A stretch of DNA of 64,000 nucleotides from Rhodothermia bacterium (GTDB lineage Bacteria; Bacteroidota; Rhodothermia; Balneolales; Balneolaceae): positions 558,001-622,000 of the forward strand of contig JAUICM010000001.1 in assembly GCA_030427885.1 (NCBI GenBank). The letters run 5' to 3'. Made by a program: the position numbers and the translations under genes. The notes beneath the pieces are model-generated. The model was not told where the DNA came from, did not search any database, and was given only the letters and a program-made list of their open reading frames with translations. Shown piece by piece: positions 1 to 64,000 of this stretch; the stretch's first letter is position 1, and every line of letters starts with the position of its first letter.

Positions 1-289
1 TGTCTTTGTGATTCACCAAATCAACTATTGTTCCGATCGCACATAATCCACCCGTTAACAAATAAAGTATTCCCATACCTACTTGGTTTAATAAGAACCT
101 GTGTATTCCACTTACACCAAAAAAACCCAGTAAACAGGTAAGTAATATTGTCTGAGAATCCTTTCTTCTGGCTCTGTATACATTTGAGAATTTAGCAATG
201 TTCTCCTCACTCATATCCGAAAAAAGCTTATTTAAATATAGCGCTTCATCCCCTTCAGCTTCTGGTACAAAATCTATAACTCTAGCCAT
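1..289 (-). CDS. TM2 domain membrane protein (3' end outside window)
   Basis: Reading the minus strand from ATG at 289 gives about 96 residues before the window edge. A charged N-terminal stretch (MARVIDFVPEAEGDEALYL) is followed by a hydrophobic hairpin. That hairpin holds the TM2 signature: a GFFGVSGIHRFLL segment, then GMGILYLLTGGLCAIGTIVDL. TM2 proteins are small two-helix membrane proteins of unclear function. The start codon overlaps the stop of the upstream DUF2752 gene by 8 bases, so the two are almost certainly co-transcribed. The C-terminal end is missing only because the window stops. Confidence 0.85.
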   Translation of the reverse strand, partial: MARVIDFVPEAEGDEALYLNKLFSDMSEENIAKFSNVYRARRKDSQTILLTCLLGFFGVSGIHRFLLNQVGMGILYLLTGGLCAIGTIVDLVNHKD

Positions 290-590
290 TTGTAATCTCC
301 GTTAAATCTTTATTTCTCGTTATATATAAGTCTTTCCATATTGAAAATATCCTCACGCTCAGGATCACTACGGCAAAAGGCCCCATAAGATTCGCCTGTA
401 TTGAATTTGAAAACTCACCCCTGAACAAGAATGCTACTGAGTGACCTAATCCCTCCCCCGGACAAAAGCTAAAGCCGAGTGCATCAAATAAACAAAAGTC
501 GATCCCCTGTGAGTAGGGATTCATTGAAGCCATCAGAATTAGTCCTGATAGAAAGGCCAGCCATTCAATATGTTTTTTTATAAATCCCAC
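282..590 (-). CDS. DUF2752 small membrane protein
   Basis: 102 residues with two hydrophobic helices (about 9-25 and 66-85). Between them lies a cysteine-bearing segment (IDFCLFDALG, then FSFCPGEGLGHS) typical of DUF2752, in which a CP-x-C/G-G pattern sits near the membrane. The biochemical role of the family is unknown. It overlaps the downstream TM2 gene by 8 bases, and DUF2752 and TM2 genes are often neighbours, which supports one transcription unit. No signal peptide distinct from the first helix is visible. Confidence 0.75.
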   Translation of the reverse strand: MGFIKKHIEWLAFLSGLILMASMNPYSQGIDFCLFDALGFSFCPGEGLGHSVAFLFRGEFSNSIQANLMGPFAVVILSVRIFSIWKDLYITRNKDLTEITNG

Positions 591-631
591 TTCAAAACTT
601 ACGATATGAATGAATTAAGTTTCAATCGTAT

Positions 632-1561
632 TTAATTTCTATAAAGTCTCCATAGGATCGAGCCCAATTGGGTAAACAATCTGTAAACGAGATTATATTC
701 TGTATCAGAAAATAAGACCGATCGTTTGATACTAAGTACTCCAAAAAGACTTGCGTCAGCAGGCACTTCCATATTATTGCCCAAAAGAGTTTTCTCGTTA
801 ACTGAAAATAAAGGCACTGAGATCTCAGCAGATAGTTTGTTCTTTGATGAGAATTCCTGAAATAATCCCAGCTCACTCTTATAAATATGATTCACAAAAT
901 ATCCCATTCTTGTTTCTTTGATATGAGTGATCGAAGGCTCAGTGCTAATATCAATGCTTTCAATATTGTCTGGTACGGTATCACCTACTACTTTTTCCAG
1001 GCTTAGTTTATCGCCTTTAGTAATCCAAAAGCTGGTAAAATTAGCTTTAGTAATTGCATTTAATTCGGTTAAAAGAACATGCACTGTTTCATCAAAATCT
1101 CCTGTGAGTGCTGTCTCCATCAATTCCATCACTAAAGACTGTTTTCCATTTACAAGTTCTTCCTCCAGATCAGGAACCTGAATATTTGAGATCAGTTTCA
1201 TTCTCACCCTTTCAAGAATGCTGACCTTATCTTTAGTGAATAATTCCTTTTTAATGAAATCTGCAGCTCCAAGATCAAGTGCTTTTCTTTCCTTCTCCAC
1301 CGTTGGGAGATTGGTCATTATCAGAACCGGTATCTTCTTTTTTTCGAAGTCTGTGCGGAGAGATTCCAACAATTCTAAACCGGTAAGACCTGGCATATGA
1401 ATATCAGAAAGGATCAGGTTCACTTTAGTATTCGAAAGTATATTAATAGCCTCCTGTGCATTCTTAGCATGTTCCAGATCGAACTCAGTACCCAAGAGAC
1501 TCTTGGTCATAAAATGGATCGGTTCATCATCGTCAATAACAAGTACTTTGTACTTCCGCAT
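632..1561 (-). CDS. Response regulator: receiver domain plus GAF-like C-terminus
   Basis: 309 residues. The N-terminal 125 residues form a CheY-like receiver: acidic cluster DDD at 10-12, phospho-acceptor D53 in LSDIHMPG, a T in the IMTN strand, and a lysine near 110 in the FIKKELF loop. The C-terminal part (about 150-305) has no DNA-binding helices. It reads as a divergent GAF-type sensor, with alternating strands and a closing SDTEYNLVYRLFTQLGSIL helix. It lies 3 bases behind the histidine kinase at 1565-2764, so it is probably the output or relay partner of that kinase. The GAF assignment is by pattern only, and the target of signalling cannot be read from the sequence. Confidence 0.8.
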   Translation of the reverse strand: MRKYKVLVIDDDEPIHFMTKSLLGTEFDLEHAKNAQEAINILSNTKVNLILSDIHMPGLTGLELLESLRTDFEKKKIPVLIMTNLPTVEKERKALDLGAADFIKKELFTKDKVSILERVRMKLISNIQVPDLEEELVNGKQSLVMELMETALTGDFDETVHVLLTELNAITKANFTSFWITKGDKLSLEKVVGDTVPDNIESIDISTEPSITHIKETRMGYFVNHIYKSELGLFQEFSSKNKLSAEISVPLFSVNEKTLLGNNMEVPADASLFGVLSIKRSVLFSDTEYNLVYRLFTQLGSILWRLYRN

Positions 1562-1564
1562 AAA

Positions 1565-2764
1565 TTATTTCTTTAAAGGTATATTTATGAAAAATGTTGT
1601 CCCAACATTCTCCTCAGATTCTACCCAGATCTTTCCGTCGTGGATATTAATGTAATTTTGAACCACATCTAAACCCAGTCCGGTTCCCAATTCGCCATCG
1701 GTACCAACATTTGAAACCGATTTTTCGCCGTTCTCTTCAGTGAAAAGTTTTTTAACCATTATTTCAGGAATTCCAATTCCTGTATCTTTTACTTTAAATT
1801 CAAGAGCATTCTCCTTTGAATTTATTACAAGTTTTACACTCCCCTGACCCGGTGTGAACTTAAGTGCATTTGAGACCAGATTGTTTAGTGCAATCTCCAT
1901 TTTTACGGGATCAAGCAATGCAGTATCAATCTCAGATTCAAATACGAATTCAAGGTTTATTTTTTTGAGTATAGCTTTTGGTCCGTTTACTGAAATTACC
2001 CTTTCCCCAAGTTCACGGAGATTGGTCTCAGACAGGTTCGCTTCATTTATTTTCTTGGAATTGGCTTCGTTATCGAGAACTTTTTCTACAATATCCAGAA
2101 GTTTTTTTCCACTCTGTTCCATTACATTCAGCATTTCAACCTTATCTTTTTCTGGAAAATCAGGATGCTGCCTAAGCAGATTTGCTAATCCAACAATACC
2201 GGTAAGCGGGTTCTTAATATCATGGCTAACCATCCTTACCAGATCATCTTTTTTCTTGTTAAGTTCACTTAACTCCAGCTCCCTTTGCTTTAATTCTTCT
2301 ATTCGAATTTCTCTTTCTTTTTGAAGTTTACTCAAAAAAAGGTGTGTCCTTATTCGGGCTAGAATTTCATCTTTCTGAAAAGGCTTTGTGATATAATCTA
2401 CTCCTCCAACATCAAAGCCTTCCACTTTGTCTCTTGTTTCAGAAAGTGCACTTAAAAATATGATCGGTATATCTTTAAGCTTATCAATTTTATTAATCTC
2501 TGCACAGACCTCGTATCCAGTCATATCTGGCATCATAATATCAAGTAATACAAGATCCGGCTCCCTGGACTGAATAAGATCTATGGCATCGGTACCGTTA
2601 AATGCTACAATTGGGGTGAATCCCTCACCTCTTAAGACATGCGACAGAAGCCTGATGTTTGCCTCTGTATCGTCAACAATCAAAATTAAAAAATCGGATG
2701 GTGAAAGATGAAACTGCTTCACTTCTCTTGTATGGAAACCTAATTGATTTAAATATGTATCCAT
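1565..2764 (-). CDS. Hybrid sensor histidine kinase with N-terminal receiver
   Basis: 399 residues with no membrane segment, so cytoplasmic. Domain order: receiver about 25-145 with phospho-acceptor D75 (LLDIMMPD) and the conserved KPF lysine near 128; a coiled coil about 145-175; a HisKA dimerisation domain with H181 in the H-box MVSHDIKNPL; and a HATPase_c domain about 285-397 with an N-box (NNLVSNALKF), a G1 box (DTGIGIP) and a G2 box (GTGLGLDVV). Receiver-first kinases usually take phosphate or contacts from another kinase instead of sensing a ligand directly. The receiver-GAF protein follows after 3 bases, so the two form an operon. No input ligand is suggested. Confidence 0.9.
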   Translation of the reverse strand: MDTYLNQLGFHTREVKQFHLSPSDFLILIVDDTEANIRLLSHVLRGEGFTPIVAFNGTDAIDLIQSREPDLVLLDIMMPDMTGYEVCAEINKIDKLKDIPIIFLSALSETRDKVEGFDVGGVDYITKPFQKDEILARIRTHLFLSKLQKEREIRIEELKQRELELSELNKKKDDLVRMVSHDIKNPLTGIVGLANLLRQHPDFPEKDKVEMLNVMEQSGKKLLDIVEKVLDNEANSKKINEANLSETNLRELGERVISVNGPKAILKKINLEFVFESEIDTALLDPVKMEIALNNLVSNALKFTPGQGSVKLVINSKENALEFKVKDTGIGIPEIMVKKLFTEENGEKSVSNVGTDGELGTGLGLDVVQNYINIHDGKIWVESEENVGTTFFINIPLKK

Positions 2765-2863
2765 TATATTAAGAAATTCGCTTTAATCTAATTTTTATTG
2801 AAACTTTAATCGTTTTTGATCGTCTTGTATTTGGGTTTAATTATATCAACTAAATATAATTCC

Positions 2864-3352
2864 ATGAAAAGTCTGAGATCGGGTATTCTAATTATTACAA
2901 TTATCACCATTTTCTCGTCCATTGGGTATTCCTCAGATCTTCCTTCCGACAGCGATAATCAAAAAGTTATTGTTGAGATCACAGACAAATATAATGAAGT
3001 CAGAATGGGTGTTACTGAGAACACAGTATACATGATCTTCAGTGAGAACATCAGAGATCTGGCTAATGATCAATTTGAAAATGATTACCTGAAAGAAACA
3101 AACCGTTTTTATGATTCCGGCGGAAAATTCATTCTGGATGAACTTGTACGCCTGGAAAGTAATAAGATCGAGTACTCACTAGACGATATTGAAGATATCT
3201 TTTTTGAAAGTGGCAGGATCGAATTTGATTATTCCACAAGAAAGGAGATCGGGTTTGAAGAAGTGCATTCTTATAAGGGTACCCGAGCCATTGATAATTT
3301 CTATGTCGAAGACTTGGAATTACTTATACTTACCTATAGAAATCAGCGCTAG
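2864..3352 (+). CDS. Exported hypothetical protein
   Basis: I do not recognise a family. From ATG at 2864 the product is about 162 residues. It starts MKSLRSG and continues with a hydrophobic run ending near GYSSDLP, a plausible Sec signal peptide. This start is preferred over an in-frame upstream TTG near 2816, which would bury the signal peptide. The mature part is acidic and rich in D, E, N and Y, with no metal-binding or catalytic motif that I can see. It stands alone between the divergent kinase operon and the next hypothetical gene. Product localisation is inferred from the signal peptide only. Confidence 0.55.
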   Translation: MKSLRSGILIITIITIFSSIGYSSDLPSDSDNQKVIVEITDKYNEVRMGVTENTVYMIFSENIRDLANDQFENDYLKETNRFYDSGGKFILDELVRLESNKIEYSLDDIEDIFFESGRIEFDYSTRKEIGFEEVHSYKGTRAIDNFYVEDLELLILTYRNQR

Positions 3353-3424
3353 AGCATACTTGAAGCTCATTTTCGCTTGTCTGGTAAATATTAAAATTCT
3401 GTAACATTTCTCTTTTCTCGCAAT

Positions 3425-3445
3425 CCTGTTATCAAATAAAACAGG
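3425..3445 (+). promoter_or_regulatory. Small hairpin overlapping a Shine-Dalgarno site
   Basis: CCTGTT (3425-3430) is the exact reverse complement of AACAGG (3440-3445), with a 9-base AT-rich loop. The second arm shares its last bases with the AGGAG Shine-Dalgarno sequence of the gene starting at 3453. Pairing would partly mask ribosome binding. A 6-bp stem can arise by chance, so this is tentative. Confidence 0.3.
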
Positions 3446-3452
3446 AGTAACA

Positions 3453-4037
3453 ATGCTGAAGTATATACTGCTTTGTATAGTAGCATTCTCTGGTTATTAC
3501 GCCTGGACCAACTTTCCTATCGAATATGGTCCGGGAGTACTAGCTTCAGAAAAACCAAAGGTTGAAAGAGTAAGCTGGGAAAAACCATTTCCTCACAAAG
3601 GCTTAACTATAGCGCCAATCAGAAGAATTTCAGGAGAAGTACGTGTGTTAAAACACAAACGATATTTCTTTGATTCCAGATCTTCCTATTCACCGGTTGA
3701 TCTGCTCGTTGGGTGGAATGAGATGTCTGATGAAAGAAATCTTGATCATCTTCATTTTTCGATGGATAACAGATATTTCGAAATGAATTACACCAGACCA
3801 CCACTGGAATTCCAAAAAATGTATTCTGAAATGAATTTATGGCATATGGTTCCTTCGAATGAGGAAATTGATAGCCAGATAAAAAAACTGCGAACCGGTA
3901 ATATTATTCGTGTTGAGGGCTTTTATGTAGATATCCAATCCAGCAGTGGGTTCAACTGGAAGTCAGAGATATTACAACCAGGAAATTCTAAGCTTCAGAA
4001 TCTCGTATTTTGGGTCGAAAGTATTCAGGTGAGATAA
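3453..4037 (+). CDS. Membrane-anchored hypothetical protein
   Basis: 194 residues, family not recognised. One N-terminal hydrophobic segment (about 2-18) should act as a signal anchor. The rest is hydrophilic, with several aromatic and charged stretches (KHKRYFFDSRS, HFSMDNRYFEMNY). The layout, with a late block containing RVEGFYVD and WKSE, resembles small exported OB- or lipocalin-like proteins, but I would not assign one. The start has a good AGGAG Shine-Dalgarno sequence 5 bases upstream, unusual in this window, partly inside a short hairpin (3425-3445). It is likely monocistronic. Confidence 0.55.
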   Translation: MLKYILLCIVAFSGYYAWTNFPIEYGPGVLASEKPKVERVSWEKPFPHKGLTIAPIRRISGEVRVLKHKRYFFDSRSSYSPVDLLVGWNEMSDERNLDHLHFSMDNRYFEMNYTRPPLEFQKMYSEMNLWHMVPSNEEIDSQIKKLRTGNIIRVEGFYVDIQSSSGFNWKSEILQPGNSKLQNLVFWVESIQVR

Positions 4038-4082
4038 GTTCTTAACTTTAGCATAATTTTAACTTGAAATCTAAGAAAATAA

Positions 4083-4116
4083 ACCCTTTATTTTGTTTAT
4101 TGCTTTTATAAAGGGT
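4083..4116 (+). promoter_or_regulatory. Stem-loop in the leader of the cold-shock gene
   Basis: ACCCTTTAT (4083-4091) and ATAAAGGGT (4108-4116) are perfect 9-bp inverted arms around a 16-base loop, 20 bases before the cold-shock start codon. No U-tract follows, so it does not look like a terminator. Cold-shock genes are commonly controlled by structured leaders. The role here is inference. Confidence 0.45.
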
Positions 4117-4136
4117 CATTAAACAGATTAAAAGTT

Positions 4137-4379
4137 ATGTCGTCTAAACAAATTGGTACTGTTAAGTGGTTTCACAACATTAAAGGCTACGGCTTTATTA
4201 ATACTGATGAGAACGAAGAAGAGATTTTTGTTCACTATTCAGAGATCAATGCCGAAGGTTTTAAAAAGTTAAAACGTGGTGAGAAAGTTGAGTTTGTACT
4301 TGATAATGGAGAGAAAGGACTTCTTGCCCGCGATGTGTCACTTGTTGAAGATCAGGAATCTGATTCTGAATTATTCTAA
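4137..4379 (+). CDS. Cold-shock domain protein
   Basis: 80 residues, mostly a single cold-shock (OB-fold) domain. The RNP1-like motif K-G-Y-G-F-I appears as IKGYGFINTD and the RNP2-like motif as EIFVHYSEI. The tail is acidic (EDQESDSELF). Such proteins bind single-stranded RNA or DNA and loosen mRNA structure. The usual KGFGFI is KGYGFI here, a conservative change. An 8-9 bp inverted repeat sits in the untranslated leader, which may be regulatory. The downstream membrane-protein gene starts 9 bases after the stop, so some read-through is likely. Confidence 0.93.
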   Translation: MSSKQIGTVKWFHNIKGYGFINTDENEEEIFVHYSEINAEGFKKLKRGEKVEFVLDNGEKGLLARDVSLVEDQESDSELF

Positions 4380-4388
4380 TATCAAAGC

Positions 4389-4712
4389 ATGAATTGGATT
4401 AAGGATGCGTTCCTGGATGTTGCCGTCCTTCTGATCATTATCATCTTATCTTATTTTAAGTATCCTGCCCTTGAGATTATTTTATGGGTATATACTATTC
4501 TATTGCTGCTAAGTAAGATCCTGGCTTTCTTTGTTGGATTTCTACAGAGTAAGGTCAGTAATACAAATGTTCCGGAATGGTTTTACCATGTAATCTATAT
4601 TAGCAGCATAGCATTACTCGTTTATGTAAAGTTTTATTACCTGGGTACTGCCTGGTTCCTTATCTGGATTCTATCAGCTGTATATTCTTTTAAATCTAAA
4701 GGGCAAAGTTAG
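4389..4712 (+). CDS. Small hypothetical membrane protein
   Basis: 107 residues, nearly all hydrophobic, with three to four transmembrane helices (about 8-24, 27-50, 65-83 and 85-102). No motif is recognised. Its stop codon (ending 4712) and the TTG start of the PagL-like gene at 4714 are one base apart, and the cold-shock gene ends 9 bases upstream. It therefore sits in the middle of a tightly packed set of genes. Coding status is supported by that packing and by the regular helix pattern, not by homology. Confidence 0.6.
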   Translation: MNWIKDAFLDVAVLLIIIILSYFKYPALEIILWVYTILLLLSKILAFFVGFLQSKVSNTNVPEWFYHVIYISSIALLVYVKFYYLGTAWFLIWILSAVYSFKSKGQS

Positions 4713-4713
4713 T

Positions 4714-5334
4714 TTGGGAAGAAGATCAGCTCTCTGGATACTGTCCATTTTCTTCTCTTATGTACTTTTAGCCAATACAGTTCAAGCTCAGGAATCAGAA
4801 GTTGATGGTAATTCACCGAATCCATTTATAAATATTTTTGTGGGATATTCTCCTGTCTCAGTCTGGTTGTTAGGAAAAACTCCGAATAGTCAGACGTTCC
4901 TACTTTCAGCGAATTACAATATTCCATTGAAAAGATTAAAAAGAGACATTGACCTTTATTATTCTGCCGGCGTTGTTCCTTACGTACATTATAACTATTC
5001 AAAAAGAGACCGTAATGGCGATAAATACAATGCTTCTGGTTTTGGGGTATACCCTCTCGGATTCAATTTTGTAAAAAATACAAACACAACCTGGTCTTTT
5101 ATGGCACAAACTGGCGGCGGAATAATTTATATGGATCAGGTGTTTCCGACTGACAAATCAAGAAGGCTAAATTTTACTTTTGAACTTTCACTTTCCCTGC
5201 ACAAAAAGTTTTCGGAACGTTTTGGCGTTTATTTCGGATATAAATTTCATCATATTTCCAACGCTCAAACAGGAGTTGAAAATCCTGGACTGGATTCTAA
5301 TTTTCTATTTCTATCACTATCATATTTCAATTAA
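4714..5334 (+). CDS. PagL-like outer-membrane acyloxyacyl hydrolase
   Basis: 206 residues from a TTG start. A Sec signal peptide ends near TVQAQES, followed by amphipathic beta strands ending in an aromatic residue and a final SYFN, as in small outer-membrane barrels. Late in the protein the segment HHISNAQTG, then NPGLDS, matches the lipid A 3-O-deacylase/acyloxyacyl hydrolase pattern (H-x-S-N-x3-G and NPG-D). The family removes a fatty acid from lipid A at the cell surface. The His-Ser pair would be catalytic. The TTG start is preferred because no ATG lies upstream in frame and the signal peptide begins at once. Confidence 0.7.
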   Translation: MGRRSALWILSIFFSYVLLANTVQAQESEVDGNSPNPFINIFVGYSPVSVWLLGKTPNSQTFLLSANYNIPLKRLKRDIDLYYSAGVVPYVHYNYSKRDRNGDKYNASGFGVYPLGFNFVKNTNTTWSFMAQTGGGIIYMDQVFPTDKSRRLNFTFELSLSLHKKFSERFGVYFGYKFHHISNAQTGVENPGLDSNFLFLSLSYFN

Positions 5335-5340
5335 TACATC

Positions 5341-5865
5341 ATGGCTTTAACTGCACAGATCATTACTTCGAAAGGAACTATCAATATTACTTTATTTGAT
5401 GATAAAACTCCTAAAACCGTAGCCAACTTCGTAAATCTTGCGAAGCGAGGATATTATAACGGATTGACATTCCATAGAGTAATCAATGATTTTATGATTC
5501 AGGGAGGCTGCCCAAATGGTGATGGACGTGGGGGTCCGGGATATGTATTTGAAGATGAATTCCACCCGGATCTCATTCACGATGTACCGGGAAAACTATC
5601 AATGGCAAACGCAGGGCCCGGGACTAATGGAAGTCAGTTTTTTATCACTCATGTTCCTACCCCCTGGCTTGACGGACGTCACTCAGTTTTTGGTGCTGTT
5701 GTGGATGATTCTGATCAGGAGGTTGTAAATAGTATTGTTCAGGGTGACACCATTGAATCAATAAACTTCAAAGAGGATGTTGAGGATTTATTGAGCAATG
5801 TGGAAGAAGTGACATTCTGGAATGAAGCTCTTGACGAAAGATTTCCCGGTTTGGACCCCGCATAA
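5341..5865 (+). CDS. Cyclophilin-type peptidyl-prolyl isomerase
   Basis: 174 residues with no signal peptide, so cytoplasmic. Cyclophilin motifs are plain: [13 protein letters not shown] (catalytic Arg in FHRV), the [11 protein letters not shown] active-site loop, and LDGRHSVFG. It catalyses cis-trans isomerisation of Xaa-Pro bonds during protein folding. The C-terminus (after about 140) is longer than the minimal cyclophilin fold. It starts 6 bases after the PagL-like gene, and the channel gene begins 1 base after its stop, so it lies within a compact operon. Confidence 0.95.
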
Positions 5866-5866
5866 T

Positions 5867-6685
5867 ATGTCTTATACCTTCAACAGTAAGCCGGAATCAG
5901 GTTGGCGCCGAAAACTGTATATCATAATTTTCGAGGCCGATACCCGGCTTGGTAAATTCTTCGATCTAGTACTTATCCTGGCGATTACTGCAAGCGTACT
6001 GGTTGTTATGCTTGATAGTATGGTTGGTTTCAGAACGAATTATGGAGATTTTTTAAAACTATCTGAATGGATATTTACTGCACTTTTTTCTGTTGAATAT
6101 ATTTTAAGGCTCATCTGTGTCAAAAAACCTGGTAAATACATATTTAGTTTCTACGGTATCATTGACTTGCTGGCTATTCTGCCTACTTATCTAAGTCTGA
6201 TCTTACCGGGAACACATTACTTGCTTGCAATAAGAGTTCTGAGAATTCTTAGAATATTTCGGGTTCTTAAACTGGTCAAATATCTTGATGAGGCTGATTA
6301 TTTATCAACAGCACTTATTGCCAGCCGGAGAAAGATCTCAGTGTTCCTCTTTGCAGTCTTGATGGCAGCTATTTTTGCCGGGTCGCTCATTTATGTTGTT
6401 GAAGGACAGGAAAATGGATTTACAAGCATTCCTACCAGTATCTATTGGGCTATTGTAACCCTTTCAACAGTAGGTTTTGGAGATCTTGCCCCTGCAACCG
6501 GCCTTGGAAAGTTCATAGCTGCAGTAATTATGATCCTTGGTTATGGAATAATTGCGGTTCCCACCGGAATAGTAAGTTATGAAATGGCTCGTGTTAAACA
6601 ATCTGCTAAAGTATGCGAGAAGTGTGGAGAATCAGATCATGCTGATGATGCACTATTCTGCAAAAGCTGCGGTCAGAAACTCTGA
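5867..6685 (+). CDS. Voltage-sensor potassium channel with zinc-ribbon tail
   Basis: 272 residues from ATG at 5867, one base after the cyclophilin stop; upstream in-frame codons lie inside that gene and were not used. It has six-helix Kv architecture. S1-S3 cover about 32-115. S4 covers about 122-138 with arginines every third residue (AIRVLRILRIFRVLKL). The pore loop carries the K+ filter TVGFGD at 201-206, and S6 is about 213-232. The cytoplasmic tail ends in a four-cysteine zinc ribbon (C250, C253, C265, C268). This predicts a voltage-dependent K+ channel in the inner membrane. The ribbon may bind a partner or control assembly. Confidence 0.92.
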   Translation: MSYTFNSKPESGWRRKLYIIIFEADTRLGKFFDLVLILAITASVLVVMLDSMVGFRTNYGDFLKLSEWIFTALFSVEYILRLICVKKPGKYIFSFYGIIDLLAILPTYLSLILPGTHYLLAIRVLRILRIFRVLKLVKYLDEADYLSTALIASRRKISVFLFAVLMAAIFAGSLIYVVEGQENGFTSIPTSIYWAIVTLSTVGFGDLAPATGLGKFIAAVIMILGYGIIAVPTGIVSYEMARVKQSAKVCEKCGESDHADDALFCKSCGQKL

Positions 6686-6696
6686 TCAAATTGAAA

Positions 6697-6739
6697 CTTT
6701 TAGATTTGTATTCGTAATGAGCCGAAACAAATCTAGAAG
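6697..6739. repeat. Inverted repeat between channel and repeat-protein genes
   Basis: A 13-base left arm (6697-6709, CTTTTAGATTTGT) pairs with 6727-6739 at 12 of 13 positions, with a 17-base loop. No T-run follows on either strand. It lies 11 bases after the channel stop and about 9 bases before the next ATG. It could be a weak terminator or a leader structure of the following gene. Confidence 0.5.
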
Positions 6740-6748
6740 GTCATTTTA

Positions 6749-8170
6749 ATGGGAATAAAAAAATCAGCACTACTACTAATCATCATTAGTGCTCTTTCTA
6801 TTCAATCTACTTACGGTCAGGAATACAGGGAAGGGCTTAAATATCGAAAATGGAGATTAACTCTCTTCCCTCCTATTGGTACCAATGGAATTCATGCCAG
6901 GGAATACTCAGCCAAATACTCTATAAACCTGATTGGAGGAATCAATGGCGGAGTCGAACGATACGAGATCGGAGGACTATTCAATTATAATGAAAAGTAT
7001 GCTTATGGCTTTCAGCTGGCAGGTGGGGCAAATATTTCCGGTGGCGATATGGCAGGATTCAACATCTCGGGGCTAACAAATATATCGGCTGATGATATGG
7101 CCGGAATGCAGATAACCGGAGCTGTTAATTATGCCAAAGATAACGCTAGTGGAATTCAGGTTGCCGGACTAGCTAATATTGCCGGTGATGATATTGAAGG
7201 AATGCAGTTCGCTAACTTGTTTAACTATGCAGGTCAGGATATATCAGGGTTACAGGCCAGTGGAATATTTAATTATGCAGGTTATAATGTTGAAGGCCTT
7301 CAAGCTGCAGGCGCTTTTAACATTGCCAAAAATGACATATCAGGACTTCAAGCTGCTGGTATCGGTAATATTGCAATGGGTAATATTGAGGGACTTCTTG
7401 CTGCTGGATTCATAAACTATGCTGGAGATCAGGCCAGTGGATTATTAGCATCAGGTGGAATCAATGCAGGTAAAAAAATAGATGGTTTGGTTGCCGCTGG
7501 TATAGGTAACTTCGCTTCAGAAATGAATGGGCTACAGATCGGGGCGATAAACCTGTCTAATGAATCAAACGGTCTACAGATTGGAGTCATTAACTTAGGT
7601 AAAGAATTTCATGGTGCTCCCGTCGGACTGATAAGTCTATATGGAAATGGACGTAAAAATATTGATGTCCGGTTTTCTGATGCAGGATTTACAGAGTTGG
7701 GAATCACCCTTGGTACTTACCGGGTATACAATATGCTTATCCTGGGATACAATACACTTCTGGATAGAAATGTATATCGTGTTGGATTAGCAGTTGGACT
7801 TGAAAAGAATATTCAGGATGCATTTGAAAATATAGAGAGTAAAACATTATTCGTGAATCAGGAATTCAGCTTTAATCAACAGTTTGAAGATGAATGGTCA
7901 TGGAAAAAGAATCGTATCTACTCATATAAATTTCTCGTTGGAAACAGGTTTTCAAATGGACTTTCACTTTATGCTGGTCCGAGTCTGAATATGCAGGTAA
8001 CAAGATTTGCTGATGCCCATGACTATACCTGGTATAGCTTGTGGTCCCCTTCTGCAAAAGGAAAGGATTACCGCTTCTGGCTGGGTTTTACTGTTGGCGT
8101 GAGAGTTTTTAAACAAAAAAACCTGCCATTATTTGACGATTTTGACGAAGAATGGGATTGGGATTGGTAA
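6749..8170 (+). CDS. Exported repeat protein with 16-residue solenoid repeats
   Basis: 473 residues with a Sec signal peptide ending around STYGQE. Residues 79-222 contain nine units of exactly 16 residues, each beginning with N and containing a G-hydrophobic-Q/N pattern (for example NYAGQDISGLQASGIF). They continue as 15- and 14-residue units to about 280. The regular G/N/Q spacing predicts a beta-solenoid. The C-terminal 190 residues look like outer-membrane beta strands (alternating aromatic residues, ending WDWDW). This matches the LA_2272-type surface repeat proteins as I remember them. Function is unknown; a surface-exposed location is inferred. Confidence 0.7.
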   Translation: MGIKKSALLLIIISALSIQSTYGQEYREGLKYRKWRLTLFPPIGTNGIHAREYSAKYSINLIGGINGGVERYEIGGLFNYNEKYAYGFQLAGGANISGGDMAGFNISGLTNISADDMAGMQITGAVNYAKDNASGIQVAGLANIAGDDIEGMQFANLFNYAGQDISGLQASGIFNYAGYNVEGLQAAGAFNIAKNDISGLQAAGIGNIAMGNIEGLLAAGFINYAGDQASGLLASGGINAGKKIDGLVAAGIGNFASEMNGLQIGAINLSNESNGLQIGVINLGKEFHGAPVGLISLYGNGRKNIDVRFSDAGFTELGITLGTYRVYNMLILGYNTLLDRNVYRVGLAVGLEKNIQDAFENIESKTLFVNQEFSFNQQFEDEWSWKKNRIYSYKFLVGNRFSNGLSLYAGPSLNMQVTRFADAHDYTWYSLWSPSAKGKDYRFWLGFTVGVRVFKQKNLPLFDDFDEEWDWDW

Positions 8171-8220
8171 CAATAAGTTTTGTGTTAATTAGTTAAACTC
8201 TAAATAAAAAGAACTTAACT

Positions 8221-8787
8221 ATGAAACTATTTGTATTCCCAGCCGTGACTCTGATAGCACTTGCAACACTATTTATGTTTGAGTCGTCTTCTTCACAGGA
8301 ATTACTAACTAACCATAACCATGCCATAGCACATCGACCCACTACTATGGATACAATACCAGATAACTTTCCTTTTCAAAAAACGGAGGCTGAGTGGAGA
8401 GAAATTCTCACGCCTGCACAATTTCGAATACTGCGTAAAAAAGGAACTGAGTTCCCTTACGTGAATGAATATCACGACAGCAATAAAGACGGGATCTATG
8501 TTTGTGCCGGTTGCGGTCAGATTCTATATGATTCCAAAAACAAGTATAAAAGTGGTACCGGGTGGCCAAGTTTCTGGAAACCTATAAATGACAGCCTTGT
8601 TGTTGAATTAGAGGATAATAGTTTATTCATGACCAGAACTGAGATCGTTTGTTCTAATTGTGGCGGACACCTTGGTCATGTTTTTGATGATGGCCCCAAT
8701 CCCACCGGATTGCGTTATTGCATGAATTCAGCAGCACTCAAGCTTGTTGATCGTGACAAAGCACATCAACAATTAAAAAAAGATTGA
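8221..8787 (+). CDS. msrB: Exported methionine-R-sulfoxide reductase
   Basis: 188 residues. An N-terminal hydrophobic segment (about 4-20) followed by a polar linker indicates export or anchoring in the envelope. MsrB motifs follow: zinc-binding cysteine pairs C95/C98 (VCAGCG) and C144/C147 (CSNCGGHLGH), the GTGWPSFW loop near 113-119, and catalytic C167 in RYCMNS. It reduces the R-epimer of methionine sulfoxide in oxidised proteins, here probably periplasmic ones. It stands alone and is closed by a strong terminator at 8812-8836. Confidence 0.95.
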   Translation: MKLFVFPAVTLIALATLFMFESSSSQELLTNHNHAIAHRPTTMDTIPDNFPFQKTEAEWREILTPAQFRILRKKGTEFPYVNEYHDSNKDGIYVCAGCGQILYDSKNKYKSGTGWPSFWKPINDSLVVELEDNSLFMTRTEIVCSNCGGHLGHVFDDGPNPTGLRYCMNSAALKLVDRDKAHQQLKKD

Positions 8788-8811
8788 TTAGTATAGAAAG
8801 CTTGATACTTT

Positions 8812-8836
8812 AAGGCGCCTGATTGGCGCCTTTTTT
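8812..8836 (+). terminator. Rho-independent terminator after msrB
   Basis: Perfect GGCGCC (8814-8819) and GGCGCC (8825-8830) arms, extended by AA/TT, with a 5-base loop and six Ts. It ends msrB transcription 25 bases after the stop. Confidence 0.92.
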
Positions 8837-8847
8837 ATTTAACTAAT

Positions 8848-9387
8848 ATGTATAAAATGTCAGACAAAGCCACGATCCTGAAAAAAGCGGAGTTCAATCC
8901 TAAACTGAAAACATATCTTGTTATTTACACTCTGTTTGTTTTATTCACAACTGTAATTGGGATATTATTTATTCCCTTCTGGGCAGTTTTGGCTCCCATC
9001 TTTACCCGAAAATACTATGACCGGCTTGAATGTGAATTAACTACCAGATCACTCAGATTTAAAAAAGGGTTTATTTTTCTAACTGAAAAAACCATCCCAC
9101 TTGATAAGATCCAGGATCTAACATTTAAAGAAGGCCCATTGCTTAAAAAACTTGGACTAAGCATTCTTAAGATTGAAACTGCTGGTAACTCTGCTCAGGC
9201 ATCTGCAGACCTCACACTCATTGGTATTGTTAATGCTCATGAATTCAGGTCTATGGTGTTCGATCAAAGAGATAAAGTAACAGATAATCAATCTGGTTCA
9301 TCTTCATCAGAAAATGAATCAATGACTGAGATACTTAGTGATATCAGAGATTCATTGAATAGGATCGAAAAACATTTATCTGAATAA
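8848..9387 (+). CDS. Membrane PH-domain (bPH2/DUF304) protein
   Basis: 179 residues. Two close hydrophobic helices (about 25-52) precede a bacterial PH-like domain. Its hallmark segment is LECELTTRSLRFKKGF, then IPLDKIQDLTFKEGPL, and LSILKIETAG. The tail is polar and ends in a short coiled coil (SDIRDSLNRIEKHL). DUF304 proteins are membrane proteins of mostly unknown function. A second in-frame ATG lies at 8857 and would remove three residues. The stop overlaps the start of the CPBP protease gene by one base, indicating translational coupling. Confidence 0.8.
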   Translation: MYKMSDKATILKKAEFNPKLKTYLVIYTLFVLFTTVIGILFIPFWAVLAPIFTRKYYDRLECELTTRSLRFKKGFIFLTEKTIPLDKIQDLTFKEGPLLKKLGLSILKIETAGNSAQASADLTLIGIVNAHEFRSMVFDQRDKVTDNQSGSSSSENESMTEILSDIRDSLNRIEKHLSE

Positions 9388-10241
9388 TGAGATCAAGTAT
9401 TAATAAATATCCAATAACTTCATTTGTTGTTATTAATTATCTGATATCATGGACATTCCTTTACCCATGTTACCAGTTAATAATGAATGCTGAAGATGGT
9501 GAATTTCCTCTTCTTGCTCTTATTGGTTTTATCGGTGCTTACGGCCCTTCTATTGCTGCATTAATCATTGTGGGTACTCAAAATGGGGTAAAAGGTATAA
9601 AAGATCTGTTTAGAAAATTTTTGATTTGGAAGGTCAAACCACTTTGGTATATCTCAATCCTTATTCTTCCCTTATTCATTTATGGATTATCGATTGCATT
9701 AGTTGCAGGGAACACTGTGATCGGAGATCCGGATTACTGGGCATTTTGGAAGTCCATCGCTCCTTTTTATTTACTGGCACTTCCCTTCGGACCTCTTGGT
9801 GAAGAACTCGGTTGGAGAGGTTATTTATTGCCTGAACTACTGAAGAAATATGATATATGGCAGAGTAGTTTCATTCTTGGAATCATTTGGACTGTATGGC
9901 ATACAGCTTCTTTTACGTTTCCTGGAGCTGCCATTCCCTCTGTGCTTGAAGTAAGTCTTTGGACCTTGTTTCTTTACTTGCTCAACATTTTATCAGAGAC
10001 TCTCCTTATGACATACTTCTTTCTTAAAACGAAAGGTAGTGTACTCATTGCAGTGATCCTTCATGCTTCTTTTAATGCATGTTCAAATATCATTCTTACT
10101 GCCGTACCTCAAATTGAAAATAATGTTGAGGTACGAGAGCAAGTTTATATTGTAAATATTGCAATCACTTTATTGGTCTCTGTCATCCTATTAGCAAAAG
10201 AAGCTGCAAACAGAAAGGTCAATGTGGACAATATTAACTAG
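9387..10241 (+). CDS. CPBP-family intramembrane metalloprotease
   Basis: 284 residues with about eight transmembrane helices. CPBP (Abi/CAAX prenyl protease-like) motifs are present: motif 1 EELGWRGYLLP with E139, E140 and R144; motif 2 WTVWHTASF with H172; and a third histidine region LHASFNA near 237. This predicts an inner-membrane glutamic/metal protease. Substrates in bacteria are rarely known; some members give bacteriocin immunity. The start overlaps the PH-domain gene by one base. Its last 8 bases overlap the convergent symporter gene. Confidence 0.9.
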   Translation: MRSSINKYPITSFVVINYLISWTFLYPCYQLIMNAEDGEFPLLALIGFIGAYGPSIAALIIVGTQNGVKGIKDLFRKFLIWKVKPLWYISILILPLFIYGLSIALVAGNTVIGDPDYWAFWKSIAPFYLLALPFGPLGEELGWRGYLLPELLKKYDIWQSSFILGIIWTVWHTASFTFPGAAIPSVLEVSLWTLFLYLLNILSETLLMTYFFLKTKGSVLIAVILHASFNACSNIILTAVPQIENNVEVREQVYIVNIAITLLVSVILLAKEAANRKVNVDNIN

Positions 10242-11724
10242 CTGCCTTTCCAGCTATGATCTTCTTGTTAAAGAACCAAACCAATACCAATGCAATGAGC
10301 CATTGACCAATTACCGTTGCAACTGAAAAAGGATCAAAGGGATTATACCAGCTGTCAGGGGCATACTCAGCTGCACTTAAATACATCCACCACACTAACA
10401 GGGTTATCACTTCTACCGGTACTACATATTTTATGATGATCTCCCACCATCCTCCCAATTTGGTTTTACTTTCGTCAGTGTTAACCAGATCAGTTCTGAA
10501 TTTCGTAGTTCCATAACTGATCACTGCATAAGATATAAAAGCACCAGAAACCATAAGACCTACGCCCCATACGAAATCCTGGTTAGCAAAAAATGTAAGG
10601 TTCAAAGCAGATGGGATTCCAAAAGCGAATCCAGCAACACAAATAAATATTGTGGCTTTTTTTCGACTCATACCTGCATCCACAAAAACTTTAACCGCTA
10701 ATTCGATCATTGAGATCAATGAACTGAAGGCCGCGAACGTAAGTCCCAGGAAGAACAACACTGAAAAGATCCCTCCTCCAGCCATAGTTGCAAAAAGCTG
10801 AGGCATCCAAATAAATGTGAGTCCGGTACCGGCAGGACCTGATGTTTTCATAACATCAAGTATCTGGCTGTCAGACATAGTAGAACCGAGTGTTCCAAAA
10901 ACAGTTGAGAAAATAATAACTGCAGCCAGCAATGATACCATATTGTTACCAACTCCAGTCTGGAAGGCACTTATTGTCACATCATCCTTTTTGCGCATAT
11001 AAGCAGCGTAAGTTAGTATCAGCCCCCAGGCGGCTCCGGTGTCCCATGCATTTTGCGTAAGAGCTTCCAACCAGATCTTAGGGTCTTTGAGTGTACTCCA
11101 GTCTGGCGTGAAGAGATATTCAATACCAGCACCACTTCCTTCAAGGCTTAAAGCTTTTACGAGGGAAGCGATCAATACAAGTAAAAGGGAGGGAATAAGG
11201 ATCTTATTAACCTTTTCAATTGAAGAGATTCCACGGATGACAATAATTCCACCCATAACCATGATGACAAAGTGGAATAGCACAGGCAATCCTGAACCAT
11301 GAAAATTATCCCATATCATAGTTGCCTGATCCAGGTTTCCTGGCAGTGTATTTGTTACAGATTCTATAAGGTAGTACAAACACCATCCGGCAACCACACT
11401 GTAGTAAAACATGATGGCAGTAGCTACAAAACCAATAAAACCGCCCATCCAGCCTTTTTTCTCTCCGATAAGATCTGAAATCGAACCAATCACACCCTTT
11501 CTGGCATTTCTACCAATCCCGTATTCTGCTATAATAAGCGGTATGGACCATAAAATGAGAAAGCACAACCAGGCTACAAGAAAAGCACCGGCTCCCTCTT
11601 CTCCACCATTTTGGGCTGCTATTCTGGGGAATCGCCAGATATTACCTGTTCCAATTGCAATCCCGAGAACACTCAGGATCAGCCCTAATTTCGATGAAAA
11701 TCTTTCTTGTGAATCAGCCGCCAT
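10234..11724 (-). CDS. Sodium:neurotransmitter symporter-family (NSS) transporter
   Basis: 496 residues with about 11-12 transmembrane helices. The LeuT-fold NSS signature appears at once: GIAIGTGNIWRFPRIAAQNGG around residues 19-39, which forms the unwound TM1 substrate and Na+ site. Other family blocks are GTGLTFIWMPQLF and the TM8 region FAAFSSLISMIEL. It imports a small amino acid or amine together with Na+. The substrate cannot be read from the sequence. It is convergent with the CPBP gene (8-base overlap) and divergent from the DUF2723 gene across a 175-bp spacer. Confidence 0.93.
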   Translation of the reverse strand: MAADSQERFSSKLGLILSVLGIAIGTGNIWRFPRIAAQNGGEEGAGAFLVAWLCFLILWSIPLIIAEYGIGRNARKGVIGSISDLIGEKKGWMGGFIGFVATAIMFYYSVVAGWCLYYLIESVTNTLPGNLDQATMIWDNFHGSGLPVLFHFVIMVMGGIIVIRGISSIEKVNKILIPSLLLVLIASLVKALSLEGSGAGIEYLFTPDWSTLKDPKIWLEALTQNAWDTGAAWGLILTYAAYMRKKDDVTISAFQTGVGNNMVSLLAAVIIFSTVFGTLGSTMSDSQILDVMKTSGPAGTGLTFIWMPQLFATMAGGGIFSVLFFLGLTFAAFSSLISMIELAVKVFVDAGMSRKKATIFICVAGFAFGIPSALNLTFFANQDFVWGVGLMVSGAFISYAVISYGTTKFRTDLVNTDESKTKLGGWWEIIIKYVVPVEVITLLVWWMYLSAAEYAPDSWYNPFDPFSVATVIGQWLIALVLVWFFNKKIIAGKAAS

Positions 11725-11801
11725 GCAAATAAATGTTAATTAGAAAATAGGTTGAGAATATCTTCGTTTATGTGCTCAATTGCTTTGTAAATTTACCTTG
11801 T

Positions 11802-11818
11802 TCTATTTTGAATAGAAT
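11802..11818. promoter_or_regulatory. Perfect dyad in a divergent intergenic spacer
   Basis: TTCTATT-TTG-AATAGAA is a perfect 7-bp dyad with a 3-base centre, lying between the divergent NSS transporter and the DUF2723 gene. Its length and position fit an operator. A second short palindrome (GCCT...AGGC, about 11826-11841) follows. No regulator gene is adjacent. Confidence 0.4.
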
Positions 11819-11899
11819 CAGGCTATGCCTATAATTGCAGGCCTATCATAAAGGTAAAATACGACTATCCAAAACTTTTTCAGCCCGGATACTAAATAC

Positions 11900-14881
11900 A
11901 TGTTTTCAGATCACAAAACGACGAATAAATACCTCGCTCTTTTAACGTTCTTTACGTCACTGATTATATACTCTTTAACGCTTGCGCCAACAGCCAGTTT
12001 CTGGGATGCCGGGGAATTTATTGCGGTAGCTCACGGTCTCCAGGTTAACCACCCTCCCGGAGCTCCTTTATATTCCATCCTTGGCCGTGTGGTGTCCATG
12101 TTTATGCCCACAGAATATGTTGCTTTGAGTATAAACTTTCTGAGTGGCTTAGCTTCCGCCTTCACCATCATGTTCCTATACCTCATTATTGTGCGTTTAG
12201 TACGTGAATTCAGGGGTGAACCTGATGAAATGTCTCTTGTTGACAAGATCGGGATGTACGGCGGTGGTTTGGTTGGAGCATTAACTTTTGCCGTAACCGA
12301 TACTTTCTGGTTTAACGCTGTTGAAGCTGAAGTGTATGCCATGTCGATGTTCTTCACAGCTATTGTGGTGTGGCTTGCTCTGAAATGGAGTGAGAACCAT
12401 GATAAAGAGTTTAATGAACGCTGGTTAGTATTGATCGCCTACATGTTCGGTTTGGCAATCGGGGTTCACTTGCTGAACTTGTTAGCCATCTTCTTTGTGG
12501 CTCTAATCGTATATTTCAAGAAGAAAGATTTTGCATTGCTCTCTTTTGTGATCATGGGGGCTGTCGCAGTTGTGAGTTTCCTCCTTGTATATCCATTTAC
12601 CATTCAGACATTGCCTGACTGGTCTTCTAAAATTGGTGATGCTACTTATGGCCTCATTGGCCCGATGACCTTCATATTTTTGTTTATTCTGGCAATCGCA
12701 TGGGGAATTTGGTACACCCACAAACATAAGCACCGACTCGCTAACATCGCTTTAATCAGTTATGCAATGATCATGATCGGATATTCTTCTTATTCAGTGA
12801 TCATGATCCGCTCTATTGCTAACCCTCCTATTGATGAGAACGACCCTGAAACGGTTGAGGCCTTTGTAAAATACCTCAAACGGGAACAGTATGGTGACAC
12901 ACCCATCTTCAAGGGAAGAAATTATGACAATGCCACCGGGCGTGTCGATAATAACGCAGATGCTTTATTTCCAAGACGATATTCTCAGGATCCTCGTCAT
13001 GTTCAGTATTACAGCCGTTACGATAGTGATTGGGATTATTTCTGGGACTACCAGGTCAATCATATGTACATCAGATACTTCAACTGGAACTTTATTGGGC
13101 GACAATCTGATATCCAGGATACTGGATGGTATTCGGGATTTGATAAAGCTAAATATCCCGATAACAGGGCCAGTAACGCGTATTACTTCATACCTTTTTT
13201 ACTGGGTTTATTCGGTTTGATATTCCATTTTACGTCCGACTGGAGGCGGGCTTTAGCAATTCTGGCACTATTCCTCGTTACCGGGGTAGCCATTATTATA
13301 TTTCTGAACCAGCCGCCTTATCAACCTCGTGAACGTGATTATGCTTATGTAGGCTCCTTCTTTGCCTTCTCCGTTTGGATTGGACTTGGTGTAACAGGAA
13401 TAATCGAACTCCTGAAAGGATACTTTAAAGAGAACTCAACAATCTCATATGCGGTAGTAGCCCTTTGCCTGATCGGTTCACCGATGCTGATGGGATATCA
13501 AAACTGGGATGATCATGACCGGAGTGACCGTTATGTAGCCCCGGACTATGCAAAGAACTTGTTAAATTCCCTTGCTCCAAATGCTATTGTATTTACTAAT
13601 GGGGATAATGACACCTTTCCTCTTTGGTATGCTCAGGAAGTTGAAGGTGTGAGAACAGATGTCAGAATTGTTTGTTTAAGCTTATTAAACACCGACTGGT
13701 ATATAAAACAGTTGAAAAAACAATGGTCTCATGAATCTGCTCCACTCCCCATCAATCTGAGTGATGAAGAGATCGACCGGATCTCAGGCAAGATTGACCA
13801 ATGGAAACCCCAAACCTTCGAATTACCGGTAAATAAAGAAATGCTTAAAAAAGCATTCTCTGAAGATTATGACTATAAAGAAGCTATAGGCGTTAAGCCA
13901 GACACTTCACTTGAAGTACTTCAGTCGGGAACCGATTTCGAGATGCCCGTTGATTCATTGGACGATGTATTTAAATGGACGGTTCAGGGTCGCCTCTACG
14001 GGAAAGATCAGCAAGGTAACGAAGTGCGCTATATGCAGGTGCAGGACCTCATGATCGTTGAGTTGATCAAATCCAATAACTGGTTGCGCCCTATATATTT
14101 CGCAAATACAGTTTCCAATGAGAGTTTACTGGGATTACAGGATTATTTCCGAACTGAAGGTAAAGCGTATCGTATCATTCCAAAGAAAATGGAATCAAAA
14201 TACCAGGGAGTGATCGAACCCAAAATTATGGAGAAAAGGTTCGATAAATTCGAATTCAATGAATGGAATAATCCAGATGTTTACTTCGATGAGAATATTC
14301 GACGAATGCTAACTAATTACCGCTACAACTTCCTTCAGCTTTCTGAGACTTTTCAGGATAGAGGCATGACAGACAGTGCTGCATACTGGCTGAAATTTTC
14401 CGAAGAAAAGATCCCTTTCAGGAAGGATGAAGAGAATTATAATCTTCAGGCGCTGTTTGCAGTTAATTACTCGCGAATAGGTTTTAATGAAGATGCCGGA
14501 AGAGTAGCTTCCGATGTAAAACCTAAAGTGATGTTCGAGTTCAATAACATCATAACACGTTTCAAAAATGCTGAATCGGAATTCATGGATCTGAATGATC
14601 AATATGAAGCAGCACGAAGAAATGGAGACGTAGGAAAGCAACGAGAACTTCGAACGAAACTGAATTCCTCCTATCAGCGTAGCCAGAACATCATTAATTC
14701 ACTAATGCAGACACGACAGTATCTGGTATTGACGCAGCATGCATTATTTAAAGCTGGTCGTACAGAGGAAGCAGAAGAAATGACAAATACTGTAAATCAG
14801 GAAATAATTGGTACACAGGTACCCCCTATTCCTGAAGATGAACAGGCAAGTGAAAATGAAGTTCGCAGATACGGCTTTTAA
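11900..14881 (+). CDS. DUF2723 / GT117-type membrane glycosyltransferase
   Basis: 993 residues. The N-terminal half has about ten transmembrane helices and carries the DUF2723 signature near the start (LAPTASFWDAGEFIAVAHG, then VNHPPGAPLYSILGR). A catalytic Asp/Glu pair is expected in the first loop, as in GT-C glycosyltransferases. From about residue 540 a soluble domain begins (TNGDNDTFPLWYAQEVEGV), ending in helical, TPR-like sequence rich in E and R. The family is related to eukaryotic TMEM260 O-mannosyltransferase. In this phylum it is a conserved large membrane enzyme, probably acting on exported proteins. It is likely monocistronic. Confidence 0.9.
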   Translation: MFSDHKTTNKYLALLTFFTSLIIYSLTLAPTASFWDAGEFIAVAHGLQVNHPPGAPLYSILGRVVSMFMPTEYVALSINFLSGLASAFTIMFLYLIIVRLVREFRGEPDEMSLVDKIGMYGGGLVGALTFAVTDTFWFNAVEAEVYAMSMFFTAIVVWLALKWSENHDKEFNERWLVLIAYMFGLAIGVHLLNLLAIFFVALIVYFKKKDFALLSFVIMGAVAVVSFLLVYPFTIQTLPDWSSKIGDATYGLIGPMTFIFLFILAIAWGIWYTHKHKHRLANIALISYAMIMIGYSSYSVIMIRSIANPPIDENDPETVEAFVKYLKREQYGDTPIFKGRNYDNATGRVDNNADALFPRRYSQDPRHVQYYSRYDSDWDYFWDYQVNHMYIRYFNWNFIGRQSDIQDTGWYSGFDKAKYPDNRASNAYYFIPFLLGLFGLIFHFTSDWRRALAILALFLVTGVAIIIFLNQPPYQPRERDYAYVGSFFAFSVWIGLGVTGIIELLKGYFKENSTISYAVVALCLIGSPMLMGYQNWDDHDRSDRYVAPDYAKNLLNSLAPNAIVFTNGDNDTFPLWYAQEVEGVRTDVRIVCLSLLNTDWYIKQLKKQWSHESAPLPINLSDEEIDRISGKIDQWKPQTFELPVNKEMLKKAFSEDYDYKEAIGVKPDTSLEVLQSGTDFEMPVDSLDDVFKWTVQGRLYGKDQQGNEVRYMQVQDLMIVELIKSNNWLRPIYFANTVSNESLLGLQDYFRTEGKAYRIIPKKMESKYQGVIEPKIMEKRFDKFEFNEWNNPDVYFDENIRRMLTNYRYNFLQLSETFQDRGMTDSAAYWLKFSEEKIPFRKDEENYNLQALFAVNYSRIGFNEDAGRVASDVKPKVMFEFNNIITRFKNAESEFMDLNDQYEAARRNGDVGKQRELRTKLNSSYQRSQNIINSLMQTRQYLVLTQHALFKAGRTEEAEEMTNTVNQEIIGTQVPPIPEDEQASENEVRRYGF

Positions 14882-14895
14882 ATTATATTTTTTAA

Positions 14896-14920
14896 CTGGC
14901 TGAATTGTATATTCAGCCAG
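14896..14920 (+). terminator. Hairpin after the DUF2723 gene (weak terminator)
   Basis: CTGGCTGAAT (14896-14905) and ATTCAGCCAG (14911-14920) are perfect 10-bp arms with a 5-base loop, 15 bases after the stop codon. The following T-tract is poor (CTTAGCTTTT), so termination may be partial. It lies 16 bases before the next ATG. Confidence 0.6.
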
Positions 14921-14935
14921 CTTAGCTTTTAAGAT

Positions 14936-15382
14936 ATGATACACCAGTTTACAAAAGAGAATATCACCACCATCGGAAAAGTTCTGGGTTCAACCCCAAA
15001 ACCACTTGGCGACGATGTTTTCCGGATAGAAGTAAAAAACGAAGAAGAAAACCGCAAGCTTGCACTAGAGATCCATTTGGGGCTCGAGGCTAATGGTGAG
15101 CAAATGAATATGGTTTCAGTTTATTCCTATAATACCTTTCTTCAGCTTCATAACTGTACTGCGTTTGTAGCCAGTGATATGCTGCAGCAAGTTACCTTTT
15201 TTGGTAAGTCAGGTACTAAGACATCCGGCCTCATTGTTGAAAAAGCTGCCGGTTGCAGTCTTTACGCCAATGTGGATGAAGCCCTGACATCCGGAGACTT
15301 CACTGCATTGCCTGAAGACCTGATGATGTGCGGTATCGCTTTATCGCTAACAGAGTCTATGGATGATGACTTCAGCTTTTAA
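14936..15382 (+). CDS. Hypothetical cytoplasmic protein upstream of ybeY
   Basis: 148 residues with no membrane segment or signal peptide. No family is recognised. Three cysteines are spread through it (NCTAF, AGCSL, MMCGI) without a metal-binding spacing. The C-terminus is acidic (ESMDDDFSF). Its stop is 8 bases before the ybeY start, so they are co-transcribed, and the sequence reads as a compact globular fold. A role near rRNA maturation would be guesswork. Confidence 0.6.
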   Translation: MIHQFTKENITTIGKVLGSTPKPLGDDVFRIEVKNEEENRKLALEIHLGLEANGEQMNMVSVYSYNTFLQLHNCTAFVASDMLQQVTFFGKSGTKTSGLIVEKAAGCSLYANVDEALTSGDFTALPEDLMMCGIALSLTESMDDDFSF

Positions 15383-15390
15383 AAGCTGTC

Positions 15391-15831
15391 ATGGAACCTG
15401 AACATTCCCCTTTACAGATATTCAATACAAGCGGACTCGATCTTCCCTTTAAGAATGATGAGGCCGCTTTTTTATTAGATGTGGTTTCAAAAGATCAGAA
15501 CTGTCTCTACTCTTTTGTGGAATTGGTTTTTGTTGATGAACCGGAGATCATCCGTATTAATAAAGAATTCCTGGATCGGGATTATGTAACAGATATCATC
15601 TCATTCAGATATGATGAGGACGAGTCTAATCAAGAGATCGAAGGGACATTATATTGTTGTGCACAAAGAATAGCCGAGCAGTCGAAAGAATTTGCTGATT
15701 CCGAAAGACAAGAATTTCTAAGAGTGTTTGTACACGGGTTGATCCATCTTATCGGCTATGATGATCAAACTCCGGAAGAGAAATCAGAAATGACCCGCTT
15801 AGAGAATAAATATCTGTCCGTTTTGGGTTGA
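15391..15831 (+). CDS. ybeY: Endoribonuclease YbeY, rRNA maturation
   Basis: 146 residues. Conserved blocks are NKEFLDRDYVTDIISF (the N-x3-R-x2-D-x-TD(V/I)-SF motif) and the metal site HGLIHLIGYDD. The metal ligands are H115, H119 and D125. In proteobacterial YbeY the third position is His; Asp there is normal in the Bacteroidota side of the tree. YbeY processes the 3' end of 16S rRNA and takes part in 70S quality control. It lies 8 bases after the hypothetical gene and about 50 bases before the DUF445 gene. Confidence 0.93.
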   Translation: MEPEHSPLQIFNTSGLDLPFKNDEAAFLLDVVSKDQNCLYSFVELVFVDEPEIIRINKEFLDRDYVTDIISFRYDEDESNQEIEGTLYCCAQRIAEQSKEFADSERQEFLRVFVHGLIHLIGYDDQTPEEKSEMTRLENKYLSVLG

Positions 15832-15881
15832 ACATTTTTTTGAGATTCAGCTCAAACTTTTAGACGTTTCAGCCGTAGTGG

Positions 15882-17033
15882 ATGCGCATAATGAAGGGCG
15901 AAGAAAAGAAACAAAATATCATCAAAGAACGGAGCAAGGCCTACGCAACTCAGTTGTGGAATCTGATAAGTGTTCAGATTGAGCGACAAACTGCGGTAAC
16001 GGAATCGAATCAGGATCGTTTGCCTCCTTTGCGTCATGAATCGAAGCACAAGTGGTTTATAAAGCTATTGTTCTTCTTTCCTGTATTTCTGTTGATAGGT
16101 TTTGTGACCTCATTCTTTTGGGATTTTGATGGACTCTCATCTCAATTTTTTGGCTATGAGTTAGAATTCAATGGTCTGCTTCGAATATTGAGTATCAGTG
16201 GGCTTATCGGGTTCCTTACAAATTGGCTGGCCATTAAAATGTTATTTCGCCCTACACACCGCCGACCAATTCTGGGACAAGGATTGATCCCTGCTCAAAA
16301 AGACCGGATATCTTACCGACTTGCTCGTGCCGTTTCCGAAGATCTTATTAATCCAGATATCATTAAGAAAAAGATCCAGGAATCTCAGGCCATCACCAAA
16401 TACAGAGAGAAAGCAACAGGTTATATAAAAAATATTATTGATGACCCTGGGTTCAGAGGTGATCTCAAAAAACTCGCTGTGAGTTATGTGGATGAAATGA
16501 TCGCTGATCCAAAAGTTAGAGCATCTATTGCAAATACACTCATAGAACAAATCGAGGGTGCTATTGAGCAAAATTCATTCGAGCGTGTTGCTCTTAAAGC
16601 GTACAGTTTCCTTAAAGGTCAGGAAATGCAGGATCTGGTGGAAGACGCACTGATAAAGTTACCCGGTGGCGTCGAAAAAGGGCTCGATAAAATGGATGAC
16701 TTCCTTGATCGTCTGCCCGAAAGAATCGAAGAAAACAGCGGTGCTATTGAAGATGTGGTTACTTCCCTGCTATACAAACTGATCAACCAATTAGATGTTC
16801 ATGCTTTAGTTGAGGACAATCTCAGACAATACGACGAAAAACGCCTCGAAATACTTATCAAAAATGCCAGCAACGATCAGCTTCAGTACATCCAGTATCT
16901 TGGAGCGGTTCTGGGAACCTTGGGTGGCTTTATAATCTGGAAGCCTATTGCCAGTCTGATCATCCTTTCATCCATTATCATCCTAACTCTTTCCCTTGAT
17001 TATTTACTGATCCGGCTAGGCACTTCAGAATGA
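15882..17033 (+). CDS. DUF445 family membrane protein
   Basis: 383 residues. A polar N-terminus (about 1-55) is followed by two helices (about 57-77 and 93-113) and the DUF445 hallmark GLIGFLTNWLAIKMLFRP, with LGQGLIPAQKDRI following. A long helical, amphipathic middle comes next, then two closing helices (about 335-375). Related proteins include YheB/YjiN; the function is unknown. A second ATG three codons in (15891) is an equally possible start. It probably follows ybeY in the same transcript. Confidence 0.85.
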   Translation: MRIMKGEEKKQNIIKERSKAYATQLWNLISVQIERQTAVTESNQDRLPPLRHESKHKWFIKLLFFFPVFLLIGFVTSFFWDFDGLSSQFFGYELEFNGLLRILSISGLIGFLTNWLAIKMLFRPTHRRPILGQGLIPAQKDRISYRLARAVSEDLINPDIIKKKIQESQAITKYREKATGYIKNIIDDPGFRGDLKKLAVSYVDEMIADPKVRASIANTLIEQIEGAIEQNSFERVALKAYSFLKGQEMQDLVEDALIKLPGGVEKGLDKMDDFLDRLPERIEENSGAIEDVVTSLLYKLINQLDVHALVEDNLRQYDEKRLEILIKNASNDQLQYIQYLGAVLGTLGGFIIWKPIASLIILSSIIILTLSLDYLLIRLGTSE

Positions 17034-17081
17034 TATTATTACCTTATTTGATCTTTAGGATCAATAAAATGAAATATCATT

Positions 17082-18767
17082 ATGAAGTACTATTTCAAAA
17101 TACCCGCCTTAGTATTATTCGTTTTTCTTTTAAACTGCTCATCATCAAAGACACTTTCAGATACTACTGAGAAGCCTGCAACAGAGGCTGTAGAAAATGA
17201 AACTTCAGTAACTGAAGCTGCTGCAGATGAGGAGATGATCGCTTCACCTGCTGAAGACTGGCACCTCGAATCGCCTGATACTGACCCTTATTATGGTACT
17301 GGAACTGAAAAAGCTTACACAGAATTATTAGCAGATAAAAAACCTAAAAAGAAAGTCATTGTAGCTATTATCGACTCAGGTTCTGATATAGATCACGAAG
17401 ATCTTTATGCAAATGCCTGGGTGAACCGGGATGAGATATCGGATAATAACGAAGATGATGATAACAACGGATATATCGATGATATCCATGGATGGAATTT
17501 TATAGGTGGGCCTGATGGCTCGAACCTGGAATATGATACCTATGAGTTAACACGCCTGTATCGTGCTGCTAAAGAACAATATGAAGATGCAGATCCTGAT
17601 GATCTCTCCGAAGATGAATTGGCAGGTTATAATGAATACAAAAAACTCAAAGATGCCTATCAGTCCAAACTGATGGAAGCTCAGCAAATGGGGGCTCAAA
17701 TCGGTGGTATAGCGAGAGCTTTGAATGCGGCTCATCAGTTTTTTGGTGTTTCAGACATCTACTCAGTGACAGCAGAACAACTAGCTCCTTCTGAGGATGA
17801 TCAGGCTATGGCTCAGCAACTTAAGCAACTGGTATCCGCTTTTCGTGATAACGGAATAAAAGAATCAGATATTGAGGACGCTACGGATGAAGTAGAATCT
17901 ATGACCCAATACTATCTGAACCTAGATTATGATGAGCGCAGTATTGTCGGGGATGACTATGAAGATCTTTCAAACCGATATTATGGGAATAATGATGTGA
18001 TTGGAGTTCATAACAGTCACGGTACTCATGTGGCAGGTATTGTAGGTGCCGGGCGTGACAATTCAGTTGGAATGAATGGTATTGCCAATGTAGAATTGAT
18101 GATCATAAGAACCGTTCCTGATGGGGATGAGCGGGATAAAGATGTTGCAAATGCGATCCGATATGCCGCTGAGAATGGTGCTGATATTATCAATATGAGT
18201 TTTGGCAAGAGTTACTCCCCCTACAAAGAATATGTGGATGCGGCAATTAAATACGCTGATAGTGTCGGAGTTTTAATGATCCACGCTGCCGGTAATGACG
18301 GCGATGATATTGATACTGCAGCAAACTATCCCAGCCGGTATTATAACGATGGCGGAATGGCTGCTAACTGGATCACTGTTGGAGCGTCTTCATGGCAGGA
18401 AGATCAGGGCTTAGCCGCTCCTTTCAGTAATTTTGGAGCCAAAAATGTAGACTTATTTGCTCCAGGCGTAGATATCTATTCCACTTTCCCTGATAATGAT
18501 TATAACGCAATAAGCGGAACAAGTATGGCTGCACCTGTAGTTTCGGGCGTAGCTGCCTTAATTATGACTTATTACCCCGAACTTAGCACCCAGCAATTGC
18601 GCGAGGTTATTCTGAATTCGGTTACGATTCCTGAGCAAGCAGAAGTTGTGAAACCCGGAAGCCAAACCGGAGAATTAGTTCCTTTTTCTTCTTTATCTGT
18701 TACGGGCGGTATTGTGAATGTCACTGAAGCATTAAAACTTGCTGAGAAAACAGTAAACGGCAATTAA
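17082..18767 (+). CDS. Subtilisin-like (S8) serine protease lipoprotein
   Basis: 561 residues. The lipobox LLNC places the lipid-modified cysteine at C19, so it is an envelope lipoprotein. An acidic linker follows (about 25-60). The catalytic triad is D98 (VAIIDSGSD), H313 (NSHGTHVAGIVG) and S481 (SGTSMAAPVVSG); the oxyanion Asn is probably in HAAGNDGDD. Asp and His are 215 residues apart, far more than in typical subtilases. This is because of an insertion rich in D, E, Y and Q (about 150-300) that may act as an inhibitor, lid or calcium-binding region. The next gene starts 6 bases downstream. Confidence 0.93.
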   Translation: MKYYFKIPALVLFVFLLNCSSSKTLSDTTEKPATEAVENETSVTEAAADEEMIASPAEDWHLESPDTDPYYGTGTEKAYTELLADKKPKKKVIVAIIDSGSDIDHEDLYANAWVNRDEISDNNEDDDNNGYIDDIHGWNFIGGPDGSNLEYDTYELTRLYRAAKEQYEDADPDDLSEDELAGYNEYKKLKDAYQSKLMEAQQMGAQIGGIARALNAAHQFFGVSDIYSVTAEQLAPSEDDQAMAQQLKQLVSAFRDNGIKESDIEDATDEVESMTQYYLNLDYDERSIVGDDYEDLSNRYYGNNDVIGVHNSHGTHVAGIVGAGRDNSVGMNGIANVELMIIRTVPDGDERDKDVANAIRYAAENGADIINMSFGKSYSPYKEYVDAAIKYADSVGVLMIHAAGNDGDDIDTAANYPSRYYNDGGMAANWITVGASSWQEDQGLAAPFSNFGAKNVDLFAPGVDIYSTFPDNDYNAISGTSMAAPVVSGVAALIMTYYPELSTQQLREVILNSVTIPEQAEVVKPGSQTGELVPFSSLSVTGGIVNVTEALKLAEKTVNGN

Positions 18768-18773
18768 ATTCCT

Positions 18774-20213
18774 TTGTCAGCTTCTAACAAATTTGACGCA
18801 GTAATCATAGGTTCCGGACCAAATGGATTGTCTGCTGGCATTCTACTTGCTCAGCATGGTCTGTCGGTTAAAATCATTGAAGCTAAAGATACGATCGGAG
18901 GCGGAACCCGGACACAGGAATTAACTGAACCTGGTTTTTATCATGATGTCTGTTCCGCAGTTCATCCAACAGGTATTGGCTCCCCTTTTCTGAACACTCT
19001 GCCACTACAGGATCACGGACTGGAATGGATCCACCCTGATCATCCTGTAGCTCATCCTCTTGAGCAAGGAAATGCAGTTATAGCCAGTCTGTCTCTTGAT
19101 GAAACACTACAAAGATTAGGCAAAGACGGCAAAAATTATGAGAATCTCGTTGCTGACTTCTCAAAGCATTGGAACAAGCTCTCAAAGGATATTCTAGGCC
19201 CGATCCGTATTCCTCACAGTCCGCTATTAATGGCTAAATTCGGATGGTATGGAATGTTATCAGCTAAGTTACTGGCAAATTCGATCTTCGACACCACTCC
19301 TCTGAAAGCTTATTTTGCTGGATTAGCAGCTCACAGCATCCTTCCACTTGAAAAGGCATTTACTGCTTCATTTGGATTAGCCTTTGCAGCTTCAATTCAT
19401 TCCGTGGGCTGGCCTGTTGCTAAAGGCGGATCTTCCACTATCACTAACGCCATGGCATCCTATTTCAAAAAACTAGGTGGTGTCATCGAAACAGGAAGAT
19501 ACATAAGCACCTTATCTGAAATTGATGAATCAGAACTTTTTCTCTTTGATCTGACCCCACATCAGATCGCATCCATAGCACAGCATGAATTACCCAATTC
19601 TCTGAAGAATAAACTTCTGAGCTATACCTATGGGCCCGGAGTATTTAAAATGGATTTCGCTCTTTCAGAGCCTGTGCCCTGGGAAAACCCGGAATGTTCC
19701 GGTGCTGGTACCCTACATCTTGGAGGAACTCTGGAAGAAATATCCTTCTCTGAAAGTCAGATCTGGAAAGGAAAACAACCGGACAAACCATTTGTATTGG
19801 TTTCTCAACCCAGCTTATTCGACCGTACAAGAGCTCCGGAAGGCAAACACACCCTGTGGGCTTATTGTCATGTCCCCAACGGTTCTGATGAAGATTGTTC
19901 TGAAATGATCATAAAGCAGATCGAACGATTCGCACCAGGATTCAGAGATGTGATTCTGGCCACACATACTATGAATGCCCACGAATACGAGGTCTATAAT
20001 CCGAATTATCTTGGTGGTGACATCAACGGCGGTTCCCAATCTTTTAAACAATTGATGGGACGACCTTTGCTAAAATGGGATCCTTATCAATTACCAGTGA
20101 AAGGAATGTATATCTGCTCATCATCCACTCCTCCCGGAGGCGGAGTACATGGAATGTGCGGATATCATGCAGCCCGATCAGTACTAAAAAATGAATATGA
20201 TATTAACATTTGA
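18774..20213 (+). CDS. FAD-dependent oxidoreductase, phytoene-dehydrogenase-like
   Basis: 479 residues from a TTG start 6 bases after the protease stop. The dinucleotide-binding GSGPNG (13-18) is followed by an acidic residue ending strand 2 (IIEAKD) and GGGTRTQEL, the typical FAD-contact region. A glycine-rich C-terminal block (TPPGGGVHGMCGYHAA) closes the FAD site. It resembles the PYROXD2/CrtI-like amine-oxidase superfamily. It could be a carotenoid- or lipid-acting desaturase or oxidase; the substrate is not clear. The Rieske oxygenase follows after 8 bases, which suggests a shared pathway. Confidence 0.88.
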   Translation: MSASNKFDAVIIGSGPNGLSAGILLAQHGLSVKIIEAKDTIGGGTRTQELTEPGFYHDVCSAVHPTGIGSPFLNTLPLQDHGLEWIHPDHPVAHPLEQGNAVIASLSLDETLQRLGKDGKNYENLVADFSKHWNKLSKDILGPIRIPHSPLLMAKFGWYGMLSAKLLANSIFDTTPLKAYFAGLAAHSILPLEKAFTASFGLAFAASIHSVGWPVAKGGSSTITNAMASYFKKLGGVIETGRYISTLSEIDESELFLFDLTPHQIASIAQHELPNSLKNKLLSYTYGPGVFKMDFALSEPVPWENPECSGAGTLHLGGTLEEISFSESQIWKGKQPDKPFVLVSQPSLFDRTRAPEGKHTLWAYCHVPNGSDEDCSEMIIKQIERFAPGFRDVILATHTMNAHEYEVYNPNYLGGDINGGSQSFKQLMGRPLLKWDPYQLPVKGMYICSSSTPPGGGVHGMCGYHAARSVLKNEYDINI

Positions 20214-20221
20214 TACCCAGA

Positions 20222-21328
20222 ATGAGTACTCCTGAAACTATTCTTCAAAACTCTTCCGAATTAGATCAGCCACCTATTGAACGGGCTTCTACTATACCTT
20301 CCGACTGGTATTATGATCAGGAAGTATTTCTCTTTGAAAAGGAATGCATTTTTGCAAATAACTGGCAGTATGTTTGTCATACTGCACAGCTTCAGACCCC
20401 GGGAGATATTGTACACACTGAAATAGCTGGTAACCCAATCCTCCTTCTCAAAACAAATGATGGTGAAATAAATGCATTCTACAATGTTTGCAAACACCGG
20501 GGCGGCCCCTTAGCTATCAAAAAGGGTACTACAACTGTATTGCAGTGCCAGTATCATGGGTGGACCTATCTTACCGACGGATCACTCAGAGGAGTACCTG
20601 ACTGGAACCTGGTTGAACTTTTTGATGAGAAGGATTTCGGTCTTGAAAAAGTAACCATTGCTGAATGGGACGGATTGATATTCGCCCATATAAACTCACC
20701 TAAACAGGAATTGAAATCCGTATTAGCCAAGATAGATGAGCGCATTGCACCCGTACAACTATCCAAGCTCCAGTTCTATCGTGAGGATGTGTACGAGGTC
20801 AACTGTAACTGGAAGGTTTATATAGATAATTATCTGGAGGGATATCATATCCCTATTGTTCATCCTGAGCTTGCTAACTTACTGGACTACAAAGAATACC
20901 GAACTGAACCTTACCCTATGTATTCACTTCAGTATAGTCCTTTTAAAGGCGAGGACACTATTTATAATAGTACAGATGGAGAGGCATTCTATTATTTTGT
21001 TTATCCGAATATCATGCTGAATATTCTACCTGGTCGCCTGCAAATGAACGCGGTGATCCCGGTATCACCTACCAGTTGTAAAGTGATCTTCTCTTATTTT
21101 TATAATGATGTGAAAGCAATGGAAAAATCAGGTGTCATAAAAAGTGATCTTGGGTACAGCGATACTATTCAGCAGGAAGACATTGAGATCTGTGAAGCTG
21201 TTCAACGGGGATTACAGTCAAAGGCTTATCATAAAGGACGTTTCTCTGTAAAAAGAGAACTGGGGGTTTATCATTTCCAGAGTTTGCTTAAAGAAAGCTA
21301 CAGATCTGCTATGCAGGAGAATGATTAA
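20222..21328 (+). CDS. Rieske-type ring-hydroxylating oxygenase alpha subunit
   Basis: 368 residues from ATG at 20222; a TTG four codons upstream overlaps the preceding stop and is less likely. The Rieske [2Fe-2S] site is C90-x-H92 (CKHRGG) and C109-x2-H112 (CQYHGW). The mononuclear iron site is in DNYLEGYHIPIVH (H209, H214), with a later Asp (about 315) as the third ligand. The overall build resembles choline monooxygenase and carnitine or phenylpropionate oxygenases. It hydroxylates or demethylates an unknown substrate and needs a reductase, which is not adjacent. Its last 20 bases overlap the convergent DUF971 gene. Confidence 0.9.
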   Translation: MSTPETILQNSSELDQPPIERASTIPSDWYYDQEVFLFEKECIFANNWQYVCHTAQLQTPGDIVHTEIAGNPILLLKTNDGEINAFYNVCKHRGGPLAIKKGTTTVLQCQYHGWTYLTDGSLRGVPDWNLVELFDEKDFGLEKVTIAEWDGLIFAHINSPKQELKSVLAKIDERIAPVQLSKLQFYREDVYEVNCNWKVYIDNYLEGYHIPIVHPELANLLDYKEYRTEPYPMYSLQYSPFKGEDTIYNSTDGEAFYYFVYPNIMLNILPGRLQMNAVIPVSPTSCKVIFSYFYNDVKAMEKSGVIKSDLGYSDTIQQEDIEICEAVQRGLQSKAYHKGRFSVKRELGVYHFQSLLKESYRSAMQEND

Positions 21329-21641
21329 CAGGATCGAGCCACCTGAGGGTCTCCCATCGGTACATGCCTGAATTGTGGCCATCAAACCACACGATCTGGA
21401 TGGCATGATTCCCGATCTGATTGATATTGGTGATCTTCACCAAAGGAGCATCATCCACAAAAAAGGCTTCAGGTTCGAATTCATTCATACTCTCGTGTCC
21501 GCCTCTGCAAACCACACAGGGACAATTCTTACGCAGTCCATAAAGCGGATATTTTGAAATATGTCCATCCGTCCATTTTATCTCTAAATACTGATCAGAA
21601 TTATGTACTTCTATTCCTGTTGGTGTGGTTGATTTTTCCAT
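21309..21641 (-). CDS. DUF971 (GBBH-like N-terminal) zinc protein
   Basis: 110 residues, entirely the DUF971 domain. Hallmarks are the N-terminal strand ending LEIKWTDGHISKYPLYGLR, the cysteine cluster C40, C42, C45 (NCPCVVCRGG), and the late IQIVWFDGHNSGMY, then WETLRWL. The same domain is found at the N-terminus of gamma-butyrobetaine hydroxylase and in Fe-S assembly-associated proteins. A zinc-binding structural role is likely. It is convergent with, and overlaps by 20 bases, the Rieske oxygenase. Confidence 0.9.
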   Translation of the reverse strand: MEKSTTPTGIEVHNSDQYLEIKWTDGHISKYPLYGLRKNCPCVVCRGGHESMNEFEPEAFFVDDAPLVKITNINQIGNHAIQIVWFDGHNSGMYRWETLRWLDPVNHSPA

Positions 21642-21681
21642 GAATGATTACCTTTGAAAACTAAAACCAAAAATTTAAGAA

Positions 21682-22362
21682 ATGATCTGGACAGTTATCT
21701 CTGCTATTGTTACCGCACTGCTAAGCATCTGGCTGGGATATAAACGTTTATTCTATCTGTATCAGATTACCCTGCGGCGTTTTCTCTCTTTTGCCCTAAT
21801 CCTTGTTCTGTTCTATTCCATACTTCTTCTGCTTTTCAAGATCGAACTGTTAACAGAAGAGCTTGCAGCAGTTATAATCACAAATGTATACGCTTCAATC
21901 TTCGGATTCTTCTCAGGTTCAGCTGTTAAGCAATACCGGACGCGAAGCAATGCCGGAAAGGTTTTATACAGCTACCGAAGTTTCATCTCAGATCACCTCC
22001 CTATTATCGTTGCTATTGGGCTTATAACCCTTGGTATCCACCGGTCAGCTGCATTATCTGAACTCGCAGTAACACCAATCAGGGTAAGCTCCGGGCTTTC
22101 ACTAGCTGCAATAGGACTCTGGGGTTTAACTATTCGATTAGTACCAGAATTCAGGAAAAACGGAATCATTTTGATCGATCAGATCATTGACTGGAAAAAT
22201 CTTTTGAGTTACAACTGGTACAGTGAGGAAATTCTCGAGATAGAGTATGAACAAGAAGAAATGATCAGAATCTTTAAAACCCTTGTTCCTTCCGATGACC
22301 GTAAAGAGGTTGAGAAATTATTATCAGGAAAACTCAGAGAAAAGATGGAACAGGACGACTGA
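21682..22362 (+). CDS. Hypothetical membrane protein
   Basis: 226 residues, family not recognised. It has about four transmembrane helices (about 1-20, 31-56, 63-83 and 108-126, possibly another near 145-160). A soluble, charged C-terminal tail (after about 170) ends in an acidic or amphipathic helix (EEMIRIFKTLV, then KEVEKLLSGKL). Such a layout fits an inner-membrane protein with a cytoplasmic tail. It is followed 30 bases later by the yajQ gene, with a short AAAAAAAG purine stretch before that ATG. Confidence 0.55.
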   Translation: MIWTVISAIVTALLSIWLGYKRLFYLYQITLRRFLSFALILVLFYSILLLLFKIELLTEELAAVIITNVYASIFGFFSGSAVKQYRTRSNAGKVLYSYRSFISDHLPIIVAIGLITLGIHRSAALSELAVTPIRVSSGLSLAAIGLWGLTIRLVPEFRKNGIILIDQIIDWKNLLSYNWYSEEILEIEYEQEEMIRIFKTLVPSDDRKEVEKLLSGKLREKMEQDD

Positions 22363-22392
22363 ACTTCCCTATCTTAACAATCAAAAAAAGTT

Positions 22393-22881
22393 ATGGCATC
22401 ATTCGATATTGTAAATGAAATAGACGCACAGGAAGTTGATAATGCGGTAAATAACACACTGAAGGAGATCAGTACGAGATATGACTTCAGAGGCTTACAT
22501 ACCGAGGTAAATTATCTTAAGAAAGAAAACCGAATTCATCTCGTTGCTGCTGAGAATATGAAAATGCAGGCTGTTAAAGAGATGCTGATCAAAAATTTTG
22601 TAAAACGGGGCATCGATTCAAAAGTCCTTGAATTTGGTACTGAAGAAGGAACTTCACAAGGTCATCTTAAAATGGATGTAGTCCTCAAAGAAGGGATCGA
22701 CAGAGAGACCGCCAAGAAGATCGTTAAAGAGATCAAAGACATGAAAATGAAGGTACAGCCACAAATTCAGGATGAACAGGTCAGGGTGACTGGTAAAAAG
22801 ATCGATGATCTGCAGGATGCCATTAAACATCTGAAGAGCAAAGATATGGGGATTCCGCTTCAGTTTGTGAACTTCAAGTAA
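22393..22881 (+). CDS. YajQ-family nucleotide-binding protein
   Basis: 162 residues matching YajQ almost from end to end: it begins ASFDIVNEIDAQEVDNAVNN, then RYDFRG, a central KGIDSKVLEFG-like strand, VLKEGIDRETAKKIVKEIK, and the C-terminal QFVNFK. YajQ proteins form a two-domain ferredoxin-like fold that binds nucleotides, and cyclic di-GMP in some species. The length equals the family's usual 160-165 residues. A role in regulation here is inference from the family. Confidence 0.95.
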   Translation: MASFDIVNEIDAQEVDNAVNNTLKEISTRYDFRGLHTEVNYLKKENRIHLVAAENMKMQAVKEMLIKNFVKRGIDSKVLEFGTEEGTSQGHLKMDVVLKEGIDRETAKKIVKEIKDMKMKVQPQIQDEQVRVTGKKIDDLQDAIKHLKSKDMGIPLQFVNFK

Positions 22882-22884
22882 ACA

Positions 22885-22946
22885 GAATTCAAAATGAAAG
22901 ATTTAAAATTGGATCATATCAATTTTAAATCTTGAATCTTGAATTG
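22885..22946. terminator. Long AT-rich hairpin between convergent genes
   Basis: Perfect 13-bp arms (22899-22911 and 22920-22932, AGATTTAAAATTG core) around an 8-base loop, extended outward with 12 of 16 matches to 22885-22946. It lies between yajQ (plus) and the CoA-binding gene (minus), so it can serve as a bidirectional terminator. It is longer and more AT-rich than the other terminators here. Confidence 0.55.
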
Positions 22947-22949
22947 TGG

Positions 22950-23372
22950 CTATAGCTTATCAAGCTCAACCATAATACATTTATTCCGCACGTACGGTAG
23001 TTCTGCTTCCTCTGCTGCAAGCTCAGCTCCTGCTGATGACACATCGAGTTGAGTCCATACCACTGGATTTTGTCCCGTTCTGGCTTTCCATTCAGCTACC
23101 CCTTTCACTTCCATCTCTGAGTATCTGGAATTCCTGAAGATATTCACAATATCGACCTCCACAGATTCGGGAATATCATTAAGCGACGGGTAACATTTCT
23201 CGCCCAGGATTTTGTCAGCAGTTGGATTAACAGGAATAATGGTATACCCTCGATCCTTCAGGTAGCCGGCTGCGTAATTACTGGTTCGGTATGGGTCTGG
23301 TGAGCATCCGACTATAACAACCGTTTTGGCTTCTTTTAATATTTCAGAAAGTGATTTCGTGGTCTTGATCAT
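22950..23372 (-). CDS. CoA-binding domain protein (YccU-like)
   Basis: 140 residues with a Rossmann-like CoA-binding domain. VVIVGCSPDPYRTSNYAAGYL has the expected nucleotide loop, followed by YTIIPVNPTADKILGEKCYPSL and VDIVNIFRNSRY. The C-terminal block (NPVVWTQLDVSS, then AELPYVRNKCIMVEL) also fits the family. Related proteins bind CoA or acetyl-CoA, but no enzymatic activity is established for stand-alone members. It is transcribed opposite to its neighbours yajQ and FKBP. Confidence 0.9.
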   Translation of the reverse strand: MIKTTKSLSEILKEAKTVVIVGCSPDPYRTSNYAAGYLKDRGYTIIPVNPTADKILGEKCYPSLNDIPESVEVDIVNIFRNSRYSEMEVKGVAEWKARTGQNPVVWTQLDVSSAGAELAAEEAELPYVRNKCIMVELDKL

Positions 23373-23453
23373 GTATGATGTTAGCTAATATCTAAGTCTT
23401 AAGTTCCTTATCTTTAACTCACTAATCAATTATTTAATTCACAAGGAAATATT

Positions 23454-23882
23454 TTGTCTATTATCAAAAACGGTGACACCGTAAAAGTTCATTACACAGG
23501 AACACTAGAAAATGGAGAAGTTTTTGACTCTTCTGTTTCCAGAGAACCTCTGGAATTCACTTTAGGTCAGGGTCAGCTGATCCCGGGTTTTGAAAAAGCA
23601 GTGATAGGACTTAAAGTTGGAGACACAACTACTGCTGAGATCCCAAGTGCAGAAGCTTACGGAGAGCGCAATCCACAGATGGAAGTCCAGGTTCAAAAGA
23701 GCCAGCTACCGGAAGGAATGGAACCAGAAGTTGGAATGCAGCTCCAACTGAATCAGCCAGATGGCCAGGCCATCCCTGTTCAGATCACAAAAGTAGAAGA
23801 TGAAGAAGTTACTATTGATGCAAACCACCCGTTGGCAGGGAAAGATCTGACCTTCAACATTGAGGTTGTCGAGATCGCATAA
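23454..23882 (+). CDS. FKBP-type peptidyl-prolyl isomerase (SlyD-like)
   Basis: 142 residues from a TTG start with AAGGAA 6 bases upstream. The FKBP core is clear: VKVHYTGTLENGEVFDSS, LEFTLGQGQLIPGFEKAVIGLKVGD. An insert-in-flap domain (about 75-125) follows, as in SlyD, with NHPLAGKDLTFNIEVVEI closing the fold. There is no His-rich metal tail as in E. coli SlyD. It is a cytoplasmic isomerase and chaperone. It is closed by a terminator at 23898-23934. Confidence 0.94.
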   Translation: MSIIKNGDTVKVHYTGTLENGEVFDSSVSREPLEFTLGQGQLIPGFEKAVIGLKVGDTTTAEIPSAEAYGERNPQMEVQVQKSQLPEGMEPEVGMQLQLNQPDGQAIPVQITKVEDEEVTIDANHPLAGKDLTFNIEVVEIA

Positions 23883-23897
23883 TCATATGTTTAATAG

Positions 23898-23934
23898 AGC
23901 CGTAGTTAGTCTGAGTACTATCTGCGGCTTTTTT
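23898..23934 (+). terminator. Rho-independent terminator after the FKBP gene
   Basis: AGCCGTAGTTAGT and ACTATCTGCGGCT form a 13-bp stem with two mismatches and a 6-base loop, followed directly by six Ts. It lies 15 bases after the stop. It also runs just before the TTG start of the permease. Confidence 0.85.
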
Positions 23935-23953
23935 GTATTCATAAACCAACACC

Positions 23954-25267
23954 TTGAATTCACCCAACGATAAAAAGACCATTGGACTGAGGGATGCCAT
24001 CTCAATTGGTATTGGTGGAATGGTTGGCGGCGGTATCTTTGCGGTTCTTGGACTCGCAGTTTCACTTTCAAAAGGCGCTACCCCTATTGCTTTTCTTATC
24101 GCCGGAATAATTGCCTTCATCACTTCCTATAGTTACGCAAAACTATCTCTTATCTATCCTGATCGCGGAGGAACAGTCAAATTCATCAATCAGCAGTTTG
24201 GTAAAGGTGTGTTCAGTGGTGGAGTCAATAATTTACTTTGGATCAGTTATATCGTAATGCTGTCTTTGTATGCATCTGCATTCGGCTCGTACGCTCCTAA
24301 TTTGTTGAGTATAACCGGAAAAGAAGCGTTAGATCCACATATCTATTCTACCGGAATCATTGTTCTTGCCACTCTCATTAATTATTACAGTATCAAGGTA
24401 GTTGGTGAGATCGAATCCATGGCAGTGATAGTAAAACTCATTATTCTTTTGGGATTTGTTAGTATTTGTTCCTTCGGATTGATCGGTAACACTAACATGG
24501 AACAACTGAGTATATCGTCCTGGGAATCACCTATTTCAATTCTGACGGGTGGCATGGTGATCTTTGTGGCCTATGAAGGTTTTGAACTGATTGCTAACGC
24601 TGTATCCGATATTGATCAGCCCAAAAAAAATATCCCGAAGGCATACTTCTATTCTGTTGGCTTTGTGGTTATCCTTTACATCGCCATTTCAATTGTTACC
24701 ATAGGATCTCTTCCCTTTTCGCAGATCGCTCAGGCAGAAGATTACGTATTGGCTGAAGCAGCAAAGCCTATGCTGGGTCAATATGGATTTACGATCATCA
24801 CAATTGCGGCATTATTATCCACTTTCTCAGCTATTAATGCTTCATTGTATGGCGGGAGTCGAGTTAATTTCGAGATCGCCGAGGATGACGAACTTCCCCA
24901 TGAATTTACCAGCCGGTTCTGGAACCAGCCAGTTGGACTTTTGATCACCTCTGTATTCACTGTTATAGCCGTAAATCTTCTTCAGTTAGAAAGCATCAGT
25001 ACTGCTGGCAGTGTTGGGTTTCTGCTGATCTTCGCTATAGTCAACTATGTTGGTTACAGACAATCTGAGCAAACCAAAGGCAGAAAATTCATCCCGATAG
25101 CAGGTGTGATTCTTTGCACCATTGCCAGTATTGTCCTGGTTGTTCAGCAAATGCAGTCCAACTTAGAAGGTATCCTGGTTTCACTTGGCATCATACTCGC
25201 CTGTTTTTTGATGGAATGGATCTATAAAAGATCTGAATCCTATTCAAAGAAAAAGCATACCTTCTGA
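23954..25267 (+). CDS. APC-superfamily amino-acid permease
   Basis: 437 residues from a TTG start with about 12 transmembrane helices. The APC signature appears at the start: IGLRDAISIGIGGMVGGGIFAVLG, the unwound TM1 with glycine-rich substrate contact. TM6-like FVAYEGFELIANAVSDI also fits the family. It imports or exchanges amino acids through a LeuT-type fold. The substrate cannot be read. The next gene starts 31 bases after the stop, in the same direction. Confidence 0.92.
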   Translation: MNSPNDKKTIGLRDAISIGIGGMVGGGIFAVLGLAVSLSKGATPIAFLIAGIIAFITSYSYAKLSLIYPDRGGTVKFINQQFGKGVFSGGVNNLLWISYIVMLSLYASAFGSYAPNLLSITGKEALDPHIYSTGIIVLATLINYYSIKVVGEIESMAVIVKLIILLGFVSICSFGLIGNTNMEQLSISSWESPISILTGGMVIFVAYEGFELIANAVSDIDQPKKNIPKAYFYSVGFVVILYIAISIVTIGSLPFSQIAQAEDYVLAEAAKPMLGQYGFTIITIAALLSTFSAINASLYGGSRVNFEIAEDDELPHEFTSRFWNQPVGLLITSVFTVIAVNLLQLESISTAGSVGFLLIFAIVNYVGYRQSEQTKGRKFIPIAGVILCTIASIVLVVQQMQSNLEGILVSLGIILACFLMEWIYKRSESYSKKKHTF

Positions 25268-25298
25268 TATTCCTTTAAACTCAAAAAAAAGAGTACCC

Positions 25299-26447
25299 TT
25301 GTCCGACTTTTCAGCTCCTTCCACTATTTCCATCACCTGCCCGAAAGGCATTACCCCTTATCTCAAAGAAGAGCTGGAGGAACTTGGTTTTCCGATTGTC
25401 AAAGAACGACTTGCGGGTATTGAAACGAAAGGGAGCCTTATCGACTGCATGAAACTGAATCTGACTCTGAGCACCGCTCACAGAGTTCATTATATGCTTA
25501 AAGAGTTCAAAGCTTCTAATGCAGAAGAAGTCCAGAAGAAACTCTCAACCATTCCGTGGGAAAGGTATATCGACAAATATGGCTACGTAAGCATTACTTC
25601 ATTCATCAATAATCCAACCATCACAAACGATCAGTTTGCCAATCTGATGGTGAAAGACGCTATTGTTGACCGGATCAGACAACGTCGCGGTGCACGCCCT
25701 GACAGCGGTTCTGATCTGACCAAAACCGTTGTTTTCCTTTTCTGGAAAGGCAATGATGCCGCTATTTACCTCGATACTTCCGGAGAGTCCATCTCGAGAC
25801 GAGGCTACCGGACCAACAGCCATACGGCTCCTATGCAGGAAACACTGGCCGCTGCTATCATCAAAGCAAGTAAATGGAAACCGGGACAGCATTTTATAAA
25901 TCCTATGTGTGGCAGTGGAACGCTGGCGATCGAAGCTGCACTAATGGCATTAAAAAGAGCTCCTGGGTTACTACGCCCCAATTATGGGATCAAACATATC
26001 CTGGGCTTCGATGAGGAGAAATGGAACGAACTGCGATCTGAACTTAAACAGGACTCCCTGAAAGATTTCCCTGAATACAGCCGGATACTAGCCACTGATA
26101 TCGATGCCAGAGCAATTGAAGCCGCTAAGAAGAATGCCAAAACTGCCGGCGTGGATCATTTGATCGAATTTACCCAATGTGACTTCCGGGACACTGAAGT
26201 TCCTTACGGAGATGGTGTTGTTGTGTTCAATCCACCATATGGGGAAAGAATTGGTCACGACCAGGCATTGGAAGGATTATATAAGACCATCGGTGATTTC
26301 TTCAAGCAGGACTGTAGTGGCAAATGGGGGTATGTATTTACCGGGAATTTTGATCTGGCTAAAAAAGTGGGGCTCAGAACCAATCAGAGAATAGAATTAT
26401 ACAACTCAACTATTGAGTGCAGGTTATTGGAATATGAGTTGTATTGA
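25299..26447 (+). CDS. THUMP-domain rRNA guanine-N2 methyltransferase
   Basis: 382 residues from a TTG start. The N-terminal THUMP/ferredoxin-like RNA-binding part (about 8-160) is followed by an SAM-dependent Rossmann domain: GSGTLAIEAALMA (motif I), ATDIDARAIEAAKKNA (motif II), and NPPYGERIG, the NPPY catalytic motif near 308-312. The architecture is that of YpsC or the N-terminal half of RlmL, acting on 23S rRNA G2445. It is not the fused RlmKL. No neighbouring rRNA gene is present. Confidence 0.93.
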   Translation: MSDFSAPSTISITCPKGITPYLKEELEELGFPIVKERLAGIETKGSLIDCMKLNLTLSTAHRVHYMLKEFKASNAEEVQKKLSTIPWERYIDKYGYVSITSFINNPTITNDQFANLMVKDAIVDRIRQRRGARPDSGSDLTKTVVFLFWKGNDAAIYLDTSGESISRRGYRTNSHTAPMQETLAAAIIKASKWKPGQHFINPMCGSGTLAIEAALMALKRAPGLLRPNYGIKHILGFDEEKWNELRSELKQDSLKDFPEYSRILATDIDARAIEAAKKNAKTAGVDHLIEFTQCDFRDTEVPYGDGVVVFNPPYGERIGHDQALEGLYKTIGDFFKQDCSGKWGYVFTGNFDLAKKVGLRTNQRIELYNSTIECRLLEYELY

Positions 26448-26467
26448 ATTTCGAACTGATGTTCCTG

Positions 26468-26493
26468 GAGGGAGGTAATAACTATCCTCCCTC
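26468..26493. terminator. GGAGGGA-type hairpin after the methyltransferase
   Basis: GAGGGAGG (26468-26475) and CCTCCCTC (26486-26493) form an 8-bp GC-rich stem with a 10-base loop, 20 bases after the stop. No strong T-tract follows, so termination is uncertain. It resembles the hairpin at 51913-51935. It lies between convergent genes. Confidence 0.55.
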
Positions 26494-26510
26494 ATCAAAC
26501 TCATATGTAA

Positions 26511-26765
26511 TTAATTTTTTACAACAATAGCGGGTGTACCACCAAACCTGATGCACTTCCTCATATATAAGTGAACTGCTTTTGGATCAGTAGTTTTCCA
26601 TTTTATTGCCGGAACTCTGTCTTCAGTACAGTAAATGAAAAAAACAGGGGTTTTCTCTACCCTTGCTTCTTTAGGATTCTTATCACTTTCTGTTTGAGCG
26701 TATGAGTTTACTCCTGTTAATGATCCTGCAAGTATGATCACAAAGAGTGTCAGTATTTTCTTCAT
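26511..26765 (-). CDS. Small exported hypothetical protein
   Basis: 84 residues. A clear Sec signal peptide (MKKILTLFVIILAGSLTGVNSYAQ, quoted here only for its hydrophobic nature) is cleaved near AQTES. The mature part, about 60 residues, contains two cysteines (FFIYCTEDRVP and MRKCIRFGG) that could pair in the periplasm. No family is recognised. Its 3' end lies convergent with the methyltransferase gene. It is a small envelope protein of unknown role. Confidence 0.55.
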   Translation of the reverse strand: MKKILTLFVIILAGSLTGVNSYAQTESDKNPKEARVEKTPVFFIYCTEDRVPAIKWKTTDPKAVHLYMRKCIRFGGTPAIVVKN

Positions 26766-26858
26766 TGTACCTGATTTAGTTAAAAAAATTAGATAGGCAT
26801 TTTTTTTTATAAATCAAAAAGTACTGCTACAGAACTAAAAAACAGAGTAAGAATAATT

Positions 26859-27281
26859 CTAGTAAGACCAGGCGATCACAAAGCAGCTGAAACAAAGAAA
26901 GACAGCTATCGGGGTCATGATCATTTTTTCTTTATCGCTTTCAGAATTAATATTCCCAATACTGCTGAAAGCAAATAATGCGAAAAAGATCCATACAGCA
27001 AATTTATCCATGCCTCCCAGGTTCAGCACATGAGCTATTCCTGCCGTTTCCATTACACTTAGTATTCCTGCTATAAATACCAGAACTGCCAGAAGGCTGC
27101 CCAATCTCAGATTTACAGGTAATTTACCATCGTACTTACCACCCCAGGCGTATTCACCCAGAGGAGCGCCAAAAGCTAACGCCAGCTGAAATATGATAAG
27201 CAATGAGCAAAGCACAGTGAAAACCCAAGCAAAAATATATCCTGCTGTAATTATTGTATCCGATTGTAATAGCAACAACAT
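26859..27281 (-). CDS. Hypothetical four-helix membrane protein
   Basis: About 140 residues from ATG at 27281; a GTG three codons upstream is also open. It has four helices (about 10-32, 53-73, 86-104 and 118-138). The first helix is followed by a conserved-looking segment, LAFGAPLGEYAWGGKYDGKLP, and then NLRLGSLL. Similar stretches occur in uncharacterised bacterial membrane proteins. Function unknown. It stands apart from the small exported gene (93 bases) and is divergent from the M1 peptidase. Confidence 0.6.
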   Translation of the reverse strand: MLLLLQSDTIITAGYIFAWVFTVLCSLLIIFQLALAFGAPLGEYAWGGKYDGKLPVNLRLGSLLAVLVFIAGILSVMETAGIAHVLNLGGMDKFAVWIFFALFAFSSIGNINSESDKEKMIMTPIAVFLCFSCFVIAWSY

Positions 27282-27408
27282 TTCACCCACCCAACATTTT
27301 ATATCCGTGTTCTAATTTTTTTTAACACTGTTTAGAACTAAGCTGCTTTGATATCTGAAGGTATTTAGGCACATTCTCCAGATTAAAACGCTAACGGGAT
27401 ATCACTTA

Positions 27409-29013
27409 ATGAATTACTTGAAACATACTATTCTTTCTTTAGCCTCTGCATTAATTCTTTTTAATGCTTCTGTAGCACAAAGTTATACAGACCGGCTCCA
27501 AACTATGGATGTTCAGCATTATACTCTTTCCTTCTCTTTGAATGATGAATCGGATGTTATAGAAGCCAAGGCTGATATAGAGATCAACTTCCTCAGATCC
27601 GTCGGTCAGTTCAACCTGGATCTATCCTCAGTAGATGAAAGTGGAAAAGGAATGACTGTCACTTCAATCAGTGCTGAAGGAAAAAACCTAAGGTTTGAAC
27701 ACCAGAATGATGTATTAACGATCTATTCCGATGAATCTGAAAATGCGACCTCAAATTTTACCATTGAATATTCCGGAATTCCAAAAACGGGTTTGATCAT
27801 TAGTACCAACAAATTTGGCGACCGTACTTTCTTTGGGGATAACTGGCCAAACCGGGCCCATAACTGGATTCCTTCCGTAGACCACCCTTCTGACAAAGCT
27901 TATTTCACCTTTATTGTGGATGCGCCAGATCACTATCAGGTTGTCGCAAATGGGATTCTAAAAGAAGAGATCAATATTGATGATGAGATCACCAGGTATA
28001 AATGGGAAACTACTGTCCCGCTTCCAACCAAAGTAGCTGTTATCGGTGTAGCCCGGTTTGCGGTTCAGAATGTTAAGAAGATACATGATATTGAAGTTTC
28101 AACATGGGTATATCCTCAGAACGCTGATGAAGGTTTTTATGATTATGAACCAGCAGCTTCTATTCTCGATTTCTTTATTGATTTTATTGGCCCCTACCCT
28201 TATCAAAAACTCGCAAATGTACAGTCTAAGACTCAATTTGGAGGAATGGAAAATGCCAGTAATATCTTCTATTTCGAAAACTCGGTAAACGGAAACCAAT
28301 CGGTTAATACTCTTCTGGCTCATGAAATTGCCCATCAGTGGTTTGGTAATTCTGCTTCCGAAGTTGACTGGGCTCATGTTTGGTTAAGCGAAGGTTTTGC
28401 CACCTATATGACCAATCTCTATGTAGAATTAAATAACAGTGAAGAAGATTTCAGGGATCTACTGCTTCAGCAACGATCAGCTGTTATCGGATTTTATAAA
28501 CAGAGCCCGCTTCCTGTAGTCAACACCGAGGAAACCAACTATATGAGATTACTGAATGCCAATTCCTACCAGAAAGGTGGTTGGGTGCTTCATATGCTGC
28601 GTAATAAACTCGGTGATGACACTTTCCATGAAGCTATCAAAACCTATTACGATACTTATAAACTGAGTAACGCATCCAGCGAGAATTTCAGAGATGTGGT
28701 TGAAAAAGTTTCCGGCCAGGAACTGGATTCATTCTTCGGGCAATGGTTATACAAAACCGGTCATCCGGAACTGAAAGTAACGCATAAGACGAACCGCAAT
28801 AAAACAACCATAACGGTAGAACAGGTTCAAAAGACCGGAACGATATTTGAATTTCCACTGGAGATCGAATTAACGTTCGCTGATGGAAGCTCTGAGATAA
28901 AGACTCTTGAGGTTAATAAGAAAAAGCAAAATTTCGATCTGGAAGTGTCCTCTGCCCCATCAAACCTGACTTTAGACCCAAACGTGAAGCTGTTGTTTGA
29001 AGAGGTGAAGTAA
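27409..29013 (+). CDS. M1-family zinc metallopeptidase, exported
   Basis: 534 residues with a signal peptide (about 1-23, ending SVAQS). The N-terminal beta domain is followed by the exopeptidase motif GGMEN (278-282) and the zinc site H305-E306-x2-H309 (AHEIAHQWFGN) with E328 (LSEGFATYM) as the third ligand. The catalytic domain ends near 440, and a short C-terminal beta domain closes it. It removes N-terminal residues from peptides in the periplasm or outside. The C-terminal helical domain of the classic APN fold is absent. Confidence 0.94.
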   Translation: MNYLKHTILSLASALILFNASVAQSYTDRLQTMDVQHYTLSFSLNDESDVIEAKADIEINFLRSVGQFNLDLSSVDESGKGMTVTSISAEGKNLRFEHQNDVLTIYSDESENATSNFTIEYSGIPKTGLIISTNKFGDRTFFGDNWPNRAHNWIPSVDHPSDKAYFTFIVDAPDHYQVVANGILKEEINIDDEITRYKWETTVPLPTKVAVIGVARFAVQNVKKIHDIEVSTWVYPQNADEGFYDYEPAASILDFFIDFIGPYPYQKLANVQSKTQFGGMENASNIFYFENSVNGNQSVNTLLAHEIAHQWFGNSASEVDWAHVWLSEGFATYMTNLYVELNNSEEDFRDLLLQQRSAVIGFYKQSPLPVVNTEETNYMRLLNANSYQKGGWVLHMLRNKLGDDTFHEAIKTYYDTYKLSNASSENFRDVVEKVSGQELDSFFGQWLYKTGHPELKVTHKTNRNKTTITVEQVQKTGTIFEFPLEIELTFADGSSEIKTLEVNKKKQNFDLEVSSAPSNLTLDPNVKLLFEEVK

Positions 29014-29024
29014 GATTTTTTGTA

Positions 29025-29156
29025 AAGTCATTCTGAGGACACCTCCGAAGAATCTGATCGTTGTCGGGTTTAGAAGATAGCTTCATCTTAAGAAAAGAAT
29101 TAAACAGCTCTCATCGATAAGGTCCTTCTCCGCCAGTTGGCGGATCAGGATGACTT
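29025..29156. repeat. Dispersed palindromic element with terminal inverted repeats
   Basis: The left end AAGTCATTCTGA (29025-29036) is the inverted copy of TCAGGATGACTT (29145-29156) with one mismatch. The element has an internal GC hairpin. A related GTCATTCTGAG core recurs at 31648-31658. No transposase is present. It behaves like a small REP or MITE-like spacer element. Confidence 0.6.
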
Positions 29157-29180
29157 AATTATTAATCATCGGATTAGCAA

Positions 29181-29206
29181 TTAGTCTCCCCTTGAGGGGA
29201 GACTAA
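29181..29206. terminator. Perfect 11-bp hairpin in the spacer
   Basis: TTAGTCTCCCC and GGGGAGACTAA form a perfect 11-bp stem with a 4-base TTGA loop. It is immediately followed by a second hairpin (29206-29229). It lies between convergent genes and could block transcription from either side. No T-run supports classic termination, so the call is tentative. Confidence 0.45.
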
Positions 29207-29339
29207 TAAATCAGCAATTCCTGATTTATTCTGAGGGGTGTCCTGAATTAGTTTCAATCATCCATAAGGACACCTTCCCATTTTTCCGCAAACGGAAGAA
29301 CTCACATTTCTCAAGGGAGGACTTACTCTTTTAGAATAA

Positions 29340-30929
29340 TCAAAACTTACTCCCTCTTATCCAGGTATCGGAGCGGGCCCAGCTGGCTTCGAAATCGGCA
29401 TCTACTTCCGGATCTGATTTTCCTTGTCCTTCCAAAGCCTGTTGCAAACCAAATAATGACCAGCCATTATGTGGATGATCCTTAAGCTCATCACGATATA
29501 CTTGTTCCGCTTTTGTAAACTGTCCATCTGCGATTAAGGCAGCTCCCAGCCAGTGTCTTGGTGAAAATGGTAATGGTTCGGGTTCGTCATATTGCAAACT
29601 GTCATAGTAAGCAACTGACTGTTCAAGGGTTGCAATAGCCTGATCCGTATTTCCTTCTTTGGTTTCAATCTCTCCTTTTAAAATACCCCCTACAATACTA
29701 AGCAAGTGTTTTGCTGAATGTCCCCGAAAACTTCTTTTAGAGGAATCAGCCAGTGCAGTTACTTTTAGTAGATGATATTTTGCAAGATCTGTATCTCCTT
29801 CTTTAAGCTGAGCATACCCCTGAGAAAAATGCCACATTCCCAATGGAATATCCTGCGTTGGTTTCTCAGTTACTTTCAGCACTTCACTGAACCGTCCAAA
29901 ACGAATGAGGGTAAGCACCTCATACATATTATTCCCGGTCAGTTTAGCATAATCTCTTCCTGCCTGGGTAGCTATTCCACCCTGACCGTCCATTGAACCT
30001 GCAAAGAGCAGCATATGCAAATTGTGACTTGGATAAATCGCAAAGCCCTCACCCACTGCCGCTTTCTGATCCGAATGCCAGGCCATAATATTTGACTTTA
30101 CCCCGTCGCCCCAACGACCCACCTGATTCCAGGTATGTGATGGCATATGATTGATATGACTGGCCCCGGGAATGGAAGTTCCGATAAATTCAGCACAGGC
30201 TTCCGCTTTTTCAGGTCGTGTTGTTGACTCAGTCGCATGAATGTATAAATGACAGGCACCAGGATGTTTGATGTCTTTGGCCAAAATTTCTTCCAGTACC
30301 TGATGCAGTTTCTGAACATCCGGATCATTAATGTCTCTGTTTCCACGTCGGGGTTCCATCAGGAATAGTGCTTCCGCGTAAAATGTAGCAGCATCCAGAT
30401 CATTGGGATACTTCTCCGCTACCTCTTTCATGGCCATAGCATATGCGGTATCCTGAACAGCTTTCGTATCAGGATCATAATCCTCAACATAACGAACTGA
30501 CATAGCTTCGATAAAGGCTTCTTCCTTTTCTGAGGCATGTCCTTTGTTAGCCAATTCTACCGCTTTCCGAATTGCCGCATATGCTCTTGGAGCTTCCTCT
30601 TTTCTCATTGGGCCGTTCAGATAAGATCCCCATGCCCATGCCTCGCCCCAGTAACAGATCGCACACTCAGGATCATTTTTCCAGGCTTCCCGAAATGATC
30701 GGGCTCCATCTTCCTTCGCAAAGGCATACATCATTTGAAATCCCTGATTAAAATAGGACTGTGCCATTTTATTGTTGGAAGAGATCGGGCGTTCAAAATC
30801 ACCAAGCGCTTTGGTATACAGATCGAAAGGTTCATCAAACTCAGGTGGGTAACTCACTTCTTGAGCGATAACGGCGATTGGTATTAATAGAAGGACTACT
30901 AAGGAACTGAGGGGTTTTAATCCAGACAT
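29340..30929 (-). CDS. Exported tetratricopeptide-repeat protein
   Basis: 529 residues with a Sec signal peptide (about 1-22). The mature protein is all-helical with TPR-like repeats, most readable near 60-105 (FNQGFQMMYAFAKEDGARSF, then EAWKNDPECAICYWGEAW) and in the C-terminal third (AIATLEQSVAYYDSL, then KAEQVYRDELKDHP). The C-A-I-C pair is not followed by His, so it is not a heme site. Its role is probably as an envelope scaffold. It is divergent from the HMA-AraC gene, 93 bases away. Confidence 0.85.
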   Translation of the reverse strand: MSGLKPLSSLVVLLLIPIAVIAQEVSYPPEFDEPFDLYTKALGDFERPISSNNKMAQSYFNQGFQMMYAFAKEDGARSFREAWKNDPECAICYWGEAWAWGSYLNGPMRKEEAPRAYAAIRKAVELANKGHASEKEEAFIEAMSVRYVEDYDPDTKAVQDTAYAMAMKEVAEKYPNDLDAATFYAEALFLMEPRRGNRDINDPDVQKLHQVLEEILAKDIKHPGACHLYIHATESTTRPEKAEACAEFIGTSIPGASHINHMPSHTWNQVGRWGDGVKSNIMAWHSDQKAAVGEGFAIYPSHNLHMLLFAGSMDGQGGIATQAGRDYAKLTGNNMYEVLTLIRFGRFSEVLKVTEKPTQDIPLGMWHFSQGYAQLKEGDTDLAKYHLLKVTALADSSKRSFRGHSAKHLLSIVGGILKGEIETKEGNTDQAIATLEQSVAYYDSLQYDEPEPLPFSPRHWLGAALIADGQFTKAEQVYRDELKDHPHNGWSLFGLQQALEGQGKSDPEVDADFEASWARSDTWIRGSKF

Positions 30930-31022
30930 GATTTGCTTTGTTTAATTAATGCCGACCAAGCTAATCGAAAGTAGCTATGATGGCAAGGTTCGAAATGAAA
31001 AAACAAAGTTGTACTTTTAATT

Positions 31023-31592
31023 ATGAAAACAGATCAGATCCATATTAAAAACATGGTATGCGGACGATGTATCAAGGTTGTTCGGGATGAATTCGAAAAA
31101 CTGGGATATGCTGTTAAAAGTGTGGACCTTGGTAAAGTTGAGCTGGTTCAACCCACAGAGATCGACGAATCTAAACTGCGATCAGCTCTGGAGAAAGAAG
31201 GATTTGAACTCATTGACAGCGAAAGCAACCGGGTCATCAGTAAGATCAAAACCCACATTATTAAACTGATCAGAGATGAATCTGGCAACGACGAGCATGT
31301 TAACCTGACCGAATTCCTTGAAAAAGAGATTGGTAAGAGCTACTCCTCCCTTTCCACCCTGTTCTCGAAATCAGAAGGGAGAACCATTGAGAAATTTGCC
31401 ATTCAACAACGAATCGAACGCGTTAAAGAACTGTTGGTATATGGAGAGAAAACCATCAGCGAGATCGCCTGGGAATTGGGCTATAGCAGTGCTCAGTACT
31501 TGTCTAATCAGTTCAAATCAGAAACAGGTCTTACTCCCACTGAATTCAGGAAGGTGATCTCCTCGGGACGTAAACCGCTTGATAAGGTGTAG
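31023..31592 (+). CDS. HMA-domain / AraC-type fusion regulator
   Basis: 189 residues. The N-terminal 65 residues form a heavy-metal-associated (HMA) ferredoxin-like domain with metal site M11-x-C13-x2-C16 (MVCGRC). It lacks the usual GMxCxxC order in detail but keeps the CxxC pair. Residues about 95-178 form an AraC double-helix-turn-helix, including ISEIAWELGYSSAQYLSNQF and TGLTPTEFRK. This suggests a one-component regulator in which Cu+ or another soft metal bound to the HMA domain controls DNA binding. It sits 150 bases before copA, heading the metal-resistance island. Confidence 0.88.
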   Translation: MKTDQIHIKNMVCGRCIKVVRDEFEKLGYAVKSVDLGKVELVQPTEIDESKLRSALEKEGFELIDSESNRVISKIKTHIIKLIRDESGNDEHVNLTEFLEKEIGKSYSSLSTLFSKSEGRTIEKFAIQQRIERVKELLVYGEKTISEIAWELGYSSAQYLSNQFKSETGLTPTEFRKVISSGRKPLDKV

Positions 31593-31600
31593 TTCTTCAT

Positions 31601-31662
31601 TTTGCTCAGAATGACAATTATGAATTTTATTCCAGTACCTGGGATTTGTCATTCTGAGCGAA
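31601..31662. repeat. Inverted repeat between regulator and copA
   Basis: TTTGCTCAGAATGACAA (31601-31617) pairs with TTGTCATTCTGAGCGAA (31646-31662) at 16 of 17 positions across a 28-base loop. The GTCATTCTGAG core also occurs at 29027. It could be a dispersed spacer element or an attenuator; the shared core favours the former. There is no U-tract. Confidence 0.6.
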
Positions 31663-31758
31663 AGCCAAGAATACTACACGTCTTTTCAAAAATTCTGTAC
31701 ATCATCTGTTTTAACATTTCCTCATTTTAACTCCCGAACTTTAACATTGGGTTTAAAA

Positions 31759-34257
31759 ATGAAGCACATATATAAAATTCAGGGAATGAGCTGCAATGGA
31801 TGCAGAAACCATGTACAGGAAGCATTAAGTAAAGCTCCGGGCGTTACCAATGTCGAGGTTGATCTGGAAAAAGCTGAAGCTGAGATCGAAATGGGTTTTC
31901 ATGTAAGCGTTGGAGTTTTACAGGGGGCTTTAAAGGAAGCCGGTGGTCAGTATTCCATTCATATGGCTGATAATCTGGAGCATCATGATCATTCTCACCA
32001 CGGGCATCATCATCATGGCAAAGACCACAATACACCCAAAGGCAACGGAACAGGAGTATTCTACTGCCCCATGCATTGTGAGGGAGATAAAACATACGAT
32101 GAACCCGGTGATTGTCCGGTATGTGGAATGGATCTGGTGGAAGAAGTAAGCATGAGTTCAGTTTCTTCTACCAAATATACCTGTCCGATGCATCCTGAGG
32201 TTGTGCAAGATAAACCGGGCTCTTGCCCCAAATGTGGTATGGAGCTGGTGCCATTGGAAGCAGATGAATCAGCAGAAGAAAAAAAATATAAGCGTCTGTT
32301 AAAAAAATTCTGGATCGCTGTAGCCTTTACCCTTCCAATATTCCTGATAGCGATGTCGGAGATGGTTTCTGACAACCCGCTGTATGAATGGCTGAGTGTA
32401 AAAACCTGGAACTGGGTTCAGTTCGGATTATCACTTCCTGTCGTGTTTTATGCCACCTGGATGTTTTTTGAACGTGCATGGCGTTCGATCAAAACCATGA
32501 ATCTGAACATGTTTACCCTTATTGGGATTGGAGCCGGAGTAGCCTGGCTGTTCAGCTTTTTTGCGATCCTGTTTCCCGGGTTCTTTCCTGAGCAGTTCCT
32601 GACCGATCATGGAACTGTACATGTATATTTTGAATCAGCCACTGTAATACTTACTCTCGTGTTATTAGGGCAAGTACTTGAAGCCAAGGCACATAGTCAG
32701 ACTAATAATGCTGTAAAAGAGCTCATGAAACTGGCCCCGAATACTGCAATTCGGGTTAATGAAGATGGCTCGGAAGAGGAAGTGCACATGGATGAGATTC
32801 AAGTCGGAGATAAACTAAAAGTGAAGCCCGGTGAGAAAATCCCCGTGGATGGCTCAGTACTTGAAGGAGAATCCAATATTGATGAATCCATGATCACCGG
32901 TGAACCCATGGCCGTCTCAAAATCGAAAGGTGATACTGTTAGTTCAGGTACCATAAATGGGAACAGCAGTTTTATAATGAAAGCAGAAAAGATCGGTTCA
33001 GATACTCTTCTTTCCCAGATCGTTGAAATGGTAAATAAAGCCAGTCACAGCCGTGCCCCTATTCAGAATCTGGCGGATCGTATCTCTACCTACTTTGTTC
33101 CGGCTGTGATCCTTATCGCAGCAATCACCTACTTCGTATGGCTTTTCTTTGGTCCTGAACCCGCAAATGTATATGCCTTAGTAAATGCTATTGCCGTGCT
33201 TATCATAGCATGTCCCTGTGCCCTTGGATTGGCAACGCCTATGTCTGTGATGGTAGGAGTTGGAAAAGGTGCTCAGAATGGAGTGTTGATCAAAAACGCA
33301 GAAGCACTGGAAGGGCTAAATAAGATCGATGTTCTCATTGTGGACAAAACCGGGACTGTTACTCAGGGTAAACCTGAAGTTTCCAGAGTTGTGGTTACCA
33401 ATGAAGATTATTCTGAAGAAGAAGTCACACAATGGATTACTTCATTGAACAATGAAAGTGAACACCCGATCGCTGATGCAATTGTGGCCTACGGCAAGGA
33501 AAAGGGTATTGAATTACTCAAAGTATCCGGTTTTGAATCCCAGACCGGAAAAGGTGTAAATGGAACTGTTGATGGTAAAAAGATGAAGCTCGGAAATTCA
33601 AAGCTAATTGAAAACCCATCCGAAGTTGAAGACAAAGACCAGGGAAATACCATTTCCTGGCTGGAAGTGGATGGAGCAACAGCCGGATATGTAGTGATCG
33701 ATGATCCTATCAAAGAAAGCAGCAGGAAAGCGATCAAAGAGCTGCAGGATCATGGTGTTGAAGTAATCATGTTAACGGGTGACAATCCCCAAACAGCAAA
33801 GAAAGTATCTGATGAAGTGGGATTATCGGATTATAAAGCAGAATGTCTGCCAGAGGACAAACAGAAGGAAATAAAACGACTACAGGATCAAGGCAAGAAA
33901 GTGGCTATGGCCGGAGATGGAACCAATGATGCCCCTGCCCTTGCTCAGGCCGATATTGGGATTGCCATGGGAACCGGAACCGATGTAGCTATCGAATCAG
34001 CAGGTATCACCTTAGTTAAAGGGGAACTAAGCGGAATCGTGAAGGCATACAATCTGAGTCACAGCGTGGTTAAGAATATCAAAGAAAACCTGTTCTTTGC
34101 ATTGATCTATAACTCAGTTGGTGTTCCAATCGCAGCCGGTGTATTATTTCCAGTATTCGGAATGTTGTTATCGCCTATGATCGCAGCACTGGCTATGAGT
34201 TTCAGCTCCGTATCTGTTATTGGGAATGCCCTGAGACTCAAAGCAGTTAAACTATAA
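31759..34257 (+). CDS. copA: CopA-type copper P1B-ATPase
   Basis: 832 residues from ATG at 31759; a TTG four codons upstream is also open. Order: HMA domain with C12/C15 (GMSCNGC); a His-rich linker (about 75-90); two HMBD zinc-ribbon-like modules at about 101-126 and 140-165 (CPMH...CPxCGM each); then the ATPase core. Landmarks are TGEP, the transmembrane metal site C485-P-C487 (ACPCALG), phosphorylated D529 (DKTGT), a cytoplasmic HP motif (SEHPIADA) and GDGTNDAPAL. The CPC class exports Cu+ or Ag+ from the cytoplasm. It is regulated probably by the upstream HMA-AraC protein. Confidence 0.95.
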   Translation: MKHIYKIQGMSCNGCRNHVQEALSKAPGVTNVEVDLEKAEAEIEMGFHVSVGVLQGALKEAGGQYSIHMADNLEHHDHSHHGHHHHGKDHNTPKGNGTGVFYCPMHCEGDKTYDEPGDCPVCGMDLVEEVSMSSVSSTKYTCPMHPEVVQDKPGSCPKCGMELVPLEADESAEEKKYKRLLKKFWIAVAFTLPIFLIAMSEMVSDNPLYEWLSVKTWNWVQFGLSLPVVFYATWMFFERAWRSIKTMNLNMFTLIGIGAGVAWLFSFFAILFPGFFPEQFLTDHGTVHVYFESATVILTLVLLGQVLEAKAHSQTNNAVKELMKLAPNTAIRVNEDGSEEEVHMDEIQVGDKLKVKPGEKIPVDGSVLEGESNIDESMITGEPMAVSKSKGDTVSSGTINGNSSFIMKAEKIGSDTLLSQIVEMVNKASHSRAPIQNLADRISTYFVPAVILIAAITYFVWLFFGPEPANVYALVNAIAVLIIACPCALGLATPMSVMVGVGKGAQNGVLIKNAEALEGLNKIDVLIVDKTGTVTQGKPEVSRVVVTNEDYSEEEVTQWITSLNNESEHPIADAIVAYGKEKGIELLKVSGFESQTGKGVNGTVDGKKMKLGNSKLIENPSEVEDKDQGNTISWLEVDGATAGYVVIDDPIKESSRKAIKELQDHGVEVIMLTGDNPQTAKKVSDEVGLSDYKAECLPEDKQKEIKRLQDQGKKVAMAGDGTNDAPALAQADIGIAMGTGTDVAIESAGITLVKGELSGIVKAYNLSHSVVKNIKENLFFALIYNSVGVPIAAGVLFPVFGMLLSPMIAALAMSFSSVSVIGNALRLKAVKL

Positions 34258-34306
34258 GTTATACTTTAGTGATCATTATTTAGGATAGTTTTTATATTTT
34301 TGACGC

Positions 34307-34756
34307 GTGAAGATCAGAGATACATATAAATTCATTTGCTGTCTTTTGGCAGCAACCATGCTCATGATGATCTTGTCACCGGTTTTATGTAGTGCCGAAG
34401 TGATGGAAATGTGCAGCTCGATGATGGGACATGAAAATCATTCAGGCCCCAACTCTGATATAGAGCATATGGAAATGGTTCATCAACCTCAGTTTGATCA
34501 CCAGGCTCATAGCTCTATGGTTATGGGTGATGAAAACTGTGAAACTAAGATCGAGTGTTCCTGTGTAAATCCGGTCTCAGATACGCTGAATGATGCCACC
34601 ATTACTGCCAAACTGCAAATCCCTCAGATCACAATCAGTGTAAGTACAAATGATCTTCCAGAAAAACCAGAACCGACGCCCCCATTTCCGGTCTGGTACT
34701 CTAACTCCTATCACCCCCCTTCTCTCTTTCTCGCCAACGAATCCTTTTTGATTTAG
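34307..34756 (+). CDS. Exported Met/His/Cys-rich putative metal-binding protein
   Basis: 149 residues from a GTG start 50 bases after copA. A hydrophobic signal peptide (about 9-28) ends near CSAEV. The mature part is strikingly rich in Met, His and Cys (MEMCSSMMGHENH, then DIEHMEMVHQPQFDHQAHSS, and ETKIECSC), as in periplasmic copper-binding proteins. The last third is Pro-rich. No named family is recognised. It probably buffers or delivers Cu+ in the periplasm for the pump encoded just downstream; this is inference from composition and position. Confidence 0.7.
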   Translation: MKIRDTYKFICCLLAATMLMMILSPVLCSAEVMEMCSSMMGHENHSGPNSDIEHMEMVHQPQFDHQAHSSMVMGDENCETKIECSCVNPVSDTLNDATITAKLQIPQITISVSTNDLPEKPEPTPPFPVWYSNSYHPPSLFLANESFLI

Positions 34757-34876
34757 AAATAAATATAAGCCTGACTGCTGCCCGATAGCGGTATGGCTTT
34801 TTCTAAGGTGAGCCAGGTCTCACCAAAGCATTTCCTTTATCTGAAATGCCTGTCATTTATTTCTAATCCAAACATC

Positions 34877-37800
34877 ATGTTAAACAAAACAATACGTTTT
34901 TTTCTTGAAAACAAACTCGTAGCCGTGTTGCTGCTTCTGCTTTTAGTTGTATGGGGAATTGTAGTTTCTCCATTTAACTGGAATACCGAAGTGTTGCCAA
35001 ATGATCCGGTTCCCGTGGATGCGATCCCAGATCTGGGTGAAAACCAACAGATCATATACACCACATGGTCGGGACAATCTCCCCAGGATGTAGAAGATCA
35101 GATCACATACCCGTTGACAGCTCAGCTCCTTACTGTTCCCTGTGTTAAAACAGTCCGAAGTACTTCTATAATTGGTGTATCCAGTATTTATGTGATCTTC
35201 AATGAGGATGTTGATTTTTACTGGAGCAGGTCAAGGATACTTGAAAAGCTTAACTCTCTTCCAGCAGGTACGCTTCCTGATGGAGTTCAACCAGCACTTG
35301 GTCCGGATGCAACTGCATTAGGGCAGGTTTTCTGGTACACACTGGAAGGCAGAGATAAAAACGGGAATCCTTCCGGAGGTTGGGACCCTCAGGAACTCCG
35401 CAGCATACAGGATTATTATGTCGGATATGCATTATCCGGAGCTGAGGGAGTTGCAGAAGTATCCCCAATCGGTGGTTATGTTAAAGAGTATCAGATCGAT
35501 GTAAACCCTAACCTCCTCCGGGTCTACAATGTTACACTTACCGAAGTATTTGATGCCGTTCGAAAAAGTAATACTGAAGTTGGTGCACGAACGGTTGAAT
35601 TGAATAATGCGGAGTATCTGGTACGGGGATTAGGATATATAAAGAATCTTAATGACCTCGAGGAATCGGTTGTAAAAGTAGTTGATAACACCCCGATACG
35701 AATCAAAGACGTTGCTTTTGTAACAATGGGACCAGCAATGAGGCGAGGAGCTCTGGATAAAGCAGGAGCTGAGGCTGTCGGAGCTGTTGTGGTTGCACGT
35801 CAGGGAGCTAATCCTCAGACTGTGATCGATAATGTAAAAGCCAAGATCGAGGAACTTTCACCAGGCTTACCTTCCAAAACCCTTCGCGACGGAAGCACTT
35901 CTAAAGTTACTATTATCCCATTTTATGACCGTTCTGAACTGATATCTGAAACACTTGGAACCCTTGAGGAAGCCCTGACCCTTGAGATCCTGATCACCAT
36001 CATTGTGATCGTGGTCATGGTCATGAATCTCCGGACTTCTTTTTTGATATCAGCAATGTTACCGGTAGCTGTGCTTATGACCTTCATTGCGATGAAATAT
36101 GGTGGAGTAGATGCTAATATCGTTGCTCTATCCGGTATCGCGATAGCTATCGGTACAATCGTGGATATGGGCGTGATACTTTCTGAGAATATGCTCAGGC
36201 ATATAGAAAACAGGAAAGAAAATGAACCGCTTCTCGAAGTGATATACAATGCAACAACTGAGGTGGCTTCTGCGGTAATAACAGCGGTATCAACCACGAT
36301 CGTAAGCTTCCTTCCGGTATTTACTATGATCGCAGCTGAAGGCAAACTATTCAAGCCACTCGCCTACACAAAAACTTTTGCTCTCCTGGCCTCCATTATT
36401 ATTTCAATCACACTCATACCTCCTTTTGCACACTGGTTATTCTCAATCAGGATCAATAAGAAAGTCATCAAATTAGTATGGAATACTGCCCTTTTTATTA
36501 CAGGAATTGTTCTTCTGTTTACCGGACCTGTTTGGGCTGGTGTCGCATTATCCGGATTCGGGATTATTAATGGTCTTACTCTCTTTCTCTCAAACAAGTA
36601 TGGATCCAAAGCGATATGGCTTAATAATGCATTGAGTGTAGCGGTAGTTTGTGTGTTACTTTCCGAGAGCTGGCTCCCTCTCGGTCCTTCCATCTCATTC
36701 ACCGGAAATCTGAGCTTTGTTATTCTTTTGATCGGCTTGATTCTGCTCTTCTTCTGGCTGGTGATCAGATATTATGAGTCACTTATATCCTGGTGTCTTG
36801 ATCATAAACTTACATTTTTATCGATACCAACATTCTTTGTTATTCTGGGACTTACAATCTGGCTGGGATTTAACGGGGTATTCGGATTCATCGGAAAAAC
36901 AACCGGCCTTGACAACACTAAGATCTGGATGTCTGCCGAGGAACAATTTCCGGGTTTAGGCAAAGAATTTATGCCAGCTCTTGATGAAGGCGCCTTTCTG
37001 CTCATGCCTACAACCATGCCTCATGCAGGTGTTGAAGAAGCACTGGATGTAATGCAAAAGATAGATATGGCAGTCGCTGCTATCCCGGAAGTAGAAAATG
37101 TAGTTGGTAAAATGGGCAGGGTCAATTCCGCACTCGACCCGGCACCTATCTCCATGTATGAAAATCTCATTGAATATAAATCTGAATATAAAACGGATGA
37201 TGATGGCCGCCGGATCCGATATAGAGTAGATGATTCAGGATCATTTTTAAGGGATGAACAAGATCAACTTATCCCTGATCCTGATGGAAAGTACTTCCGT
37301 CAGTGGCGGGATCATATCCATTCTCCTGATGATATCTGGAAAGAGATCGTGGCTGCAGCGCGTATTCCCGGCACTACATCAGCTCCAAAACTTCAACCGA
37401 TACAAACCCGTCTGGTTATGCTTCAGTCGGGCATGAGAGCACCTATGGGGGTTAAAATTAAAGGACCAGATCTCAAATCTATTGAAACTTACGGACTCAG
37501 ACTCGAAGAACTACTCAGAGAAGTACCGGGAGTCAATCCTTCTTCTGTTTTTGCAGATAGAATTGTTGGAAAACCCTATCTGGAAATAAACTGGAACAGA
37601 ACTCAACTTGCCCGTTTTGGTCTGAGTGTTCAGGACGTTCAGCATTTTGTGACAGTGGGCTTAGGTGGAATGCCTGTTTCTACTTCGGTTGAAGGTCGCG
37701 AACGTTATCCTATACGCGTTCGCTTTGCCAGGGATTTCAGAGATTCACCTGAATCCATTTCGAGCCTGCTTGTTCCTACTAAAACCGGAACACAGGTTCC

Positions 37801-38620
37801 TCTGTCCCAACTTGCGGAAATTGATTTTCGTCGGGGACCGCAGGCTATTAAAAGTGAAGATACTTTTCTTATTGGCTATGTAATCTTTGATAAGATGAGT
37901 GACTTCGCTGAGGTCGAAGTAGTTGAAAACGCCCGAAACTACATTCAGCAGCAGATAAGTGATGGTAAGCTGATGGTACCGTCAGGAATTAGTTTTGAAT
38001 TTGCAGGTAATTATGAAAACCAGATTCGGGCAGAACAAAGATTGGGTATCATCCTCCCTGTTGCTCTGATCGCGATCTTCCTGATCATGTACTTCCAGTT
38101 CAGATCAGCAGCCACAACTGGAATGATCTTTACCAGCATATTTGTAGCCTGGGCCGGTGGGTTTTTACTTGTCTGGCTTTATGGCCAATCCTGGTTCCTG
38201 AATTTCGATTTATTCGGACAGAATCTTCGGGATCTGTTTCAAATGGGAACTGTAAACCTGAGCGTGGCCGTCTGGGTCGGGTTTATTGCTTTATTCGGTG
38301 TTGCTTCCGACGGAGGTGTGGTCATGGCAACATACCTGGATCAGTTATTTGATCGGGATAAACCAACATCTAAAGAAGCAATCAAAGCAGTTGTTGTTGA
38401 GGCAAGCTCAAGAAGAATACGACCTACTCTCATGACCACCGCTACAACCATTCTTGCCCTGTTGCCGGTACTCACTTCTATGGGTCGTGGAGCAGATATC
38501 ATGGTTCCAATGGCCATTCCAAGTGTTGGAGGTATGCTCCTCCAGATCATCACCTTGTTTGTGGTACCAGTCCTTTATGCTATGTGGAAAGAATTCAAAT
38601 TAACAAGGAGTTCCAAATGA
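34877..38620 (+). CDS. cusA: CusA/CzcA-type heavy-metal RND efflux pump
   Basis: About 1247 residues from ATG at 34877 (MLNKTIRFF). The upstream in-frame ATG at 34793 adds a non-homologous polar tail and was not used. HME-RND signatures: PVDAIPDLGENQ after TM1, WSGQSPQDVEDQITYPL, GIAIAIGTIVDMGVILSENMLR in TM4, and a C-terminal DGGVVMATYLDQL, then RRIRPTLMTTATTILALLP. It is about 200 residues longer than E. coli CusA. The extra mass includes extra hydrophobic helices around residues 510-650 and a polar segment (about 780-830). It exports metal across the outer membrane with TolC and CusB, driven by protons. Confidence 0.94.
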   Translation: MLNKTIRFFLENKLVAVLLLLLLVVWGIVVSPFNWNTEVLPNDPVPVDAIPDLGENQQIIYTTWSGQSPQDVEDQITYPLTAQLLTVPCVKTVRSTSIIGVSSIYVIFNEDVDFYWSRSRILEKLNSLPAGTLPDGVQPALGPDATALGQVFWYTLEGRDKNGNPSGGWDPQELRSIQDYYVGYALSGAEGVAEVSPIGGYVKEYQIDVNPNLLRVYNVTLTEVFDAVRKSNTEVGARTVELNNAEYLVRGLGYIKNLNDLEESVVKVVDNTPIRIKDVAFVTMGPAMRRGALDKAGAEAVGAVVVARQGANPQTVIDNVKAKIEELSPGLPSKTLRDGSTSKVTIIPFYDRSELISETLGTLEEALTLEILITIIVIVVMVMNLRTSFLISAMLPVAVLMTFIAMKYGGVDANIVALSGIAIAIGTIVDMGVILSENMLRHIENRKENEPLLEVIYNATTEVASAVITAVSTTIVSFLPVFTMIAAEGKLFKPLAYTKTFALLASIIISITLIPPFAHWLFSIRINKKVIKLVWNTALFITGIVLLFTGPVWAGVALSGFGIINGLTLFLSNKYGSKAIWLNNALSVAVVCVLLSESWLPLGPSISFTGNLSFVILLIGLILLFFWLVIRYYESLISWCLDHKLTFLSIPTFFVILGLTIWLGFNGVFGFIGKTTGLDNTKIWMSAEEQFPGLGKEFMPALDEGAFLLMPTTMPHAGVEEALDVMQKIDMAVAAIPEVENVVGKMGRVNSALDPAPISMYENLIEYKSEYKTDDDGRRIRYRVDDSGSFLRDEQDQLIPDPDGKYFRQWRDHIHSPDDIWKEIVAAARIPGTTSAPKLQPIQTRLVMLQSGMRAPMGVKIKGPDLKSIETYGLRLEELLREVPGVNPSSVFADRIVGKPYLEINWNRTQLARFGLSVQDVQHFVTVGLGGMPVSTSVEGRERYPIRVRFARDFRDSPESISSLLVPTKTGTQVPLSQLAEIDFRRGPQAIKSEDTFLIGYVIFDKMSDFAEVEVVENARNYIQQQISDGKLMVPSGISFEFAGNYENQIRAEQRLGIILPVALIAIFLIMYFQFRSAATTGMIFTSIFVAWAGGFLLVWLYGQSWFLNFDLFGQNLRDLFQMGTVNLSVAVWVGFIALFGVASDGGVVMATYLDQLFDRDKPTSKEAIKAVVVEASSRRIRPTLMTTATTILALLPVLTSMGRGADIMVPMAIPSVGGMLLQIITLFVVPVLYAMWKEFKLTRSSK

Positions 38621-39927
38621 ATACCTGTGTTCAAAACATTAAAAAACCTTCCCGATCAGTATCACTATTAGGTATGATTCTGTACTTAATACTGGGAGTA
38701 TCCTCTGTTCATGCTCAGGACCTGGAAAATTATCAGATGGAAGCAGCTCAGAATAATCCGGGATTAAAAGCAGCCTATTTTGATTATCAGGCTTCCCTTC
38801 AGAAAAATGCCCAGGTACGTTCACTCCCCGATCCTGAGCTTTCTTTTGCTTACTTCATTAGTCCGGTTGAAACCCGTCTGGGACCTCAGAATGCCAGGAT
38901 ATCACTTACTCAGATGTTCCCGTGGTTTGGTTCTTTGAAAGACATGGAAAATGGAGCTCATTATGAGACCAAGGCTTTATTCCAACAGTTCAGAGGACAG
39001 CGTAATCTGTTGTTTTACCAGATGGAACTATTATGGGCAGAGCTCTATCAAATTGAAGAGAATATCCGTCTGGCCAACGAAAATCTGGATATCGTAAATA
39101 CCCTGGTTAGTATCAGTTTACGAAAATATGAAACCGGACTTGTACCACAGGTAGATGTGCTGAGGGCTCAGATTGAGCAGGAAGACCTGAAAACACATAT
39201 CAGGCTTCTTGAAGATAACAGGGAATTGTTGACCGCCCGTTTTAACGAAATGAGAAATGTAAATGCGGATGAACCAGTCGTTATCCCTGGTACATTATCT
39301 ACGAGTTCCATCAACACAGAAAACAAAGAGCAGATCTTACAGGAGATAAAAGCTAATAATCCTGATCTCGGTCAATTGCGCTCCCTTGAAGATGCTGCAC
39401 GTAATGCCATAGAAGTTGCATCCAATAATGGACTCCCCTCCTTTGGACTTGGGTTCGACTACATATTTACCGGAGAAAGATCCGATATCGCTTCATTATC
39501 AGATAACGGAAAAGATGCACTGGTGGCACGATTGAGCGTGAAGATTCCATTGTTCAGGGGTAAATACAAAGCTGAGACTCAGGAAGCTAGCTTAAAATTA
39601 AATGCGTCACGAAACAGACTCGATGCCAGGGAAAATCAACTCGAAACCAATTTCTATACAGCTATTCGAGATCTGGAAGATGCGCAACGCCGGTTCTCGC
39701 TTTATGATCTGCAACAGATTCAGCGGGTTGAACAAGCCGTTAACATACTCCTTCAATCTTACGCTTCTGATAATTCTCAGTTTGAAGAGATACTCAGACT
39801 GCATCGAAAATTATTCAACTATGAACTGGAACGGGTTAAAGCCCGCACCGATGAATACCAGACACTAAGCCTGATTAAATACCTCTCGGGAGGTCACAAC
39901 CTCACTACTGAAGAAATTAACTACTAA
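38617..39927 (+). CDS. cusC: TolC-family outer-membrane efflux protein
   Basis: About 436 residues from ATG at 38617, overlapping the cusA stop (ATGA) and preceded by AAGGAG. A signal peptide ends near SVHAQDL. The rest is long alpha-helical coiled-coil hairpins (for example LQKNAQVRSLPDPELSFAY, then ENIRLANENLDIVNTLVSI) typical of the outer-membrane efflux-protein repeat, present twice. With CusA and CusB it forms a channel across the periplasm and outer membrane. The adaptor gene follows after 10 bases. Confidence 0.93.
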   Translation: MNTCVQNIKKPSRSVSLLGMILYLILGVSSVHAQDLENYQMEAAQNNPGLKAAYFDYQASLQKNAQVRSLPDPELSFAYFISPVETRLGPQNARISLTQMFPWFGSLKDMENGAHYETKALFQQFRGQRNLLFYQMELLWAELYQIEENIRLANENLDIVNTLVSISLRKYETGLVPQVDVLRAQIEQEDLKTHIRLLEDNRELLTARFNEMRNVNADEPVVIPGTLSTSSINTENKEQILQEIKANNPDLGQLRSLEDAARNAIEVASNNGLPSFGLGFDYIFTGERSDIASLSDNGKDALVARLSVKIPLFRGKYKAETQEASLKLNASRNRLDARENQLETNFYTAIRDLEDAQRRFSLYDLQQIQRVEQAVNILLQSYASDNSQFEEILRLHRKLFNYELERVKARTDEYQTLSLIKYLSGGHNLTTEEINY

Positions 39928-39937
39928 CAGAACGATC

Positions 39938-41734
39938 ATGAAAAACCTCAAAAAGTATCTCATATACGCATTATTTGGAATAACAGGCATCATAATAGGT
40001 GCAATACTGTTCAATGGCGATTCAAGTCCGGAAACCATTGAGGATCATATTGCTGAGAATCATACCAATAACCAGGGAGAAGTTATTTATACCTGTAGTA
40101 TGCACCCACAGATAAGACAGAAAGAACCCGGGAACTGTCCTATTTGTGGAATGGAGCTTATTCCCGCAGATGAAGCTACTTCGGAAACAGGTCCCAACGA
40201 TCTGGTGATGACTGCCGCTTCTATTAAACTCGCAGAAATTGAAACTACCCCGGTAAGCAGAACAAAGCCTGTATCTGTATTGAGAATGCCCGGAAAGGTA
40301 GTCGCAAATCAGAATCTTACTTCTGCTATTACTGCTCATATTCCTGGTCGGATAATCAACCTTTATGTGGATTTTGAAGGAGATTATGTCCAAGCTGGAC
40401 AGAGAGTTGCATCCATCTACTCACCTGAGTTGATAGCTGCCCAGCAAGAACTCCTGGAAACAGCTAAATACAAAGAGCAAAATCCTATACTCTTTGAATC
40501 AGCTCGAAAAAAGCTTGAGCTGTGGGAGCTACCTGTCTCTACGATTGATGAGATCATTGAGAGTAAGACTGTAATGGAAAGTGTTGATATCGTTTCACCG
40601 GTTTCCGGATTTGTGCAGCGTATAAATGTACAGCGTCAGCAGCATGTCATGGAAGGTGCTCTTATGTACCAGGTAGCTGACCTTTCTTCCGTCTGGGTAA
40701 TGTTTGATGCTTTTGAAACACAAACATCATTACTCAAAAATGGACTTGAAATTCAATTCACAACGGTAGCGTACCCCGGGAAAACCTTCTCCGGAAAAGT
40801 AGATTATGTAGATCCGGTAATTCAGAATAATTCAAGATCATTAAGAGTTCGTGTTGAAGCTAAAAACAAGGGAAATATTTTGAAACCAAATATGCTCGTG
40901 GAAGGAACGCTTAACGCAACAACCAGCCAAACCGAGCAATTGATCGTTCCCCGTTCCGCCATTCTTTGGACCGGAACAAGATCAGTGGTATTTGTAAAGA
41001 AACCCAATACTGACAGCCCTACCTTTGCTGCCCGGGAAATAACACTGGGACAACGCGTTGGGGATTATTTCATCGTCATTGAAGGACTTAACGAAGGTGA
41101 AGAAGTAGTTACCAACGGTACTTTCAAACTTGACAGTGCGGCTCAGCTTGCTGATAAACTGAGCATGATGAACAGAGAACCCGGAACAGGAGCTGACAGA
41201 GTGGGACACGAAGGACACACTATGCCGGATACTCCTCCCTCTACTGTAAGCCCGGACGAAAATGCAATGAATGAGATATCGGTAGTACCAGCAGCTTTTA
41301 AGCAGCAACTCAAAGCTGTGGTATCAGAGTATCTTGTGCTTAAAGATGCACTTGCTTCAGCCGACAGGCCTCAAAGCACTGCTGCAGCTACGCTTGTTTC
41401 TTCTTCACTATCGGAGGTTAACATGGAACTCTTGAAGGGAGAGTCCCATATGGAGTGGATGAGATTTCTGAACAATCTGAAAACAAATTCCGAAATTATT
41501 GCTAAGGCAACATCAATTGAACAACAAAGGAAAGCATTTATGATCCTTTCTTCAAAACTGATTGAAGTTGTTAAACACTTTGAAATACCCGGAGTTTACT
41601 ATCAGCAATTCTGCCCTATGAGTAATAATGGTGATGGAGCCTATTGGCTAAGTGCTGATACCAACATCAATAATCCCTATCTGGATGATCAAATGCATGA
41701 TTGTGGAGAAACAATAACTAAGATCGAGCATTAG
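39938..41734 (+). CDS. cusB: CusB-type periplasmic adaptor with HMBD and DUF3347
   Basis: 598 residues. One N-terminal anchor helix (about 7-24). An HMBD module lies at about 50-77 (YTCSMHPQI, then CPICGMELIP). A membrane-fusion adaptor follows: barrel-sandwich/lipoyl halves around a helical hairpin (AAQQELLETAKYKEQ), and SGFVQRINVQRQQHV, IPRSAIL-like strands later. The C-terminal 150 residues are a DUF3347 domain (SEYLVLKDAL, then QFCPMSNNGDGAYWLS) with CP-M and C near the end. Both HMBD and DUF3347 probably bind copper and feed it into the pump. The three-gene order cusA-cusC-cusB is tightly spaced. Confidence 0.93.
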   Translation: MKNLKKYLIYALFGITGIIIGAILFNGDSSPETIEDHIAENHTNNQGEVIYTCSMHPQIRQKEPGNCPICGMELIPADEATSETGPNDLVMTAASIKLAEIETTPVSRTKPVSVLRMPGKVVANQNLTSAITAHIPGRIINLYVDFEGDYVQAGQRVASIYSPELIAAQQELLETAKYKEQNPILFESARKKLELWELPVSTIDEIIESKTVMESVDIVSPVSGFVQRINVQRQQHVMEGALMYQVADLSSVWVMFDAFETQTSLLKNGLEIQFTTVAYPGKTFSGKVDYVDPVIQNNSRSLRVRVEAKNKGNILKPNMLVEGTLNATTSQTEQLIVPRSAILWTGTRSVVFVKKPNTDSPTFAAREITLGQRVGDYFIVIEGLNEGEEVVTNGTFKLDSAAQLADKLSMMNREPGTGADRVGHEGHTMPDTPPSTVSPDENAMNEISVVPAAFKQQLKAVVSEYLVLKDALASADRPQSTAAATLVSSSLSEVNMELLKGESHMEWMRFLNNLKTNSEIIAKATSIEQQRKAFMILSSKLIEVVKHFEIPGVYYQQFCPMSNNGDGAYWLSADTNINNPYLDDQMHDCGETITKIEH

Positions 41735-41798
41735 AAGAAATACTTGAATATTGCCTATACCATGCTCTTTTTATAGATAATCAGATATAGTTAATGTT

Positions 41799-42998
41799 AT
41801 GAATGAGTTTCTGGAACTATTCGGTGAATCCACTAAAACATCTCTTGGTTTCTTCTGGAAATCAGGATGGGCGTTTATACTGGGATATTCTATTTCCGGA
41901 ATGATTCAGGCATTTGTCCCAAAGGGAAGCCTTACAAAACATATGGGTAAAGCCGATCTCGAAAGTATCTCTCTTTCCACGTTATTCGGAGCCGCCTCTT
42001 CTTCCTGCTCATTCGCTGCTCTGGCAGCTGCCAGAGCACTTATCAAAAAAGGAGCTCACTTTATATCTGCAGTTGCGTTCATGTTTGCATCCACCAACCT
42101 GGTCATTGAATTGGGCATACTAATACTCATCTTTCTCGGGTGGCAGTTTCTGGCCGCAGAGTTAATTGGAGGAATAGTGCTCATAGTAATAAGTAGTATT
42201 CTCATTAAAGTAACTTATCCTGAAAAGTGGATAAAAGAAGCTCGTCAAAAAGTAGAAAATGAAGGTGCTGAACTGGAAGATGAGTTTGACTGGAAAGACC
42301 GCATCAGTAGTAAGGAAGGATGGAAATTAGTAGGTCATAAATTCGTGAACGACTGGAAAATGGCCTGGGAAGACATCCTTATTGGATTTACCATTGCTGG
42401 TTTCATAGCTGTTCTGGTTCCCAATGAATTCTGGAGTAACTTATTTCTCGTTGATGCAACAGGCATTCCTTCATGGCTTATTCGTATTGAAAATGCACTC
42501 ATTGCTCCTTTTGTAGCAGCTTCAACATTTATAGGTTCTATGGGAAATATCCCTCTTGCAACTGTTTTGCAGAGTAATGGAGTTCTTTTTGCAGGAATAA
42601 TGGGCTTTATATACTCCGACCTGATGGTACCTCCGCTGGTCAGCATTAACGCAAAATATTATGGATGGAAAGTGGCTTTATACATAGCTGGTGTAATGTA
42701 TGTTAGTATTGTTATCACTGCATTGATCCTTAGTTACGCATTCTCTCTATTTGACATCATTCCCGAATCAATTCATGTTATAACTGAGATAACTCAATTT
42801 AAAATCGATTACACTTTTTGGCTGAATGTGGTTTTATTCTTGGTCTGTGGAGTAATGGTATGGCTGAATTTTTCCTACCTGAAAGATCATTCCATGAAAA
42901 TGATAGACATGGAAGGCAGCGGAAAATTGAAAAAAATTATTGTCAGAAGCTTAATTGTACTTAACCTGGCAGGATTACTCCTATTCTTATTGACCTGA
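41799..42998 (+). CDS. ArsP_1/SO_0444-type metal efflux permease
   Basis: 399 residues with about ten helices. The permease signature (PF03773 type) is in the first half: FGAASSSCSFAALAAARALIKKGA, with C70 in the helix. A charged loop separates two halves (about 145-190), and the second half has a matching FVAASTFIGSMGNIPLATVL. Members export methylarsenite (ArsP) or copper and zinc (SO_0444). The genomic setting favours a metal cation. It lies 64 bases behind cusB and before the small DUF2892 cluster. Confidence 0.85.
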   Translation: MNEFLELFGESTKTSLGFFWKSGWAFILGYSISGMIQAFVPKGSLTKHMGKADLESISLSTLFGAASSSCSFAALAAARALIKKGAHFISAVAFMFASTNLVIELGILILIFLGWQFLAAELIGGIVLIVISSILIKVTYPEKWIKEARQKVENEGAELEDEFDWKDRISSKEGWKLVGHKFVNDWKMAWEDILIGFTIAGFIAVLVPNEFWSNLFLVDATGIPSWLIRIENALIAPFVAASTFIGSMGNIPLATVLQSNGVLFAGIMGFIYSDLMVPPLVSINAKYYGWKVALYIAGVMYVSIVITALILSYAFSLFDIIPESIHVITEITQFKIDYTFWLNVVLFLVCGVMVWLNFSYLKDHSMKMIDMEGSGKLKKIIVRSLIVLNLAGLLLFLLT

Positions 42999-43042
42999 GC
43001 CAAACTTTATGGAATATTCATATTGAACAACTAACATAGACT

Positions 43043-43144
43043 ATGTCAACTAAAACGAAGATCCTGAAACTATTAGGGGTATGCATTCTTTGCATTAGTA
43101 TAATAACAGGACTTGTTTTGTTGATTCAATTCCTAACCAATTGA
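43043..43144 (+). CDS. 33-residue membrane peptide in the metal island
   Basis: A short open frame starting ATG TCA ACT AAA encodes MSTKTKILKLLGVCILCISI and continues to an FLTN stop, one transmembrane helix with two cysteines (CILC). It lies between the permease and the DUF2892 gene, and the spacing on both sides (44 and 9 bases) suits an operon. There is no recognised family. It is supported by position, a plausible helix and a CxxC pair. Coding status remains uncertain because of its size. Confidence 0.45.
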   Translation: MSTKTKILKLLGVCILCISIITGLVLLIQFLTN

Positions 43145-43153
43145 GGTATCACA

Positions 43154-43363
43154 ATGAAAAAGAACATGGGATCTGCTGACAGGGTAATTCGTTTACTCAT
43201 CGCCCTTATCATTGCCACATTATACTTTATGGAGATCATTACAGGCACTTTAGGTATCGTGTTGATCGTGCTGGCTGTTATATTTGCATTAACATCGTTT
43301 ATGAGCGTTTGTCCATTGTACATGCCATTTGGACTAAGCACCTGCAAAACGGAAGAAGCCTAA
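43154..43363 (+). CDS. DUF2892 membrane protein
   Basis: 69 residues, two helices (about 10-28 and 31-50) with the DUF2892 pattern: MKKNMGSADRVIRLLIALI, and C-terminal CPLYMPFGLSTC. The N-terminal G-x2-DR-x-IR block and the C-P-x-Y-x3-G-x-STC end are typical. The family is related to the C-terminal part of rhodanese protein YgaP. The two C-terminal cysteines may handle sulfur or metal. It ends the metal island on the plus strand. Confidence 0.88.
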   Translation: MKKNMGSADRVIRLLIALIIATLYFMEIITGTLGIVLIVLAVIFALTSFMSVCPLYMPFGLSTCKTEEA

Positions 43364-43395
43364 TTGTTTTTACTATACAGGAGATTCTGATTCGT

Positions 43396-44055
43396 TCAGA
43401 GCTTCCTGATTATATTCACTCCGTCACGAACAGGTAACAGCACCTGCTCCACCCTCTTGTCTTCAGCAACCTTTCTGTTGAAGTCAGCAATGGCTTTTGC
43501 CTTGTTATCCTCTGGCTCAAGGACAGTTCCATCCCAAAGTACATTATCAGCTACTATCAGTCCCCCTTTTCGTAGTAAAGGCAGCGCCTGTTCGAAATAG
43601 AAACTGTATCTGAGCTTGTCCCCATCCAGATAAACTAAGTCGAATTCCTCATTCAGGGATTTAATGGAGTCCTGAGCGTTACCGGGAATCAATTGAATCT
43701 TATGCCCTACCCTTGAGTCCTCGAAGTGTTTACGGGCTATATTCTGATACCTCAGATTCATCTCCAGAGTAACCACTGTTCCGTCTTCAGGAAGTGCTTC
43801 TGCCATCATGATCGCTGAATAACCAGTAAAGGTTCCGATTTCCAGTATTCTTTTAGCCCCGGATATCTTAACTAGGATCTTCAGTAACTGCCCTACAACA
43901 CGTCCGCTGAGCATATCGATGTACTCTAGCTCTTCATCACTGGAGCGTATGAGATCTTTTATCTCCTCAGATTCAGGGGTAGTGTGTTCCTCCGAATAAT
44001 TATCTATTCTGGTATCCGTGATCGGAACGATCGGTTTGCCTCTGTGCTTCTTCAT
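43396..44055 (-). CDS. Family-3 O-methyltransferase (CCoAOMT-like)
   Basis: 219 residues. SAM-binding motif I is ILEIGTFTGYSAIMMAEALPEDG (about 85-107), followed by the acidic VVTLEMN. DLVYLDGDKLRYSFYFEQALPLLRKGG and ADNVLWDG carry the divalent-metal ligands and catalytic base region. This is the bacterial catechol/caffeoyl-CoA O-methyltransferase fold. Substrate unknown. Its ATG (44055) is only 2 bases from the acyltransferase start on the other strand, so the promoters of both must overlap coding DNA. Confidence 0.92.
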   Translation of the reverse strand: MKKHRGKPIVPITDTRIDNYSEEHTTPESEEIKDLIRSSDEELEYIDMLSGRVVGQLLKILVKISGAKRILEIGTFTGYSAIMMAEALPEDGTVVTLEMNLRYQNIARKHFEDSRVGHKIQLIPGNAQDSIKSLNEEFDLVYLDGDKLRYSFYFEQALPLLRKGGLIVADNVLWDGTVLEPEDNKAKAIADFNRKVAEDKRVEQVLLPVRDGVNIIRKL

Positions 44056-44057
44056 GA

Positions 44058-44735
44058 TTGAAAGATAAGACTGCTGACCCTATCATCACCAAAAAAGAAT
44101 TCGTGAGTTTTATACCTGCTAAAGAATCGAAATTATATATCTGGTTTTATTATCAGGTAACCCGGTTTTTACTCTGGCTCAGATTCAGAAAAGTAATCGT
44201 TACTTCTACGTATACACCGGATTCCGTTACCAGCAGCGTTTATTACCTCAATCATAATTACTGGTGGGACGGCCTGATCCCTCATTATCTCAATCAAAAG
44301 TACTTCCACCAGAATGCACGTGCGGTCATGGAAGAGAAACAAATGCACAAACATAAGTTCTTCTCTAAGATCGGAGCTTTTTCTATTGATCTGGATAAAA
44401 TTAAGAGCTCTGTTCAAAGTCTCAGATACGCACTCGAATCGCTTAAAAGACCCAACTCCTGTCTCTTTATTTATCCTGAAGGCGAAATACGCCCCGTCTC
44501 AGATTCAAAGCCTGCATTCAGAAACGGACTCTCCTGGTTGTATCAAAAGACGGAACATATCGATTTTGTTCCAGTGGCTATTTATATAGATCATTCAAAA
44601 GGAAATAAACCTGATCTCATCATCTCAATTGGAAATGAAGTTGATTATGATAAAGAATTGAGCAAGAATGAATTAACTATGCTATTTGAAGATTCTATTC
44701 TGAAAGAATTGAACAAACTAAAAGAGACTTTATAA
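44058..44735 (+). CDS. PlsC-type acyltransferase, candidate carotenoid ester synthase (CruD-like)
   Basis: 225 residues from a TTG start; a GTG near 44103 is another possible start. The PlsC catalytic motif H-x4-D is NHNYWWDG (about 72-79), and the second motif YPEGEIRP (about 135-142) binds the phosphate or glycerol. One helix (about 26-44) anchors it. It transfers an acyl chain to a hydroxyl. Chlorobial CruD, which acylates a carotenoid glucoside, is a member of this family. The CrtC-type and glycosyltransferase genes next door support that role here. Confidence 0.7.
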   Translation: MKDKTADPIITKKEFVSFIPAKESKLYIWFYYQVTRFLLWLRFRKVIVTSTYTPDSVTSSVYYLNHNYWWDGLIPHYLNQKYFHQNARAVMEEKQMHKHKFFSKIGAFSIDLDKIKSSVQSLRYALESLKRPNSCLFIYPEGEIRPVSDSKPAFRNGLSWLYQKTEHIDFVPVAIYIDHSKGNKPDLIISIGNEVDYDKELSKNELTMLFEDSILKELNKLKETL

Positions 44736-44783
44736 CTTTTTTGTCATTCGTAATTCGCTCTTCAATATTTGTATTCTCATGAT

Positions 44784-45842
44784 TTACCAGGTTAGCTCGT
44801 AAAAGCCTTTTGATCTCTGAACCCAGTGAGGTTTCTTAGCTAGATATCTAAGACGCATATTGATCATCCACCAGTATTTTTCATCATAGATCCTGCCCGG
44901 TTTTATGTACTCCGATATCCCTGTTGCTGATGAAATTTCAGAACCATTGTTCATTATGCATTCACTCAAAAATCGCTGGTAAAAAGGGCCATTATCCAGG
45001 ATCGTACTTTGCTGAATACTAACTTCTGTTTGCTTACCCGTTAATTTCAGTTTTCGGGCACTATTGAGCCCCAACAGAGTTTTTTGATGATCCAACAATT
45101 CATGCTCCTCAAGTAAATCTATCACCTTCCCTTCCTTTTGATCGATCAGCCATCCTTTTTTCTGTTCTTTCCCATCCTGATTCATCAGGTAATAGATCAA
45201 TGTACTTCTCTTAAAATGAAACCTGCCCCAGTACCAGTCATCGAAACTGTCTTTCATGGGTTCATATCCCACATTATGGTCATGATATCCGGTTCCTGTG
45301 AATCCAATGCTCCTCTTGCCCTTTCTTCCATTGATATTAACTGACCCGGTTACCTTGGCTCTGGGCTGTAGTAAATTCCAGCGGTGTAGTTCCTCTTCAC
45401 TTTCTTCGATCAGATCTTCATCGCAGGTTTCTGAAAGGAATTTAAGTTTTGCCTCAATAGTGTGACCTGATGCTAATGCCTGATTGATCAAGAGCTCATA
45501 TTCTACTAATCCTCCTGCTTCTTCTCTTCTGAAGAAATTGGTACCTAACGAGACTGTTTGTTCCTCATCATTCCAATGGAATTTCCCGGACTTATATTCC
45601 TGAAAGCTGTAGTATTCGCATTTTCCTTTATGATACAAAGAGACACTTATGGCGGGATGATCAGCCGGACTGTGATCTGAATACTGAATGTATTCGGGAG
45701 AAAATGGGTTTCCTTCATAAAAGATGATCACTACAGACCAGTTCTTATCCAGACTGATTGCATCAAAATACCACCATTCGTAACCACCCGGTGGTTTTTC
45801 GGGATCAAAACGTTCGTCACTAAGTTTAGAAGAAATGTTCAT
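44784..45842 (-). CDS. CrtC-type carotenoid 1,2-hydratase / lipocalin-like
   Basis: 352 residues from ATG at 45842; a TTG five codons upstream is also open. There are no membrane helices. Family signatures are GYEWWYFDAISLDK near the start and SIGFTGTGYHDHNVGYEP, then FDDWYWGRFHFKRSTLIYYL in the middle. This is a two-domain lipocalin-like fold. CrtC adds water across the C1-C2 double bond of psi-end carotenoids, producing the tertiary hydroxyl that is then glycosylated. The acyltransferase and GT2 genes flank it. Confidence in family is good, and in substrate it is moderate. Confidence 0.75.
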   Translation of the reverse strand: MNISSKLSDERFDPEKPPGGYEWWYFDAISLDKNWSVVIIFYEGNPFSPEYIQYSDHSPADHPAISVSLYHKGKCEYYSFQEYKSGKFHWNDEEQTVSLGTNFFRREEAGGLVEYELLINQALASGHTIEAKLKFLSETCDEDLIEESEEELHRWNLLQPRAKVTGSVNINGRKGKRSIGFTGTGYHDHNVGYEPMKDSFDDWYWGRFHFKRSTLIYYLMNQDGKEQKKGWLIDQKEGKVIDLLEEHELLDHQKTLLGLNSARKLKLTGKQTEVSIQQSTILDNGPFYQRFLSECIMNNGSEISSATGISEYIKPGRIYDEKYWWMINMRLRYLAKKPHWVQRSKGFYELTW

Positions 45843-45898
45843 GGTAATTAAAATCAATCCGGTGTTATGAACTGCACACTTTAGTACTTTAAAATAAT

Positions 45899-47050
45899 AT
45901 GATCTATCTACTCTGCTTCGGGCTTTTTTATTTATCCGGCACTTTTTTAGTGTTACTCAGGAACAGGTACGAATTCAAATCTCTGAAAGATAGTTCCTCC
46001 GTTTCTGAATCCGAAGCTCCATTTGTGAGTATTTGTGTTCCAGCCCGAAATGAAAAAGATGTGATCGAGCATTGTGTAACCAGTGCTCTTAAGCAGGATT
46101 ATGAGCATTTTGAAGTTCTGGTACTAGACGACAACTCGACTGATGGCACAACTGATATCCTCAGTCAATTATCAGGTATCATCTCCAACCTCAGACACAT
46201 AAAGGGTGAAGAAAAACCGGAAGAATGGCATGGAAAACCCTGGGCTTGCCATCAGCTTTACCAAAAAGCTAAAGGAGAAGTTCTCCTATTCATTGATGCG
46301 GATGTTTGGATTGAAAGTGATACACTAAAAAAGGCCGTCTGTGAATTAAAGCGCTATGATATGATCACCGTTTGGCCACAGCAGATCCTGCGGAGTTTCT
46401 GGGAACGAATGATCATCCCCCTTGTTTATTTTGCATTACTCACCCTGTTGCCCTCAAAATACGTGGAGAGATCTCCCAGATGGCTGCCAGTGGGTTTGAG
46501 ACACTTACTGGATCCTAAATTCTCAGCTGCCTGTGGTCAGTTCATTGCATACAACCGCTCCGTACTTGAGACACTGAATGGCTTTGAGAGAATCAAAAAA
46601 GCGATCGTTGATGATGTTGAAATGGCTAAGATCGTAAAGCAGAACGGATATATGATGCGAATGTTCACTGGCGTTGATATTGTGTATTGCCGGATGTACA
46701 AGAATCACCGGGAGATCTGGAACGGATTCAAAAAGAACTTCCTTGCCGGCTTCGGTAATCAGGCACTTTTCATCTTAATGGGTATTCTGCATCTTGTGGT
46801 CTTTCTGTTTCCCGTTGTCGCTCTGTTCTATTCCTGGTATTCCGGCTTTACTGATGGTATGATCCTCTCAGGTTTTACTCTGCTTCTGATCTTTGCTCAA
46901 CGCTCCCTCATCGACCACTGGTTTTCCTGGAATATTATGTATGGATTGCTACACCCATTCTCGGTTCTTTGGTTCCAGATTCTAGGCATTGTGAGCCTGT
47001 TTAGGCATTATCTTGGTTTTAAAAATTCCTGGAAAGGCAGGGATGTTTAA
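45899..47050 (+). CDS. GT2 glycosyltransferase, candidate carotenoid glycosyltransferase (CruC-like)
   Basis: 383 residues. An N-terminal helix (1-18) is followed by a GT-A domain: VSICVPARNEKDVIE, LDDNSTDGT (donor binding), IDADVW (DxD metal site), and VDDVEMAK (catalytic acid/base ED-type motif). Two to three C-terminal helices (about 285-365) anchor it in the inner membrane. This layout matches CruC and related carotenoid glycosyltransferases. It is divergent from the CrtC-like gene across 56 bases. A role in attaching a sugar to hydroxylated carotenoid is inference from context. Confidence 0.75.
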   Translation: MIYLLCFGLFYLSGTFLVLLRNRYEFKSLKDSSSVSESEAPFVSICVPARNEKDVIEHCVTSALKQDYEHFEVLVLDDNSTDGTTDILSQLSGIISNLRHIKGEEKPEEWHGKPWACHQLYQKAKGEVLLFIDADVWIESDTLKKAVCELKRYDMITVWPQQILRSFWERMIIPLVYFALLTLLPSKYVERSPRWLPVGLRHLLDPKFSAACGQFIAYNRSVLETLNGFERIKKAIVDDVEMAKIVKQNGYMMRMFTGVDIVYCRMYKNHREIWNGFKKNFLAGFGNQALFILMGILHLVVFLFPVVALFYSWYSGFTDGMILSGFTLLLIFAQRSLIDHWFSWNIMYGLLHPFSVLWFQILGIVSLFRHYLGFKNSWKGRDV

Positions 47051-47111
47051 TCTTTAAAAAGTCCTGCTGGTATGGTTTCATTTAATCATTCAGTTAAACA
47101 TATTACGGCAG

Positions 47112-48029
47112 ATGAACACACTGATCGAGAAATATCTGAGATATCTTCAGGTAGAACGAAATGCTTCTCCCCACACCATCACGTCTTACAAAAATGATCT
47201 CATTTCTTTTATGGAATTTTGTGCTGTTCAATACGATACCGCTCCTGAAGATCTTGATGTTCAACTGATAACCAGGCTTACTATCCGGTTGTGGCTGGGT
47301 GAATTATCAGAACAGGGATTAGCAAAGAGTTCTATCGCAAGGAAAGTGGCTGCCCTGCGTTCATTTTTTAAATATTGTTTTAAACGAGGACATATTCACA
47401 AGAATCCGGCCCACCTGCTGGTTGTTCCCAAAAAAGACCGAACCTTGCCGAAAACAGTTACACCCGGCGAGTTAACGGAAATGCTGGATAAAGTAGAAAC
47501 AGATACTGTAAGAGGTTTACAGGATCGGGCTATACTTGAAGTATTTTATGGAACGGGGATACGTGTAAGTGAGTTGGTTGGTTTAGATATTACAGATGTC
47601 GATCTAAGATCAGGGCAGATAACAGTGACTGGTAAAGGAAATAAACAAAGGATCATCCCATTAGGAAAAACCTGTGTTGATATATTATCAGAGTTCCTGA
47701 AAAAGAGAACTGAACTTTATGGAGAACGAACGGACTCGGACGCTCGCAGAGCTTTATTTCTGGCTGCCAATGGTCAGCGTAATTATGTCCGTGGTGTCCG
47801 GTATATGGTGGAAAAATATCTGAAACAATACAGTGAGGTAACACAGAAAAGTCCACATGTAATAAGGCATAGTTTTGCCACACACATGCTGAATAACGGG
47901 GCCGACATACGAATCATCAAAGAGTTTCTGGGGCATGCCAATTTAGCGGCTACCCAGGTATATACACATACAAGTGTTGAACGCTTGAAAAATGTATACG
48001 AACAAGCTCATCCAAGAGCAAAATCATAA
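47112..48029 (+). CDS. Tyrosine recombinase XerC/XerD-like
   Basis: 305 residues, the family's usual length. An N-terminal SAM-like core-binding domain (about 1-90) precedes the catalytic domain. Catalytic residues are R151 (GTGIRVSEL), K175 (GKGNKQR), H249-x2-R252 (HVIRHSFATHML), H275 (GHANLAATQVYTH) and nucleophile Y284. It resolves chromosome dimers at dif with a second Xer protein. Nearby sequence does not contain an att site or other phage genes, so a housekeeping role fits. hpf follows after 14 bases with a strong Shine-Dalgarno sequence. Confidence 0.93.
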   Translation: MNTLIEKYLRYLQVERNASPHTITSYKNDLISFMEFCAVQYDTAPEDLDVQLITRLTIRLWLGELSEQGLAKSSIARKVAALRSFFKYCFKRGHIHKNPAHLLVVPKKDRTLPKTVTPGELTEMLDKVETDTVRGLQDRAILEVFYGTGIRVSELVGLDITDVDLRSGQITVTGKGNKQRIIPLGKTCVDILSEFLKKRTELYGERTDSDARRALFLAANGQRNYVRGVRYMVEKYLKQYSEVTQKSPHVIRHSFATHMLNNGADIRIIKEFLGHANLAATQVYTHTSVERLKNVYEQAHPRAKS

Positions 48030-48043
48030 TTAAGGAGTTACAA

Positions 48044-48343
48044 ATGAACATTATTTTTACCGCTCGTCATTTCGAAGCAAGTGATAATCTTAAAGAATTT
48101 TCAAAAGATGCAGTTTCCAAGCTTGAGCAGTTTTATGACAGGATCGTTAGCTGTTCTATCGTTTTAGAGCCTTCGGCTTCATCAAAAACTCCACAACAGG
48201 CTGAAATAATTATTAAAATTCCGAACAAAGTGTTAACGGCAACTGAACAATCCGAGAAATATGAAAAAGCCATACTGGATGCCGTTGAAAATATGTCGCG
48301 GCAATTAAAACGGTACAAAGAAAAGAAGTTTATAACCCATTGA
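48044..48343 (+). CDS. hpf: Ribosome hibernation promoting factor (HPF, short form)
   Basis: 99 residues matching short HPF/RaiA: begins NIIFTARHFEASDNLKEFSKD, a central IVLEPSASSKTPQQAEIIIKIPNK strand pair, and a basic C-terminal helix RQLKRYKEKKFITH. It binds the 30S A and P sites and drives 100S dimers in stationary phase. A strong AAGGAG sits 7 bases before ATG, one of the few clear Shine-Dalgarno sites here. hprK starts 7 bases after the stop. Confidence 0.94.
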   Translation: MNIIFTARHFEASDNLKEFSKDAVSKLEQFYDRIVSCSIVLEPSASSKTPQQAEIIIKIPNKVLTATEQSEKYEKAILDAVENMSRQLKRYKEKKFITH

Positions 48344-48350
48344 TCCAACT

Positions 48351-49382
48351 ATGCCCTTTAGTTCACAACCCCCTATTCCTATAAAAGAAAAGATCTCTGT
48401 CAGTTATATGGTTAAGAAGCTGAGGGATCGGGTACATATCAACCTGATATGCTGCGCTGCTGAGGACTGCTCTGAACATCGCTATGTCCGGGAAGCTGAT
48501 CTTCACCGGCCTGGCCTGGCTTTAGCGGGGTATGTGAAATTATTTACCTATCAACGCATTCAGGTTATCGGTAATACTGAAACCCAGTTTCTCGATAACC
48601 TGCCTAAAGAACAACAGATACAGGCTCTTAAGAATATCACTCAATTTGAAATTCCTGTGATATTTCTTACGGATGGCAACACCTTCCCCGATTATCTGCT
48701 CGAAATAGTTAATGAAGCCGGAATACCGGTGTATAGTACTCCCTATGAGACTACACGCTTTATGTTTCTGCTCAGAGACTTTCTTGATGATCAGTTTGCC
48801 CTGCAGACCATGGTTCATGGGGCAATGGTGGATGTATACGGGATTGGAATCCTGATTGTAGGTAAATCCGGAATCGGTAAAAGTGAGGTCGCCCTGGATC
48901 TTGTAGAACGCGGCCACCGACTTGTAGCAGATGATGTGGTCATGCTCACTAAAAAAAGCAGTGTCCTAATGGCTTCAGCTACCGAGATGAGTAAACACTT
49001 TATGGAGATCAGAGGATTAGGTATCATTGATGTAATGTCAATGTTCGGGATTCGATCAGTGCGTTATCAGAAACGACTGGAAGTGGTGATGGAGCTTACA
49101 CTTTGGGATGATACTCATGATGTAAACAGAACCGGCCTCGACCATGATTCTGTAAATCTTCTCGATCTCGAGATCCCACAGATCAAACTTCCAATAACAC
49201 CGGGTAAGAATATCACGGTAATAGCGGAAGTGATCGCGATGAATCATTTATTGAAACATTATGGCTATGATCCCGCAGAAGCATTTCAGGAAAGAATAAA
49301 AGCAACCATATCTGAAAAAGCTAAAGGCACCGGAAGCTCATTCACCCGTGCAATCGAGTATTTTGAGGGTGATATTGAGTAA
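48351..49382 (+). CDS. hprK: HPr kinase/phosphorylase
   Basis: 343 residues. The N-terminal domain (about 1-140) is followed by H156 (VHGAMVDVYGIG) and a Walker A P-loop, GKSGIGKSE (171-179). Downstream, HRLVADDVVML and the HprK signature MEIRGLGIIDVMSMFG are present. It phosphorylates and dephosphorylates Ser in HPr or an HPr-like protein. No PTS genes lie here; in this phylum HprK occurs without sugar PTS, so its partner may be a stand-alone HPr. It is co-transcribed with hpf (7-base gap). Confidence 0.95.
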   Translation: MPFSSQPPIPIKEKISVSYMVKKLRDRVHINLICCAAEDCSEHRYVREADLHRPGLALAGYVKLFTYQRIQVIGNTETQFLDNLPKEQQIQALKNITQFEIPVIFLTDGNTFPDYLLEIVNEAGIPVYSTPYETTRFMFLLRDFLDDQFALQTMVHGAMVDVYGIGILIVGKSGIGKSEVALDLVERGHRLVADDVVMLTKKSSVLMASATEMSKHFMEIRGLGIIDVMSMFGIRSVRYQKRLEVVMELTLWDDTHDVNRTGLDHDSVNLLDLEIPQIKLPITPGKNITVIAEVIAMNHLLKHYGYDPAEAFQERIKATISEKAKGTGSSFTRAIEYFEGDIE

Positions 49383-49403
49383 CATTAGAGTTTTGGGTTA
49401 CTC

Positions 49404-49434
49404 TTTGAACAACAGTGTTCAGTTATTAACTTTG
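49404..49434 (+). promoter_or_regulatory. Bacteroidota-type promoter of the M23 peptidase gene
   Basis: TTTG (49404-49407), 19 bases, then TAACTTTG (49427-49434) matches the primary sigma consensus TTTG-N19-TAnnTTTG. Transcription would begin about 7 bases on, giving a leader of about 17 bases before the ATG at 49458. This is the best promoter match in the window. Confidence 0.65.
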
Positions 49435-49457
49435 GCGAGTTCGGAAAAAAGAAGGCA

Positions 49458-50432
49458 ATGCCATTAAAAAACCACTACTACTACGACGAAGAAAGCTGCG
49501 AATTTATACCAATTGAGTATAAACGACGCGAGCAGGTAATTTACAACCTGTCCATTTGGATCCTTACCGGTGTAGTTCTTGCCGGGCTTGGGATTATTTT
49601 CCTCTCAACCAGAATTGGTTCTCCTGCTGAACTGGCTCTGAAAGCAGAGAATGAAACTCTTCAGGAACAGCTGGAATCAACCAAACAGGCCCTAGTAAGT
49701 CTGGATGTTAAAATGGAGGAACTCGCAAACAGAGATAATGAGATCTACCGTGCTGTACTGGGACTTGACTCCATCACCCCTGAAGAGCGTAAAGCAGGTA
49801 CCGGAGGAGCCGATGAATACGATGAATTTGATATCTATAGTGAGTCTACTGCTGATCTTTTAAAATGGACTGCTGCCAAAGTTGATAATCTGGAGCGTAA
49901 GATCGGTATTCAGAACCTCAGTTTTGAAGAGATCAGAAATGAATACAATAATAATAAAGAACAGATGAGTCATATCCCGGCTATAAAACCAGGAAGCGGA
50001 ATTCTGCTCAGTGGATTTGGAATGCGTGACCACCCTATCCTGAAGTACAGAAGGCCACATAACGGATTAGATTTCCGTGCTGATATGGGTGCTCCGGTAT
50101 ATGCAACCGGCGATGGCAAGATCAAATATATGGGACGGCAGGGAACGCTTGGCCGAATCGTGATCATAGACCATGGCTTTGGATATGAATCATTGTATGC
50201 TCACTTATCGGCTTACGGCGAAGGTTTGAAAACAGGTTCTAAAGTTACCCGTGGGATGCAGATCGCAAAAGCTGGCGACTCAGGTTTGTCCGAAGGCCCC
50301 CACCTCCACTATGAGATCAAATTCAATGGTAAATATGTGGATCCTATGCATTTCTTATTCGCAGATACTTCTCCTGAAGAGTATCTGATGTTTAAGCAAA
50401 TATCAGAAAGCAATTCAAAATCACTTGACTAA
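49458..50432 (+). CDS. M23 (LytM-type) cell-wall metallopeptidase
   Basis: 324 residues. One anchor helix (about 30-52), then a coiled coil (about 60-100), then the M23 domain from about 183. Zinc ligands and catalytic residues: H201 and D205 (HNGLDFR), H249 (YAHLS) and H282/H284 (GPHLHYEI). It is an inner-membrane-anchored endopeptidase that cuts peptidoglycan cross-links. A sigma-type promoter lies at 49404-49434, and a terminator closes it at 50437-50460. Confidence 0.95.
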   Translation: MPLKNHYYYDEESCEFIPIEYKRREQVIYNLSIWILTGVVLAGLGIIFLSTRIGSPAELALKAENETLQEQLESTKQALVSLDVKMEELANRDNEIYRAVLGLDSITPEERKAGTGGADEYDEFDIYSESTADLLKWTAAKVDNLERKIGIQNLSFEEIRNEYNNNKEQMSHIPAIKPGSGILLSGFGMRDHPILKYRRPHNGLDFRADMGAPVYATGDGKIKYMGRQGTLGRIVIIDHGFGYESLYAHLSAYGEGLKTGSKVTRGMQIAKAGDSGLSEGPHLHYEIKFNGKYVDPMHFLFADTSPEEYLMFKQISESNSKSLD

Positions 50433-50436
50433 ATTT

Positions 50437-50460
50437 AAACCCGGACATCCGGGTTTTTTT
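50437..50460 (+). terminator. Rho-independent terminator after the M23 gene
   Basis: AAACCCGG (50437-50444) and CCGGGTTT pair perfectly around the 4-base loop ACAT, and the stem runs into a seven-T tract. It begins 4 bases after the stop codon. Confidence 0.93.
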
Positions 50461-50530
50461 ATTGCAATTATTTTCAGCATCAAAAACAGGTTTTCACTTT
50501 ATTTGGTCTGAAATTCAAATAATTAAGATC

Positions 50531-51901
50531 ATGAAAAAAGCTACACTACTACTTCTCTTTTTGGGATTTATTTCAGTTAAGATCGCCGCCCAGAATAACA
50601 TTGCCGGCCAGATAGGTGCTGATGTTGAAAAGATCATTGAAGCAGCAATGTCATCTGATAAAGGCTGGGAACGCCTTACTTACATGACAGACACCTTTGG
50701 GCCCCGATTTAGCGGTTCTGATAATCTTGAAAGATCGCTCGACTGGATCGTTGAAGAAATGCGTAAAGACGGTTTCGATGAAGTCTGGACACAACCAGTG
50801 AAAGTACCTCACTGGGTTCGGGGTAATGAATCAGCAACTCTTATTGAACCTATTGAACGGGATCTGCCCATGCTTGGCTTAGGTGGTAGCATTGCTACTC
50901 CTGAAGAAGGAATCACCGCCGAGGTAATGGTGGTAAACAGTTTTGATGAATTGAATGAACGTAGCGATGAAGCTGAGGGTAAGATCGTTTTGTTCAATGC
51001 AAAATTTACCACATATGGTCAAACCGTTCGGTACCGCACCAATGGTGCTTCTGAAGCTGCAAAACATGGTGCTGTAGCAAGTATGATCGCATCCGTTGCT
51101 TCTTATTCTATACAAACTCCTCACACTGGTGTAATGCGTTATCAGGAAGGTGTTAAAAAGATACCTCACACTGCCATCACTGTGGAAGACGCCTTACGGA
51201 TCCAACGATTCACTGAACGAGGTCAGAAAGTAGTTGTAACTCTGAAAATGGAAGCACAAACTCTTCCCGATGCAGATTCCAGAAATGTGATCGCTGAAAT
51301 TAAGGGATCGGAATTTCCAAATGAGATCATAGTTCTTGGCGGGCATATTGATTCCTGGGACGTTGGAACCGGAGCAATGGATGATGGTGGCGGATGTGTT
51401 GCTGCATGGGAAGCACTCCGGATCATGTCTGAACTTGGATTAAAACCAAAACGAACCATTCGAGTGGTTCTGTGGACCAACGAGGAAAATGGATTAGCAG
51501 GTGGAAATGAATACAAACGATGGGCCGATGAAGTAGAAAAATCAGTTGACGATCACGTATTGGCTATGGAATCAGACAGTGGTGTTTTTGATCCAATTGG
51601 ATTTGGTTTCACAGGAAGCGATGAAGCATTTGCTATACTCCAACAGATCGGCGCCCTACTCGAACCTATTGAATCGGGCATAGTTACTAAAGGTGGTGGT
51701 GGCGCTGATATCGGCCCCCTTATGCAGGCTGGTGTACCAGGAATGGGACTAAACGTAGATGGGGAAAAATATTTTTGGTTCCATCATACTGATGCAGACA
51801 CCATTGATAAATTGAATATCGAAGACTTTAATGAGTGTGTGGCTACAATGGCTGCATTTGCTTTTGGTGTAGCTGATATCAGCGACCGCCTGCCCCGGTA
51901 A
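50531..51901 (+). CDS. M28-family zinc aminopeptidase, exported
   Basis: About 456 residues from ATG at 50531 (MKKATLLLL); the upstream in-frame start adds a polar stretch and lies inside the terminator region, so it was rejected. The signal peptide ends near AAQNN. A PA-type insert (about 115-235) precedes the catalytic domain. Ligands include H272 and D284 (GGHIDSWDVGTGAMDDGG), catalytic E318 with E319 (TNEENGLAGG), and H in FHHTDADT. It cleaves N-terminal residues from peptides in the periplasm or outside. It ends at a perfect 9-bp hairpin at 51913-51935. Confidence 0.94.
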   Translation: MKKATLLLLFLGFISVKIAAQNNIAGQIGADVEKIIEAAMSSDKGWERLTYMTDTFGPRFSGSDNLERSLDWIVEEMRKDGFDEVWTQPVKVPHWVRGNESATLIEPIERDLPMLGLGGSIATPEEGITAEVMVVNSFDELNERSDEAEGKIVLFNAKFTTYGQTVRYRTNGASEAAKHGAVASMIASVASYSIQTPHTGVMRYQEGVKKIPHTAITVEDALRIQRFTERGQKVVVTLKMEAQTLPDADSRNVIAEIKGSEFPNEIIVLGGHIDSWDVGTGAMDDGGGCVAAWEALRIMSELGLKPKRTIRVVLWTNEENGLAGGNEYKRWADEVEKSVDDHVLAMESDSGVFDPIGFGFTGSDEAFAILQQIGALLEPIESGIVTKGGGGADIGPLMQAGVPGMGLNVDGEKYFWFHHTDADTIDKLNIEDFNECVATMAAFAFGVADISDRLPR

Positions 51902-51912
51902 AGAACTACGCC

Positions 51913-51935
51913 AGGAGGGAATTTTCTTCCCTCCT
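51913..51935. terminator. Hairpin between convergent M28 and trmH genes
   Basis: AGGAGGGAA and TTCCCTCCT form a perfect 9-bp stem with a 5-base loop (TTTTC), followed by three Ts. It lies 12 bases after the M28 stop and 8 bases before the end of the minus-strand trmH gene. The GGAGGGA core is the same as in the hairpin at 26468. Confidence 0.7.
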
Positions 51936-51942
51936 TTCAATA

Positions 51943-52638
51943 CTACAGTTCATACCCTTTTTCTTCCATAAATTTGGTCTGTAATTTCTTACCGGCCTTT
52001 ATGGTATTCAATAACCATTTAAGCTTCAGATCTTCCTGAACATCAGATTCAAGATTCCATTCCAACTGGTCTGAGTTCCTGAGTCTGGTTGTTAGATCAT
52101 ATAAGCAAATAGCTGCACTCACCGATATATTGAAGCTCTCACTGAATCCAGACATCGGGATCTTTACGAATCCATCAGCTAATTCTTTAACCCTTTCTGT
52201 AACTCCATGCCGTTCAGTACCAAATACTAGTGCGGTCTTTTGAGTAATGTCCACATCTTTCAGATTCGAATCATGTTCATGAGGGGTGGTAGCCAGTACC
52301 TTGTATCCCTGTTGTCTAAGTCGATCAAAACAGAGCTCCACATTGTCTTTTCCCGATTCCTTATACCTGTGCAAAGTAAGCCACTGGTGGGCCCCGATCG
52401 ATACTGTCGCTGAAGCGTCAAACTCGGTTTTATTTTCTATGATATGAACATCCTGAACTCCAAAACCATCACAACTGCGAAGCACTGCATTGGCATTATG
52501 AGGTTTGTGAAGATCTTCCAGAACAACGGTAATATGATTGGTGCGCAGGGAAAGCACCTCCATGATCTTATCCCATCTCGCTTCGGTTGTAAATTCCCGA
52601 AGATATTCGATCAGTTCTGTTCTAATTTGTGGTTCCAT
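51943..52638 (-). CDS. trmH: TrmH-type tRNA 2'-O-ribose methyltransferase
   Basis: 231 residues from ATG at 52638. An in-frame TTG at 52644 lies inside the terminator T-tract of the upstream gene and was rejected. The SPOUT fold is clear: VVLEDLHKPHNANAVLRSCDGFG (motif 1), VFGTERHGVTERV (motif 2), and IPMSGFSESFNISVSAAI (motif 3, with the trefoil knot). It methylates the ribose of G18 in tRNA; the length and motif 3 favour TrmH over RlmB. The gene starts only 5 bases after the T-tract, so its promoter must lie in or above that hairpin. Confidence 0.9.
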   Translation of the reverse strand: MEPQIRTELIEYLREFTTEARWDKIMEVLSLRTNHITVVLEDLHKPHNANAVLRSCDGFGVQDVHIIENKTEFDASATVSIGAHQWLTLHRYKESGKDNVELCFDRLRQQGYKVLATTPHEHDSNLKDVDITQKTALVFGTERHGVTERVKELADGFVKIPMSGFSESFNISVSAAICLYDLTTRLRNSDQLEWNLESDVQEDLKLKWLLNTIKAGKKLQTKFMEEKGYEL

Positions 52639-52642
52639 CAGC

Positions 52643-52676
52643 AAAAAAAAAGGCCGTCCTGTGCCGGACAGCCTTT
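52643..52676 (-). terminator. Rho-independent terminator of the OmpR-type regulator
   Basis: Read on the minus strand, GC-rich arms (AAAGGC/GCCTTT plus GTCC/GGAC, one mismatch) enclose a 6-base loop and are followed by eight Ts. The gene ends 21 bases upstream at 52698. The T-tract abuts the trmH start. Confidence 0.88.
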
Positions 52677-52697
52677 CAATAATTTATTCCGGGTGAT

Positions 52698-53369
52698 TTA
52701 TTCACACCTGAAAGTGAATCCCTTTTTTCGAATGGTCTCAATGTAGTCAACTTCAGAATGTTCTCTGATCTTCTTTCTCAGATAACTGATGTACACATTG
52801 ATATAATTGGTTTGAGTATCAAAATGGATATCCCATACCTTTTCAGCCAGTTCTTCCTGTGTAATGATCTTGTTCTTATTCTTCAGGAAGTAAACCAACA
52901 GGTTAAATTCATTATTCGTGAGCTGTACCTTTTCATTATTGATACTGAACTCACGCCGAAGAAGATCAACTTTAAGCTCCCCACATGTAAGTAACTGATC
53001 TCCACCCGACTCTGTTCTTCGCTGGATGGCTTCCATTCTGGCAATAAGCTCTTCGGTATTAAATGGCTTGGTGAGATAATCATCAGCACCAACTTTCAGA
53101 CACTTTACTTTAACATCGGTCTCCTGCTCACCTGATAAGATCAAAACCGGAGTGGCTACATTCTTATCTCTGATGTTTTTGCATACCTCGTATCCATCTC
53201 CATCAGGTAAACCCAGATCAAGAATAATCATATCGAACTGGCCGTCCACAGCTGCGGCTTCTCCGGTTGCTGCAGTATCCTCGGTTTTTACCGTGTTGCC
53301 GTTATGCTCAAGTACTGCTTTAACAAGAGTCCTTACTGAGGGATCGTCTTCTACAACTAGTATATTCAT
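52698..53369 (-). CDS. OmpR/PhoB-type response regulator
   Basis: 223 residues. Receiver with acidic D8/D9, phospho-acceptor D51 (IILDLGLPDGDG) and the conserved K about 100 (DDYLTKPFN). A C-terminal winged-helix follows (about 125-223): EFSINNEKVQLTNNEFNLL, EELAEKVWDIHFDTQTNYINVYISYLRKKI. It should bind DNA after phosphorylation by a histidine kinase. No kinase is adjacent, so it is an orphan here. It has its own terminator at 52643-52676. Confidence 0.95.
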   Translation of the reverse strand: MNILVVEDDPSVRTLVKAVLEHNGNTVKTEDTAATGEAAAVDGQFDMIILDLGLPDGDGYEVCKNIRDKNVATPVLILSGEQETDVKVKCLKVGADDYLTKPFNTEELIARMEAIQRRTESGGDQLLTCGELKVDLLRREFSINNEKVQLTNNEFNLLVYFLKNKNKIITQEELAEKVWDIHFDTQTNYINVYISYLRKKIREHSEVDYIETIRKKGFTFRCE

Positions 53370-53522
53370 TCGCTAAGATTCCTAATGCTGACAAAGTTTG
53401 TGTCCAATCGTAAGCATTTAAATGGTTCCAATCAATAGAGTAATTAGAAAAAATTAACAAACATTAGAAAATAAATCGCCCTTAAATACTATTAAAGGCA
53501 TTTCCAACATATTTGTAAAATT

Positions 53523-54347
53523 TCAATAGTCCAGTTTCTGGAGATTATCAAAAGCACCTTTAATATTGGCAAAAGGATCGTCAGTTCGCTCATCTTCCAC
53601 AAAAAAGTACTTGATACCAGCCTTATCACTGTTACTTAAAATTGTTTTAAAGTCAATGATTCCAGTGCCTACTGTAGTCTGATTTAAATCGGTATCGGCA
53701 TCTTTAACATGAAATGAATTAAAGCGACCCGGGTACTTATTGATCAACTCCATAGGGTCATGTCCTGCTTTAACTACCCAATAAAGATCAGCCTGAAATG
53801 ATACATTCTCAGGATCAGTGCCTTCTATCAGTATCTCCAAGGGAATACGGCCATCAGCAGTTGGTATAAATTCAAAATCATGGTTGTGGTACCCAAATAC
53901 AATTCCAGCTTCTTTGAACAAGGCACCTACTTCGTTCAGGTTTTCAGCAATGGCATCATAATCACCTCTCAGGTCGTCCCCTAAATATGGAACAATCACC
54001 ATATCTAGCCCCGCTTTTTTTGCGGTTTCGATCATAACCGGCGCTTCCTCGGGAGTAAAATATGTACTATGTGCAGAAACCACTATCATACCCAGGTCTT
54101 CTATTTTCTTTTTATACACTTCAGGTTCCATACCATAGATCTTACCATTGGTGCCCATTGCATATGCCTCTATATATGCATATCCCGTCTCAGCCACTTT
54201 TTTCATGGTCGTATCAAAATCATCTTCAAGCTGATTTCGGAGTGAATACACTTGTACTCCAAATTCTTTCACAGGGACCTCTGGTTCTGTTTTGCTGCAA
54301 TTGATAAATGTAATGGTGAAAAGTAAAAGAACCAGTACTATTGACAT
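53523..54347 (-). CDS. Lipoprotein TIM-barrel sugar isomerase/epimerase
   Basis: About 274 residues from ATG at 54347; a TTG seven codons upstream is less likely. The signal peptide ends in TFINC, with C as the lipidated residue, so it is an envelope lipoprotein. A sugar phosphate isomerase/AP-endonuclease-2 barrel follows: FGVQVYSLRNQLEDDF near the start, FGYHNHDFEF (metal ligand H), FQADLYWVVKAGHDP, and FHVKDADTD, FFVEDERTD as further metal sites. It probably acts on a sugar or related compound in the periplasm. Its substrate is unknown. Confidence 0.88.
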   Translation of the reverse strand: MSIVLVLLLFTITFINCSKTEPEVPVKEFGVQVYSLRNQLEDDFDTTMKKVAETGYAYIEAYAMGTNGKIYGMEPEVYKKKIEDLGMIVVSAHSTYFTPEEAPVMIETAKKAGLDMVIVPYLGDDLRGDYDAIAENLNEVGALFKEAGIVFGYHNHDFEFIPTADGRIPLEILIEGTDPENVSFQADLYWVVKAGHDPMELINKYPGRFNSFHVKDADTDLNQTTVGTGIIDFKTILSNSDKAGIKYFFVEDERTDDPFANIKGAFDNLQKLDY

Positions 54348-54474
54348 TTTTTTATTTATCGATCTCAAAGCTATAGGTAGTTAGTTAGTGTTATAAATAT
54401 GAATATATAAAAAAGGCTTTAGCTTGCTACATCCGTTTTACAGAATCTGATTAATAAATGTAACAGAACGGATC

Positions 54475-55188
54475 TCAATTGGTTGTTACGAGTTTATCTA
54501 GTGATTCCTGTGTTCCCATAATTATCAAACGATCGGTATTCCTGATCATAGTTAATGGATCTAAAACCCCAAGCACTTCATATTCGTGGTCATCATAGCT
54601 GAAGTAGATATTCTCGTTGTCTTCTTTCTTAACCTTTCTTTTTACAGTGATCAATTCTAACTCGTAGCGCTCCCTTATCTTTAATTCCTTAATAGAATAC
54701 CCCACCATCTTTTTTGGGGCTTCAATCTCATATATCCCGACATTGTTACTGAGTTTAAAGAAGTCGCTGATGGAAGAGCTTAGTAATGAAGTAGCCATTC
54801 GTATCCCTTCATCTCTTTCGGGATGGATCACCTCACTGATACCGATCTTATTTAGAATACTTTCCTGAGTATCATTAGAAGCTCGGGCTATCACTCGGTC
54901 TACCTTTGCATTCAGCAGTTCCATCGCGATAAGCACTACCGGCTCAAAACTCTCTCCTATTGCCACTATCACAACAGAAGCATCAAATACCCCGTGTTCT
55001 TTGAGTAAAGCAGCATCAGTAGCATCAAACTGTATCGCCTGGTCCAGGAATTTTTTAGCCTCCTCAATAGTCTCATAACTGGAGTCTATTCCCATCACAT
55101 ATGCACCTTTTTCCGAAAGCGATTTTGCCAGGGAAAAACCGAATTCCCCAAGTCCTATCACACAAAACTGTTTTTTCCCTAACGCCAT
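54475..55188 (-). CDS. TrkA/KtrA-type K+ uptake regulatory protein
   Basis: 237 residues, cytoplasmic. RCK_N with the NAD-binding loop GLGEFG (12-17) and the acidic end of strand 2 (MGIDSSY); RCK_C from about 140 (VGIYEIEAPKKMVGYSIKEL). It gates the TrkH/KtrB channel by binding nucleotide. It lies 9 bases behind the TrkH gene, in one operon. Single-RCK length (about 220-240) matches KtrA rather than the duplicated TrkA. Confidence 0.95.
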   Translation of the reverse strand: MALGKKQFCVIGLGEFGFSLAKSLSEKGAYVMGIDSSYETIEEAKKFLDQAIQFDATDAALLKEHGVFDASVVIVAIGESFEPVVLIAMELLNAKVDRVIARASNDTQESILNKIGISEVIHPERDEGIRMATSLLSSSISDFFKLSNNVGIYEIEAPKKMVGYSIKELKIRERYELELITVKRKVKKEDNENIYFSYDDHEYEVLGVLDPLTMIRNTDRLIIMGTQESLDKLVTTN

Positions 55189-55197
55189 TTAATACTC

Positions 55198-57057
55198 CTA
55201 TGCTACAATTACGCTTTCTGTTGGATATTTATATTTAGAGGTTGTACGCGATCTTGCAAACGCTAATGCCAAAGTAACAATCCCTACTCTTCCCACAAAC
55301 ATGGATGCGATCAGAACTATTTTACCTACGCTACTCATCGAAGCTGTTATACCCCGGGATAAACCCACCGTCGCAAACGCAGATATTTCTTCGAATAAAA
55401 GATCTACAAATAGCTGGTCCTCGGTAATAGTGAGTATAAGGGTGAATATAAACAACGAGACCGCTGCCAATACAATGACGGCCAAAGCTGTGAATACCGT
55501 TTCAGGACGAATAGTTCTTCCTGAAAATTCTACCTCCCTCTTACCGGTAATGGTTGTCCATACTGAAAGGATCAATACACTCACCGTTGTAGTCTTTATT
55601 CCTCCAGCGGTAGATGCCGGTGCTGCCCCGATGATCATCAATGACAGAAATATGATAGTTGTACCAATATCTAGTGCGTTGATATCTACGGAATTGAAAC
55701 CGGCTGTTCTTGTGGTAACACTCTGAAACAACGAGACCATTACTTTATCAGATACATTCAGACCTGTGAGAACACCACTCCATTCGAGAAATAAAAAACC
55801 AAGCGTTCCCAGGGTGATCAATATGAATGTTGAATATAATACCAGTTTCGTATGAATGGATAACTTCCAGTGACGCAATTTGCGGTTTGGATTCCCTCTC
55901 ATTAGTTCCCAAATAGTGGTAAAACCCAAACCTCCGATAATGATCAAACAGATCGTCGTGATGTTTACCCCGATGTTGAGCATGTTGGGTTTATCAGCCA
56001 GACTGTTTGTAAAAAGTGAAAATCCGGCGTTACAAAAAGCCGAGACCGCATGAAATAGTGCAAAGAAAAAACGCGTCCAGTTATCATCGATATAATTTTC
56101 CCAACTAATAAAATAGGCGATCGTACCAAGCGCTTCGATCGAGAAAGTGATCCCAACAATACGTTTTATAGTCCGGAAAGTCTCACTTGTACGGGTTTCA
56201 CCTACCGATCCTTTTAATAAGGCCATTTGTCCAACTCCCAACCCTGAACTCAGATACAAAGCAAACAAGGTTGCAATTGTAAGGATGCCGAGCCCACCAA
56301 GCTGAATAAGTACCAATACAACGATCTGTCCGAACAAGGAAAGTACAGTCGCCGTATCAACTACAATCAAACCCGTCACACACACCGCACTTGTAGAGGT
56401 AAAAAGCGCATCAATGAAAGAAAGTCCGCCGGCTTCAACAGTGGCACTTGGGGTCATAAGTAATAATGCTCCGGCAAGAATAACCCCTAAAAAACTACCC
56501 GCGATCAACTGAGTTGGCTTTGTTTTCAGGTTCAGCAAAATAGGGGCCGCCTGGATAAACTTGACCACAACAATGGCAATGAGATAAAGCTTTGTGATGG
56601 ATAGTATTACCGGCATCAGACTTTCTACTCCAATCATGTTCTCCAGAAAATCCACCACTTCTTCCAGATCAAACAGGATCAATGCACTTAGAAAAAGCAG
56701 CGCAAATGAGATCAATGATTCCAGCCATCTGTTTCGTATCAACTGAAGTCTTTTTGAGGTAAGTACCAGTCTTCCGAAATATACAATCAGAAAACCGATC
56801 ACGATCCCAAACTCAAGATATGCATTCCAGGTCTTGTAGGGCTGTTTCAGACCAAAACCCTCTGCGGCTATTAAACTTGCAACCGCGGCTATAACAAGAA
56901 GAATATTGAAGAAGCGAAAGTAAGGAGCGACAACTTTATTGAGATCGTAGAGTTCTACTTCTACATCCTGAAACCAAATACGAAACTTCTTCCTGATCTT
57001 CCTCAGATTTACCAGAAGTATGATATAATATCGCCGCCAAGACCGAATTAAGTCCAT
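55198..57057 (-). CDS. TrkH/KtrB-type K+ channel subunit with N-terminal four-helix extension
   Basis: 619 residues, longer than the family's usual 450-480. The C-terminal part (about 185-619) is the TrkH/KtrB channel with four M1-P-M2 repeats; filter-like turns are seen at SAVCVTGL, AFCNAGF, TRTAGFN and FATVGLS. The N-terminal 180 residues are an extra block of about four helices, with layout S1 (45-62), S2 (74-92), S3 (102-122) and S4-like (135-160), similar to a voltage-sensor fold. The charged residues expected in S4 are mostly missing. It works with the KtrA-type gene just downstream. Confidence 0.93.
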   Translation of the reverse strand: MDLIRSWRRYYIILLVNLRKIRKKFRIWFQDVEVELYDLNKVVAPYFRFFNILLVIAAVASLIAAEGFGLKQPYKTWNAYLEFGIVIGFLIVYFGRLVLTSKRLQLIRNRWLESLISFALLFLSALILFDLEEVVDFLENMIGVESLMPVILSITKLYLIAIVVVKFIQAAPILLNLKTKPTQLIAGSFLGVILAGALLLMTPSATVEAGGLSFIDALFTSTSAVCVTGLIVVDTATVLSLFGQIVVLVLIQLGGLGILTIATLFALYLSSGLGVGQMALLKGSVGETRTSETFRTIKRIVGITFSIEALGTIAYFISWENYIDDNWTRFFFALFHAVSAFCNAGFSLFTNSLADKPNMLNIGVNITTICLIIIGGLGFTTIWELMRGNPNRKLRHWKLSIHTKLVLYSTFILITLGTLGFLFLEWSGVLTGLNVSDKVMVSLFQSVTTRTAGFNSVDINALDIGTTIIFLSLMIIGAAPASTAGGIKTTTVSVLILSVWTTITGKREVEFSGRTIRPETVFTALAVIVLAAVSLFIFTLILTITEDQLFVDLLFEEISAFATVGLSRGITASMSSVGKIVLIASMFVGRVGIVTLALAFARSRTTSKYKYPTESVIVA

Positions 57058-57176
57058 AACCTAATATAAAAACTTTAACTCTGCATTCATGCTCATTTAT
57101 TCCTTATTTACGATTGGAAATCCTTTCATTCAATCTTAATTTGAAGCACTAATATTATTTAACCTATTCCCTGCAA

Positions 57177-58169
57177 ATGACTGATATTCGACATACCTGG
57201 ACCAAAGAAGAGATCACTGACATCTATAACACTCCTCTGATGGAATTGATCTACAGAGCTCAAACGGTGCACAGAGAATATCATGAAACCGGTGAAGTTC
57301 AGGTTTGTACGCTACTGTCGATTAAAACCGGGGGCTGTTCAGAAGACTGTGCTTATTGTCCTCAATCCGCCCGTTATAATACCGGTGTAGACAACCAGAA
57401 GCTGATGCCCAAAGAAATGATATTGGCTGCTGCAGAAAGAGCCAAAGAAGCCGGAAGTACCCGTTTCTGTATGGGAGCTGCCTGGAGAAGTGCCCGCCAG
57501 AATAAAGATTTTGATGAAGTGCTGGATGTGGTTTCCGGTGTTGCAGATCTTGGACTTGAAGTATGCGCTACATTGGGAATGTTGACGGATGATCAGGCCG
57601 CGAAGTTAAAAGAAGCCGGATTATATGCCTATAATCACAATCTGGATTCCAGTGAAGATTTCTACAAAAAGATCATCACCACCCGAACCTATGAGGATCG
57701 GCTTGATACCATCAAAAAAGTACAGGACAACAACATTTCGGTGTGTTCAGGTGGTATTATCGGGATGGGTGAAACTCATGAAGATCGGATCGGTCTCCTC
57801 TATACTCTTTCAAATTTGGATACCCATCCGGAATCTGTTCCTGTGAATGCCCTGATCGCAGTGGAAGGAACCCCGATGGAAAACCAACCCAAAGTACCGA
57901 GCTGGGAAATGGCCCGAATGATCGCCACCGCACGTATCCTGATGCCGGAATCTATGGTCCGTCTCTCAGCCGGTCGTGTCCGTATGAATTTTGAAGAACA
58001 GGCCCTTTGTTTCATGGCGGGTGCCAACTCCATCTTTACCGGAGAAAAGCTCTTAACGACCGATAATAACGCTCTAGACGAAGACATGCATATGTTTGAG
58101 TTGTTCGGACTTAAACCACGTCCTGCATATAAGAATGCAAAACCGGAGCATGTGCCTGAGGTGGTTTGA
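57177..58169 (+). CDS. bioB: Biotin synthase
   Basis: 330 residues. The radical-SAM cluster is C54-x3-C58-x2-C61 (CSEDCAYCPQSARY). Further biotin-synthase blocks: RFCMGAAWRSAR, VCATLGML, YNHNLDSS, SVCSGGIIGMGE (second cluster ligand) and RLSAGRVRMN (Arg ligand of the [2Fe-2S] cluster). It inserts sulfur into dethiobiotin. No other bio genes are adjacent. A strong hairpin terminator follows at 58328-58366. Confidence 0.97.
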   Translation: MTDIRHTWTKEEITDIYNTPLMELIYRAQTVHREYHETGEVQVCTLLSIKTGGCSEDCAYCPQSARYNTGVDNQKLMPKEMILAAAERAKEAGSTRFCMGAAWRSARQNKDFDEVLDVVSGVADLGLEVCATLGMLTDDQAAKLKEAGLYAYNHNLDSSEDFYKKIITTRTYEDRLDTIKKVQDNNISVCSGGIIGMGETHEDRIGLLYTLSNLDTHPESVPVNALIAVEGTPMENQPKVPSWEMARMIATARILMPESMVRLSAGRVRMNFEEQALCFMAGANSIFTGEKLLTTDNNALDEDMHMFELFGLKPRPAYKNAKPEHVPEVV

Positions 58170-58276
58170 TTTTCGTTCTTGCCGTTTCGAAGGAATGGAA
58201 TGACTGAGAAATCTGAAGGGCTCTATCAAAACATGTTAGATTTCTCGCTCCCCTCTAATGATAAATTTTGATCCTT

Positions 58277-58366
58277 GTTCCGATGCTCCGCGTCGGAACT
58301 AACTCCTTTCCCCCTGTACTTCAACATAAAAAAACGCTCCGACGCAGAGCATCGGAGCGTTTTTTA
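58277..58366. repeat. Inverted pair of GC-rich palindromes
   Basis: CCGATGCTCCGCGTCGG (58280-58296) is the inverted copy of CCGACGCAGAGCATCGG (58339-58355) with one mismatch. Each copy is itself a hairpin (GTTCCGA/TCGGAAC at 58277-58299, and CGCTCCGA/TCGGAGCG at 58335-58359). The pair is 42 bases apart and resembles a REP-type dispersed palindrome. Confidence 0.65.
58328..58366. terminator. Bidirectional terminator between bioB and korB
   Basis: Seven As, then CGCTCCGA, a 9-base loop, TCGGAGCG and six to seven Ts make a hairpin with T-tracts in both directions. It lies between convergent bioB (plus) and korB (minus). It overlaps the second copy of the palindrome pair. Confidence 0.9.
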
Positions 58367-58411
58367 ATTTGATCTGTCTTTTGTCAATCGTCGTTAGCCG
58401 ATCGTCTTAAA

Positions 58412-59491
58412 CTACTTCACTTCCCAGGTTTCATTTCCTCTGAGCAGTGCATCCAGATCGGCATTTCCACCTTTCTGCTTGGCGTACTGTACCTGCGCCA
58501 CCACACCCTCATCGTAACAAGGTCGATCAACAGCATACAACACGCCAAATGGTCTCGGGAACTGAACTCCTTCCCCATTGGCAGGATGTTCGAAGAAACG
58601 TGATAACAGATGCGCTTTGGTCTGGTCCTGTTCGTCATGGATCCATAGGTCATCTTTGGAAAATTCGTCTCCAAGCTGAACGATCTGAGGTTTGAGTCCG
58701 TCTAAGCGCACCCCCTTGTCATTATCAGCACCAAATACCAGTGGCTGACCTTGTTCCAGGTAAATTGCTTCCTGTGGACGTGATTTCTTATCCGTGAATA
58801 ATTCAAAGGCACCATCATTGAATACGATACAGTTCTGGTAGATCTCCAGCATGGATGTCCCCTTATGCTGATGACTTCTAAGGATCATGTCTTTCAGATG
58901 TTTAGGATCACGGTCCATGGCTCGGGCCACAAAAGTACCATCCGCACCCATACTTAATGCAAGTGGGTTGAATGGATGATCAATAGAACCGAATGGAGTC
59001 GATTTAGTTACAGAACCTTCTGGTGAAGCAGGAGAATATTGTCCTTTAGTTAACCCATAGATCTGGTTATTGAAAAGCAGCAGGTTCACATTCACATTTC
59101 TTCTGAGAAGTTGTGTAAAGTGGTTTGCTCCGATAGAAAGTGCATCTCCATCACCCGTGATGATCCATACACTCAGATCCGGGCGTGATGTTTTTAAGCC
59201 GGTAGCAATGGCAGGTGCACGTCCGTGGATGGAATGCATTCCGAAGGTATCCATGTAATACGGAAAACGGGATGAGCATCCAATCCCTGAAATGAATACA
59301 ATATCCTTCTTGGCAATCCCCAGTTCAGGCATTGCATTCTGAACTTGTTTCAGGATGGTATAATCACCGCAACCCGGACACCACCGGACATCCTGGTCAG
59401 ATGAAAAATCCTTTCCTTTCAGATCAGGCAACGCCGTCAGATCCGCTTCGTGTTCTTTTACAAATTCGTCAATAAGTGTTTCTACAGACAT
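58412..59491 (-). CDS. korB: 2-oxoacid:ferredoxin oxidoreductase beta subunit
   Basis: 359 residues. TPP-binding: WCPGCGDYTIL near the start, GIGCSSRFPYYMDTFGMHSIHGRAPAIATG, and the TPP motif GDGDALSIGANHFTQLLRRN. The four cysteines expected to help ligate the [4Fe-4S] cluster (CPGC near 39-42, C in GIGCSS and one later) are present. Together with the alpha subunit it oxidises 2-oxoglutarate (or a related 2-oxoacid) to the acyl-CoA, reducing ferredoxin. It follows korA after 9 bases. Confidence 0.95.
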   Translation of the reverse strand: MSVETLIDEFVKEHEADLTALPDLKGKDFSSDQDVRWCPGCGDYTILKQVQNAMPELGIAKKDIVFISGIGCSSRFPYYMDTFGMHSIHGRAPAIATGLKTSRPDLSVWIITGDGDALSIGANHFTQLLRRNVNVNLLLFNNQIYGLTKGQYSPASPEGSVTKSTPFGSIDHPFNPLALSMGADGTFVARAMDRDPKHLKDMILRSHQHKGTSMLEIYQNCIVFNDGAFELFTDKKSRPQEAIYLEQGQPLVFGADNDKGVRLDGLKPQIVQLGDEFSKDDLWIHDEQDQTKAHLLSRFFEHPANGEGVQFPRPFGVLYAVDRPCYDEGVVAQVQYAKQKGGNADLDALLRGNETWEVK

Positions 59492-59500
59492 AATATTCGA

Positions 59501-61375
59501 TTAAGATTCTGAGGCTACAGTTTCACCCACCACTTCTCTGATGGCTTGTTTTAATTCAGACACTCCGAACGGACGTCCTTTTACTTTGTTCACAGGTTTA
59601 GCAGGTATCATAAACTCTGATCTGATCAATCTAACTAATTGACCATCATTGATTTCTGGCACCACAACCTGATCAAAACTCTTCAATAGTTTCTCCAAAT
59701 TCTTAGGAAAAGGATTAATGTATTGCAGATGAGCGTGACTCACATCCATTCCTTCTTTTCTGAGCTGATGAACCACCGTTCTGATAGTTCCGTAGGTTCC
59801 GCCCCATCCAAGAACCAATACATCACCTGATGTCCCCCCCTGATCAATTACTTGTTCAGGAATGTTGTCAGCGACATTGTCGCGCTTATCTCGGCGGATG
59901 TTGGTCATCTTCTGGTGGTTATCCGGATCGTACGACACATTACCGGTGCCATCTTCTTTCTCAAGGCCACCTACACGGTGTTCAATTCCTTCGGTTCCAG
60001 GTATCGCCCATCTTCGAACCAGACGGTGATCTCTCAGGTATGGTAAGAATGGTTCTGCATCCTCGGCTTTTCTGGGACCTTCAAAAGCGACCTTAATATC
60101 CTTGAGGTCTGCTGTCTGCGGGAATTTCCAGGGCTCCGATCCATTTGCAATATATCCATCTGACAAAAGCATAACCGGGATCATATGCTCTAAAGCAATC
60201 CTGACGGCTTCAAATCCCATATTAAAACAATCGGCGGGTGATTTCGGAGCAAGTACAACTAAAGGACTTTCCCCATTACGGCCGTATACCGCCTGCATCA
60301 GATCGGCCTGTTCAGTTTTGGTAGGCATCCCTGTTGAGGGACCAGCTCTCTGGATATTCAATACTACCAGCGGAAGCTCCAGCATCACAGCGAGTCCGAT
60401 AGCCTCTCCTTTCAGTGCAATACCAGGACCGGACGAACTGGTAACCCCGATACTTCCTCCAAAAGAAGCTCCGATTGCTGAAGATACTGCAGCGATCTCG
60501 TCTTCAGCCTGAAAGGTTGTAATTCCAAATTTCTTTTGAGCCGCTAAACCATGCAGTACATCAGAGGCCGGAGTGATTGGGTACGTTCCCAAAAACATCG
60601 GGAGGTTTGACTTCCGTGCCGCGGCAACCAATCCAAGTACCAGCGCTTCATTCCCTGTAATGTTACGGTAAGTTCCCGGTTTCAGGTCTGCCTGCTTTAC
60701 CGTTACACGAGAACTAAAGATCTCGGCCGTTTCACCATAAAAATAACCAGCTTTAAGCACCTTTATATTCGCTTCAGCAATCTCAGGACTTTTCTTCCCA
60801 AATTTCTGATTCAGAAAATCAATGGTTGAATCCATTGGCCGGTCATACATCCAGTACAACAAACCAAGTACGAACATATTCTTGGAACGCTCTTCGTCTT
60901 TATACCCCAGATTCATATCTGCCAGAGCTTCTTTCACCAATTTGACCACATCGATCTGAATGAGTTCATATTCAGATAGCGATCCGTCTTCGAGTGGATT
61001 AACTCCATCAGGATATTTAGCCAGGTTTAAATTCTTCTTATCAAAACCAGCGGTATTAGCGATGATGGTCCCGCCCTTTTTCAATAAACCCAGATTCGCT
61101 TTCAAGGCTGCTGAATTCATCACAACGAGGGCATCACATTCATCCCCCGGGGTTAATACTTCATGGCTTCCAAACTTCAACTGAAACGACGAAACTCCAG
61201 GAACAGTACCCTGAGGAGCACGGATCTCTGCTGGAAATTCCGGAAGGGTTCTGAGGTCATTACCTAATAGCGCCGTCGTGTTAGTGAAAAGTGAGCCGGT
61301 TAGCTGCATTCCGTCGCCGGAGTCACCTGCAAAACGTATGGTGACATCATCGCGAACCTGATTGGTTGTACTCAT
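59501..61375 (-). CDS. korA: 2-oxoacid:ferredoxin oxidoreductase alpha subunit (gamma-alpha fusion)
   Basis: 624 residues. The N-terminal 185 residues are the gamma domain (RFAGDSGDGMQLTGSLF, then APQGTVPGVSSFQL). The alpha/pyrimidine domain starts near 215 (GNEALVLGLVAAARKSNLPMFLGTYPITPASDVLHGL), with the GVTSSSGPGIALKGEAIGLAVMLELPLVV block. The C-terminal domain closes with VLGWGGTYGTIRTVV. It is transcribed with korB. A likely -7 element lies at 61448-61455 (minus). This enzyme replaces or complements the 2-oxoglutarate dehydrogenase complex in the TCA cycle. Confidence 0.95.
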   Translation of the reverse strand: MSTTNQVRDDVTIRFAGDSGDGMQLTGSLFTNTTALLGNDLRTLPEFPAEIRAPQGTVPGVSSFQLKFGSHEVLTPGDECDALVVMNSAALKANLGLLKKGGTIIANTAGFDKKNLNLAKYPDGVNPLEDGSLSEYELIQIDVVKLVKEALADMNLGYKDEERSKNMFVLGLLYWMYDRPMDSTIDFLNQKFGKKSPEIAEANIKVLKAGYFYGETAEIFSSRVTVKQADLKPGTYRNITGNEALVLGLVAAARKSNLPMFLGTYPITPASDVLHGLAAQKKFGITTFQAEDEIAAVSSAIGASFGGSIGVTSSSGPGIALKGEAIGLAVMLELPLVVLNIQRAGPSTGMPTKTEQADLMQAVYGRNGESPLVVLAPKSPADCFNMGFEAVRIALEHMIPVMLLSDGYIANGSEPWKFPQTADLKDIKVAFEGPRKAEDAEPFLPYLRDHRLVRRWAIPGTEGIEHRVGGLEKEDGTGNVSYDPDNHQKMTNIRRDKRDNVADNIPEQVIDQGGTSGDVLVLGWGGTYGTIRTVVHQLRKEGMDVSHAHLQYINPFPKNLEKLLKSFDQVVVPEINDGQLVRLIRSEFMIPAKPVNKVKGRPFGVSELKQAIREVVGETVASES

Positions 61376-61789
61376 TATTAGTTATCTGATGTGACTTAAA
61401 TTATTTAGGTACCCCGAATTTGTAGCTTTTAACTAAGAAATGAAATACAAAGTTAATTTTTTGTTAACAGTAGAAATGGAAGCGATTTCGGGTTGAGATA
61501 ATTAAATACGAACCACTCTACACTCTCCATGTTTTAAGTGCTTTATCCGTTCAGACTAATAATGATCGGGCAGTGATCGGTTAAGTTCTAAATGATTTGA
61601 AAAAAATATTACAGTGCAAACCTGAAGCTTTGCGTCTCTTTGTTATAGACTCTGTGGGGCTATGATCCTTTAAATCAGATTAAATTCGTAATCAGCAAAT
61701 AGAATCAGACATAACGGTAACTCACATAATTATAGCAATTTGGTATTTTTCATTTTAATACTATCTTATTAGTAACTAATTCAGGTCAA
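61376..61789. other. Long intergenic region upstream of korA and the secreted pair
   Basis: 414 bases without a credible gene. The korA-proximal part holds the candidate minus-strand promoter (61448-61476). The rest is AT-rich. I see no long inverted repeat, RNA gene or clear promoter for the divergent plus-strand gene at 61790. Confidence 0.6.
61448..61476 (-). promoter_or_regulatory. Candidate korA promoter
   Basis: On the minus strand a TAACTTTG -7 box (61455 to 61448) matches the consensus exactly; 17 bases upstream is TTTC, a weak -33 box. Transcription from about 61440 would give a leader of 65 bases. Spacing is two bases shorter than ideal. Confidence 0.4.
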
Positions 61790-62374
61790 ATGAGAATATT
61801 CATATCTTCACTTTTTCTTCTGCTAATAAGTACCTCTTTGCTATCTCAGTCCAAAATCTCTGGAACGATAGTCGAAATGACAACGGGCGCTCCCATTCCA
61901 AATGCCACTGTATATTTATATGATGAGTATAATATCGCCTTAAAGAATGAGATACGAACTCAGACAGATGAATATGGATACTATGAATTTGAAAATCTTG
62001 AGATCAGAAAGTATAGCGTGAACGCCTTTGTATATTATGAATATATGGGTGATTCAATTGCATTCGTTTTTCAACCTGGGTATGTAACTCTAGAGAAAAA
62101 CGCAGATGACGATCCTGTTTATAATTCCTACACGAAGAAGGATAACTCAAATGAGTACGATACCACGTTTACCGGTCTTAGGTTAAATTTTGGATTCTCT
62201 GAATCCTACTTCCGATATACCATGGAATCTAAAGGTCTGGTAAGATTAAAGGATCTGCGACAGATAAATCTAAGGAACTCAATCAGAACATTAACCAGGC
62301 CCAGAATCTCTTCTAATGCAGAACCTAATATTTGGAAACATTTCACCTTTGTAACAGAAAAGAAGACCTGGTGA
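61790..62374 (+). CDS. Exported protein with carboxypeptidase-regulatory-like domain (paralogue 1)
   Basis: 194 residues with a Sec signal peptide ending near SLLSQSK. Residues about 22-90 form a carboxypeptidase regulatory-like beta-sandwich: SGTIVEMTTGAPIPNATVYLYD, the central DEYGYYEFENLEIRKYSV, and VQPG-like VFQPGYVTL. The C-terminal 90 residues are polar with no recognised domain. Similar domains precede TonB-dependent receptors, but here no plug or barrel follows. The next gene is a paralogue, one base after the stop. Confidence 0.75.
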   Translation: MRIFISSLFLLLISTSLLSQSKISGTIVEMTTGAPIPNATVYLYDEYNIALKNEIRTQTDEYGYYEFENLEIRKYSVNAFVYYEYMGDSIAFVFQPGYVTLEKNADDDPVYNSYTKKDNSNEYDTTFTGLRLNFGFSESYFRYTMESKGLVRLKDLRQINLRNSIRTLTRPRISSNAEPNIWKHFTFVTEKKTW

Positions 62375-62375
62375 T

Positions 62376-62975
62376 ATGACCAAAGCGAGTTCGTTGCTGC
62401 TATTCTTCCTTATTATATCACAAACAAATTTGTTTGCCCAAAACACCATCTGTGGATACGCAGTAAATGTTCAGGATAGCGTAGCGATGAATAATGTGAC
62501 AGTGTTTGTCTACGATGAATCCAACCTGGCGCTTCCCAGGGATATAAGAACAACAACAAATGAGGAGGGCTATTATGAGATTCCGGATATTCCTTTTGGG
62601 AAGTACAGCATCAATGCCTGGGCGCCCGTAACATTCAGGGCAGACACCTTTGCTTATATTGTTCAGCCGGGAGTCTTCAACATTGATTCTTCCTTTACTG
62701 AAACCAATCTCCCTTGCTATTTTGTGAATTTCTTCTTCAAACCTCATGCTGATGAACAAAAGTATGATGAGTTCAGAAACATGCTGAAGAAACATTATGA
62801 TGAGAGATACAAAGAACTTCCGGCTGGAATAGATACTGTGGGATTTTATAGAATCTATACGAAAAATCTTAGCCCGGAAAGACTCCTTTCTACAGCATTA
62901 TGGTTTGGAGTTACTAATAAAGATACTTTGTATTTAAACGCCCCTTCGGCTTACGTTCGTTTGAAGGATTGGTAG
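62376..62975 (+). CDS. Exported protein with carboxypeptidase-regulatory-like domain (paralogue 2)
   Basis: 199 residues with a signal peptide ending near LFAQNT. The beta-sandwich (about 24-95) is clearly related to the previous gene: CGYAVNVQDSVAMNNVTVFVYDE, EEGYYEIPDIPFGKYSINAW and YIVQPGVFNI align block by block. Their C-terminal halves diverge. It starts one base after the paralogue's stop, so the two arose by tandem duplication and are co-transcribed. The function is unknown. Confidence 0.75.
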   Translation: MTKASSLLLFFLIISQTNLFAQNTICGYAVNVQDSVAMNNVTVFVYDESNLALPRDIRTTTNEEGYYEIPDIPFGKYSINAWAPVTFRADTFAYIVQPGVFNIDSSFTETNLPCYFVNFFFKPHADEQKYDEFRNMLKKHYDERYKELPAGIDTVGFYRIYTKNLSPERLLSTALWFGVTNKDTLYLNAPSAYVRLKDW

Positions 62976-63063
62976 AACTTCCGCATTTATTCACAGCAGT
63001 TTAAACAATGAAAAGTGATGTTGGTGTGTGCATCACCACAGTAATATCCTTATCTTTAGCGCC

Positions 63064-64000
63064 ATGAAAAAAGTGGCATTTGAAACACTCGGCTGTAAAC
63101 TCAATTTCTCAGAGACCTCCTCTATGCGCAGGGATTTTGAGAATGAAGGATTTGAACTCGGTGAGTTCTCTGAGGAAGCCGATATTTATGTAATTAATAC
63201 CTGCTCGGTTACCATGGATGCAAACAGCGCCTGTCGTAAGACGGTGCGTCAGGCTTTGCGCCGTAATCCGGATGCTTTTGTAGCAGTAGTTGGATGTTAT
63301 GCCCAGCTTGAACCTGAAGAGATCGCTGAGATCGAAGGTGTGGATGTGGTTCTGGGAGCCAAAGATAAATTCAATCTGCTCGATCTCTTCGATGATTTTG
63401 TGAAGCAGGAGAAAACCATCATTCATAATTCAGATGTGAATGAAGCGGTCGATTTTCATAATGCCTTTTCTTCCGATGACCGGACCCGTGCTTTCCTGAA
63501 AGTTCAGGACGGATGTAATTACAAATGCTCTTTCTGCACAATCCCTCTGGCACGTGGAGCGAGCCGTAGTCCTAAGATCTCTACCGTGGTAAGAAATGCC
63601 CAGCAACTGGTTGAAGAAGGATTTAAGGAAGTGATAATTACCGGAGTTAATTCCGGTGACTTCGGATATGGAACCGATGAGGATTTCTTTCAATTACTTC
63701 AGGCTTTGGAAAACGTAAATGGCCTGGAGCGACTCCGGGTTTCTTCTATCGAGCCAAATCTGTTACACGAAGACATCATTCGTTTTGCAGCCGAATCAAC
63801 AAAACTACAACCTCATTTTCATATTCCACTACAATCCGGTTCTGATGAGATGCTGAAGATCATGAAACGCAGATACCGTTCTGATCTGTACCGGGGTCGT
63901 GTGGAGCTTATTCGGGAATTAATGCCCGACGCCTGTATCGGTGTGGATGTGATAACGGGTCATCCGGGCGAGACAGAAGAACTATTTCAGGAGTCATTTG
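63064..64000 (+). CDS. mtaB: MtaB-type tRNA methylthiotransferase (3' end outside window)
   Basis: About 312 residues visible from ATG at 63064. UPF0004 domain: VAFETLGCKLNFSETSSM, INTCSVTMDANSACRKTVR and VVGCYAQLEPEE give the three cysteines of the N-terminal cluster. The radical-SAM cluster is DGCNYKCSFCTIP (C-x3-C-x2-C). HIPLQSGSDEMLKIMKRRY and GVDVITGHPGET follow. It converts t6A37 to ms2t6A37 in tRNA. The C-terminal TRAM domain lies beyond the window. A TATCTTTA box ends only 5 bases before the ATG. Confidence 0.95.
   Translation, partial: MKKVAFETLGCKLNFSETSSMRRDFENEGFELGEFSEEADIYVINTCSVTMDANSACRKTVRQALRRNPDAFVAVVGCYAQLEPEEIAEIEGVDVVLGAKDKFNLLDLFDDFVKQEKTIIHNSDVNEAVDFHNAFSSDDRTRAFLKVQDGCNYKCSFCTIPLARGASRSPKISTVVRNAQQLVEEGFKEVIITGVNSGDFGYGTDEDFFQLLQALENVNGLERLRVSSIEPNLLHEDIIRFAAESTKLQPHFHIPLQSGSDEMLKIMKRRYRSDLYRGRVELIRELMPDACIGVDVITGHPGETEELFQESF

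Follow-up and report, generated by a model that had tools for sequence, protein, structure and literature searches.

The three adjacent genes at positions 44058 to 47050 of the window, meaning the whole stretch of 64,000 nucleotides that was analysed, are interpreted as the part of the host's carotenoid pathway that tailors the psi end, a reading to which a probability of about 0.88 is given. They code for a CruD-type acyltransferase, a CrtC-type hydratase and a membrane-bound CruC-type glycosyltransferase of the GT2 family. The reading is based on the presence of the genes, their homology, catalytic residues, a predicted fold, synteny and co-occurrence across genomes. It is well supported that the block represents a new case of a known pathway and not a new pathway.

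The Gene Block and Its Surroundings

The three ORFs are all intact, and they lie side by side as the preliminary description of this DNA had reported. The parts of the locus are the following:

43396 to 44055, minus strand: class I O-methyltransferase (PF01596, assigned by Pfam), divergent neighbour of the block
44058 to 44735, plus strand: acyltransferase, CruD-type (PlsC fold, NHX4D box), 225 amino acids, PF01553; start codon TTG, or an alternative about 15 codons further in
44784 to 45857, minus strand: CrtC-type carotenoid 1',2'-hydratase, 357 amino acids, assigned by catalytic residues, fold and homology; the invariant Met6, at about 45842, is the likelier start
45858 to 45898, no strand: short intergenic stretch separating the divergent hydratase and GT2 genes, 41 bp long, or about 56 bp with translation beginning at Met6
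45899 to 47050, plus strand: CruC-type membrane GT2 glycosyltransferase, 383 amino acids, DAD motif D133-A134-D135

The motifs quoted in the preliminary description were found in the proteins: NHNYWWDG in the acyltransferase corresponds to the PlsC HX4D box (H66 and D71), and both GYEWWYFDA and DWYWGRFHF are present in the CrtC-type protein. Pfam and NCBIfam concur on the broad families of the three proteins, with 25.7 bits on PF01553 for the acyltransferase (cut-off 23) and 99 bits on PF00535 for the GT2, and weakly so for the CrtC-type protein. In most relatives of the family, the divergent hydratase and GT2 genes are about 50-60 bp apart, and the gap probably serves both as a promoter region. 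Immediately upstream (34793 to 42998), an RND-type heavy-metal efflux set was read by eye, comprising a CusA-like pump, a TolC-like protein and a CusB-like protein with a metal-binding domain, followed by an ArsP-type permease (PF03773).

Conservation of the Block

The gene order and the alternating orientation are maintained in the family of the host and in two sister families. The CrtC-type protein was identified in 113 of the 245 genomes of the class, all 113 of them within the order of the window. Among the 30 nearest loci, the GT2 gene is the divergent neighbour of the CrtC gene in every case, with constant relative orientation, and the acyltransferase gene is the convergent neighbour in 28; of the two exceptions, one locus is incomplete and one genome carries the acyltransferase on another contig. 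Since this arrangement is constant at identities of roughly 40-60%, chance adjacency is untenable. The genes xerC and hpf continue the block in relatives, as they do in the window. Families f2 and f3 have retained the block, and a Balneolaceae record also carries a homologue. In family f1, at least one genome (G041, genus g11) has the acyltransferase gene relocated away from the block. Family f5 provides a point on the other side: in two loci the acyltransferase gene is still convergent on the CrtC gene, but the GT2 gene does not adjoin it.

In two loci of family f5 (L050, 3680-7590, and L052, 9298-13557), the neighbours of CrtC were read by eye as a FadL/OmpP1-like porin and a GDSL-type lipase, and the O-methyltransferase lies about 3 kb from CrtC. 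Outside the class of the window, genome G380 of family f48 has the GT2, CrtC and acyltransferase genes adjacent to each other (L077, 4187-6996). The three-gene cluster may be older than the order, or may have been assembled twice.

Identity of the Glycosyltransferase and the Acyltransferase

For the GT2, the features of the CruC type were identified, namely the PF00535 domain, invariant D133 and D135, and hydrophobic stretches at the N- and C-terminus. In the acyltransferase, both PlsC boxes, HX4D and PEG, are present, with H66, D71, P140 and G142 invariant and E141 nearly so. Alternatively, the two proteins might serve other lipids, such as hopanoids, glycerolipids or polysaccharide precursors, and only neighbour a carotenoid gene. 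Two findings point in that direction: among the NCBIfam models, the GT2 matches HpnB (TIGR03469) best, at 169 bits against a cut-off of 379, and the only solved structure matched by the acyltransferase profile is the 1-acylglycerol-3-phosphate acyltransferase 5kym. Trees of 40 GT2 and 34 acyltransferase sequences led to the opposite result. In the GT2 tree, the protein of the window belongs to a 100/99 clade of its order, within a 91/96 set which holds CruC and GT2s from carotenoid clusters, and true HpnB (540 bits; adjoining hpnH, hpnA and shc) forms a separate 100/100 clade. The sequence placement groups the GT2 with CruC, not as its exact sister, with some deep forks unsettled. In the acyltransferase tree, a 99/96 split separates E. 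coli PlsC and the LPLAT of the host from the window protein, and the Thermus sequence is long-branched. The tree check named in the preliminary description thus came out in favour of CruC, CruD and the carotenoid-cluster homologues. An HpnB identity for the GT2 and a PlsC identity for the acyltransferase were ruled out by the same trees.

The homologues are also located within carotenoid clusters of several phyla. In families f30, f52, f42, f27 and f43, acyltransferase and GT2 genes are adjacent to each other beside homologues of crtI, crtB and crtD; CruF was confirmed by Pfam in the clusters of three of these five families and was placed by coordinates in the others. Acyltransferase-GT2 pairs adjoin crtI on plasmids of Azospirillum, Gluconobacter, Cytobacillus, Palleronia and Microvirga, and a further plasmid match was found in Niallia, in a record without annotation. 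Taken with the trees, a role of the pair in other lipids is very improbable.

The CrtC-Type Hydratase

The assignment of the second protein to CrtC, as originally proposed, is borne out by its catalytic residues. For Rubrivivax CrtC, it was shown that alanine variants at H239, W241, Y266 and D268 are inactive (PMC4717167). The equivalent residues of the window protein are H158, W160, Y191 and D193, which are invariant in alignments A1 and A4; one alignment spans the window protein, the Chlorobi proteins and the CrtC proteins of Sulfitobacter and Novosphingobium. The catalytic motif was identified in 46 of 47 homologues of CrtC from the order. A homologue in genome G126 of family f5 (L051, 9404-10417) lacks all four catalytic residues: the H-x-W motif is absent and GCHYH replaces GYHDHN, so that this protein is, judged by its sequence, probably dead or repurposed.

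The structure of the CrtC-type protein was predicted with a pLDDT of 92.2, and the model has the AttH-like fold of the CrtC superfamily, matching AttH (2ich, E 1.5e-10), kievitone hydratase (7a0t, E 1.3e-11) and also Diels-Alderases. AttH served as the template for the published CrtC model (PMC4717167). A comparison of the CrtC profile with PDB sequences gave nothing significant, and PF07143, the Pfam model for CrtC, had no match in the host genome, where no positive control matched either. On NF045922, the equivalog model for CrtC of the Rhodobacter type with a cut-off of 400, Sulfitobacter CrtC scored 506.9 bits and the C. tepidum-like CrtC 38.6 bits; the protein of the window is not filed under this model because its 55.7 bits are under the cut-off. 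NCBIfam cut-offs were not accepted as membership tests, being misleading: the C. tepidum-like proteins fall short of them too.

An alternative is that the protein is another member of the AttH/Diels-Alderase group, for example, a lyase or isomerase acting on the carotenoid end; Diels-Alderases and a 25-phosphosteroid lyase are among its nearest folds, and its identity to purple-bacterial CrtC is only about 20%. Such a function is highly unlikely: all four essential residues are retained, across genomes the protein is exchanged almost exclusively with the unrelated hydratase CruF, and a glycosyltransferase acting on the 1'-hydroxyl requires a hydratase in a host with no detectable CruF.

The O-Methyltransferase

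The preliminary description suggested that the divergent O-methyltransferase might be a fourth tailoring enzyme, in which case the module would work as proposed but its product would be methylated. In favour of this, the O-methyltransferase gene keeps its divergent position next to the block in families f1, f3 and f4, as well as in the majority of the f2 loci that were read, and in family f5 it lies 2-3 kb away. In contrast, in six Chlorobi genomes no match was identified at E 1e-10, and in genomes of the Rhodothermales and of families f52 and f30 the gene is remote from the crt genes, at a distance of 0.7-2.8 Mb in G149, G167, G168, G197 and G448. Outside the order, it has no tie to acyltransferase-GT2 pairs. 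The distribution of the O-methyltransferase gene does not follow that of the pathway, and a connection between the two is improbable; a methylated product has only a very slim chance, and the suggestion of a fourth enzyme is dropped.

The Remaining Pathway and the Predicted Product

Carotenoid genes elsewhere in the genome, the absence of which would have spoken against the original proposal, were identified in the host: crtB at position 108354 of contig C3, crtI at 37762 of C5, a crtD-like gene at 681482 of C2 and a gene for a CrtY-type lycopene cyclase at 244167 of C13. For the crtD-like gene, the best equivalog model is CrtD with 384 bits, under the cut-off of 500, which counts against the overall reading of the pathway. 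CruF (PF04240) was not found in the host genome, and a rhodopsin search, for which there was no positive control, was negative. Within the window, a 479-amino-acid ORF (18774 to 20213) shows a match to the crtI family model that is confined to its first 49 positions, in the FAD-binding region (E 2.8e-8), and is probably another FAD-dependent oxidoreductase.

In the predicted pathway, CrtB and CrtI would form lycopene, one end of which would be closed by the CrtY-type cyclase. At the open end, the CrtC-type enzyme would use acid catalysis to hydrate the 1',2' double bond, with Asp193 assisted by His158 and Tyr191; for CrtC, a mechanism was described in which the Asp protonates the substrate and water captures the cation (PMC4717167), and it is carried over here to the protein of the window by inference. 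The CrtD-like desaturase would introduce a 3',4' double bond, the CruC-type GT2 would attach a sugar, probably glucose, to the 1'-hydroxyl, and the CruD-type acyltransferase would link a fatty acid to this sugar through an ester bond. Such a pathway would yield a carotenoid glycosyl ester anchored in the membrane, of the salinixanthin or hydroxychlorobactene-glucoside-laurate type. A salinixanthin-like 1'-glycosyl fatty-acid ester of a monocyclic carotenoid is expected; the enzyme activities, the order of the steps, the sugar, the acyl chain and the way in which the other end is modified are all deduced. The proposal that the three genes complete this tailoring path agrees with the trees, the catalytic residues and the upstream carotenoid genes.

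Probable Exchange of the Hydratase and Carotenoids in the Balneolales

All three proteins of the window were searched against 394 genomes of the phylum. The GT2 is present in 152 of the 155 genomes bearing CrtC. Both GT2 and acyltransferase were found in 200 genomes, which contain CrtC only in 148 cases, CruF (PF04240) only in 42, both in 3 and neither in 7; exactly one type of hydratase is thus present in 190 of 200. Fisher tests on this co-occurrence ignore relatedness, so that the split by family is the safer statement. At this level the two hydratases separate cleanly: CrtC is present in families f1, f2, f3, f32, f33, f41, f48 and f54, and CruF in families f4, f16, f22, f23, f27, f30, f42, f43, f45, f52, f53 and others. 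Families f25 and f28 have mostly CrtC, with a few genomes containing both hydratases. Genome G108, from the order of the window, is without CrtC; here the block of O-methyltransferase, acyltransferase and GT2 genes is intact, and CruF adjoins a CrtYcd-type cyclase, which was assigned by eye.

These distributions make it reasonably likely that the psi-end hydratase of the phylum is an exchangeable slot ahead of a constant CruC/CruD pair, that CrtC and CruF were swapped several times, including inside the order (G108), and that carotenoid glycosyl esters, so far unreported, are made by the Balneolales as a whole. The principle of the exchange is already known, with a review describing that CruF occurs in bacteria lacking crtC (PMC6013536); what is added here is its scale and the unchanging pair downstream. 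The occurrence of CrtC or CruF in otherwise equal pathways is a natural experiment on a question which the hydratase literature calls open (PMC6013536).

In a genome-based taxonomy paper, carotenoids were reported only from the Rhodothermia and not from the Balneolia (PMC5167729). In contrast to this statement, the tailoring module is widespread in the order, for which 129 genomes were available, and crtI-family genes were identified in all 84 genomes of good quality. A literature search for glycosylated carotenoids in the Balneolaceae came up empty and gave no pigment data for the organism or the family. The module predicts a specific pigment class for the order, whose members are mostly marine and salt-loving and have received very little study of their pigments.

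Comparison to Known Systems

The closest comparison among the Chlorobi is provided by genome G324, which we take to be Chlorobaculum tepidum TLS. To its putative CrtC, CruD and CruC, the proteins of the window are 31% identical over 340 amino acids (E 8e-39), 32% over 183 (E 2e-29) and 37% over 379 (E 3e-74), respectively. Family f28 corresponds to the Chlorobiaceae, and a MAG of the Chlorobiales contains a CrtC with 97% identity. The three genes are scattered in G324, at 0.312, 0.911 and 1.885 Mb, whereas in the window they form one block on alternating strands, which agrees with the different gene order pointed out earlier. In C. tepidum, the pathway with CrtC, CruC and CruD leads to OH-chlorobactene glucoside laurate and OH-gamma-carotene glucoside laurate (PMC6166724); the three enzymes are homologous to those of the window and the predicted order of the steps is the same (PMC6166724, Fig. 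1).

For the salinixanthin pathway of Salinibacter ruber and Rhodothermus marinus, CruD-like and CruC-like enzymes were described (PMC5822342), and the product predicted here is likewise a monocyclic carotenoid acyl glycoside. The analogy to Salinibacter drawn in the preliminary description therefore holds for the related acyl glycoside and fails for CrtC: no match to CrtC was obtained in genomes of the class that lie outside the order, and where such a genome has a hydratase match, it is CruF, the hydratase used on the Salinibacter and Rhodothermus side. In R. marinus, the 1',2'-hydratase was reported as not found (PMC5822342). In the Rhodothermus-like genome G167, a single ORF of 586 amino acids fuses a CruF (PF04240) domain to phytoene synthase, CrtB (L101, 5097-6857), and the same place is occupied in L100 of genome G168. 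This CruF-CrtB fusion would supply the missing hydratase.

Two further systems share parts of the module. On a plasmid of Thermus thermophilus, the pair is present together with crtB, a cyclase-domain gene and crtI; as in the window, the acyltransferase gene adjoins the GT2 gene, there between the lycopene-cyclase-domain gene and crtI. Unlike the window, this cluster has a cytochrome P450, CrtC was not found there, and the sequences are very distant. In Thermomicrobium roseum, CruC, an acyltransferase activity and a 1,1' hydroxylase lead to acylated carotenoid glycosides (PMC2615216). Here, the difference to the window is that the hydroxylase was described with a fused acyltransferase domain and that the product is a diglycoside (PMC2615216).
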